From the IMG/VR virus record IMGVR_UViG_3300023223_001692, positions 1-35,300 of that record: DNA of 35,300 nt. The stretch is one strand, 5' to 3'. This DNA comes from a virus. The notes below the pieces were generated by a model that saw only the letters and a program-made list of their open reading frames with translations, made no database searches and was not told the DNA's origin. A program made the translations under genes and the position numbers. Of this stretch, positions 1 to 35,300 are shown piece by piece. Position 1 is the first letter of the stretch. Each line of letters opens with the position of its first letter.

Positions 1-144
1 TATCAAAAAAAATTGTTGCTCTTATGATAGACGGATTTAGTGGAAAACCCCTTGCTGAAGTTTTGCAAAGAGAAGATCTTATATATGTTGCAGCACTTAA
101 GAAAGTTATGGATATTTTGTCAACAGAATCAAAAGACAAGGTAC
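1..144. repeat. Terminal direct repeat, left copy (circular junction)
   Basis: These 144 bases are identical to 35157-35300. A gene starting at 35090 reads in frame through the right copy and continues from base 145, which is what a circular molecule cut at an arbitrary point gives. The overlap is therefore an assembly overlap of a circular or circularly permuted genome, not two biological repeats. The alternative, a short terminal redundancy of a linear genome, would interrupt that reading frame. Confidence 0.93.
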
Positions 145-191
145 AAAAAATTCAAGAAATTATAAATGAGGAGGTTAATCATGACAGATGA
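1..191 (+). CDS. Small phage protein, C-terminal part (gene starts at 35090)
   Basis: This is the 3' part of an 85-residue gene whose start lies at 35090 at the other end of the window; the frame is continuous across the circular junction and stops at 189-191. The protein is predominantly helical and charged, with no recognised domain. Its stop overlaps the start of the next gene (ATG at 181), and the Shine-Dalgarno sequence of that gene lies inside this one, so the two are probably translationally coupled. Function unknown. Confidence 0.7.
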   Translation, partial: SKKIVALMIDGFSGKPLAEVLQREDLIYVAALKKVMDILSTESKDKVQKIQEIINEEVNHDR

Positions 192-360
192 TATACAATA
201 TAAAATATTCAACGAAGGTTATATGGAGGGATATGAGGATGGCAAAAATTCTAAAGAAAATAAAATAAAAAAAGCAGACCAAGAAAAAATACACTGGGAC
301 GAATGGTCTCCTGATACTATCCAACAAGACGCAGGTTATAAAGATGATTTAATTAACTAA
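181..360 (+). CDS. Small acidic/charged phage protein, 59 aa
   Basis: A 59-residue hydrophilic protein rich in Lys, Asp and Glu. ATG 181 is chosen over the in-frame ATG at 166 because a strong Shine-Dalgarno (gaggagg, 167-173) sits at the right distance before it. It overlaps the preceding stop and is followed 14 bases later by the recombination-type gene, so it belongs to the rightward early operon. No family was recognised. Confidence 0.65.
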   Translation: MTDDIQYKIFNEGYMEGYEDGKNSKENKIKKADQEKIHWDEWSPDTIQQDAGYKDDLIN

Positions 361-374
361 CTAAGGAGCATATT

Positions 375-1313
375 ATGGATGGCGACATAAAAAAACAATT
401 ACCAGAGAGAGCGCAAGCGAAACAATACGAAATTACACCCGTGATTGAACAACAAAATGAACTCACTATTGATCTCATGAAAGACAGATTGACAAAGATA
501 AAACTCTGTATGCAAGACGTCATGAAGAAAGGTGTTGATTATGGGGTAATCCCAGGATGCGGAGATAAACCAACATTGTTAAAACCAGGCGCGGAGAAAC
601 TTGGCGTGTTATTTATGTTAGCATGTGAAATGGATATACAAATGTCCATTATCGACGGATTTCATCGGGAATATCAAGTTAAATCAAAAATTATTCATCA
701 AATTACCGGTAATGTTATTGCCTGTGGGGTGGGCTTATGTTCGACAATGGAGAGTAAATATAGATATCGTAACGATGCAACGTATGAAATAACAGGCACT
801 CCAATTCCAAGAGATGCCAAAGAAAACAAAAAAGAATACCGTCGCAAAGGATTTGGGATGAAAAATATTGAGGGTGTATGGGAATGGGTAAAATATAAAG
901 GTTCAAAAAAAGTTGAAAACACCGATATTGCTGATCAATGGAATACGGTATTAAAAATGGCTAAAAAAAGATCTTATGTGGATGGTATATTACAGGCTAC
1001 AGGTGCATCAATGTCATTTACTCAAGATATTGAAGACATTCAAGACATTGTATCAAAAGATTCCACAGATAAACAAACTAAAAATGTAATATCACCACCA
1101 CCATTAAACAAAATAGATAAAAAATTAACAGAAACTGAAGCTACAGTTCTGCAAAAAGAAATGCATAGTGCCGCCGATAAGATGGAGTTATCCCAATCGC
1201 TTGAAGAATTGACAGAAATATGGGCACCTCTAAGCAATGCAGCTAAAAAAACACTAAATATAAACAAAGAAAAAACGAAAAGACGAATTAAACTTAATTC
1301 AGAAGGATTTTAA
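375..1313 (+). CDS. Conserved phage protein, presumed recombination/ssDNA-annealing role
   Basis: A 312-residue protein with an excellent ribosome site (aaggag, ATG 375). Residues about 45-80 carry the conserved phage motif DYGVIPG followed by KPTLLKPGAEKL; the region after it (about 80-215) is a compact alpha/beta domain ending in KMAKKRSYVDGIL, with a charged helical tail. I recognise this motif set as a widespread phage family usually found in early or recombination modules, but I cannot tie it to a tested activity. A role in single-strand annealing or binding is inferred from its position beside the coiled-coil gene at 1829. No nuclease or Walker motif is visible. Confidence 0.6.
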   Translation: MDGDIKKQLPERAQAKQYEITPVIEQQNELTIDLMKDRLTKIKLCMQDVMKKGVDYGVIPGCGDKPTLLKPGAEKLGVLFMLACEMDIQMSIIDGFHREYQVKSKIIHQITGNVIACGVGLCSTMESKYRYRNDATYEITGTPIPRDAKENKKEYRRKGFGMKNIEGVWEWVKYKGSKKVENTDIADQWNTVLKMAKKRSYVDGILQATGASMSFTQDIEDIQDIVSKDSTDKQTKNVISPPPLNKIDKKLTETEATVLQKEMHSAADKMELSQSLEELTEIWAPLSNAAKKTLNINKEKTKRRIKLNSEGF

Positions 1314-1325
1314 AATACAGTTTAT

Positions 1326-1445
1326 GTGCCAGTGGCGCAATAGGCAACTAATGAGTACTGGATGCCTAGGATACTGGATGTCTAGGGAAGTCAGAGGAAA
1401 AACTTATAGGCGCTTTAACGAAGGTGCAAATCCTTGGCTGGCACG
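1326..1445 (+). ncRNA. tRNA-like element with canonical acceptor and T arms
   Basis: Bases 1326-1332 (gtgccag) are an exact reverse complement of 1438-1444 (ctggcac). Read as a tRNA, acceptor strands 1327-1333 and 1437-1443 enclose a T arm at 1420-1436 with exact spacing: a 5-bp stem with one outer G-G mismatch and the 7-base loop tgcaaat, close to the usual TTCAAAT. After the 5' strand comes a D-loop-like gcaataggcaac. No normal D stem or anticodon stem forms. The middle holds a tandem 16-bp repeat (1358-1373 and 1374-1389) that itself folds as cctag/ctagg, and an aagt/actt hairpin sits where a variable arm would be. At 119 nt it is too long for a standard tRNA and lacks CCA. It is either a degenerate tRNA or a structured RNA. 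Confidence 0.35.
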
Positions 1446-1475
1446 CTTATTTTTTAACTGAAAAGGGGAAAAATA

Positions 1476-1652
1476 ATGACTGACAAAAATAAATCGATTT
1501 ATGATCTAAAGCTGCATGAGACTCTTGAAATTTCAGGAGAATTTATCAAGGTGATAAAAGTAGTTGGCGGATGGTTATACATTTACTGGAACACGGAACC
1601 GAATCATATAGCATTTGTCCCCTACCACGAAGAATTTAAGGATAAAAAATGA
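1476..1652 (+). CDS. Small hypothetical phage protein, 58 aa
   Basis: A 58-residue reading frame starting at ATG 1476 after a purine-rich ribosome site (aaaaggggaaaaata). The sequence is a likely small beta-rich fold (residues about 18-40: GEFIKVIKVVGGWLYIYW) with an acidic N-terminus. Its stop overlaps the ATG of the next gene (atga), typical of coupled phage genes. No family recognised; existence is supported by the ribosome site and tight packing. Confidence 0.65.
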   Translation: MTDKNKSIYDLKLHETLEISGEFIKVIKVVGGWLYIYWNTEPNHIAFVPYHEEFKDKK

Positions 1653-1825
1653 CAGCGCAACAGATACTAGACAAGTACGAAAAATGGCTTAGAAAATCAT
1701 ACAAAGACGAATTAGAGGGGCGGAAAATAACTACAAGCAGAGATAGTGTGGCTTTTCACAGGGGGTATACATTAAAAAGTAAACATGCCATTGAGAAACT
1801 AAGAGAACTTAAAAAAGAAGGTTAA
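1649..1825 (+). CDS. Small basic hypothetical protein, 58 aa
   Basis: A 58-residue basic, helical protein (many Lys, Arg and Glu) starting in the atga overlap with the preceding gene and ending three bases before the next start. Its 3' end supplies the ribosome site (aagaagg) of the gene at 1829. No domain recognised. Tight spacing on both sides argues that it is a real operon member. Confidence 0.65.
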   Translation: MTAQQILDKYEKWLRKSYKDELEGRKITTSRDSVAFHRGYTLKSKHAIEKLRELKKEG

Positions 1826-1828
1826 AAA

Positions 1829-2758
1829 ATGAACAAAAACTTTATGATAGAAACAATATCAATAGATCAATATCCTGAAATCTATGGGAAAGGCATTATA
1901 CAGGGCTTTATTAGTCAGATAAAAGATGGATTGACCAAAGAAGTGCCAGATGTCAGCACGATTGAGGGTAGGCAACGAATTGCTTCACTAGCAGCTAAAA
2001 TATCTAGGTCAAAATCAGCAGTTGAGAGGCCGGGACGCGATTATCTCAGACAAATCAAGGCACAACCAAGAATCATCGAAAAAGAGCTTAGAGAGTTTGT
2101 ACAGGCGGTTGATGCGATAAGAGATGAAATAAGACAACCCCTTACTGACTGGGAAAAGGAAGAAGATGCAAGAATAGCGATTCACGAGAGTAATTTAGAG
2201 TTTATGAAATCATTTGTAAATAATTTTGACAGTGATACAGGGGCTATATATACATCGAAGGAACTTACAATCCGACTAGATGAACTAAAAAGCCTGAAAG
2301 TTGACGACAGTTGGAATGAGTATAAAAGCAAAGCCTTATCAACAAAAGATACTACCATTTCAAAACTGACCGATTTGATCGAATATCGTACACTCAAAGA
2401 AGAAAAATGGATGAGAGAAGAAAAAGTAAAAAAGGCAGAAGTAGAAAAGCAAAAAACGCTTGAAACAGACCGCATCAAAAAAGAAGCTATTGAGGGAGAA
2501 AGAAAAAGAGTCATAGTAACTAATACAAAAAAAATTGAATTCAAGGAAGAAATAAATGATGTTATAAAGGGAATAGAAGAATTAGACGAACCAAAAGAAA
2601 TTCAAAAAAAACAAAACTCTCCTTATTCTCGCCAACAAATTATACGTGAAATTATCATTGCTTTGGAAAGTACATCTGATTCTCTTCCTGGAAAAATTAT
2701 CAATATTGCGCAAGCAATAATGGACAATAAAATACCCCATGTTACAATTATTTATTAA
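1829..2758 (+). CDS. Coiled-coil phage protein of the early/recombination module
   Basis: 309 residues. Residues about 38-120 form the part conserved among phage coiled-coil proteins: a TIEGRQRIASLAAKI segment, then an SKSAVERPG turn and a long helix ending RQPLTDWEKEEDARI. Residues 190-265 are a very charged coiled coil (KEEKWMREEKVKKAEVEKQ). Relatives are commonly encoded next to recombination genes; a role with the 375-1313 product in DNA recombination or nuclease inhibition is inference only. Ribosome site aagaagg precedes ATG 1829. Confidence 0.6.
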   Translation: MNKNFMIETISIDQYPEIYGKGIIQGFISQIKDGLTKEVPDVSTIEGRQRIASLAAKISRSKSAVERPGRDYLRQIKAQPRIIEKELREFVQAVDAIRDEIRQPLTDWEKEEDARIAIHESNLEFMKSFVNNFDSDTGAIYTSKELTIRLDELKSLKVDDSWNEYKSKALSTKDTTISKLTDLIEYRTLKEEKWMREEKVKKAEVEKQKTLETDRIKKEAIEGERKRVIVTNTKKIEFKEEINDVIKGIEELDEPKEIQKKQNSPYSRQQIIREIIIALESTSDSLPGKIINIAQAIMDNKIPHVTIIY

Positions 2759-2767
2759 GGTAAAATT

Positions 2768-3160
2768 ATGCGACTTATTCTTTGTCATTATTGTTTTAAA
2801 AAACCAAAATTAGTTAATGGTGATGTTATATATCCTCATAGAAAAGATTTATATCATAAACAATTTTATTTATGTATATCCTGTAATGCTTATGTGGGTT
2901 GTCATTCTGGAACCGATAATCCATTGGGCCGTTTAGCTAATCTTGCCTTGAGAACAGCAAAAATGAATGCCCATGCTAAATTTGATCCACTTTGGAAAGC
3001 AAAAGCTAAAAAAGAGCGTCTTAGTTATTCTAATGCGAGAAACTTAGGTTATGAGTGGCTTGCTAAAAAATTAAAAATATCATTTCAAGATTGTCATATC
3101 GGGCTGTTTAATATTGACATGTGTGAAAATGTTGTAAACTTATGTAAGGATAAATTATGA
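2768..3160 (+). CDS. DUF3268-family zinc-finger protein
   Basis: 130 residues matching the DUF3268 pattern: an N-terminal CHYC, a second cysteine pair CISC before NAYVGCH, then GTDNPLGRLAN and a helical part with AHAKFDPLWK. The cysteines at about 6, 9, 36 and 39 would bind one zinc ion. The family is common in phages and is thought to bind nucleic acid, but its reaction is unknown. It lies 9 bases after the coiled-coil gene and overlaps the next gene by four bases (atga). Confidence 0.85.
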   Translation: MRLILCHYCFKKPKLVNGDVIYPHRKDLYHKQFYLCISCNAYVGCHSGTDNPLGRLANLALRTAKMNAHAKFDPLWKAKAKKERLSYSNARNLGYEWLAKKLKISFQDCHIGLFNIDMCENVVNLCKDKL

Positions 3161-3330
3161 AAGATTATTTATTTAACAAAACTAATCATTATTTAGGACT
3201 TTCCTATGTTAAACTTCAATCTGCATATAGTAATCAAGAATATTTTGACAATATGACTTCCAGTGAAAAAACATTAATGCTTAAAATGATAAGGCGCTGC
3301 GTAAAAATAGCAGACGAATTTGGGGAATAA
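3157..3330 (+). CDS. Small hypothetical protein, 57 aa
   Basis: A 57-residue frame starting in the atga overlap with the zinc-finger gene and stopping exactly where the next small gene starts. It resembles small helical phage proteins with a conserved-looking central SSEKTLMLKMIRRC stretch. No function can be assigned; the overlaps at both ends are the main support. Confidence 0.6.
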   Translation: MKDYLFNKTNHYLGLSYVKLQSAYSNQEYFDNMTSSEKTLMLKMIRRCVKIADEFGE

Positions 3331-3446
3331 TGATGAATTTAATACATTTTATACAATTTATGTTAATATCTTATTTAACAATGTTAGCATTATTTATATT
3401 AGTTACATTAATTGTATTAATTATTGATCACAGGAAAGAAATGTAA
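3330..3446 (+). CDS. Small single-span membrane protein, 38 aa
   Basis: A 38-residue frame (ATG 3330; the second ATG at 3333 is also possible) consisting almost entirely of one hydrophobic segment (about residues 12-33, rich in Leu, Ile and Val), followed by a short basic tail. It abuts the next gene directly. It could be a minor membrane-acting early protein; nothing more specific can be said. Confidence 0.5.
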   Translation: MMNLIHFIQFMLISYLTMLALFILVTLIVLIIDHRKEM

Positions 3447-4100
3447 ATGTACAAATTCTTAGTAGAAACAGAAAAACAAAGCATTAAACTTCAGAAAATT
3501 TTGTTTAAGTGTGGGTATAAATTTGATGACCATATATTAGCAATGCATCTGGATATCCCTAGAAAAATAAGTATTCCATGTTTTTTAATTATTAATACTG
3601 AAAATAATACTTTTAAGACACAAGATTATTGGATGCATGAATTATTAGATTATAAGCTTCTGACAATCCACTTTTTTGATTGTTTTGATGAGGATGGGAA
3701 TTTTATAGGTAAGTTTGGTTCTATACCAGGCGTTATTTTGGGCGCCATAGGTAATCTTCAACTGAATCTTGCGGAAATATTAAAAACATATAACCAACAA
3801 AAAACCCTCAAACCCGTTAACGAGCATTGTTTGTTTAAAGAATGTTTTTTTTGGAATACAGAAAAAAAAGAAGATGATATAAATTCAATTCGTACTATTT
3901 TTGTTGGAAGAAATTCTTGTTATACTAGTATCGATACTATTGATGAAAGATATTTTGCTTTGCATATAAAAAACACAGATCGTTATAGTGATCTTCCTAA
4001 TTTTTCAAAATTATTTGTCTATGGATATTGTGGATGCGTTGCTTATAGTCATGTTGAGAGATGTAAAGATGTCATATATGGAGATGAGGACAAATTATGA
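3447..4100 (+). CDS. Hypothetical protein, 217 aa
   Basis: A 217-residue protein directly after the small membrane gene and overlapping the next gene by four bases. It is rich in aromatic residues and cysteine (notably VYGYCGCVAY near the C-terminus), without signal peptide or membrane segment. I do not recognise the family. Position at the end of the rightward arm suggests a non-essential accessory or host-interaction role, which is inference. Confidence 0.65.
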   Translation: MYKFLVETEKQSIKLQKILFKCGYKFDDHILAMHLDIPRKISIPCFLIINTENNTFKTQDYWMHELLDYKLLTIHFFDCFDEDGNFIGKFGSIPGVILGAIGNLQLNLAEILKTYNQQKTLKPVNEHCLFKECFFWNTEKKEDDINSIRTIFVGRNSCYTSIDTIDERYFALHIKNTDRYSDLPNFSKLFVYGYCGCVAYSHVERCKDVIYGDEDKL

Positions 4101-4276
4101 AAATTAATATAGAATCAATCGGATTTTTACAAATATTAACAATAGTTTTTATCATATTAAAGCTTATCGGGAAAATAACATGGTCATGGTGGTGGGTATT
4201 GTCACCATTTTGGATTCCAATATCAATATTTACTATTTTTTTATTAATAGGGATTATTTATAATTTTTCTCTTTAA
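4097..4276 (+). CDS. Tmemb_185A (Fragile-X-F-associated)-like membrane protein
   Basis: A 59-residue membrane protein with two hydrophobic segments linked by KLIGKITWSWWWVLSPFWI. The TWSWWWVLSP(L/F)WI motif is the hallmark of the small phage proteins annotated as transmembrane Fragile-X-F-associated (PF10269). It starts in an atga overlap and is the last gene of the rightward arm. Function in phages is unknown. Confidence 0.8.
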   Translation: MKINIESIGFLQILTIVFIILKLIGKITWSWWWVLSPFWIPISIFTIFLLIGIIYNFSL

Positions 4277-4298
4277 TGTGAAATATGCTCAGATTAGT

Positions 4299-4327
4299 TT
4301 GACAAACAACTACAAGAGATATAGAAT
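4299..4327 (+). promoter_or_regulatory. Consensus sigma70-type promoter with no gene behind it
   Basis: TTGACA at 4299-4304, a 17-base spacer, and TAGAAT at 4322-4327 (11 of 12 consensus bases). Transcription would start near 4334 and run into the structured intergenic sequence and then antisense to the spanin-like gene. No sense gene follows. This supports a non-coding RNA or an antisense transcript. Confidence 0.6.
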
Positions 4328-4333
4328 ATAAAT

Positions 4334-4452
4334 GTGGTTACACCTAATGGCAGAGCATCCTACGTTCTGATAAATATTTGATTATTGCCTCTTGCCGAAT
4401 GAGTATTTTATTCCACTTAAGTAAAAATATTTACTAGTGAGAGGCGGTAATC
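4334..4452 (+). ncRNA. Candidate small RNA in the convergent intergenic region
   Basis: About 120 bases without a plausible frame, starting just after the promoter and ending in a long stem: 4380-4392 pairs with 4440-4452 (gattattgcctct with agaggcggtaatc, including G-U pairs), with an inner agtaaa/tttact hairpin at about 4420-4435. No U-tract follows, so the 3' end is uncertain. The stem may also separate the two convergent operons. Existence of the RNA is inferred from promoter plus structure. Confidence 0.35.
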
Positions 4453-4812
4453 TTATGAATTTGGATTTCTCAATTTAATTTTGAAATATATTCTCATAAA
4501 AAATGAATAAACTAACAATATGAAAATAATACCAAAAATAATAACTACCACATTCCAACTTATGCCATAATCGATTTTTATGGTTTGTACTCCTTGATAT
4601 TTGTTTATATCATGCCCTGAAAGATTACCAGAATTTTTTTTAACACTCTGTGATTTACCGATAGTCCCTTGTCCTTTATTGCCAATAGGAATATTTGTGG
4701 AAACTTGTATACCTTTGTTAGCATGTGGCGTTATTTTCGATAACCAAGATAATAAAGCACAACCATTTAATATAAATGACAAAATAGTTATTATAAATAA
4801 TTTACGAAGCAT
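4453..4812 (-). CDS. Lipoprotein with C-terminal membrane segment, unimolecular-spanin-like
   Basis: 119 residues. An N-terminal signal with lipobox LNGC (Cys 18, then Ala, compatible with outer-membrane sorting), a polar Gly/Ser/Lys-rich middle (about 25-82), and a C-terminal transmembrane segment at about 85-107 followed by a basic tail. Lipid anchor at one end and inner-membrane span at the other is the layout of u-spanins such as T1 gp11, which link the two membranes and fuse them in the last step of lysis. It is the last gene of the late operon and its start overlaps the end of the coiled-coil membrane gene. The alternative is an o-spanin of a two-part system. Confidence 0.5.
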   Translation of the reverse strand: MLRKLFIITILSFILNGCALLSWLSKITPHANKGIQVSTNIPIGNKGQGTIGKSQSVKKNSGNLSGHDINKYQGVQTIKIDYGISWNVVVIIFGIIFILLVYSFFMRIYFKIKLRNPNS

Positions 4813-5365
4813 GTTTTTTCTCTTTCAACAAATACCATAAAATATCTTCACGTTTTTCAGCATTATACATCTGATTATTTTCAACAGTGACACTTATTTT
4901 TCTTGCTCTATCGGAATTTTTATCAATATACATATTGGTATTTTTCTTAAACATAAGCAAAAGACTTTGTAAATTATTGATTGATTTAGAGTTTTCACTT
5001 ACTTTAACTTGTAGCTTTCCTATATTAGATGAATAACTATTAAAACCGTTAATTAGATCATTAATGCTCATAGATAATTTATTGACAGTTTGACCTAAAT
5101 TTTTTATTTCATCCGCAGTTTGTATATTAACATCTGTTATTCTCGATGAATTTGTTATCATTCCATTTCTAATAGTTTTAAGCATTTTATTATGAGAATT
5201 ATTTGAATTTGTATTTTGTTTAATTTGATTTCTTAGATCAAATCCCATTCCTAAAATTGAGATGATTACTATTAATGCAGAAAATAATTGAATAGCTAAT
5301 CTATATTTATCGATGATTTTAAATCCTTTTTTATATATCCATTCCTGTTGCTGTGATAGTTGCAA
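4802..5365 (-). CDS. Membrane-anchored coiled-coil protein, possible lysis partner
   Basis: 187 residues, apparently starting at TTG 5365 inside the end of the tailspike-like gene; no ATG lies upstream of the membrane segment. One transmembrane helix (about 24-43, LAIQLFSALIVIISILGMGF) is followed by a periplasmic-type helical region rich in Asn, Ser and Lys with heptad character. Its 3' end overlaps the lipoprotein gene, as Rz overlaps Rz1, so an i-spanin-like role is plausible. It is longer than typical i-spanins and could instead be a holin-associated or host-range membrane protein. Confidence 0.5.
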   Translation of the reverse strand: MQLSQQQEWIYKKGFKIIDKYRLAIQLFSALIVIISILGMGFDLRNQIKQNTNSNNSHNKMLKTIRNGMITNSSRITDVNIQTADEIKNLGQTVNKLSMSINDLINGFNSYSSNIGKLQVKVSENSKSINNLQSLLLMFKKNTNMYIDKNSDRARKISVTVENNQMYNAEKREDILWYLLKEKKHAS

Positions 5366-6812
5366 CTTTTATTATTACTTCATTATTAGCTTGTATGTCC
5401 TGTACACCAAATTGTATAAAATCATTGCTATTTTGTATGACAATGGATGCAGTTACTGTGATTGAGTTGGAGTTTTCGCTTTCATCCAGAGAAAAGTTTG
5501 TTGATGCTATTACAGTTCCATTTAATAAAAATTTTCCTATAATAGTATCAGCGCCTGCACCCGCCATTTCTAAACTTACGCTTCCTAATAATAATATTCG
5601 AGTAGGTCGTACTATATGAAATCGAATTTTTCCAGTATCTGGATGAATTTCTGCTCGGTCAAAATTAAATGTTCTAAACCATTTTTGTGTGCCAGGGGTA
5701 GTAGTATCGATGATTGGTTTCAATGACCCAGCTGAACCTGATCCAATAATTCTTATTTGATTTGCTGATAAAGGAGAAACAGCTTCAATCTTTGCATTTG
5801 CTATTATTCCACTATTTCTTAATCCTTGATTTCCAACAGACCGAACTCTAGGATCATCTATATCAAGAGGTCCATTATTAAAGTCGGCAACTAAATTAGA
5901 ACCTGCGACAAATATCTGAGTAATATCAAATGAAACATTAGTTACCTGATTACTAACAATTTGCACACCTCCATAGTCAAATGAACCTTTTATAACAACT
6001 GCATCTCCATTTGACAATCCATGATTAATCGAATTAACTTGAGTTTTTACACCGGGTTCACTTGATGAGTCTTGAAATCCTTGAACAGACACATTTGGAA
6101 TAGTAGGAAAATATTGACCTGAAAAAACGGCTGCATCATAAAAAGTATTTTTAATAGTAACTTCGCCAGAGTATCCAGCACCAATCTTGAATGCATTAGC
6201 TGCATGCGTTATATCCATATTTTCAATGACAATATTTTTGTTTTTAGTTAGTGTGCTTGTATCGAAAGATAAACCACTAGCAGCTGTTGTTCCACTTCCT
6301 GAAAGACGACAATTTTTCATTGCACCTTGACAATTAAAAAATGATATTGGATCATTAGTAATATTGAATAAATCCACAGTTGTCCAGTTAATATTAAAAT
6401 CAGTAAATGCACTACCTTCACATGCAGTAAGAGTAACTCTTTCCATCAATACTAATTTTTCACTATTGGCCGTATTAGTTGCAGTTAAGGTAGCGAATTT
6501 TTCATTACTACCGGTAAGGTCAAATTCAATGTCATGAATATATAATTTATTGACAAAAGCGCCAAAAAATAATGCGCCTGTAATAGAGGGAGCATTTATT
6601 TTAAAACTATCTTTAGCCGCTGAACTTATCTCATATTTAGTATCAACTGATAGCTCTATTCTATTTGTGCCAACATCAATATTGCTCATTATTACATGTT
6701 TTTGTATTTGATCCGGCTCAATAAGACCTCCCGATGGTTGGAGTTCATTCAGCGTATCAATCCATTGACAAGCATCTCTTGATTGATAGGTTTTGCTCAT
6801 TGATGTAGTCAT
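5331..6812 (-). CDS. Tailspike/tail-fibre-like beta-helix protein
   Basis: 493 residues. ATG 6812 is chosen over 6845 because a clear ribosome site (aggag) precedes it. The N-terminal 35 residues are short and polar, then about 35-220 repeat short beta strands with Asn-rich turns (NKLYIHDIEF, KNCRLSGSG, KNIVIENMDI) as in right-handed beta-helix spikes. Around 235-310 lies a VNSINHGLSNGDAVVIKG module, also seen in two tail proteins of this genome, and the last 150 residues form a beta-rich C-terminal domain. The likely role is host-surface binding or depolymerisation; no catalytic residues can be assigned. Confidence 0.6.
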   Translation of the reverse strand: MTTSMSKTYQSRDACQWIDTLNELQPSGGLIEPDQIQKHVIMSNIDVGTNRIELSVDTKYEISSAAKDSFKINAPSITGALFFGAFVNKLYIHDIEFDLTGSNEKFATLTATNTANSEKLVLMERVTLTACEGSAFTDFNINWTTVDLFNITNDPISFFNCQGAMKNCRLSGSGTTAASGLSFDTSTLTKNKNIVIENMDITHAANAFKIGAGYSGEVTIKNTFYDAAVFSGQYFPTIPNVSVQGFQDSSSEPGVKTQVNSINHGLSNGDAVVIKGSFDYGGVQIVSNQVTNVSFDITQIFVAGSNLVADFNNGPLDIDDPRVRSVGNQGLRNSGIIANAKIEAVSPLSANQIRIIGSGSAGSLKPIIDTTTPGTQKWFRTFNFDRAEIHPDTGKIRFHIVRPTRILLLGSVSLEMAGAGADTIIGKFLLNGTVIASTNFSLDESENSNSITVTASIVIQNSNDFIQFGVQDIQANNEVIIKVATITATGMDI

Positions 6813-6826
6813 TAGTTCTCCTGTAA

Positions 6827-7621
6827 TTATATACCAAAACTCCAACTCGCTTTGACTATCGATCCAGTTCTGATAATTTTTAGGATATTAAATATAGCGT
6901 TAATAGTTGCTTGAGTCACAGAAAATGCAGTAAACTCAAAATAATCACTTGATGTACCGGATCCTAAATTATAAATCGGATCTGCAGCGACAATAGGGGC
7001 CAAATCTCCATTAAAATAAGTTCTTGTGTTAATGGGGACCGTGAAATTTGCATCTATTCCTCGGTTTATTCGAGACGTAATAGACGGTGTAGTGACTTGC
7101 TCTGCATTATAGGTCAAATCGATAGCATCTACCCCTCCTTTTTCTTCCAAGTAGGGTTGAGATGCAGTAGAATCCCAACCAAATTCTGCATTTAAAGCAC
7201 CACTCATTAATGTAAAAAACACTTGATCCATCGTTGCATCTAATTTAACTCTTTGAATATGACCTGTCGGGATTGGGCCACCATCCCCAATTATTTTGCC
7301 TGTAACACCGTTAAAAATAGCTATATTTCCATCAACAGAACTTCCGGGGCCACTGACATCCCCATCTGCTGGAACAGGTCCACCATCTTGGATTGATTTA
7401 CCCGTAGTACCATTAAAAACAGCTAAGTTACCATCCACAGCACTTGCAGGTCCAATTACATCGCCTTCACCACCACTATCCATAAATGTTTTAATATTAT
7501 CAGCGGTTATTTTTTTGCTTGTACCATTTGGATCTGCCGATGTATCGCTCACATCGACTACATGCATGAGATCAGCACCCAATAATGTTATTAATTCGCT
7601 TCTACTCGGTAATTTAGGCAT
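6827..7621 (-). CDS. Tail fibre protein with collagen-free GP-repeat stalk
   Basis: 264 residues. After a short N-terminal head come two copies of a DG(D)V(I/S)GP-x-SxVDGNxAxFNG-type repeat (about 53-115), a pattern common in phage fibre stalks, followed by a beta-rich distal domain. It lies between the other fibre genes and the spike. Probably part of the receptor-binding apparatus; the receptor is unknown. Confidence 0.65.
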   Translation of the reverse strand: MPKLPSRSELITLLGADLMHVVDVSDTSADPNGTSKKITADNIKTFMDSGGEGDVIGPASAVDGNLAVFNGTTGKSIQDGGPVPADGDVSGPGSSVDGNIAIFNGVTGKIIGDGGPIPTGHIQRVKLDATMDQVFFTLMSGALNAEFGWDSTASQPYLEEKGGVDAIDLTYNAEQVTTPSITSRINRGIDANFTVPINTRTYFNGDLAPIVAADPIYNLGSGTSSDYFEFTAFSVTQATINAIFNILKIIRTGSIVKASWSFGI

Positions 7622-7633
7622 AATTTATCACCA

Positions 7634-7780
7634 TTAGTTAAAATCAAATTGATCGCCATTCATAAAATGATAATCACTTCCATCCATAAATTCATAAACT
7701 GAAGAAATAGGGGTATCTGGGCATAATTCACATGCGAGTTCTTCAGTTAGTTCTTTTTTCAATAATTGTTCAAGCACCAC
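7634..7780 (-). CDS. Small acidic protein, 48 aa, in the fibre cluster
   Basis: A 48-residue frame starting at GTG 7780 (GTG 7777 possible) with aaaggg just upstream, overlapping the end of the preceding gene in another frame and stopping 13 bases before the next gene. It contains CELCP and a Tyr/Asp/Phe-rich tail (YEFMDGSDYHFMNGDQFDF). It fills what would otherwise be a gap in the late operon. Possibly a fibre-associated or assembly protein; no family recognised. Confidence 0.5.
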   Translation of the reverse strand: MVLEQLLKKELTEELACELCPDTPISSVYEFMDGSDYHFMNGDQFDFN

Positions 7781-8120
7781 TAAACCCTTTAAACATTAAA
7801 ATATAGTCTCTGTCCGCAGTCGATACCGCTCCTTGTACTAATTTTATATATTGAGTGCCAGAAAAATCTGTTCCTAAGATACCAATCCATCTGTTTACCG
7901 CTGTTGTGATAATTATTTGATCACCGTTACCATTATAATAATCAACAAAAGTGCCTGATGATGATTCTGATATTTTAAAGGTAAAATTATTCCCATCTAT
8001 CGCAATGGGGGTTTTAATACCCACCAGAACCCTATCTTTTTGTTCAATAATTGGACTTTCTGTTTGACCGTTCAAAATTTTAATTGTCTCAAAACGTAAA
8101 TTTGTATTATCTATATTCAT
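7770..8120 (-). CDS. Small structural protein of the tail-fibre region
   Basis: A 116-residue, beta-rich protein of even composition, with strands such as NFTFKISES and IIITTAVNRWIGI. It follows the collar/fibre gene with a 9-base gap and a weak ribosome site. Proteins of this size and look are frequent between Mu-type baseplates and fibres, but no named family is recognised. A fibre or base-plate decoration role is inferred. Confidence 0.6.
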   Translation of the reverse strand: MNIDNTNLRFETIKILNGQTESPIIEQKDRVLVGIKTPIAIDGNNFTFKISESSSGTFVDYYNGNGDQIIITTAVNRWIGILGTDFSGTQYIKLVQGAVSTADRDYILMFKGFSGA

Positions 8121-8129
8121 ATATCTTAC

Positions 8130-8681
8130 CTATGCTGTTCTTTTCCAAATTTTCACACCAAATCTTTGAAGTCCTGTTAAATTTACTACAACAGCTGTTG
8201 TAGTAGGTACAAGGGGTTGTTCAGCACCATTCGGTGAACCAAAAATAGAATCAGCACTTGTACCGTTACCGCCCTGTATATAGTTGAGAGGTTTTCCTGA
8301 TACAGCATCGGGAAGATTATTAAATACTAATGTATGATCATCAGCTTTTTGTAAGGTGCCAGCAGTTGCACCTGCGGCTACCTGCCAATCTCCAGAAGCG
8401 TTTGCTCCCATTAATATATGTCCCTCAGCCGCTGTTTGTTCAACCCACGTAATACCAGCTATTCCTTGAGCCGGCGGTGTTAAAGTGCCAGTTAAATCTA
8501 AAAATCCCGCTCCTATCGGGTGCGTAAGATTAACAATAGCTCTTATTATCTGCTTTTGATCAGCCTCAGTTTGCACTTGACCGCTATCAACTACAACATT
8601 TCTTAATTCTTGGTTAATACCCGTATTAAAATCATCAGCAGTATAATTATCGCCAGGCGATTTATCAGGAATATTTTTCAT
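8130..8681 (-). CDS. Tail fibre / collar-type protein
   Basis: 183 residues. The first 55 residues (DNYTADDFNTGINQELRNVV and a QKQIIRAI helix) resemble the N-terminal attachment part of Mu-type tail fibres; the middle is Gly/Ala-rich with a collar-like TWVEQTAAEGHILMGAN, and the end is GVKIWKRTA. It starts within the last codons of the gp48-like gene with gaagg as ribosome site, exactly where Mu-like phages place the fibre gene. Probably the baseplate-proximal fibre part. Confidence 0.7.
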   Translation of the reverse strand: MKNIPDKSPGDNYTADDFNTGINQELRNVVVDSGQVQTEADQKQIIRAIVNLTHPIGAGFLDLTGTLTPPAQGIAGITWVEQTAAEGHILMGANASGDWQVAAGATAGTLQKADDHTLVFNNLPDAVSGKPLNYIQGGNGTSADSIFGSPNGAEQPLVPTTTAVVVNLTGLQRFGVKIWKRTA

Positions 8682-9235
8682 GGGCCTTCTACTATCGTAA
8701 TCGTTAAATCAATATGCACTGGAACTGCTTTTTCGTAGATACATGCTATCACGTCCCCTATTCCACTTCCAAGCTCAAACGGGAAGATAAAAGGAAAAAC
8801 ACTCGTAGGATTCACAGTAAGCGTAAATAAAATAGTATGTGGCGCTGGATAAGTTATGACCAAACTTGCACCAAAAAATGTTGCTAAGTCTATATATGAT
8901 TGAGCATTTGAAAAAATTAAAAGTCCATTTACTTTTGCGACAAGATATAATATTGTCTCCATTGGCATGCTTAAAGACTTTAAACAATCATCTGGGATAA
9001 GATAACTTCTTAACCATTCGGTCAAAAAAACACCTTCTTCAAAATTATCTTTAATTGGGGTATAATCAACGGCTATATTTTGTAAATCCTGTTGTGTTCG
9101 GACGAATTCGGCTGCCAATCCATTGAGCAATTTGTTTAAGTTACTTTCATTGTTTTTTGCTATCCATGCAAAACCATTGGGCAAATGATCGGCAATCGCT
9201 CTAGCAGTTTGTTTTTGAGAAAGAGATTTAAACAC
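8678..9235 (-). CDS. Mu gp48-like (DUF2313/YmfQ) baseplate protein
   Basis: 185 residues starting at GTG 9235 in the end of the gpJ-like gene. The N-terminus (ADHLPNGFAWIAKNNESNLNKLLNGLA) matches the family pattern of a P-x-G-x-A-W followed by a helix. In Mu and relatives this protein follows gp47 and connects the wedge to the fibre. Size, order and overlap all agree. Confidence 0.85.
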   Translation of the reverse strand: MFKSLSQKQTARAIADHLPNGFAWIAKNNESNLNKLLNGLAAEFVRTQQDLQNIAVDYTPIKDNFEEGVFLTEWLRSYLIPDDCLKSLSMPMETILYLVAKVNGLLIFSNAQSYIDLATFFGASLVITYPAPHTILFTLTVNPTSVFPFIFPFELGSGIGDVIACIYEKAVPVHIDLTITIVEGP

Positions 9236-10541
9236 TAAAAGATACCGTCCCTAATGTTATTACTTCATCTGTTGTGACTGGCAGGTCACTTGTTGGTGTA
9301 GTTAATGTAAATTGATTTAATGATGCGCCCGTTGCAGGATCAACAGTGTTAAATATTGCTGATAAATATTCATCTTTGAATACAATGCGTTCAATTTCTA
9401 CTCCATCTGCGAAAAAAGCCTTTAAATTATCTATTATTGCAGTTTTCATCGTGGATGTATTTGGCGAAATTGTCGCTATTAAAAAATTTGTTGGCACTGT
9501 GGTTGGAGCGATGACAGTAATATCTACATTTGGATCATCTACCGTTACATCTGCTATTGCAATAATATTTGCTTTTGCTTGGGCTATTTGAGCAGCAGTT
9601 GGAGTGATTGATATCTCATTATCGGTCATAAATAGCACTTTTACTTTTCCAGCGCTGGGATCAGCTCTTTTTACTTTTACTCGTGTTGCCTGTGGCACTA
9701 ATCTTACCGCATTAATAACGTCTGGATCACTAAAAGCAGTAGGTTCATTAGCTAATTTTTCTAAAAATCGTTCTCTAAATTCGTCATCTGTTTCTAAATC
9801 TGTCCCCCCTTCGATATTTGAGATACTCACAAATGCCGTATTATCTAATCCAGCGATAGCACTTGTAATTTCAAGTTTTTGCCCTGATAGTGCATTTGTT
9901 TCGCTGCCAACTTCAGCAGATTCTACTGTTACAACCGCCATGTCTGCATCCGATAGAATTGTGCCTGTGGCAGGCGTCGCAGGTGATCCAGTCACCGTAT
10001 ATTCAAATTCCGTGGTTGAATTAACAATAATGGCAAAATTCCCATTATATTCGGTTTCTACCGCTCCTGATATGGTTATTATTTGTCCAGTGGCAAAATT
10101 ATGTATTACCGATGTCGTTACTGTTGCTGTTTCACCACTACGCGTAATACTTGCCACCGAAATGCTTTCGTTAATTATTGTTGCTAATGCAAGTGATATA
10201 TAACTGATATTATCATCAGATGTCCAGGTTGTTGATAATGGCACAGAAGTAGAGACTGTGCCCGTACATACTATGGTTCCACTACTTTTCGTAGCAACAC
10301 TGCGTGTTAATGCACGGATAGATGCCCATTGTTCCAAAAACTCGCCAGTCGTGGTTATCGGAAATATTTGTTCCAATAGTTGTGATATTTCAGTTGACAG
10401 TTCATCGCTCATGCCAGCGAGTGCGACTGACAATGCGTTTAAAAGTCCTGCAGTAAATGGATTTGATCCTGGAAGCTCCTTCGCAATATCTGATCTAACC
10501 CGTCTTACTTTTTCATCGATTGTTGATTGATTAAGTGGCAT
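9228..10541 (-). CDS. Baseplate J-like protein (Mu gp47 family)
   Basis: 437 residues from ATG 10541; a longer frame from TTG 10562 exists, but MPLNQSTIDEKVRRV is where relatives begin. The conserved wedge core is split by an insert: about 129-195 is a beta module with HNFATGQIITISG and EYNGNFAI. After it come the family's EVGSETNALSGQ and GGTDLETDDEFRERF. The protein forms the baseplate wedge that triggers sheath contraction. It overlaps its neighbours on both sides. Confidence 0.9.
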   Translation of the reverse strand: MPLNQSTIDEKVRRVRSDIAKELPGSNPFTAGLLNALSVALAGMSDELSTEISQLLEQIFPITTTGEFLEQWASIRALTRSVATKSSGTIVCTGTVSTSVPLSTTWTSDDNISYISLALATIINESISVASITRSGETATVTTSVIHNFATGQIITISGAVETEYNGNFAIIVNSTTEFEYTVTGSPATPATGTILSDADMAVVTVESAEVGSETNALSGQKLEITSAIAGLDNTAFVSISNIEGGTDLETDDEFRERFLEKLANEPTAFSDPDVINAVRLVPQATRVKVKRADPSAGKVKVLFMTDNEISITPTAAQIAQAKANIIAIADVTVDDPNVDITVIAPTTVPTNFLIATISPNTSTMKTAIIDNLKAFFADGVEIERIVFKDEYLSAIFNTVDPATGASLNQFTLTTPTSDLPVTTDEVITLGTVSFSV

Positions 10542-10989
10542 TTGTATTTTTCCAAAACTCAAATGTGTTGCTTTCTATGATATCATTACCATTTAAGATC
10601 GCAATATCAAATGAATATCCACTGTCTCTTATTTGTCCAACTATATTAATGCGTGATGCTCTTCCTTGCTCAATTAACCAATTATAAGCTTCGGTTAATA
10701 ATGCAATGCCTTCATTTAATGACGCGGTACTGACATTTCTTGTCTCTAGTATCCATAGTTTGCTCCCGATATCGGAGGTAATGTCCTCATTAAACAAATT
10801 ACCAAACCATCCGCGTCTATTTTGGCTGTTTGGTACTTGATTTGGCAATGCTCGCGCATCTGTTGCAAATGTAATCAACATTGCATTACCATAGCCATTA
10901 TCTGCGATGAGATTGCCATCATTATCAAGTTCAATGTCATAAGAGCCATTGATTTGTTTAATCAATTTAATATCAGTAATAGCAGTCAT
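10531..10989 (-). CDS. GP46-family baseplate protein (Mu gp46, gp25-like)
   Basis: 152 residues, with the family's NAMLITFATDARAL and RRGWFGN and a C-terminal beta domain. Such proteins belong to the lysozyme-like gp25/gp46 wedge component and start sheath polymerisation. The gene overlaps the preceding spike gene by four bases, with ggag as its ribosome site. Confidence 0.88.
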   Translation of the reverse strand: MTAITDIKLIKQINGSYDIELDNDGNLIADNGYGNAMLITFATDARALPNQVPNSQNRRGWFGNLFNEDITSDIGSKLWILETRNVSTASLNEGIALLTEAYNWLIEQGRASRINIVGQIRDSGYSFDIAILNGNDIIESNTFEFWKNTNAT

Positions 10990-11495
10990 GCTACTGGCTC
11001 TCCTGAGGTATCAGGACCAGAGGTTACACCGGTGTGCTTATGAGTAGAATGGTTTATGCCATTTATTGTGGCTTCTGGTGTAGTAATTTTAACCGTCGCA
11101 TCAACTTCTTTAGTCGTCACTTTAATATTCGCAGTAACTTCACTTAAAAAAGTTATTTTTCCAGAGACTGTTATTTCACCATTTTCACTAAATTTAATAT
11201 AAGCGCCAGTTTTTGGACTCCCTATGATTACTTCGCCAGGTTGGACACTGGGTAATTTAGACAGCGCATTAAAAGAATAAGGCATTGTGATTTTATTATC
11301 TTCCTGACTCAAAATGCTAAATGATATACCTGGTTCGCCAATGGGTGCCGATGATTTTAAACCATATGGATAATATATTTCTGTCTTCCCAACCATACCC
11401 ATATAAGTAATTTGGGAAGTAAGAAAATTTTTACTATCATCTTGCGCCGAACTTAGTTGGCAGCGTTTAATTAATGATTTTATTAAATTAATCAT
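10986..11495 (-). CDS. Baseplate assembly / spike protein (Mu gp45, gpV-like)
   Basis: 169 residues: an N-terminal OB-fold part (VGKTEIYYPYGLKSSAPIGEPG), then repeated beta strands (ENGEITVSGKITF, ITTPEATINGI), ending NHSTHKHTGVTSGPDTSGEP. The His-rich end (H-x-H) is typical of gpV/gp45 spikes, where histidines bind an iron ion at the tip. It makes the central membrane-piercing spike. Ribosome site aggaa precedes the ATG. Confidence 0.9.
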   Translation of the reverse strand: MINLIKSLIKRCQLSSAQDDSKNFLTSQITYMGMVGKTEIYYPYGLKSSAPIGEPGISFSILSQEDNKITMPYSFNALSKLPSVQPGEVIIGSPKTGAYIKFSENGEITVSGKITFLSEVTANIKVTTKEVDATVKITTPEATINGINHSTHKHTGVTSGPDTSGEPVA

Positions 11496-11501
11496 AATTT
11501 C

Positions 11502-12647
11502 CTATGAATTATCTAAAAACGAAAAATCAGTTGCATTTTGATCCGTTGAACTTGTCCTTAAGTCTTTTTGTGCTTGCAATTGATAAGCATCTTTGCTAAC
11601 TAACTTTAAATCGCATGTTTCTCCACTATTAAGATCAACTTTATAAGTGACCGAATCAATGAGCATTTCTTGTGCAATATCTGCAAATTTATCATCTACT
11701 ATAATTAATCGGTTAACATCCCATATATCATTATCTGATGCTGGCGTAAAGCCCTGCACTGTGCATGTATAAACTATTGATTGCGCACGTCTTATATTTA
11801 CCTCCCATATAGCGCGGTTTTTAGCCGTCTCGTTAATATAGGTAGCCGCGGGCGAAAACGCATATTGCCTTGAGTTTCTTATCTCATTGTCAAGCGCTGT
11901 TGCTTTAACTGAGGTAACTGCATTTAAAACAGTTTGCTTATTGTTTTGATCATCCAAAAATGAAAGATCAGATATTGCTGCACTTCCTTGACTCTCAAGT
12001 ATATATTTATGATAACGTTTAGTAAAATCTATAGATAATTGACGGGAAATTATATTATTAAACAATGAATCTTTTGATACACTCAAAATAGATAGATATT
12101 TTTCGCTACTGCCTCTCTCTAGTAGTAAATTACCATCACCAGATGCCCTGATAATAACTTGTTTTTTTTGTGCATATTTTTCTAAAAATCCAAAACCTGT
12201 ATCTTTTAACTGAGGTGTTACTATATCGCCTGTTTTAAACTTTTTACCATCTGTTTTATCAATAACATCAATATTAATGTTTAAGGATTTTAATATAATT
12301 TTACATATGTCAGCCAATGATATAGGAGGATTTATCTCTTTTGTATTATCAGAATCTAGGGTTGAATCAATGAGATCGCCCGTTGAATCTCTAATAGCTA
12401 AATCAATTGTTTGTGTTGACGCATCAACATAATTTGAAAGTTTATCAATAAAACCTGTAATTACTGGCACTTGATTAACTGTTATTTGTACTTTGTCGCC
12501 AGCACGCAAAGGATATATTCCTCCTTGAGTATTTTTTGCTGTTGCCGTAAAATATGCTTTTCCTGTTGCTTCTAAAAAATTTATAGTGACTTTTGCATTC
12601 AAAAATCCAGTAAAGTTTTTACCATTAACGATAATATCAAGACTCAT
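11502..12647 (-). CDS. Baseplate hub protein (Mu gp44 / gpD-like)
   Basis: 381 residues. N-terminal NGKNFTGFLNAKVTINFLEATGKAYFT and AGDKVQITVNQ give the hub beta-barrel, with the rest matching Mu gp44 in length and in its ending on a SVTYKVDLNSGETCDLKLV strand pair. Hub proteins form the trimeric base of the spike. It overlaps the preceding gene by four bases. Confidence 0.87.
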   Translation of the reverse strand: MSLDIIVNGKNFTGFLNAKVTINFLEATGKAYFTATAKNTQGGIYPLRAGDKVQITVNQVPVITGFIDKLSNYVDASTQTIDLAIRDSTGDLIDSTLDSDNTKEINPPISLADICKIILKSLNINIDVIDKTDGKKFKTGDIVTPQLKDTGFGFLEKYAQKKQVIIRASGDGNLLLERGSSEKYLSILSVSKDSLFNNIISRQLSIDFTKRYHKYILESQGSAAISDLSFLDDQNNKQTVLNAVTSVKATALDNEIRNSRQYAFSPAATYINETAKNRAIWEVNIRRAQSIVYTCTVQGFTPASDNDIWDVNRLIIVDDKFADIAQEMLIDSVTYKVDLNSGETCDLKLVSKDAYQLQAQKDLRTSSTDQNATDFSFLDNS

Positions 12648-13402
12648 GTGGCAAGTACCTTTATTTCACCTTGTATGTCCAGAGGATTTTGTATTTGATT
12701 TATCTTAGCTATTTCTTTTTTAAAGTTAAGATTCCCATAATATCTATAAACAAATGGTGATAAACTATTTCTTATGACTGTGACTATTTGCTCTTTTGGC
12801 AAAGATACTTCACTTAATTTTAAAAATTCTATTGTCGCTGCAAACATATTACTAATATTAGTTGAAATATCATAAAAATCGATTATAGCACCAGACAATT
12901 TTTTATATTTGTTATTATTTAAAACAAGTGAAAATTGATCTGATATTGATGATAATAATAATTCTATTTGATCACTTGAGGTAAAAGTAGCTGCACTTAA
13001 ATTTATAAGAGCATTCATCAAGGAAAATGTATTAACTGCCTGTTCTATAAGACTAATATTAATTATAACTTCTTCTCTCACAACAGTTGTAGCCGGAAAT
13101 GGCTTTACAAGCATAAAATTAAATAAATTTTTGTGAAATTCAAAACTATCCAAAGAGGTAGATCCAATTAAAATACTTTCTAAAAATATATTTTCAATAC
13201 TGTTATATAACAGTTCCGAATTAACAATATTTTTTTTCAAATTATCGTCATAAAAAACAATCAATTGCTGTAGTTGTCGCTCAATTGTATTATTAACAGC
13301 TATTTTTGATAAAGATAATTCTATTTCATCTGAAACAATAGAATATAAATCAAACTGAATATCATTATAATGTTTACTTGCAAAAAAATTAGTATAAAGC
13401 AT
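12644..13402 (-). CDS. C-terminal half of a Mu gp43-like (DNA circularisation-family) tail protein, separate gene
   Basis: 252 residues, mostly helical. Its last 50 residues (SPFVYRYYGNL ... EIAKINQIQNPLDIQGEIKVLAT) match the end of gp43/DNA-circulation proteins, which close on a Y-G ... N-x-I-x-N-P ... G-x-x-x-VL pattern. The N-terminal domain of that family is encoded by the gene just upstream (13408-13884). An aagga ribosome site inside the upstream gene's end allows independent translation. It is probably a peripheral baseplate/tail protein. Confidence 0.6.
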   Translation of the reverse strand: MLYTNFFASKHYNDIQFDLYSIVSDEIELSLSKIAVNNTIERQLQQLIVFYDDNLKKNIVNSELLYNSIENIFLESILIGSTSLDSFEFHKNLFNFMLVKPFPATTVVREEVIINISLIEQAVNTFSLMNALINLSAATFTSSDQIELLLSSISDQFSLVLNNNKYKKLSGAIIDFYDISTNISNMFAATIEFLKLSEVSLPKEQIVTVIRNSLSPFVYRYYGNLNFKKEIAKINQIQNPLDIQGEIKVLAT

Positions 13403-13407
13403 TATAA

Positions 13408-13884
13408 TTATCCTTCAGAAAATGCTGCTGCAAGTGCATCACGTACAGGTGCAGCAAATGAATTTATTCGAGATGGAAAGCCACCACTTTCTGATGGAAA
13501 ATCATCTGATGTGGTTTCGCCAAAATGCAATGTATAATTAACTATATTTAAAGTTGCATCTTCTTCTTCTATTACAGGAGGTTCCATTAATCTAACTAAA
13601 AATACACCGGAGAATGGATGGACTAACAATCCAGGGGATGGAAGTGATAGCGCTTCTTCCAATGCCGCTCTTTTTGAAAAGTAAAGTCCATCATTATTAT
13701 CTATAATTGCACTTAAATTAAACATTCGTGGCATTTTTCCAAGATCTTCAATAAAACGCGTATTTTTAAAGGGATATTCATGAACAACCGTTTTTCTTGC
13801 AGCCCCTTTTTGTTTATGGGATACCAATAGAAATGGGACGCCTCTAAATGAAGCTGGTAGTAATGAACTTGATATATTACCCAT
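13408..13884 (-). CDS. DNA circularisation N-terminal-domain protein (Mu gp43 N-terminal part)
   Basis: 158 residues: ASFRGVPFLLVSHKQKGAARKTVVHEYPF is the start of the DNA_circ_N domain (PF07157), followed by its GPGLLVHPFSGVFLV-like central part. Normal members have about 400-500 residues; this one ends after the first domain. The remainder is a separate gene five bases downstream. Despite the family name, the protein is a tail/baseplate component next to the tape measure in Mu-type phages. Confidence 0.85.
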   Translation of the reverse strand: MGNISSSLLPASFRGVPFLLVSHKQKGAARKTVVHEYPFKNTRFIEDLGKMPRMFNLSAIIDNNDGLYFSKRAALEEALSLPSPGLLVHPFSGVFLVRLMEPPVIEEEDATLNIVNYTLHFGETTSDDFPSESGGFPSRINSFAAPVRDALAAAFSEG

Positions 13885-15178
13885 AAATATGACTCATATT
13901 AAAAGCGGTTGGCAATGTAGTTGTTTTTTTATGAGGAGATATATGTGCTTTTGAAATAATATTACCTGGATCGTTTACATCTAGTTTTATATGTAATTCA
14001 TTCGTTGAAAATATAGGACGTTGTAAAGAATATGGTGACATTTTATGATGTATTGACATGACACTCCCTTTATGATGCAACAAAGAGTATAATTTTTCCA
14101 ATGTTGCAATAGGATGTAATGCAGCTATATTTACTTCTTTTAGAAGCTTAATAATCTCTTTTGTTATATCTCTCACTAATTTAAACTTATTGTATAAATA
14201 AAAAGCAGCTACTCCAATTCCTATAATCAATAAACCAATAGGAGACAATGCAACATCTAAAATAATAAGGACATGTCCCAGAACGACAGCAACACCAGCT
14301 AACACCCCGAACGTTATACTTACAACGCCTACAATACCGGCTATTATAGTAGCAATTGTTGCAAGCGCTAAAAATGAAATAGTAACTAAAGCAATAATTT
14401 TTGTTAATTTTTTGTTCTTTTCAACAAAATTGTCAAAAACATTCATTAATTTTATTACTTTTATAGATATTTTATCTAATGCGGGCAATATAATCATTGA
14501 AATATCTTTCCAAACTTTTGCTATCATATGACCTGCAATAATCATTTGACCAGCCCCAGTTCTTCCCATTATAAATGCACTGCCTCTGAATCTAGCCTGC
14601 ACAGCTGATATAATTGCATGATATTTAGCCGCTCCCTCCAATCCTTTTTTAATTTGTATACCATAATCTTGTTGAAGAATATTTCTAGTTGTCGTAAGTG
14701 ATTTTACAACGGCAAGGGTAGATTCTTGTAAATTTTTGCCCATTCCTGCGGCAAGATTCATGATGGGCAACATTAGGTCTCTTGCGGCTCTCCCACTTTT
14801 TGTAAATTGAGCTACCGTTTGAGCACTATTTAATAATGCTTCTTGAGAAAATCGCGTTACTCTTTCAAACTTTTCTGTATTATCAATCGCTCCCTTTAGA
14901 AATTTATTATGTTTTCCAAGTGTATTATTTAATATATTTATAGCAACTTCTTGTTTATCTGCTGCTTTTATTCCTTCTCTAGCCGCAAGCAACATAATTG
15001 CCATTGGGACCATCATTCTTCTGGATAAATTAGAAAACTTTTTTCCCATTTTTTCAAGTTTTCCAGATGTAGTAGACAAAGAAGCATCCACTTTTTCTAG
15101 TGAACGACGAACACGACCAGCAACGCCGGTAAATTTATCTTTTAAAACAATTGCATAATTAAAATCAAAGGATGCCAT
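13877..15178 (-). CDS. Tail tape measure protein
   Basis: 433 residues. N-terminal coiled coil (about 20-60), conserved helical middle (about 65-230, with FSQEALLNSAQTVAQF), hydrophobic segments at about 262-335 and a C-terminal ELHIKLDVNDPGN strand typical of Mu gp42. Tape measure length sets tail length; at roughly 1.5 angstrom per residue it would give a short tail of about 65 nm. It directly follows the frameshifted chaperone gene, the universal order. Confidence 0.9.
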   Translation of the reverse strand: MASFDFNYAIVLKDKFTGVAGRVRRSLEKVDASLSTTSGKLEKMGKKFSNLSRRMMVPMAIMLLAAREGIKAADKQEVAINILNNTLGKHNKFLKGAIDNTEKFERVTRFSQEALLNSAQTVAQFTKSGRAARDLMLPIMNLAAGMGKNLQESTLAVVKSLTTTRNILQQDYGIQIKKGLEGAAKYHAIISAVQARFRGSAFIMGRTGAGQMIIAGHMIAKVWKDISMIILPALDKISIKVIKLMNVFDNFVEKNKKLTKIIALVTISFLALATIATIIAGIVGVVSITFGVLAGVAVVLGHVLIILDVALSPIGLLIIGIGVAAFYLYNKFKLVRDITKEIIKLLKEVNIAALHPIATLEKLYSLLHHKGSVMSIHHKMSPYSLQRPIFSTNELHIKLDVNDPGNIISKAHISPHKKTTTLPTAFNMSHIYG

Positions 15179-15183
15179 TTACT

Positions 15184-15378
15184 CTAACCTCTTTTTGCTT
15201 TATCAAATGCAGCGCGTTCTTGTTTTGCATAGTCGCGCATATAATCATCAATATCTAATAATTCTAATATTGATAATGACTTTGCTTCGGTTATTGTAAT
15301 TCCACCCTTGAAAAATTTAATGATATTTAGGATCAATATATCTAACTTTTGCTCGCTTTCAAAATAACCGAAGGTAAC
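15184..15378 (-). CDS. Tail assembly chaperone, -1 frameshift extension
   Basis: An open frame of 64 codons with no good start of its own, lying -1 to the chaperone gene and reaching just to the tape measure gene. After a -1 slip at 15378-15384 the fused product would be about 200 residues, with a charged helical tail (MRDYAKQERAAFDKAKRG). This corresponds to the T part of lambda gpG-T and the frameshift part of Mu-like chaperones. The fusion recruits tube subunits to the tape measure. Confidence 0.8.
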   Translation of the reverse strand, partial: VTFGYFESEQKLDILILNIIKFFKGGITITEAKSLSILELLDIDDYMRDYAKQERAAFDKAKRG

Positions 15379-15785
15379 AAAAAATTTCCGAGATATACTC
15401 CTACAATTGCATTTGATTCTTCAAAACCGATTTTGCCAAAATATCCTTCTTCAAATTTGTCTACCCCATTGACTAATGCACAACCGCTCATTAATAATGT
15501 TTCAATATCGTCGGAAAATTGTTGATAATCAACATTTCTACTCATCATTAATACGGCTAGAATTGAATCACCGGTTACAGCCTCTTCATCTTGATCATTT
15601 GATTTGGGTAAATCTTGAGATTTTGATTTATCTATATCTGCAATCGCTTGCATGACTTTTTGTTGTAATTTCCTAGCTGTACAAAAACAATCTCTACTTG
15701 GAGATTTCAATAATAATGTTTGTGCTTGTCCTTTGTTATAATCAAATTTGTTTTCTAATGGATATGTTATTTCTTTTTGTCGCAT
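15342..15785 (-). CDS. Tail assembly chaperone (Mu gp41-like)
   Basis: 147 residues, starting with a good ribosome site (gaggttaat ATG 15785). Central residues 70-130 contain the helices typical of Mu-type chaperones. It lies between tube and tape measure genes and carries a slippery heptamer 11 codons before its stop. The short form is made in excess and the frameshifted form in minority, which is the known scheme of the family. Confidence 0.85.
   Translation of the reverse strand: MRQKEITYPLENKFDYNKGQAQTLLLKSPSRDCFCTARKLQQKVMQAIADIDKSKSQDLPKSNDQDEEAVTGDSILAVLMMSRNVDYQQFSDDIETLLMSGCALVNGVDKFEEGYFGKIGFEESNAIVGVYLGNFLLPSVILKASKS
15378..15384 (-). promoter_or_regulatory. Slippery heptamer T TTT TTG for -1 frameshifting
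   Basis: On the minus strand the zero-frame codons aat ttt ttg read as T-TTT-TTG, a fitting X-XXY-YYZ heptamer. Slipping by -1 enters the open frame ending at 15184. Position near the end of the chaperone gene is as in other tailed phages. Confidence 0.8.
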
Positions 15786-15786
15786 A

Positions 15787-16185
15787 TTAACCTCGTTTTA
15801 TTTTTCCGCCATGTATTTGGAGTTCAAGTTTTCCGTCTGCAGAGTATCCATGTTCAGGATCATTAACAATTGATGCGTCTTTCATCGTGCCTGATATATT
15901 TACATTGGGCTCTGAAAAACTCACATCTAAATCGATATTATCATTAGAATCCATTAGATCTAGCACGCGTTGCACATTTTCTTCTTCTGAAAAAACTTCA
16001 AACGTTATTTGACCGACGCGTTCTTCTACGTTATGACTCGTTACAATATTCGTTGAATCACCACCACCGCTTTGGGCTTTTAGACTTTTTGTACCAAATC
16101 CATACATTACTTTCAGTGAATTTGGAACGATAAAAATAACAATACCATTAATATCTACTTGTGGTTTTGATAATATTCTAGCCAT
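15787..16185 (-). CDS. Tail tube protein
   Basis: 132 residues of mostly beta structure, with a strong ribosome site (aaggag). The order sheath, tube, chaperone, tape measure identifies it; GQITFEVFSEEENVQRVL and NISGTMKDASIVNDPEHGYSA fit Mu gpM-type tubes. It polymerises inside the sheath to form the DNA channel. Confidence 0.85.
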   Translation of the reverse strand: MARILSKPQVDINGIVIFIVPNSLKVMYGFGTKSLKAQSGGGDSTNIVTSHNVEERVGQITFEVFSEEENVQRVLDLMDSNDNIDLDVSFSEPNVNISGTMKDASIVNDPEHGYSADGKLELQIHGGKIKRG

Positions 16186-16194
16186 GTTTACTCC

Positions 16195-17724
16195 TTAACC
16201 ATTAGTATCAAAGGTTATGCGTAATGTACCAACAATTGATCTGAGTCCAACAACCAGTGGCAATAATGAATCAATAGTTACTGCACCTTTATCAAAATCA
16301 ATGGATACGGTTAAATTTTCTTTAAAAAATCGATCTGAAGATGACCCAATAGGTACAATCCCAAATTCGCCCAAATCATCATATAACTGAATTTGGAATA
16401 ATTTAATGCTAGCAGCATTTGCCATTGGCAAACCACCTACAAGATCGCCTTGGGTTAATTGTGTTTGAGCATATCTTGCTCTATTGTTATTTACAAAATA
16501 TTCACGTGCCCCGCTTGATCCATCAACTGCATTTAAAAATTTGAATGTTTCATCAGTCCCTTGTTTTGTAGTGATCATATCACCAAGAATAATGTCAGTT
16601 TCATCTATATTGTTGCCAATCATGGCCACTGCATTACTATTTAAATCATTTTGTTGTGCTTCTGTCCACCAAGTAGCTGTATCAACAATGGAACTATCAG
16701 GAATCGGCGTATTATGATAGGGAATAGTAGCAAATTCTATGCCACCTGTTGTTCTCGCATTTGCAGTGGATCCTGCAATAAACTGTGATACTACAGCTCC
16801 ATCTGTCAATCTTAATGCTCTTATTGCTAATATTTTTGCTTGAATCACATAATCGAGTTCACCTAAACCACCACCGCGAAAATCATTAATATCACTTTTA
16901 AGATTAGGTATTAAAACAAGTGATTCTGAATCAAGTGAAAGTGAAGTTGCTTTAAAATTAGCTGCCGTGGTATCTGTAATTGAAATAATTGATACCCCAT
17001 CTAATACTTTATTAAATACATTAAATCGATCATCTAAAAATGTTTTTAATTCGGTGAGAGAATAATTGGATGGATAACATACACTTTGGTATCTAATTTC
17101 ACCTGTGACATCAAATAAATTGGTCAAACTAGGATCAGTCGCGCCGCCTGCAAAGGCAGTCGTGGTTAATGTGACTCCAGCCACATTTCCATCAATTTTA
17201 ATAATTATATCATTACCAATTGTGCCGTCATGCACACAAGTGAAAGTAACCGTATCAGTCACTACGCCTGAAGTAAAAATCAAATCAGTTCTGGCTGATA
17301 TTGCAGCATTTATAGCAGTGGCAATCGTGGCAGCCGTATCTCCGCTGGCAATTGTTATTGTAAAGGTGGCCAAAAATACACTTTGTACTGATATTTTTAT
17401 TGTTCCAGAGTCCGTTGCAGGACCAGCCACAAGAATAGAGCCCGTTGCATTCACACCCACCACATCATCAAGTGCAATTGCATCAATATTGCTCACTGTA
17501 TTTATTTTTCTAAAAGCTCTAATGCCTGCAGCTAAAAAACTTTGTTCGCCGAATAAAGCATCTTCTTCGCCCGCTACACCCACTGCTTTTGTGAGAGCGC
17601 CTGCTGTTGCACTTCCAGCGCTAGTTTTTTGACCAACAAATAATATAGATTGTGGTGCATTATTTACCAATTTTGGTGCTGCAACAATATTAAATGTTGT
17701 TTTTGGGACAGATACAATACTCAT
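16195..17724 (-). CDS. Contractile tail sheath protein
   Basis: 509 residues resembling Mu gpL: an N-terminal SILFVGQKTSAGSATAG segment, a beta-rich insert at about 100-190 (GSILVAGPATDSGTIKISVQ), a Rossmann-like core with YPSNYSLTELKTFLDDRF, and a C-terminal domain ending in IVGTLRITFDTNG, the arm that exchanges strands with neighbours. It shows that the virion is a contractile myovirus. Ribosome site agga precedes the ATG, four bases inside the gene upstream. Confidence 0.9.
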   Translation of the reverse strand: MSIVSVPKTTFNIVAAPKLVNNAPQSILFVGQKTSAGSATAGALTKAVGVAGEEDALFGEQSFLAAGIRAFRKINTVSNIDAIALDDVVGVNATGSILVAGPATDSGTIKISVQSVFLATFTITIASGDTAATIATAINAAISARTDLIFTSGVVTDTVTFTCVHDGTIGNDIIIKIDGNVAGVTLTTTAFAGGATDPSLTNLFDVTGEIRYQSVCYPSNYSLTELKTFLDDRFNVFNKVLDGVSIISITDTTAANFKATSLSLDSESLVLIPNLKSDINDFRGGGLGELDYVIQAKILAIRALRLTDGAVVSQFIAGSTANARTTGGIEFATIPYHNTPIPDSSIVDTATWWTEAQQNDLNSNAVAMIGNNIDETDIILGDMITTKQGTDETFKFLNAVDGSSGAREYFVNNNRARYAQTQLTQGDLVGGLPMANAASIKLFQIQLYDDLGEFGIVPIGSSSDRFFKENLTVSIDFDKGAVTIDSLLPLVVGLRSIVGTLRITFDTNG

Positions 17725-18806
17725 GTTTTATCCTCATTTAAATTAAAATCAGCTGTCATGCCATTGTTGAAATTATAGTCCATTGTTTTAGCAGATACAA
17801 AGGTCTGTCCCACAAAGGCATCATTGATCGTAATGTCATATTGTGTCTGGAACGTAAATTCCTTGATTATTTTAGCTGTATCATACAAAAAAACCTCAGA
17901 TGCGATATAATTAAGCGCAAAATTTTCATTTTCAGTAAAAAGATCCGGTGCTTTAAAATTTGCCAATGTCTTAATGAGCGCAATTTTTGTATCTTCAAGC
18001 TCATCGTGGGTAAATCTGCCTGAGATAAAATCACTGGATGGGGCTGCCACATAGCACCCAAAATTGTCTATTATTCTCGATCTGAAAGCAACACCCCCAT
18101 ATCTTTCAGTCACAGCATCCGACAGAACATTTCTGTCTTTACTCATTGTATCAGTGGATTCTGCGACAAATAGCCAAAAATTACCATCTGCTTGTTTTGT
18201 GTACATTTCTTCTACACGCTGATTTGTAAGCGCCCCGCTTACTCGAATATCCTTATGTACTTTAATCGTCCCAAATGGATTCTCAGGCATTCCCGTTATT
18301 GGATAAGTGAAAGTATTAGCGCCTGTCACGGTGATTTGTTGAATACCGTTATAGCCTCTTTCAACACCGTCATAAGCAGTGGGTGTACCGCTGATAGGTG
18401 GTGGAGTGGAAGTATACTGCACAATAAATGTATTTTTATTGGGAACTTTGGAAAATATATTTTCTCCATTGTAAAATGGATCGGTTCCATCAATTTCAAC
18501 AATCGGATCGGTTTGCAATAGAGTTTTAAAGTTAAATCTTTCGGTTAAATTATGAACAGATGAAGTAACAAATGTCACAGAATTATCAGCATTAATCGTA
18601 CTGCTACCCACATCAATCAAAACCCCACTTTTAGCACCTACTATTACAATAAAATCATTTGTTGATAATAAGTGTGGATCTGTTGTGACTATTGTCACTG
18701 TAGAACCGGTTCGAGTCACGGAAGATGTTGATAGTACCGTACTAAATTTTTCCGTTGCAAAAGGAAGGTTAGAAAATAACTGATTAATAATGGGTTGTAA
18801 TTTCAT
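17721..18806 (-). CDS. Probable tail completion/terminator protein with beta-module insert
   Basis: 361 residues. The position between the gp10-like neck gene and the sheath is that of the tail terminator in Mu-type phages. Residues about 24-180 are an insert of one or two beta modules (TRTGSTVTIVTTDPHLLST, TFVTSSVHNL, PFYNGENIFS) like those in the gpJ-like and spike genes. The flanking parts (1-20 and about 180-361) form a helical/beta terminator-like core with EMYTKQADGNFWLFVAEST. Assignment rests mainly on order. Confidence 0.6.
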   Translation of the reverse strand: MKLQPIINQLFSNLPFATEKFSTVLSTSSVTRTGSTVTIVTTDPHLLSTNDFIVIVGAKSGVLIDVGSSTINADNSVTFVTSSVHNLTERFNFKTLLQTDPIVEIDGTDPFYNGENIFSKVPNKNTFIVQYTSTPPPISGTPTAYDGVERGYNGIQQITVTGANTFTYPITGMPENPFGTIKVHKDIRVSGALTNQRVEEMYTKQADGNFWLFVAESTDTMSKDRNVLSDAVTERYGGVAFRSRIIDNFGCYVAAPSSDFISGRFTHDELEDTKIALIKTLANFKAPDLFTENENFALNYIASEVFLYDTAKIIKEFTFQTQYDITINDAFVGQTFVSAKTMDYNFNNGMTADFNLNEDKT

Positions 18807-19264
18807 TTCTTAGAATGACCCTTTTGAATAAATGTTTTTATATGATTTTCAATATTACGGTAATTATCTTCAATTGCTTTTTTTAAAAATGGTCGAGGTT
18901 GCATTTTTCGTGTTCCTTGTTCTAAAAATTTAGCATAATGAACCTTTGATTTTTTTCCACCTGCGCCAAATATAAGTTTATCAGAACCACTCACATCATA
19001 ACCTACTGATTTTTTTAAATTACCTGTAAAGTTTGCCGGTGCTTCCCCAGGTGCAGAAGCTCTATGGCGCACTAATCTACCATTTAATCGCTTAATATAT
19101 ATTCGACCTGTTTTCTTTTTTTTGTCTGCAATCAGTTTTACTGCAGTTTGCTTTAAATCTTTGCCAATCTGATAAAATGCTTGTTCGGTTTCGCTTTTTA
19201 GCATGCGACTTATACCATTCAATCTTAATGTGACACGATTATTGTCAAAATCAGCTTTAATCAT
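18803..19264 (-). CDS. HK97 gp10-like neck/tail protein
   Basis: 153 residues with the family hallmarks: an N-terminal helix, KTGRIYIKR, RASAPGEAPANFTGNLKKSV, and VHYAKFLEQGTRKMQPRPFLKKAIE. The (Y)AxxLExGTxxMxPRPFL signature defines gp10-like proteins that sit between head and tail. It overlaps the next gene by four bases. Confidence 0.93.
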   Translation of the reverse strand: MIKADFDNNRVTLRLNGISRMLKSETEQAFYQIGKDLKQTAVKLIADKKKKTGRIYIKRLNGRLVRHRASAPGEAPANFTGNLKKSVGYDVSGSDKLIFGAGGKKSKVHYAKFLEQGTRKMQPRPFLKKAIEDNYRNIENHIKTFIQKGHSKK

Positions 19265-19271
19265 AATTTAA

Positions 19272-19661
19272 TCACGCTTTAGTCGCTTCTTTTGATATAG
19301 ATCCACGAATTATGCACTTTAAAGAGGTAAATCTATGCTTTTCATTTAGGTCAAATACACCGACAATATCATATCGTGATCCATTATATTCTATCCAATT
19401 TTCACTGGTGAGAGTGATATCAAATCGTATGATAAATTCATGCGTTACAATTTTTTCAATACCTACACTATCAAAAATAGTAATTCCTCTATTTCCCAAT
19501 GTTTTTATTTGAGCATATCTTATCTTAGGATTATTAAAAATTTCATTAGCATCTACATCTTCAGAATTTGCAAATCCTGGGGGTAAGATATTCCTGTCAA
19601 AGATCGTTATTTTTCGATCCATTTTACCAGCACAGGTTACTTTTTTAGTACAAGTAGCCAC
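19272..19661 (-). CDS. Head-tail adaptor (HK97 gp9/SPP1 gp16-like head closure)
   Basis: AGKMDRKITIFDRN is the typical start of phage head-closure adaptors (AGK-x-DR-x-ITI). GTG 19661 is preferred because gaggg lies 8 bases upstream; a TTG at 19691 extends it by 10 residues, and ATG 19622 would cut into the motif. The rest, up to WIEYNGSRYDIVGVFDLNEKHRFTSLKCI, matches the family. It forms a ring below the connector and is encoded in the expected order. Confidence 0.85.
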   Translation of the reverse strand: MATCTKKVTCAGKMDRKITIFDRNILPPGFANSEDVDANEIFNNPKIRYAQIKTLGNRGITIFDSVGIEKIVTHEFIIRFDITLTSENWIEYNGSRYDIVGVFDLNEKHRFTSLKCIIRGSISKEATKA

Positions 19662-20337
19662 TAAAAACACCCTCACGATAATTTGGCGCAACTATATTGA
19701 TGATCCTATATTTATTATAAATTGAAACGACATTAGCTGGCAAATTCTCAACATTTATGGTAGAGGTTGCACAATCTCCACGATTTTCATAAAGCGCAGA
19801 TACTGTCTGTAATAATGCTACTGATATATCTGACGGAAAAATATCTGAAGCATCTGCTATCCCTGCCGTAAAAACTATCTCAATCGATTGTTTTTGATTA
19901 TCAATATCAGTCGGATAAACTTTGTCCTCTTTTAGAATTATTCTTGAATAATCAGTTTCATTTGTCACATAAAAAAGTGTCGGATCAACCGGAGTCAATA
20001 TGCCAGAAACTCTATACTCATAACTGGTTAATGAGACAAAAGGAGATCTAATCAAATCAAATTGAGGCGAATAGAATTGATCCTTAAATGCTTTAAAAAC
20101 AGTTCTTAGCAATATTCTATTTGTATATTTTTCAAATAATTCTAAGGCAGTTTTAACAAAAAGAGTTAATATTTCATCTTCGCCCGTATTAGTTAAATCA
20201 AGTCTTAAATATTGTTTTACCAAGGCGAGTGTAATTGGTAATGCTGTATTTGGTGTAACTATTTCATATCGATTTTGAATAGATCTAATTTGATTGGGGA
20301 CAATTTGAGGTGCCCCGGTTGTGATATTAGAAATCAA
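19645..20337 (-). CDS. Head-tail connector protein (HK97 gp6-like)
   Basis: 230 residues starting at TTG 20337. LALVKQYLRLDLTNTGEDE, then LELFEKYTNR at about 60-75, is the gp6-like (DNA packaging) pattern, and SIEIVFTAGIADASDIFPSDI matches the F-x-AG-x-A-x-x-x-x-(I/V)P motif. It makes the ring below the portal. It overlaps the head closure gene. Confidence 0.88.
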   Translation of the reverse strand: MISNITTGAPQIVPNQIRSIQNRYEIVTPNTALPITLALVKQYLRLDLTNTGEDEILTLFVKTALELFEKYTNRILLRTVFKAFKDQFYSPQFDLIRSPFVSLTSYEYRVSGILTPVDPTLFYVTNETDYSRIILKEDKVYPTDIDNQKQSIEIVFTAGIADASDIFPSDISVALLQTVSALYENRGDCATSTINVENLPANVVSIYNKYRIINIVAPNYREGVFSGYLY

Positions 20338-20343
20338 CAGTAT

Positions 20344-20553
20344 TTACCCGTTTTTTGGAGGACGTCCACGTTTTGGTGCAGAATTTTCAGTAGATTCTTC
20401 TTTAGGATTATATTCTTTTCCATAGCCGTTTTTTATTATAAATTTACCTACTTTTTCAGCTACTTCAACACATTCAGACGATTTACCAAAACGCATGACA
20501 TCAGCACCATCATTTAAATTGAATCTTGCATCACGAAGTATGATAACTTTCAT
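20344..20553 (-). CDS. Small head-region protein with AT-hook-like tail
   Basis: 69 residues. ATG 20553 follows aggag by 7 bases; a 78-residue form from 20580 lacks such support. The N-terminal part is a short beta domain (MKVIILRDARFNLNDGADVMRF), and the end is KRGRPPKNG, an AT-hook-like motif able to bind the DNA minor groove. It lies between decoration-like and connector genes. Such small proteins are common in HK97-type heads; function unproven. Confidence 0.65.
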   Translation of the reverse strand: MKVIILRDARFNLNDGADVMRFGKSSECVEVAEKVGKFIIKNGYGKEYNPKEESTENSAPKRGRPPKNG

Positions 20554-20563
20554 TTTTTTACTC

Positions 20564-20989
20564 CTAGTCTTCTGGTTCAATTGCTGGCAATAAGTTTGGA
20601 CTGCTTACCCCAATAACACTATAAGTACTTCCAGCCCCTGGCGTGGCATTACTAATTGTGACTCTTAAAAACCGTTTGGTTGAAAAAACGCCAATCCTAC
20701 CAACTTTCAAATCTTGATTAGCAGTTGTTATATCAGTATTAGCAAAATTACCTATAATTTTATTAGAGGCTACTGAATTTGGTGATGAAAATCCAGAATC
20801 ATCATCTTCTTCGATATTACTAATAGTTAATGTAGCGCCTCCGTCTGTATCAATAGAACTTAGAAAAAAAACGACTGCTTCATCATTACCCGAATCATAA
20901 ATAGCTGTAACAGCCGTACTTAAAGTAGATTGAATTGCATTTAATATCTTAACTACATTTAAATTACTTCTTAAATCTTTAATTGGCAT
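20564..20989 (-). CDS. Candidate capsid decoration protein, paralogue 2
   Basis: 141 residues, plainly paralogous to the gene just upstream on this strand (20999-21424): shared MPIKDLRSNL start, SIGVFSTKR-type segment, EEDDD-x-GFSSP and LPAIEPED end. Beta-rich and acidic. Placement right after the capsid gene suggests capsid decoration or head-fibre proteins. Ribosome site aggag. Identity over the pair is highest at the ends, lower in the surface-like middle. Confidence 0.65.
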   Translation of the reverse strand: MPIKDLRSNLNVVKILNAIQSTLSTAVTAIYDSGNDEAVVFFLSSIDTDGGATLTISNIEEDDDSGFSSPNSVASNKIIGNFANTDITTANQDLKVGRIGVFSTKRFLRVTISNATPGAGSTYSVIGVSSPNLLPAIEPED

Positions 20990-20998
20990 TATTTGCTC

Positions 20999-21424
20999 CT
21001 AATCTTCCGGTTCAATTGCTGGTAATTCATTTGGATTGCTTTCTACTATCACGCTGAAAGAACTACCTGTTCCTCCTACCACATTACTAATTACCGCACG
21101 AAGATAGCGTTTTGTTGAAAAAACACCAATACTACTTACTTTAGTTTGATGGTTTGCGATTGTTATAGCAGTCTTGAAAAGACTTCCTATAATTTTATCA
21201 GCCGCTACCGTCGTTGGTGATGAAAATCCAGCATCATCATCTTCTTCGATAGAATTAATGCTTATTGTGGTTCCTCCATCTGCAACCGACACCTCTAGCA
21301 AAAACATAACCGATTCATCTTCGCCAGAATCATAAACGATTGTATTAACAGTGGGACCTGAATCTAAAATTGCATTTAACACTTTCGTTAATTTTAGATT
21401 ACTTCTTAAATCTTTAATTGGCAT
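20999..21424 (-). CDS. Candidate capsid decoration protein, paralogue 1
   Basis: 141 residues, the first of two tandem copies after the major capsid gene. It shares its start (MPIKDLRSNL), the central EEDDDAGFSSP and the final LPAIEPED with the next gene. Ribosome site aggag. Tandem duplication with both frames intact implies that two related subunits are used. Decoration function is inferred from place and composition. Confidence 0.65.
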   Translation of the reverse strand: MPIKDLRSNLKLTKVLNAILDSGPTVNTIVYDSGEDESVMFLLEVSVADGGTTISINSIEEDDDAGFSSPTTVAADKIIGSLFKTAITIANHQTKVSSIGVFSTKRYLRAVISNVVGGTGSSFSVIVESNPNELPAIEPED

Positions 21425-21446
21425 GTTAACTTCTCCTAATAAAAAT

Positions 21447-22799
21447 TTATGCGCCAGCTTTCATTTTGAGACGTTTGATTGAATCAAAACTAGTGACAGC
21501 ACCACCGACACGTTTAGTCGTATAAAACTTAACTTTGCCTTTAGTTGTGATTTGATCGCGTAAAACAAATATGCCAGCTCTATCAACAATCGTGTACCCT
21601 TCTTTAAAATCACCGTAAGCCACAGTAAAAGCATTATCCGCTATTTTCGCAACATCCGCTGCAAGAACAACTGGATCGCCAAGAAGTGCCATGCTTGGTG
21701 CACCATTTGCTAAATAAGTGATTGAAATTAGAGGCGTGCCAAAAGTAGTTTTAAGTTTTAAAATCTGGGTCCATGTTAAGCGATGCATCACCCATTTAGC
21801 ATTAGCGCGATAGGGTGCAAGTAGTGTCCCATGGACGGTGGTCAAATCATCAAGTCCGACAATATCAGGCGCAAAAGTTTCAATGGTTTCTAATTTTCCG
21901 CGCTCATAAACACCCTCAATTTTACCATCCGACGAGGTATTTATTGCCCATTCAGGATAAATACCAGCATTCATAAATCCTCTGGGACTTTTTGCACCAC
22001 CACCGACCACAAAAGCTGTATTTTCAACACGACTTAATTTATTACTAACTTTCCGCATTAGCCATTCTTCAACATCAAAAGCCGCATCCATTAATTGATT
22101 AACAGAGGCAATCGGTTGAGCAAATTGTTCATTCACATCAATTGTTTCAAGACCAATATTTGGACTTGCAGTTGTAGCGCTTCTATCGTCAACCTCACCA
22201 ACAAAACCACCACTATCTGCTTCATTGTCATCAATAATAATTTCTATGCGATTAGACGATGTATTTTCCACACTAGCTAATTGACGCATGGGAGAACTTT
22301 CAAAAAAACGTGTGATCATTTTTGCAATTCTTTCTGGTAATACAAAATAACCCCCGGCTGGATCAATACCTGATACCAATTCTGCTGCAAATTTCAATGC
22401 CATTTTTTTATCACCAAATGTAACAGATTCTACATATTGATTTATTTTTTTGTCGACCATTTCACAAGGTATTTTTGTATTAAAACGTAGATAATTTAAA
22501 ATATGCCTTTTATACTCTTTTTCCTCAGTAGACATGCAAAGAGTGCCCGTTGCAGTAGGTCGATAAGCGCTTGTAGCAATCTCATTTATGATCTTTTCTT
22601 GCGCTGATTGCTTCATGCTTATTTGTTGGCATTTTTCTAATGCGCCTGCTGCATCAGTCGCCATTTTATCAATTTTTTCTTTATCAAAAGCATCTTGTCG
22701 GCCTTTAATAGACTTCACTTCATCTTGTGTTTTAGTAGAGAGCTCAATGGTTTCTTCAACCGCTTTTGTTAATTCTATAAGTTGATTAATGTCACTCAT
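21447..22799 (-). CDS. Major capsid protein, HK97 family
   Basis: 450 residues. An N-terminal coiled-coil delta/scaffold domain (about 1-100) is followed by the HK97 fold: GGYFVLPERIAKMITRFFE, SSPMRQLASVENTSSN, WLMRKVSNKLSRVENTAFVVGGG and, near the end, FTVAYGDFKEGYTIVDRAGI. It is cleaved by the protease encoded just upstream in all known relatives. Ribosome site aagga. The main shell subunit. Confidence 0.95.
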   Translation of the reverse strand: MSDINQLIELTKAVEETIELSTKTQDEVKSIKGRQDAFDKEKIDKMATDAAGALEKCQQISMKQSAQEKIINEIATSAYRPTATGTLCMSTEEKEYKRHILNYLRFNTKIPCEMVDKKINQYVESVTFGDKKMALKFAAELVSGIDPAGGYFVLPERIAKMITRFFESSPMRQLASVENTSSNRIEIIIDDNEADSGGFVGEVDDRSATTASPNIGLETIDVNEQFAQPIASVNQLMDAAFDVEEWLMRKVSNKLSRVENTAFVVGGGAKSPRGFMNAGIYPEWAINTSSDGKIEGVYERGKLETIETFAPDIVGLDDLTTVHGTLLAPYRANAKWVMHRLTWTQILKLKTTFGTPLISITYLANGAPSMALLGDPVVLAADVAKIADNAFTVAYGDFKEGYTIVDRAGIFVLRDQITTKGKVKFYTTKRVGGAVTSFDSIKRLKMKAGA

Positions 22800-23875
22800 T
22801 TTTTTAAATTCCTTATTTTAGTCAATAAATTATATATTAATAAATTATGTATTAATAAATTGAATAAAACATCGCGTTCTATTGTATCCTCATTTTTGCT
22901 GACAGCATCGCGCCGTGAGCTTTTTACGATAGATAAAAATTGTTTACTTTCTGTATCTGACAAATTAGCGCCAGACTTCAAAAAGTTTTCACAATCTCGT
23001 ATTGTAAATTCATGAATTTGTTTCGCATCTGAAAATGCTTTTTCTTTGCCCATTTTAACTAAATAACGATTCACATTGCGTTTTAGCGCGGGAAGATCGG
23101 CCTCAGGAATATCTAAACCACCGCGTGCACCGTTTATTAATCCCACTTTGTCAGAGATGGCTTTTGGAATTACCATCATTTTACCGTCAATAATATTTAC
23201 AAAAGCAAGTTTGTAAGATCCAAAATTATCCGGTTTTGAAGAATCAAACCACATAAATCCCTTTCTATAGGCCGCACTTGGCGATTCTTCAGAATTTGTG
23301 AATTTTCTTATTTCGAGCACGGCTTTTCTACCGTCCCAAGTCGGATTTCCTGGCGCAATAGGAAAATCTTGAAATGGTAAAGTACCGAATAATGCTGTTA
23401 TTTTGGCCGCTGGATTTGCACCACTCCATACCACCGATGTTTCAAAGAGTTGATCAACATTGGTTATCTCAAGACAATTGAGATCATCATTAAAACTTAG
23501 TCCTTTCTCAGGATCAACTTCTATTCCCACCGAGAGATCAGTTAAAACTTCTTGTTTGATCAGAGAGAAAATCTCGCCTCCTCGTTGAACATCAAGATTA
23601 ATTTCACCATTCATTGATAATTGACCTTTTCGCTCAGAAATTGAATCTGTCGGAAATCCGCCAATAATTTCATTTAGATCATGATTGAAACACATGACTA
23701 AATGTTTTTTATCTTGTTTGAGATTTTTTATTGCTTTTCTGAATGCACCTGACGCAAAAACCATATTATGGGTGGTCATGACACCTGATTCAGATGCAAT
23801 TGCCTTGAATTTGGCAATATTTCCATCATCGCTAGATGATTCTAATGCAAATTGTAGATCTATGTGCCTTTTCAT
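22796..23875 (-). CDS. Prohead protease (HK97 U35 type) with extra C-terminal domain
   Basis: 359 residues. Protease domain about 1-165: His 65 in MCFNHDLNEIIGG and Ser 115 in LTDLSVGIEV are the likely catalytic residues, and LFETSVVWSGANPAAKITA closes the domain. Residues 180-280 (PTWDGRKAVLEIRKF ... GGLDIPEADLPALKRNVNRYL) form a second domain seen in some phage proteases. The rest (EFTIRDCENFLKSGANLSDTESKQFLS) is the scaffold-like tail. The last residues are a 5-residue repeat NLLIH/NLLIY/NLLTK, encoded by a 15-bp tandem repeat. It matures the capsid. Confidence 0.9.
   Translation of the reverse strand: MKRHIDLQFALESSSDDGNIAKFKAIASESGVMTTHNMVFASGAFRKAIKNLKQDKKHLVMCFNHDLNEIIGGFPTDSISERKGQLSMNGEINLDVQRGGEIFSLIKQEVLTDLSVGIEVDPEKGLSFNDDLNCLEITNVDQLFETSVVWSGANPAAKITALFGTLPFQDFPIAPGNPTWDGRKAVLEIRKFTNSEESPSAAYRKGFMWFDSSKPDNFGSYKLAFVNIIDGKMMVIPKAISDKVGLINGARGGLDIPEADLPALKRNVNRYLVKMGKEKAFSDAKQIHEFTIRDCENFLKSGANLSDTESKQFLSIVKSSRRDAVSKNEDTIERDVLFNLLIHNLLIYNLLTKIRNLKK
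22824..22868 (-). repeat. 15-bp tandem repeat, three units, in the protease C-terminus
   Basis: Units 22824-22838, 22839-22853 and 22854-22868 are near identical (aataaattatatatt, aataaattatgtatt, aataaattgaataaa). They encode NLLIH-, NLLIY- and NLLTK-like pentapeptides. The unit length keeps the frame, so copy number can vary without breaking the gene. Confidence 0.8.
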
Positions 23876-23895
23876 GGGTCAAGAATAACCCAAGC

Positions 23896-24669
23896 TTATA
23901 ATATTTGCAAAGAACATCGACAACGAATCAAATTACCGGGTGTGGCGCCCAATGAACCATCACCAGGATGCAACAATAATTCCCCTCCAACCAAAAATGG
24001 TTCGCCAATTGGCCGTTGTTGACCATCTGCTTCCACGTGAAATGGCCTAACTCTATCATCACGTTTTGTTACCCATTCTCCGAAAAATGCTTTTATTTTT
24101 GTATTGTTTGTAGAATTCTGCGTTGCAGTCGCTGTTGAGAGTTTTGCTGATTCAGCCGCTGTTTGTGTTTCTGTCATTGGAATAGTAGATTTTGCGCGGG
24201 ACATTACGGTATTTCTAAATTTTGCGATGGAATTAACAGCAGTTTGTCTGATAGTTAATGTAATATTATTGTCTATTGCTTCTTGGCGAACTTTATCAAA
24301 TGAAGCATTTAAATCTTTTTGTAGACTTTTGATTATCTCATTAGATGCAAAGTCTCCTCTAACGCCAGCAGCCTTTGATAGCGTATTTTCTAACAATTCA
24401 GATTCTTGTTTGGTCAATTTTATTCCACTTTTGTTTATTCGATCAACAAAAATCTTTGCTACTCTAAAATAGTGATTTTTTATGGCCAATGCAATTGCCC
24501 CCACAAAAATGGACAAATCTAATACAGTTTTATTAGATACATAATGGGTTTGAGCTTGATCAGAGATATCATTAAATTGAGCAGTCATTTGTCGAGCAAG
24601 TTTTCGCTCTTCTTTCATCTTTATCTTAGTATCGGCTTCAGCATTTTTACGCTGTGTCGGGGTTGGCAT
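23896..24669 (-). CDS. MuF-type minor head (head morphogenesis) protein
   Basis: 257 residues from ATG 24669; a longer frame to 24708 lies within the portal gene. The C-terminal domain has the full MuF/SPP1 gp7 signature: EWVTKRDDRVRPFHVEADGQ, then EPFLVGGELLLHPGDGSLGA and NLIRCRCSL. The N-terminal 150 residues are helical. MuF proteins bind the portal and enter the prohead, sometimes being ejected with DNA. It overlaps the portal gene. Confidence 0.9.
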   Translation of the reverse strand: MPTPTQRKNAEADTKIKMKEERKLARQMTAQFNDISDQAQTHYVSNKTVLDLSIFVGAIALAIKNHYFRVAKIFVDRINKSGIKLTKQESELLENTLSKAAGVRGDFASNEIIKSLQKDLNASFDKVRQEAIDNNITLTIRQTAVNSIAKFRNTVMSRAKSTIPMTETQTAAESAKLSTATATQNSTNNTKIKAFFGEWVTKRDDRVRPFHVEADGQQRPIGEPFLVGGELLLHPGDGSLGATPGNLIRCRCSLQIL

Positions 24670-25969
24670 CGTCAGACTCAATAAAATCATCAACACTTTC
24701 AGTTTCACCGATCGGTACTAAATTGCTCGGTGCCAGTACCTCATCACCACCCGAAATTGGCTCCCTATTCAATTCTGCTCTAACTTCATTTGTTGATAAC
24801 GCATTTAGAGAATTTTCTTTCGTTAATTTTTCTATTTGTGCTGGCATTAAAGCATCAATTTCTTTCTTATCGTAAAATAACATCAATCCTTCACTATTTG
24901 GATAGCGCGGCATAAGAAAATTTGTTAACTCATGGTCGATGCGGTTTAACACAGGAATCACAGCCCGTGTATAAAGTTGTGTCATGGCAACTTCCATATT
25001 AGCAAGGGATAAACTATTACTCTGTATCAACGACAGGGGAATTCCAAAACGATTATAAACTGCTTCATTTACCATTTTTAAAAGTATAGAATATTCCATA
25101 TCCTTAGCTGTTTTAGATAATTCTTTGTAATTCATGTTGACAGGCAATATAAGTGTACGCCCCGCATTATGGGCTCCTTCAAAAACTGCTGTCAATTGAG
25201 TAGTAAGACCCGAGGCTTGATCTTCTGTAAGGGTTGTTTCTGGCGAAAATACACCGACAGGACGTCCCTGATTCTGCAGCATTGATTGATTATAAAGCGT
25301 CCCGACTACATATAACGCTATTTCATACATAATGGCATTTAATTTTGAATATCCCTTTGAGCGCCATGATTGATTTCGCATGCTCGCATTTTTTATATGA
25401 TGCAATTCTAAATGTCGAGTTTCATCGAAAAAATGTATATTGCCTCCAAGGATAATTCGACTAAATATAGTAGATGTTCTTCCACACATAAAAGTTTCAT
25501 AATTTTGAGGATAACAATCAGTTTGGTTTATTATTACAGACGTATCTTGTGGCAAAATATTATGGATTTCCAAAGGTGGTGAATTAGGTGAAACTGATGT
25601 TGCAACAATATAAGAATTTCCAGTGGACAAAAAAGAAGCAACCATGCGTTGCAAAAATTCAGCTTTGCTTGAAAATTTATTTGGTTTTTCAAGCAGTTCC
25701 AAGATTGGATGATCATTGACAAATTCAAGTTTATTGGTATCCCAGACTTTTGGCGTAATTGCCTGGATTTGCTCTGCAATCAAATCAATTGAATTTGCTA
25801 GCGGCATAACTGTTTCATAAGCATAGACAAATTCTCGGTCAGTATATGCTCTATAAATAATGGGGAAATCGAGTGCTTGTAATCCTTGGTTAAGAGGATA
25901 ATAGTTAGAAATACCCGAATTGAGTATTGTTTTTGTCTGTTTGTTTTTTTTAAATAGATTAAACCGCAT
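24647..25969 (-). CDS. Portal protein, HK97 family
   Basis: 440 residues: LLEKPNKFSSKAEFLQRMVASFLSTGNSYI, the membrane-distal clip, SKLNAIMYEIALYV, and QNQGRPVGVFSPETTLTEDQASGL are characteristic of HK97-type portals. The C-terminus has LSTNEVRAELNREPISGGDEVLAPSNLVPIG. It forms the dodecameric vertex through which DNA is packaged. Start overlaps the end of the terminase gene. Confidence 0.93.
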   Translation of the reverse strand: MRFNLFKKNKQTKTILNSGISNYYPLNQGLQALDFPIIYRAYTDREFVYAYETVMPLANSIDLIAEQIQAITPKVWDTNKLEFVNDHPILELLEKPNKFSSKAEFLQRMVASFLSTGNSYIVATSVSPNSPPLEIHNILPQDTSVIINQTDCYPQNYETFMCGRTSTIFSRIILGGNIHFFDETRHLELHHIKNASMRNQSWRSKGYSKLNAIMYEIALYVVGTLYNQSMLQNQGRPVGVFSPETTLTEDQASGLTTQLTAVFEGAHNAGRTLILPVNMNYKELSKTAKDMEYSILLKMVNEAVYNRFGIPLSLIQSNSLSLANMEVAMTQLYTRAVIPVLNRIDHELTNFLMPRYPNSEGLMLFYDKKEIDALMPAQIEKLTKENSLNALSTNEVRAELNREPISGGDEVLAPSNLVPIGETESVDDFIESDDANPDTA

Positions 25970-27194
25970 ATATTTTGAACAAACTCTCGTTTATTTTAAA
26001 CAGAAATCGCATAGCATGCACCATAGCATCCAAGCGATCTGGTGAGTATTTTTTATCCTCATCCCAGTCTGTCATTTGAAACTCAAGTTGTGAATGATAC
26101 CCGAAATGTTTAACAGCGCCAACTTCATACCGATTTAAGATCGGATTTGCTCGATGACGTTTAGATGATATAGCGCGTGCCAAGTTAATCTGCATATTCT
26201 TATTTGCAATCTTGAGACATTCTCCTACCATTTGACCGCCAAAATTATCTTCAGCGACAATGAACCCACCTTGATATTTTTCATAGAGAGTTGCAATAAT
26301 TTTACTGGCTTCAGCAGGTTTAAAAGTGCCGCTTCTATCTTCTATGACAACTGCTATATTATCTATCGTTATACCGCACACGATTATACCCCATTCATCG
26401 TTTCCGCCTTGTTTTGACTTTTTAACATCCCCTCCAGTAGGGTCAACCCCTACAACCACGAGCTTAAAATCTGGCAGTTTGCTTATCCTATGCTGATCGA
26501 TCAATTCTTTCGTAAATATTGCATTTTTGTTAAAAACTCTAAAGGCGCCCAGGTAAATATGTTGGTAAAGTTCATAATCCTTCTGGCGCATGGCATTGAT
26601 CACATCCAATGATAATTTTGAACAAAATGGATTATCAAGATAGTTTATTTTGAGGGTTTTAGCCTTCGGTGGTGCATGGCCACACATTAAGTGCTGATGA
26701 ATAGGTGTTTTTTCGGTTAAATCATTCCATGTGTATATTATTTGAGCATTTTGGTTTCTAATTAATGTCGGTTCCAACACTTCAATCGATTCTTTGGTGA
26801 TTGTATGTGCTTCTTCAACCCATGCTTTGGTCAATTTTTCAATGGATCGAATGGAGTCAATGGTATGGTTTTGAAGGCCGCTAAAAATAAACTCAACGCC
26901 TGTCTTGCGACAAATTAAATCAGTTTGAGTTGAGTAAAAGTAATGGTCAAGATGATACTTCTTAATCGTATTTTCGAGTATTGATTTACTGCTGTCTTTG
27001 ATTGATTTTTGTATTTGCCTGAAACAACCAAATTTTTCCCCCGAATTTTGTTTATTTAAAGCCCATGAAATCATCTTTTGAGCCGCGGTGGTGGACTTTG
27101 AACTAATACGACCTCCGTGCATACCAAAAATGAACCAATCATCTGTCCATATTGGTATTACTTTTTTGGGAAATTTATACTCAATCTTCATCAT
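25959..27194 (-). CDS. terL: Terminase large subunit
   Basis: 411 residues. ATPase domain: Walker A at about 26-35 (HGGRISSKST), Walker B at 121-130 (LTKAWVEEAH, catalytic Glu). Nuclease domain: VVVGVDPTGG with Asp 251, VAEDNFGG with Glu/Asp 315-316, and SPDRLDAMVHAMRF with Asp 386 and 389. It is a PBSX-like TerL that drives packaging and cuts concatemers. It overlaps both its neighbours. Confidence 0.95.
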   Translation of the reverse strand: MMKIEYKFPKKVIPIWTDDWFIFGMHGGRISSKSTTAAQKMISWALNKQNSGEKFGCFRQIQKSIKDSSKSILENTIKKYHLDHYFYSTQTDLICRKTGVEFIFSGLQNHTIDSIRSIEKLTKAWVEEAHTITKESIEVLEPTLIRNQNAQIIYTWNDLTEKTPIHQHLMCGHAPPKAKTLKINYLDNPFCSKLSLDVINAMRQKDYELYQHIYLGAFRVFNKNAIFTKELIDQHRISKLPDFKLVVVGVDPTGGDVKKSKQGGNDEWGIIVCGITIDNIAVVIEDRSGTFKPAEASKIIATLYEKYQGGFIVAEDNFGGQMVGECLKIANKNMQINLARAISSKRHRANPILNRYEVGAVKHFGYHSQLEFQMTDWDEDKKYSPDRLDAMVHAMRFLFKINESLFKIYAV

Positions 27195-27624
27195 CTATAC
27201 AAGTCGGCGCCACGGGTTGCAACACAAATGTAATTTTTGTGTCTTGTGTCATTATCTCTGCAGTCACTTTTTGTTCTAACGCGCCCCATCGGTATTTATC
27301 CATCCTCTCCAGATAAAATTTAATGGCAGCCACATTGCCTTTCTCAATTTGTTCATATAGTTTTGAGACTGCAAATTCGATGCCTTCAATTCGCCCACTA
27401 TCCATTGCACCCTGTATTACTGCTAAATGTTTTGCTTTCGCTTTATGGAATGTATTCTCATTTATCCCAAGATGTTTAATTATCTTATTTTGAGAGAAAT
27501 TGAGTTTTGCCATTTCTTTTATTTTAGATAGAATTGGCTGAGATAAAAGCATATCAGTTCGACGGCTAGGACGTCCCACTTTTCGCTTAGATAATTTATT
27601 TTTTGTTATTTTTTTTGTATTCAT
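27181..27624 (-). CDS. terS: Terminase small subunit
   Basis: 147 residues: basic N-terminus with a VGRPSRRTD AT-hook-like motif, a helix-turn-helix at about 30-65 (IKEMAKLNFSQNKIIKHLGI, NENTFHKAK) and a C-terminal helical oligomerisation part (GNVAAIKFYLERMDKYRWG). The pairing with TerL and the family's KFYLE-x-M-x-x-x-RWG motif make the call secure. It recognises the packaging start. Confidence 0.9.
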   Translation of the reverse strand: MNTKKITKNKLSKRKVGRPSRRTDMLLSQPILSKIKEMAKLNFSQNKIIKHLGINENTFHKAKAKHLAVIQGAMDSGRIEGIEFAVSKLYEQIEKGNVAAIKFYLERMDKYRWGALEQKVTAEIMTQDTKITFVLQPVAPTCIDDED

Positions 27625-27720
27625 AGTTTTTCAATTATTTATTGTAAAAATTATGACCAATTATATCTCCGGTGATACATCTCCGGCGAGAGGTGTTTAT
27701 TTTCAGCATAGAATTAACCC

Positions 27721-27822
27721 TCAAAAAGGATTAAAAACCGAAGTCCAACCAATTATAAAACAAACCACACATCCTATTACAAGAGCAATTACACATTTAA
27801 AAATTTCGTTTTTATTGCTCAT
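27721..27822 (-). CDS. Very small single-span membrane protein, 33 aa
   Basis: A 33-residue frame on the late strand, ATG 27822 preceded by agggtga. Sequence: short polar N-terminus (MSNKNEIFK) and one hydrophobic helix (CVIALVIGCVVCFIIGWTSVF). It lies just before the terminase genes. Could be a holin-like, anti-holin or regulatory peptide; nothing more can be shown. Confidence 0.45.
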   Translation of the reverse strand: MSNKNEIFKCVIALVIGCVVCFIIGWTSVFNPF

Positions 27823-27880
27823 ATTTCACCCTATTATTTATCACGGCAAATGGATCCAATTATTACTCCTCTTTTCAGGT

Positions 27881-27967
27881 TTAAGTTTTTTTTTTCCTCT
27901 CAATATAAAAAAAATAAAGGCACCATAAAATTGTCAGTGTCACGGCAAAAATGATAAAAATTGTCAT
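27881..27967 (-). CDS. Very small membrane protein, 28 aa
   Basis: ATG 27967 lies in an atga overlap with the stop of the preceding gene. 28 residues: one hydrophobic helix (IFIIFAVTLTILWCLYFFYI) then ERKKKT. The overlap and the positive-inside tail favour a real gene, but the reading frame ends in a run of ten A, so its true end depends on that count. Confidence 0.42.
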   Translation of the reverse strand: MTIFIIFAVTLTILWCLYFFYIERKKKT

Positions 27968-28260
27968 GATTTATCGCACTTCTTATCTCTTACATCGACG
28001 CCATCTTTTATGATCCAGCCATCTTCCGGTAGTACCGAACATCCACTATCGACCAAAGCTTGATATATTATCTCTGCATCAGAAAATAATTTAAACGGCC
28101 ACGTGATACGAGCTTTGCTCATTGTAATTGTAAAAGATATCGCGCTAATATTTTTAATTTCAGATTGCCATAAATTAATATCTGCAATTAAATCTTTAAT
28201 AGGTGTCGATTTTTTTGAGTTTAGTGATTTTATGACATCAATCACTTCGAAAATTGTCAT
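27964..28260 (-). CDS. Hypothetical protein, 98 aa
   Basis: A 98-residue soluble alpha/beta protein with SISFTITMSKARITWPFKLF-like strand region and a Cys/Asp/Lys-rich end. It overlaps the next small gene by four bases and follows the gene at 28273 by 12 bases. It belongs to the accessory block of the leftward operon. No family recognised. Confidence 0.6.
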   Translation of the reverse strand: MTIFEVIDVIKSLNSKKSTPIKDLIADINLWQSEIKNISAISFTITMSKARITWPFKLFSDAEIIYQALVDSGCSVLPEDGWIIKDGVDVRDKKCDKS

Positions 28261-28272
28261 AATTTTTTTCTT

Positions 28273-28536
28273 TTAAAAATACCATGATACATAAAGTGTA
28301 AATTCAAGTTCATTTTCGAGGCGTGCACTTACCTTTGAAGCAAACCCATTTTTTTTTAATAATTCACATATAAGGTAGGCAATATCGCTATTAAACGTCC
28401 AACTATTATGAGAACGATTTAAAGCTAAAATTTCAATTTCTTTAGATATTTCTTTTGCTTGAACATAAGCTTTTGGTTCAGCATCAATCATTATTTGCCT
28501 AGCTTGATCAGCGGTTATAATTCCATCATACTTCAT
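28273..28536 (-). CDS. Hypothetical protein, 87 aa
   Basis: An 87-residue protein starting at ATG 28536 with aagga upstream. The pattern DAEPKAYVQAKEISKEIE (helix), a middle helix (DIAYLICELLKKNGF) and a final strand pair (ENELEFTLYVSWYF) suggests a small alpha/beta fold. Similar small proteins are frequent in phage accessory blocks. Function unknown. Confidence 0.65.
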   Translation of the reverse strand: MKYDGIITADQARQIMIDAEPKAYVQAKEISKEIEILALNRSHNSWTFNSDIAYLICELLKKNGFASKVSARLENELEFTLYVSWYF

Positions 28537-28563
28537 GGTTTTTCCTTTTAAACAATTTTTTGG

Positions 28564-28740
28564 TCATTTTTTAATTGTACGATTTTTTCGCATCCCTTTA
28601 TTTTGTCTTAGCAAATTCCTCAAAAAATCTGAGTTATTGACTGACTTATGACCTAGAAAAGTACAATAAGAATCTTTTTCTGTTCGCCACGCATGTATCA
28701 ACTCTTCATCAATCTGTAAACGTGCATATTTTTTAGTCAT
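28564..28740 (-). CDS. Small basic protein, 58 aa
   Basis: ATG 28740 with ggag 7 bases upstream is preferred to 28770. The 58 residues are basic, with DEELIHAWRTEKDSY and a helix (DFLRNLLRQNKGMRKN). It could bind nucleic acid (ribbon-helix-helix-like composition), but no motif is clear. It lies two bases from the upstream gene, in the same operon. Confidence 0.55.
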   Translation of the reverse strand: MTKKYARLQIDEELIHAWRTEKDSYCTFLGHKSVNNSDFLRNLLRQNKGMRKNRTIKK

Positions 28741-28741
28741 T

Positions 28742-29113
28742 TTATTCTCCATTATTATCCTTTTCAACATTTTGGTGCGTCAGGGTTGGCATCTTATTTT
28801 TATTACGGGCCCACGGAAATCTTGATATATATTCATCTTCTGTTATCCATCCCCACCTTTTTTCGCGACCGAAAGCCTCTTTTTCTAAAAGTTCATTCCC
28901 TCTTAATATAATTTTGTTTTTTTCACTATCAAGAATATGCACCCAATCTATAGAAACAAGAGAATGCCCTCTCATTTTGCAATCATAACTTATAGCATAC
29001 TTTTTAGAACCTATTTTTTTTGCTTCATCAATCCTATAAAAACTTCCCACAAAATCATCCATTCCACCATTTGGATAATAATTGTCTCCCGCAAATAACC
29101 AATATCTCTTCAT
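28742..29113 (-). CDS. Conserved small phage protein (YWLFAGDNYYPNGG family)
   Basis: 123 residues from ATG 29113. The start MKRYWLFAGDNYYPNGGMDDF followed by VGSF is a pattern I have seen in many unrelated phages; function unknown. The longer frame to 29158 runs through the promoter and is rejected. It is the first gene after promoter copy A. Confidence 0.65.
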   Translation of the reverse strand: MKRYWLFAGDNYYPNGGMDDFVGSFYRIDEAKKIGSKKYAISYDCKMRGHSLVSIDWVHILDSEKNKIILRGNELLEKEAFGREKRWGWITEDEYISRFPWARNKNKMPTLTHQNVEKDNNGE

Positions 29114-29140
29114 ATAAATTTCCAAAAATCCAACATAACC

Positions 29141-29180
29141 ACTCCACAAGTATAGCACATAATGCGGACCGGTTTGTTTG
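29141..29180 (-). promoter_or_regulatory. Promoter/operator module, copy A (diverged)
   Basis: On the minus strand, tgtgcTATACTtgtggagtggtta is shared with copies B and C; the -10 is at 29149-29154. The upstream part differs: no clear -35 is seen, and the sequence accggtccgcattatg replaces the usual spacer. It precedes the gene starting at 29113. Confidence 0.55.
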
Positions 29181-29192
29181 ACTTACATTAAT

Positions 29193-29531
29193 TTAATTTA
29201 ACTCTGGACGAGGTACCGTAAAATTACATTTGTTTTTAAAGCGATAATATCTACAAAAAACATCCAACGAGCGCAAAAAGTTTTTGTCGCTGTCATTATA
29301 ACCCCAATCGCTTTGGGTTAATCTTTGCCATATGGATATTTCGTCGGCTTCGCAACGATTTGATATAACACTTAATATATATATACGTATGCTAGCTCGA
29401 TTGTTGAATTCATCAGGAGGCGACGGCGTATTGAGCGCCCAGAGGTAGTACATGTAATAATGCAAACAATTATCCGCTACATCATAATCCTCATCACGAA
29501 CATTATCTAATAGTGTATTTATATCTTTCAT
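29193..29531 (-). CDS. Hypothetical protein, 112 aa
   Basis: 112 residues from ATG 29531 (ribosome site aagga); the longer frame to 29576 covers promoter copy B and is rejected. It is acidic and helical, with NCLHYYMYYLWALNTPSPPDEF and a tail of aromatic residues. It is a single gene between promoter copies B and A. No family recognised. Confidence 0.65.
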   Translation of the reverse strand: MKDINTLLDNVRDEDYDVADNCLHYYMYYLWALNTPSPPDEFNNRASIRIYILSVISNRCEADEISIWQRLTQSDWGYNDSDKNFLRSLDVFCRYYRFKNKCNFTVPRPELN

Positions 29532-29554
29532 TGGTTTTTCCTTGGTTAACTTAA

Positions 29555-29592
29555 CCACTCCACAAGTATAGCACAATATACGGAGTAGTCAA
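29555..29592 (-). promoter_or_regulatory. Promoter/operator module, copy B
   Basis: TTGACT (-35, 29587-29592), a 16-base spacer, TATACT (-10, 29565-29570), in the context actcc...ggagt. The module is nearly identical to copy C. The actcc/ggagt arms flank the -10 and spacer and look like an operator. It drives the gene at 29531. Confidence 0.8.
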
Positions 29593-29622
29593 GGGCAATA
29601 TGCAAATAAACTGGATTATTAT

Positions 29623-29769
29623 TTAGTGACTAAAAGCTGCCCAAACTATAAGCACAACTACAGAGAGGATTGCTAGGGAAATCCCTAGTTTAAAACTGCC
29701 CCATGCAAATTTGAAAATTTGTTTTGACAGGTTGCTTGTCGCTTGTTGTAATTTACCTTTCTTTTTCAT
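29623..29769 (-). CDS. Small single-span membrane protein, 48 aa
   Basis: 48 residues from ATG 29769 with ggggaaa upstream. Basic N-terminus (MKKKGKLQQATSNLSKQ), amphipathic helix, one membrane helix (ISLAILSVVVLIVWAAF), short end. It lies in what would otherwise be a gap of about 190 bases upstream of copy B. Holin-like size and layout, but no proof. Confidence 0.55.
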   Translation of the reverse strand: MKKKGKLQQATSNLSKQIFKFAWGSFKLGISLAILSVVVLIVWAAFSH

Positions 29770-29786
29770 TATTTTCCCCATTTTTT

Positions 29787-30134
29787 TTAAACTGTTTCTT
29801 CTTTGTCCAGGTCTCGGTATATTGTAATTTTTCTTGTTTCTCCGTTGGTATAATTTTCATCGTCTCTTAACTCTTCAATTAATGTTCCTATTTTTAGGTA
29901 GCCATTATTTAGCCAAAATTCCAAAGTAGCCATTTGTTGTCCTGTGGGGTCAACGTAAAATATATGTTCTTCCTCGGAGTTCCCAAAAAATTTATCTGCA
30001 CTTTCGTGTGATTGTAAATATGATACATGATAAGTGTTGTCATAGCGTTCTGAGATTATTAATCTGCATCCGCCGTCCGGTTGGTTAATGTTTGTTTCTC
30101 TGAAAGTCATTGATTTTTGGTTTTGTTTCATCAT
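29787..30134 (-). CDS. Hypothetical protein, 115 aa
   Basis: 115 residues with cggag before ATG 30134 (a second ATG follows directly). Acidic, mixed alpha/beta, with GGCRLIISERYDNTYHVSYL strands and an NGYLKIGTLIEELRDDENY stretch. It lies between the 146-residue gene and the small membrane gene in the accessory block. No family recognised. Confidence 0.65.
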   Translation of the reverse strand: MMKQNQKSMTFRETNINQPDGGCRLIISERYDNTYHVSYLQSHESADKFFGNSEEEHIFYVDPTGQQMATLEFWLNNGYLKIGTLIEELRDDENYTNGETRKITIYRDLDKEETV

Positions 30135-30149
30135 CGTTTCTCCGATTGT

Positions 30150-30590
30150 TTAACTTACAGGTGTCCAGCAAATTTCTATCGTTGTGTCTATTTTGTCATC
30201 ATTTGGATAAAGCACTTGATTATCTGTCCATTCTGAAAATCTCCTGTGATTTTTAAAAACATGATAGTCAGGTACATAGCCTTCCCCTCCCTCGTTCATT
30301 GCATCGTTATATTCTTCCTGCAGTTCCCTGAGATTATTTCTATAGAGTACTTTCTCAGCTTTTATAAGTTCTCCACGGTCCATTTCTTTGAATGCTATGT
30401 AGGCTCGATTAACAAAATTTTGCGAAAACGGGAATGGAGTGTTATATAACTCAAACTTTTTTTCTTCGGTTTTTCCGTTTGGGCGCTTGACTGTTACTGA
30501 CATGTATTCTGATGGGCCGGTCAGTTTATTGGTTTCATCACTGCTTGCTAAAATGTTTCCCGATAGTGCTTCAACTTTAGATTTCATCAT
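30150..30590 (-). CDS. Hypothetical protein, 146 aa
   Basis: 146 residues; ATG 30590 (or 30587) follows aaagggg. Features: SVTVKRPNGKTEEKKFELY strand region, a long helix pair (VLYRNNLRELQEEYNDAM) and DYHVFKNHRRFSEW. It is the first gene after promoter copy C. No family recognised; it might be a host-takeover or regulatory protein. Confidence 0.65.
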   Translation of the reverse strand: MMKSKVEALSGNILASSDETNKLTGPSEYMSVTVKRPNGKTEEKKFELYNTPFPFSQNFVNRAYIAFKEMDRGELIKAEKVLYRNNLRELQEEYNDAMNEGGEGYVPDYHVFKNHRRFSEWTDNQVLYPNDDKIDTTIEICWTPVS

Positions 30591-30621
30591 TTTTAATCCC
30601 CTTTAAAATTTATTAACTTAA

Positions 30622-30659
30622 CCACTCCACAAGTATAGCACAATATACGGAGTAGTCAA
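30622..30659 (-). promoter_or_regulatory. Promoter/operator module, copy C
   Basis: TTGACT at 30654-30659, 16-base spacer, TATACT at 30632-30637, the same actcc/ggagt arms as copy B and the same ...ggttaag downstream. It drives the gene starting at 30590. Two practically identical modules 1,067 bases apart imply shared regulation by one factor. Confidence 0.8.
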
Positions 30660-30694
30660 GGTAAAATATCAAAAACTTGCATTAATAGTTTGCC

Positions 30695-31054
30695 TTATTT
30701 TAATCGGCCACTTTTAAACTCTTTAAGCTCATTTTTAATATTTAACAATATGGTTTCAATTTCTAAATAGTGTGGCTTAGACTCTTTTTCGTATATTTTT
30801 AAATCCAGCCCATCAAGCCGTCTATCTATCTCTGCAATTTTTCGCTTAAATCGTGGTAAAAATTTCATCAACGTAGTATCTAGTATAGCGTTTCGTTGTA
30901 AGATTAGATTTTTCTTTTCTTTTCTTTTATGTTCGGCCTTAAAGTTTTCTATTACCCTCATTAAGGCTTCGTAACTTGTTTCACAACAGGTGTAAGTTCG
31001 TATTATTCTACCTTTTTCTACAATTTTCAGTCGTTTTGTATAAAAGTTACGCAT
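30695..31054 (-). CDS. Basic helical hypothetical protein, 119 aa
   Basis: 119 residues from ATG 31054; GTG 31057 is equally possible. Very basic with a long helical middle (KAEHKRKEKKNLILQRNAIL, then PRFKRKIAEIDRRLDGLDLK), likely coiled coil. A CCETSY segment is the only cysteine cluster. It sits upstream of promoter copy C in the replication-proximal operon. No family recognised. Confidence 0.6.
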   Translation of the reverse strand: MRNFYTKRLKIVEKGRIIRTYTCCETSYEALMRVIENFKAEHKRKEKKNLILQRNAILDTTLMKFLPRFKRKIAEIDRRLDGLDLKIYEKESKPHYLEIETILLNIKNELKEFKSGRLK

Positions 31055-31102
31055 CACATCTCAAATTTGAACATTAATTAATCAAGTCCCATCAAACAAA
31101 AT

Positions 31103-31508
31103 CTAGACGTCACCACGCACTTTTATCATCTTATTGACCTTATCTATGCTTTTACTAATAAAATCCTGTATAGGTGGGCTATTTATCCCAGAATTGGCAA
31201 TCAAACACCTCAATGCCCCATCATTGATAAAATCTTTTATGTTTGGCAACAAATTCGGAATCCGCTCTATGAAACTGTGATTTTTTTTTGGTAATGTCGT
31301 GAGCACAGACCAATATTGTGCCTGGCGCAGGAATTATTTTGTAATTTTCTTGTTTTTTTACTGCATCATCGAATGCTTGGCTTAATATATCGTCATTAAT
31401 ATCAGCAAGTAGCCGATAGTAATAATTAATCGTTGCTTTATCGATTGATTTGCCGAATGCAGTGGCTATCTCGACTAAAACCTCACTCACCTTTTGATGC
31501 GTGGCCAT
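31103..31508 (-). CDS. Helicase-loader-like (G39P-type) gene, apparently frameshifted
   Basis: Two overlapping frames. The first (31221-31508, 95 residues, ribosome site gaggagg) has the pattern of the N-terminal domain of phage helicase loaders/inhibitors: a helix, DKATINYYYRLLADINDDIL, then IIPAPGTILVCAH. It leaves the expected frame at a run of nine A (complement of 31281-31289). The second frame (31103-31306) continues plausibly with FIERIPNLLPNIKDFINDGA but has no convincing start. With eight A the gene reads through as one protein of about 130 residues. Sequencing error, mutation or programmed slippage cannot be told apart. Confidence 0.6.
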
Positions 31509-32388
31509 TGTTAGCCTCCTCTGCTTTTTTATCGGCGATATAGTCCTTAGCTACCTGTCGGTTATGTGCAGCAATATCAACTGAGTTGAAGCTCGCTGGT
31601 TCAGCAGTGCATATGTCATCTTCCCAGCGCCTCTCGTTGATAAAAGTGGATATGTGAGGGATGCCTATACCTTGTTTCCATCGCGTGTCTTTTTCAAATC
31701 GTTCTTGTATGCGAGCCAAGAACCAACCAGAATCACCAAATATTTTTGAGAAAGCGTTATTAGCTTTCTGTTTATTGCCCCTTGTATGTTTACCATACAA
31801 TTTCTTGCATCCCTCCCACAATCTTTCAAAATCCTCCGGATAATACACATTTTTTGATCGTAAGGAGGGGGACATTTTGTCTCCCCCCTTTTCAGTCGGT
31901 TTATTTTTGTAACCTATTGGTTTTGTGCTCTTTGACCCAATTTGACCATTATTAATATTATTATTATAGTTATTATTATTATTAGTATTTATATTATATA
32001 AGGTCGCCTGCGTGCGATTATCCGACATCGGTTTTTCGCATGCTGGTACCGTTGTGCAATTTTCGCATGCTGGTGAAGCTAATTTGGCTAACTCTAAAGT
32101 CTCATAACAGTTATAATCATAACCCATTAACTGTCCATTTTTTAATCGTTTTTGATGCCGTCTAATATATCCTTTATCAATCAATTCGTGGACTGCAGAC
32201 CGAATTGAAGCCCGACCGTCTTTATCACTCATTTCTGCTAATTTATCTAATGAGATTATCCAATCATCTTTGTTGCTTATCAGATAAGTATGGATACCAC
32301 GTGCTCTAAATGAGAGTGATTTTGTGCGTAGACATTCGTTGGAGGCCTTGAAATAATTATGATCATGAACGATGCGAATAATTGACAT
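31483..32388 (-). CDS. Phage replication initiator-like protein
   Basis: 301 residues with aggag before ATG 32388. N-terminal winged helix (about 20-85: LSFRARGIHTYLISNKDDWI and DKLAEMSDKDGRASIRSAVHELIDKGYI), a low-complexity Asn linker (about 133-150: NINTNNNNNYNNNINNG), and a C-terminal domain with YYPEDFERLWEGCKKLYGKHTRG and ISTFINERRWEDD. This is the lambda-O/DnaD-like layout of initiators, and the helicase-loader-like gene follows, overlapping it. It likely binds the origin and recruits the helicase. Confidence 0.8.
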   Translation of the reverse strand: MSIIRIVHDHNYFKASNECLRTKSLSFRARGIHTYLISNKDDWIISLDKLAEMSDKDGRASIRSAVHELIDKGYIRRHQKRLKNGQLMGYDYNCYETLELAKLASPACENCTTVPACEKPMSDNRTQATLYNINTNNNNNYNNNINNGQIGSKSTKPIGYKNKPTEKGGDKMSPSLRSKNVYYPEDFERLWEGCKKLYGKHTRGNKQKANNAFSKIFGDSGWFLARIQERFEKDTRWKQGIGIPHISTFINERRWEDDICTAEPASFNSVDIAAHNRQVAKDYIADKKAEEANNGHASKGE

Positions 32389-32490
32389 ACTTAATACTCC
32401 TGTTTACATATGGACAATGATTAACCATGGGGACGCCGATATTATAAGAAGTTGACAGATCCGTGAAACCTATCAATAATGGATCCGTCT

Positions 32491-32537
32491 TGTATGTTTT
32501 TAGCCGTATTCCCAATACGTTATTTCCCGAACATACA
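32491..32537. other. Nested palindrome in the gap between regulator and replication gene
   Basis: Outer arms TGTATGTT (32491-32498) and AACATACA (32530-32537); inner arms CGTATT and AATACG around ccc (32505-32519). The gap from 32389 to 32653 is otherwise without a convincing gene. It also holds two copies of gatccgt (about 32458-32464 and 32482-32488), and a possible -10 (tataat, complement of 32441-32446). Candidate operator or replication origin. Confidence 0.45.
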
Positions 32538-32653
32538 TGCCAAACATAACCATAGTTGCCACGGACGGCATTTTATTTAACTTAACAATATCGCACAATA
32601 AATTACAATCATCACACATATCATTATTAAAAAAATCTCTACCTCAAAATCGC

Positions 32654-32914
32654 TCATTTTTTATGTCCAAAGATATCAGGTCGAAGTTGTTCTTTAGTGA
32701 CCACCTTTTTTGTGATTTTCTCAAGCACAATAGCATGATAAGCAGTGGGACGTGTGTATCCCATAATCCACTTATAAATTGATGTTCGGTTTGCATGCAT
32801 TTGGCTATCTTCTCTGCACTTTTTGTAAAACTGTCTATTTTCGTGCCAATCCAGTTTTTTAACATAGCTATATAAGGCATTTTTCTTGTAAGGTTTTTTT
32901 CTCTTATTTGTCAT
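32654..32914 (-). CDS. Cro/YdaS-like helix-turn-helix regulator
   Basis: 86 residues from ATG 32914 (aaggag, 8-base spacing). The last 35 residues (TSIYKWIMGYTRPTAYHAIV, EKITKKVVTKEQLRPDIFG) are the HTH with the characteristic E-K-x-T-x-x-x-V-T-x-x-x-LRPDIF ending of YdaS/Cro-type repressors. It is the first gene of the leftward arm and starts from a strong promoter. Probably represses the facing promoter or its own. Confidence 0.8.
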   Translation of the reverse strand: MTNKRKKPYKKNALYSYVKKLDWHENRQFYKKCREDSQMHANRTSIYKWIMGYTRPTAYHAIVLEKITKKVVTKEQLRPDIFGHKK

Positions 32915-32941
32915 TATTGTTAACTCCTTGATTATATTGAC

Positions 32942-32970
32942 AGTATGCCATATCATTCACAGGATGTCAA
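32942..32970 (-). promoter_or_regulatory. Leftward promoter of the regulator gene
   Basis: TTGACA (complement of 32965-32970), a 17-base spacer and CATACT (complement of 32942-32947), 28 bases before ATG 32914. The -35 lies within ATGTCAACT (32964-32972), which is mirrored at 32996-33004. Confidence 0.75.
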
Positions 32971-32995
32971 CTAAATTAAAATAAGTTATATAAAC

Positions 32996-33026
32996 AGTTG
33001 ACATGTTACGTATCATGTGCCATTCT
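32996..33026 (+). promoter_or_regulatory. Rightward promoter and operator-like palindrome
   Basis: TTGACA at 32998-33003 in AGTTGACAT, the mirror image of the leftward -35. At 17 bases a weak -10 (cattct) is found. ACATG (33001-33005) and CATGT (33014-33018) form an inverted repeat over the -35/spacer, a likely operator. A strong -35 with poor -10 suggests regulation. Confidence 0.5.
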
Positions 33027-33061
33027 TAATGAATAGAAATAGAAATAAAAGAAGAAATAAA

Positions 33062-33235
33062 ATGAAACTATTAGGAAAATTATTAATTGTATTATTTGTA
33101 TTAATATGGATTGTCGTCTGGATATGGGTCTCTCTCTATAAATCATGGTACATAATCATTATCGCAGGAATACTATTAATTTTAATGTGGGGAGTTTTTT
33201 TTACAGTAATTGGTCGTCGTGGAATGTTTAAATAA
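33062..33235 (+). CDS. Two-span small membrane protein, 57 aa
   Basis: 57 residues from ATG 33062 (the longer frame from 33017 runs into the promoter). Two hydrophobic helices, about 4-24 and 28-50, rich in Ile, Val and Trp, separated by a short SLYKSW turn, then a basic GRRGMFK tail. First gene of the rightward arm. Could act in superinfection exclusion or be holin-like; no family recognised. Confidence 0.6.
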   Translation: MKLLGKLLIVLFVLIWIVVWIWVSLYKSWYIIIIAGILLILMWGVFFTVIGRRGMFK

Positions 33236-33307
33236 TAAATTCACCACCCCTTGTCTGCTTTGGGCAAGTATAAAAATAATCAAAGCAAATGGAAGGCTAA
33301 TATAACA

Positions 33308-33355
33308 ATGAAAACAATGGCATTTTATAAACTAAAGGACGGTAAAGTAGGTTAA
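33308..33355 (+). CDS. Possible 15-residue leader peptide
   Basis: ATG 33308 to TAA 33353-33355 encodes 15 residues (MKTMAFYKLKDGKVG). The end of the frame lies in the terminator hairpin at 33338-33367, as in attenuator leaders. The ribosome site (ggaagg) is distant. It could also be the remnant of a longer gene. Weakly supported. Confidence 0.25.
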   Translation: MKTMAFYKLKDGKVG

Positions 33356-33373
33356 GGCTTTACCGTCTATTTT
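33338..33373 (+). terminator. Rho-independent terminator
   Basis: Perfect 10-bp stem GACGGTAAAG (33338-33347) / CTTTACCGTC (33358-33367) with a 10-base loop, then tattttta. It ends or attenuates transcription between the first membrane gene and the repeat cassettes. Confidence 0.8.
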
Positions 33374-33384
33374 TAAGGATAAAT

Positions 33385-33552
33385 GTGAAAATAGCATTGC
33401 TGAATTTATTAAAGTCTAGGGCTAGATCTAGATCTAGGTCTGGTTCTACGTCTTGGTCTAGATCTAGATCTAAGTATACGTCTAGGTCTGGTTCTACGTC
33501 TTGGTCTTGGTCTTGGGCTAGGTCTTGGTCTAAGTCTAGGTCTAGGCCTTAG
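33385..33552 (+). CDS. Ser-Arg/Ser-Trp repeat protein, copy 1 (GTG start)
   Basis: 55 residues from GTG 33385, with aagga 6 bases upstream as in copy 2. Ten-residue head VKIALLNLLK is followed by alternating Ser with Arg, Trp, Gly, Thr or Lys (SRARSRSRSGSTSW...). It is coded by hexamers tct-nnn. Less regular than copy 2, as if older. Followed by taacataggagatgaaatca, as copy 2 is. Expression is unproven; GTG replaces ATG. Confidence 0.4.
   Translation: MKIALLNLLKSRARSRSRSGSTSWSRSRSKYTSRSGSTSWSWSWARSWSKSRSRP
33410..33552 (+). repeat. Degenerate hexanucleotide repeat, copy 1
   Basis: About 24 hexamers of the type GGTCT(A/T), many altered, including two imperfect copies of a longer unit (aggtctggttctacgtcttgg at about 33436-33456 and 33484-33504, stated here only by position and pattern). 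Frame-neutral unit length. Confidence 0.85.
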
Positions 33553-33577
33553 ATTTTTTAACATAGGAGATGAAATC

Positions 33578-33589
33578 ATGGAAAAATAA
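33578..33589 (+). pseudogene. Abortive start after cassette 1
   Basis: The ribosome site aggag is followed by ATG 33578, gaa, aaa, taa: an M-E-K frame. In cassette 2 the same flank leads into a full 136-residue gene. So either the downstream gene of copy 1 has been lost or the flank was copied without it. Confidence 0.35.
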
Positions 33590-33642
33590 TTTTTATTAAC
33601 TTTTTTTAACTTTAGTAAAACATTTATCACAAGGAAATAAAT

Positions 33643-33921
33643 ATGAACGAGAATAATGCTGAACATCCGTATAATGTCGGGGATAAGCTTTTTATAAGAG
33701 CTATTACTTTTCACTACATTGGTCAAATAGATAAAATTTATAAAAAGGGATTTTTACTTGCAAATGCTAGTTGGATTGCAGATAGCGGTAGATTTTATAA
33801 TGCGCTTAAAGATGGCGAACTTGATGAGGTAGAACCATATCCTAATAAAGTTTTTATTTTATTTGATTCTATAGTAGATATTACAAAATGGATTCATGCT
33901 TTGCCAACCATGCAAAAATAA
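33643..33921 (+). CDS. Conserved small phage/mobile-element protein, 92 aa
   Basis: 92 residues with aagga before the ATG. Beta-rich; the segment FLLANASWIADSGRFYNALKD with NVGDKLFIRAITFHYIGQI matches a widespread small phage protein with the pattern IR-x-VT-x-x-x-x-G, D-x-AWIADTGRF and EVEP-x-P. Family function unknown. It lies between the two repeat cassettes. Confidence 0.75.
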   Translation: MNENNAEHPYNVGDKLFIRAITFHYIGQIDKIYKKGFLLANASWIADSGRFYNALKDGELDEVEPYPNKVFILFDSIVDITKWIHALPTMQK

Positions 33922-33931
33922 AGGATAAATC

Positions 33932-34117
33932 ATGAAAGTAGGATTGCTGAATTTATTAAAGTCTAGGTCTAGTTCTAGGCCTCGGTCTCGGTCTTGGTCT
34001 TGGTCTTGGTCTAGGTCTTGGTCTAGGTCTTGGTCTTGGTCTTGGTCTAGGTCTTGGTCTAGGTCTTGGTCTTGGTCTTGGTCTAGATCTAGGTCTAGGT
34101 CTGACTCTAGATCTTAG
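33932..34117 (+). CDS. Ser-Arg/Ser-Trp repeat protein, copy 2
   Basis: 61 residues from ATG 33932 (aagga, good spacing). Head MKVGLLNLLK, then a run of SR and SW dipeptides with the 12-residue higher unit SWSWSWSRSWSR about three times (36-bp DNA period), ending SRSDSRS. No globular domain. It resembles no phage family I know. It may be RNA- or membrane-interacting through Arg and Trp, or a by-product of a DNA repeat. The head is nearly identical to that of copy 1. Confidence 0.5.
   Translation: MKVGLLNLLKSRSSSRPRSRSWSWSWSRSWSRSWSWSWSRSWSRSWSWSWSRSRSRSDSRS
33962..34117 (+). repeat. Hexanucleotide repeat array, copy 2
   Basis: About 25 units of GGTCT(A/T) with a 36-bp higher-order period. 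Far more regular than copy 1, which suggests recent expansion by slippage or recombination. Confidence 0.92.
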
Positions 34118-34142
34118 ATTTTTAACATAGGAGATGAAATCA

Positions 34143-34553
34143 ATGAATGAGAAAAATACATTAACAAAAGTGCATAATACTTATCTTCAAGTTTTGGATT
34201 CACTAGATAATGATACTATATATTTGTCATACAAAAAAAGTAATCATCAATTAGTATCAATTGCTTATTATCAAGCATGGAATCGTGCTCTTAAGAAATT
34301 TATGGAATTATTCATAATTGATGAAAATATATATTTTGGTGCCTTATGGAAAAGATCATTACCAATTTTTAAAGATAAAGGAAAAAAACCAGGTTCTAGA
34401 AATAAAGCTCTCCAGGCTCATTTATATGTTTTGGACGAATATCCGCAACGGATAGAACCCATTAATGTTTTTATAAAATATCTGCACGATATAGACTATG
34501 AAAATTTTCCTACATCGATTTGTAATGCTTTAAATATGTTTTATGGAGTATAA
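34143..34553 (+). CDS. Hypothetical protein, 136 aa
   Basis: 136 residues from ATG 34143, 10 bases after aggag; ATG 34134 is too close to that site. Helical in the N-terminal half (LQVLDSLDNDTIYLSYKK), basic GKKPGSRNKALQAHL in the middle. It follows repeat cassette 2 and precedes the next gene by two bases. No family recognised. Confidence 0.6.
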   Translation: MNEKNTLTKVHNTYLQVLDSLDNDTIYLSYKKSNHQLVSIAYYQAWNRALKKFMELFIIDENIYFGALWKRSLPIFKDKGKKPGSRNKALQAHLYVLDEYPQRIEPINVFIKYLHDIDYENFPTSICNALNMFYGV

Positions 34554-34555
34554 TT

Positions 34556-34879
34556 ATGGATAAAAATTTATTTAATCTTAAAAATAAAGATGGTTTGTCA
34601 AACAAAGTTATACGTCAGATAAGCGCAGTACCCATAAAATATTACGAAATTTTAAGTTTATTTGATTTGAAAGAACAACTAACGCCCGAAGAAGTATTAG
34701 TGGGGCTTTACAGAAAATACAAAATAGAAGCAAATAAAGAGTCTATTTATACAACCCTTGCTCATCTTTCAAAGCATACCAAAAAAAGGGAACCAATACT
34801 TAAAGGTATAAGAGCACCAAAAAAATTATTATCTTATCAAAAAATCAAACAAAAGGAGACAAACAATGATGATGTATAA
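34556..34879 (+). CDS. Small protein with winged-helix-like pattern, 107 aa
   Basis: 107 residues. About 40-80 (DLKEQLTPEEVLVGLYRKYK, ANKESIYTTLAHLSKH) has the look of a winged helix, with a basic tail. Possibly DNA-binding. It starts two bases after the preceding stop and overlaps the next gene's start by 14 bases. Confidence 0.6.
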   Translation: MDKNLFNLKNKDGLSNKVIRQISAVPIKYYEILSLFDLKEQLTPEEVLVGLYRKYKIEANKESIYTTLAHLSKHTKKREPILKGIRAPKKLLSYQKIKQKETNNDDV

Positions 34880-35093
34880 TCCAAAACAAAACTTTGAAGT
34901 TATATTTAAATATATAGACTATAAGCAACCCGGTCATTTATCGCTTAAAATAAAAAATATTTATTTTACATCATATCAACTCACAAAAAAGTACTACATG
35001 TACAATACAATATTTAGATTTTTTAAGGGATTAAATAATAATCAAGCTAAGATTTTTGGTAAACCTGTACTTGAAAAAAGGAGAAAATTATGA
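34866..35093 (+). CDS. Small basic protein, 75 aa
   Basis: 75 residues with aaaaggag before ATG 34866 (ATG 34869 possible). Basic, with many Tyr and Phe (YYMYNTIFRFFKGLNN). The start lies inside the preceding gene, and its end overlaps the next ATG (atga). No family recognised. Confidence 0.6.
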   Translation: MMMYNPKQNFEVIFKYIDYKQPGHLSLKIKNIYFTSYQLTKKYYMYNTIFRFFKGLNNNQAKIFGKPVLEKRRKL

Positions 35094-35300
35094 CAGATAA
35101 TAAGCAAATATTTCAAAATCTTTGCGAGCATATTGATTGTATTTCTATGGCCAAACTATCAAAAAAAATTGTTGCTCTTATGATAGACGGATTTAGTGGA
35201 AAACCCCTTGCTGAAGTTTTGCAAAGAGAAGATCTTATATATGTTGCAGCACTTAAGAAAGTTATGGATATTTTGTCAACAGAATCAAAAGACAAGGTAC
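35090..35300 (+). CDS. Small phage protein, N-terminal part (continues at base 145)
   Basis: ATG 35090 after aaaggag, in atga overlap with the preceding gene. It is the first 70 codons of an 85-residue protein completed at 145-191. Helical; a sequence such as MAKLSKKIVALMIDGF is followed by GKPLAEVLQREDLIYV. The continuous frame across the ends supports circularity. Function unknown. Confidence 0.7.
   Translation, partial: MTDNKQIFQNLCEHIDCISMAKLSKKIVALMIDGFSGKPLAEVLQREDLIYVAALKKVMDILSTESKDKV
35157..35300. repeat. Terminal direct repeat, right copy (circular junction)
   Basis: Identical to 1-144. See the left copy: assembly overlap of a circular genome with unit length 35,156 bp. Confidence 0.93.

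What the first reader, a model, noticed from the sequence alone, without database searches (positions are those of the whole stretch)
33375..34145. Two copies of a cassette encoding Ser-Arg/Ser-Trp hexanucleotide-repeat proteins
Both cassettes have the same order: aaggataaat, a start codon, a head of ten residues (VKIALLNLLK / MKVGLLNLLK), an array of about 25 hexamers GGTCT(A/T), a TAG stop, then ttttaacataggagatgaaatca. Unit length 6 keeps the frame while copy number varies, so the proteins would change in length and in Arg/Trp order. Copy 2 shows a clean 36-bp higher-order period, copy 1 is degenerate. I know of no phage system of this kind. Possible roles: RNA- or membrane-active peptide, a variable surface or anti-host factor, or a DNA-level signal.
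Basis: partly seen in the sequence, partly recalled or inferred. Interest (0 to 1): 0.85.

Follow-up and report, generated by a model that had tools for sequence, protein, structure and literature searches.

The report
Phage Sm-like protein with Ser-Arg/Trp/Gly tails
Many uncultured phages carry a previously undescribed two-gene unit, a protein with the ring-forming fold of RNA-binding Sm proteins plus one or more tiny, fast-changing proteins made almost only of serine alternating with arginine, tryptophan or glycine, and the window's two repeats are one example.

Summary
The two cassettes encode short heads followed by (Ser-[Arg/Trp])n.

Searching viral contigs from this gene's side found 670 relatives. 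Of 160 loci fetched, an automatic caller found (Ser-[Arg/Trp/Gly])n ORFs in 142; reading the other 20 showed arrays in most, with four cut off or without one. Arrays lie on the same strand, usually immediately downstream and often overlapping the partner's stop.

Ser is TCT, TCG, TCA, AGC or AGT in different phages, so the conserved thing is the peptide, not the DNA motif. Head type tracks the partner subfamily (neutral or basic), yet total charge is about +9 to +10 in both. Flank-identical contigs differ by whole units, up to 44 versus 24.

Best reading: an RNA-binding Sm-like scaffold with separately encoded, basic, disordered, hypervariable tails. The anatomy is shown; the biochemistry is inferred. 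I found nothing like it described.

The parts
33376..33380 (+). AAGGA ribosome-binding site of cassette 1
   Evidence: sequence; same arrangement as in cassette 2
33385..33552 (+). S-x ORF 1: head VKIALLNLLK + (Ser-[Arg/Trp/Gly/Thr/Lys])n, GTG start, TAG stop, 55 aa (degenerate copy)
33415..33546 (+). TCTNGG hexamer array of cassette 1 (22 units)
33555..33583 (+). repeated 3' piece with AGGAG, followed by a 3-codon remnant ORF (ATG GAA AAA TAA): probable trace of cassette duplication
   Evidence: D2; sequence
33643..33921 (+). Sm-like partner protein, 92 aa, A-type (FIRAITFHYIGQI...ASWIADSGRF...EVEP)
   Evidence: AF2 pLDDT 94.6; Foldseek matches Sm/LSm; 389 A-type relatives
33921..33925 (+). 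AAGGA ribosome-binding site of cassette 2, starting in the partner's stop codon
   Evidence: sequence
33932..34117 (+). S-x ORF 2: head MKVGLLNLLK + (Ser-[Arg/Trp])n, ATG start, TAG stop, 61 aa, 36-bp higher-order period
33962..34114 (+). TCTNGG hexamer array of cassette 2 (about 25 units)
34119..34147 (+). repeated 3' piece with AGGAG, ribosome-binding region of the next gene (ATG 34143)
   Evidence: D2; sequence

Best explanation
This is a two-component phage unit. Component 1 is a single-copy Sm/LSm-fold protein (33643-33921). Component 2 is one or more S-x proteins: a head of about 10 residues plus 20-40 repeats of Ser-[Arg/Trp/Gly], usually placed for translational coupling to component 1. 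I propose that the Sm-like protein is an RNA-binding (perhaps ring-forming) scaffold, that the heads dock on it, and that the basic, Trp-spaced, low-complexity repeats act as detachable disordered tails that bind RNA and help condense it into an RNP early in infection, as the Arg-rich tails of Sm/LSm proteins and RS domains do in eukaryotes. The repeats are renewed by gain and loss of whole hexamers, and the first base of each X codon switches between Arg, Trp and Gly. Shown here: fold (predicted), linkage, coupling geometry, protein-level conservation, array turnover. Inferred: RNA binding, ring formation, head docking, condensation, timing.
For: Fold: both partner subfamilies are modelled with confidence (pLDDT 94.6 and 88.1); the listed PDB matches are Sm/LSm. 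Linkage: 142/160 partner-selected loci have S-x ORFs by automatic calling, 204/206 on the partner's strand; reading the other 20 finds arrays in most. From the array side 76/110 loci hold the partner in the fetched stretch, 125/125 arrays same strand, plus 8 more on the full record. No other neighbour cluster exceeds 12 of 160 loci. Coupling: start within 5 nt of the partner's stop in 132/207 cases, 73 at -4. Protein-level: Ser via TCT, TCG, TCA, AGC, AGT; X = Gly .315, Arg .293, Trp .266; an ATG-led frame spans the array in 382/418 for S-x against 37 and 14 for the other frames. Charge: heads 0 (A) versus +4 (B), p=4e-29, not corrected for kinship, yet whole proteins +10 and +9, 99% positive. 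Trp-Trp neighbours are depleted (z=-4.6) and Trp number per array is evener than chance (p=0.02). Turnover: flank-identical contigs with 44 vs 24, 35 vs 27, 25 vs 24 units.
Against: No RNA-binding or oligomer data exist. Sequence profiles do not place the partner in Pfam LSM (one of 58 members, E=0.02) and Foldseek E-values are modest (2e-3, 6e-4). Some Sm-fold proteins (Rof) bind a protein instead of RNA (PMC11018626). Head-partner covariation may only reflect joint inheritance of neighbouring genes. Codon use inside arrays (Arg 94% NGG, Gly 92% GGG, one Ser codon per array) is not explained by peptide selection alone. Five array-bearing records over 30 kb show no detectable partner.
Confidence: 0.45

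Rival explanations
1. Anti-host factor: the Sm-like protein inhibits a host RNA machine (as Rof inhibits Rho), and the variable S-x peptides are decoys or adaptors that change fast because the host target or a host sensor evolves.
For: Rof shows that a small Sm-fold protein can block Rho (PMC11018626, found; abstract only read); arrays change faster than their flanks and non-synonymous X changes far outnumber synonymous ones, as under diversifying selection; module sits near early and DNA-metabolism genes.
Against: No host target identified; listed structural matches are LSm/Sm, not Rof; composition rather than specific order seems constrained.
Confidence: 0.2
2. Nucleic-acid element: the hexamer array works as DNA or RNA (GG every six bases, e.g. 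two-layer G-quadruplexes or a binding array for the Sm-like protein on its own mRNA), and the open frame only keeps it translated.
For: Synonymous sites inside arrays are nearly frozen: Arg 94% NGG (31% in neighbouring genes), Gly 92% GGG (19%), synonymous Ser change in 164 of 4531 units; GG spacing is kept in TCT, TCG, TCA, AGC and AGT arrays.
Against: The motif itself changes between phages (GGTCTN to GGAGCN) while the peptide does not; L216 has AGCCNA units without GG and L204/L205 use AGA; the S-x frame has the start in 382/418 arrays; whole-protein charge is balanced with the head.
Confidence: 0.13
3. Membrane-active peptide: Arg/Trp-rich S-x proteins act on membranes and the Sm-like protein regulates or neutralises them, as in a toxin-antitoxin pair.
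For: Short, cationic, Trp-rich proteins; overlapping genes are common in toxin-antitoxin operons (general knowledge).
Against: Up to 14 S-x copies per contig beside a partner that is single-copy in 40 of 40 contigs checked; every second residue is Ser; no such partner fold known to me in toxin-antitoxin pairs.
Confidence: 0.08
4. Ordinary microsatellite junk or assembly artefact that happens to be open.
For: Slippage clearly acts on the arrays; short-read assembly of repeats is error-prone.
Against: Hundreds of unrelated contigs, a fixed partner, shared strand, ATG-led heads, stop right after the array, and GenBank phage MW202573 with the same pair.
Confidence: 0.02

Closest known systems
Sm/LSm/Hfq superfamily (SmD3, LSm1-8, SmAP; also LSM14/Edc3 LSm domains)
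   Same: Predicted fold: bent beta-barrel; listed PDB matches for both subfamilies. LSM14-type domains bind short peptides, a model for head docking.
   Different: No Pfam LSM membership by sequence; the Sm2 Arg-Gly motif is only partly present; phage-borne; Arg-rich tail encoded in separate, often multi-copy genes.
RS domains of eukaryotic SR splicing factors and RG tails of SmB/D1/D3, LSm4
   Same: Low-complexity, basic, Ser/Arg or Gly/Arg dipeptide repeats acting beside Sm-fold proteins (general knowledge).
   Different: Trp makes up about 27% of X positions, no RRM, no known kinase, separate proteins of about 64 aa, hypervariable.
Rof (YaeO), Sm-like inhibitor of Rho (PMC11018626)
   Same: Small Sm-fold protein that modulates an RNA machine.
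   Different: No repeat partner known to me; not among listed structural matches; no Pfam ROF match.
Simple-sequence contingency loci (phase variation)
   Same: Slippage-prone short repeats in coding DNA.
   Different: Unit of six keeps the frame, so length and composition change rather than on/off switching.
Diversity-generating retroelements
   Same: Variation confined to chosen codon positions.
   Different: No reverse transcriptase in 40 of 40 contigs tested; variation at the first base of NGG codons, with whole-unit gain and loss.

Membership tests
Sm/LSm superfamily (partner protein) | Sm fold | tested here: met
   AF2 + Foldseek, both subfamilies; predicted, not solved
Sm/LSm superfamily (partner protein) | Sequence match to LSM or related Pfam profiles | tested here: not met
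   1 of 58 members, E=0.02, a weak match only; no significant PDB sequence match
Sm/LSm superfamily (partner protein) | Sm1/Sm2 motifs | tested here: inconclusive
   G-x-L...L-x-D-A resembles Sm1; A-type GRGAIVD resembles Sm2, B-type has Q-T instead (by eye)
Sm/LSm superfamily (partner protein) | Hexa/heptameric ring and RNA binding | not testable with these tools
   single-chain prediction only
SR proteins (RS domain) | Arg-Ser dipeptide repeats | tested here: met
   Ser alternates with Arg/Trp/Gly; Arg about 29% of X
SR proteins (RS domain) | RRM domain in the same protein | tested here: not met
   proteins are head + repeat only, median 64 aa; no Pfam match for the window's two
Diversity-generating retroelement | Reverse transcriptase gene | tested here: not met
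   PF00078: 0 of 40 contigs, controls ring
Phase-variable contingency locus | Repeat number shifts frame or promoter spacing | tested here: not met
   length differences between flank-similar pairs are multiples of 3, all but one multiples of 6
Toxin-antitoxin pair | Toxicity of one product neutralised by the other | not testable with these tools
   no expression data; multi-copy S-x argues against

The most novel reading that the evidence does not exclude
Phages have a dedicated RNP system in which a single Sm-like scaffold is dressed with separately encoded, self-diversifying tails. Hexamer slippage changes tail length, and single-base changes in NGG codons swap Arg, Trp and Gly while synonymous sites stay frozen, so diversity at X is actively maintained by selection, for instance to tune or hide a phage condensate from host defences.
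Probability: 0.3. Interest if true: 0.95.

Novelty: categorically new. Interest (0 to 1): 0.86.

Why it matters
A family with at least 670 members in IMG/VR, absent from Pfam and PHROGs and seen in only two (environmental) records of the phage collection, would link the Sm fold to simple low-complexity tails in bacterial viruses, an arrangement otherwise known to me from eukaryotic RNPs. The 60-residue proteins with a nearly four-letter alphabet are a natural, fast-evolving library for asking how composition, rather than order, sets the behaviour of disordered RNA-binding proteins. The partner also gives a simple genomic marker for finding the host and testing the system.

Tried and rejected
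Exact head DNA as a probe: no hit in viral contigs. BLASTN of the whole region against phages and plasmids: only low-complexity or chance matches. A GGTCT-specific nucleic-acid signal: rejected once TCG/TCA/AGC/AGT arrays with the same partner were found. Gly-Leu frame of the TCT arrays as the real product: rejected, an ATG-led frame spans the array in the S-x frame in 382 of 418 cases, and the other frame becomes Gly-Arg, Gly-Ala or Gly-Val in other phages. Diversity-generating retroelement: no reverse transcriptase in 40 contigs. Patescibacteria as host: only 1 of 380 genomes has the partner, on a 12-kb contig. The search for related loci with the mixed alignment failed for lack of conserved stretches, so the two subfamilies were searched apart. 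A minority of the first array hits are SWSWSW runs lying opposite long Asp-Gln or Arg-Pro ORFs, unrelated to this class. My count of ATGA/TAATG start overlaps is not informative, because ATGA also arises from the second codon; the distances are used instead. No paper held in the library contains strings such as SRSWSRS.

Full report
WHAT IS IN THE WINDOW. The window is a 35.3-kb IMG/VR virus record with contractile-tail, head and terminase genes. Both cassettes are as described: AAGGA, start codon, ten-residue head, about 22 and 25 TCTNGG hexamers, TAG, and a shared 3' piece with AGGAG. After copy 2 that piece precedes the next gene (ATG 34143); after copy 1 it leads only to a 3-codon remnant, which suggests that a cassette was duplicated. 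Between the cassettes lies a 92-aa gene, 33643-33921; cassette 2's ribosome site begins inside its stop codon.

A WIDESPREAD CLASS. GGTCTW x5 hits at least 119 stretches of IMG/VR. A stricter mixed pattern hits 88 stretches in viral contigs but only 3 in 257 Gb of bacterial and archaeal genomes; two of these are short contigs in Patescibacteria MAGs, and both MAGs also hold the partner. In 145 distinct arrays the unit is TCTNGG with N = A .37, T .31, G .27, C .05 and the other positions 92-98% fixed. Most have an in-frame start about 7-12 codons before the array and a stop within a few codons after it. Heads are alike within a contig (8 copies in L007, 14 in L324) and differ between contigs.

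THE PARTNER. The neighbour seen again and again is the homologue of window 33643-33921. It has no Pfam or PHROGs family. It falls into an A type (WIADSGRF, to which the window belongs) and a B type (IVYETG), with 389 and 281 relatives in IMG/VR. It is single-copy in 40 of 40 contigs checked. AlphaFold2 models have mean pLDDT 94.6 (A) and 88.1 (B); the listed Foldseek matches in the PDB are Sm or LSm chains or complexes holding them. By tblastn with one member of each subfamily the 50,697-record phage collection holds it only in two Manatee Spring records; an A-type member finds nothing in PLSDB.

LINKAGE. Of 160 loci fetched by partner alone, 142 have at least one (Ser-[Arg/Trp/Gly])n ORF by an automatic caller, 204 of 206 on the partner's strand. 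Reading the other 20 shows short, edge-cut or divergent arrays in most; L221 and L236 lack one and L297 and L316 end too soon to tell. From the array side, 76 of 110 loci hold the partner in the fetched stretch and 125 of 125 arrays share its strand; 8 more have it elsewhere on the record, while 5 records over 30 kb lack a detectable one. Apart from the partner, no neighbour cluster occurs in more than 12 of the 160 loci, and those are diverse, many of them DNA-metabolism genes to judge by their sequences. In 132 of 207 cases the S-x start is within 5 nt of the partner's stop, most often overlapping by 4.

IT IS THE PEPTIDE THAT IS CONSERVED. In partner loci the dominant Ser codon is TCT (107 arrays), TCG (53), AGC (24), TCA (16), AGT (4) or TCC (2); X is Gly .315, Arg .293, Trp .266. 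The next frame would read Gly-Leu, Gly-Arg, Gly-Ala or Gly-Val depending on the phage. An ATG-led frame spans the array in 382 of 418 cases for S-x, 37 and 14 for the other two. A-type heads are neutral or hydrophobic (median charge 0), B-type heads basic (+4), yet whole proteins come to +10 and +9. Trp-Trp neighbours are under-represented (z = -4.6) and Trp number per array is slightly more even than chance (p = 0.02).

TURNOVER AND AN UNEXPLAINED PATTERN. Contigs with identical 250-bp flanks differ in the array by whole hexamers (44 vs 24, 35 vs 27, 25 vs 24, 24 vs 26 units) or by single X changes; L106 and L017 keep 28 units with a different X order. Within arrays the base that changes the amino acid is nearly free (median 1.53 bits), while synonymous sites are almost frozen: Arg 94% NGG against 31% in neighbouring genes, Gly 92% GGG against 19%, synonymous Ser change in 164 of 4531 units. 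Fast renewal by slippage plus selection for a mixture of Arg, Trp and Gly could give this; an extra nucleic-acid constraint is not excluded, although L216 and L204/L205 break the GG rule.

MECHANISM (INFERRED). I favour an RNA-binding Sm-like scaffold whose disordered basic tails are made as separate proteins and held by their heads, forming an RNP or condensate early in infection. The coupling geometry, constant total charge, spaced Trp and freedom of order all fit stickers-and-spacers tails. The closest analogues are Arg-rich tails of Sm/LSm proteins, RS domains, and LSM14/Edc3-type LSm domains that bind short peptides; these are likenesses, not memberships. Head-partner covariation may be no more than joint inheritance. 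Rof, a Sm-like Rho inhibitor (PMC11018626), shows that such a fold can instead target a host protein. No host could be assigned. No paper describing the system was found.

Noticed in passing
window 32654-32956 (-): YdaS-type Cro-like repressor (Pfam PF15943 just over cut-off; PHROG 35), divergent from the module's strand: the unit probably sits in an early/lysogeny control region.
   Followed up: partly
L324 4.3-7.6 kb: Fourteen S-x ORFs in a row beside a B-type partner, heads MITKRTKWRR and variants: a natural series for studying array divergence.
   Followed up: partly
L216 4379-4552: Array of AGCCNA units encoding Ser-[Arg/Leu] right after the partner: a variant in which the free base is the second codon position.
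   Followed up: no
L190 105-540 and L238 3762-3855: Other low-complexity repeats in partner loci (12-mers GGGAAAATCTTA; Gly-Tyr-Gly-Asp type) where the S-x ORF is degenerate.
   Followed up: no
L330 (MW202825) 5395-5649: GenBank record of an environmental phage leaves the Sm-like gene unannotated.
   Followed up: yes
L084 (contig of 301,683 bases): S-x arrays and a divergent partner also occur on a jumbo-size viral contig.
   Followed up: no
L047, L048, L088, L103, L109: A different repeat: SRTWPWSRS-like runs lying opposite very long (up to 2,600 aa) Arg-Pro frames; not part of this class.
   Followed up: no
fold search of the partner model: Viral structure library matches include phage proteins labelled DUF6948 and 'Sm-like domain', hinting at a wider, poorly described set of phage Sm-like proteins.
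   Followed up: no
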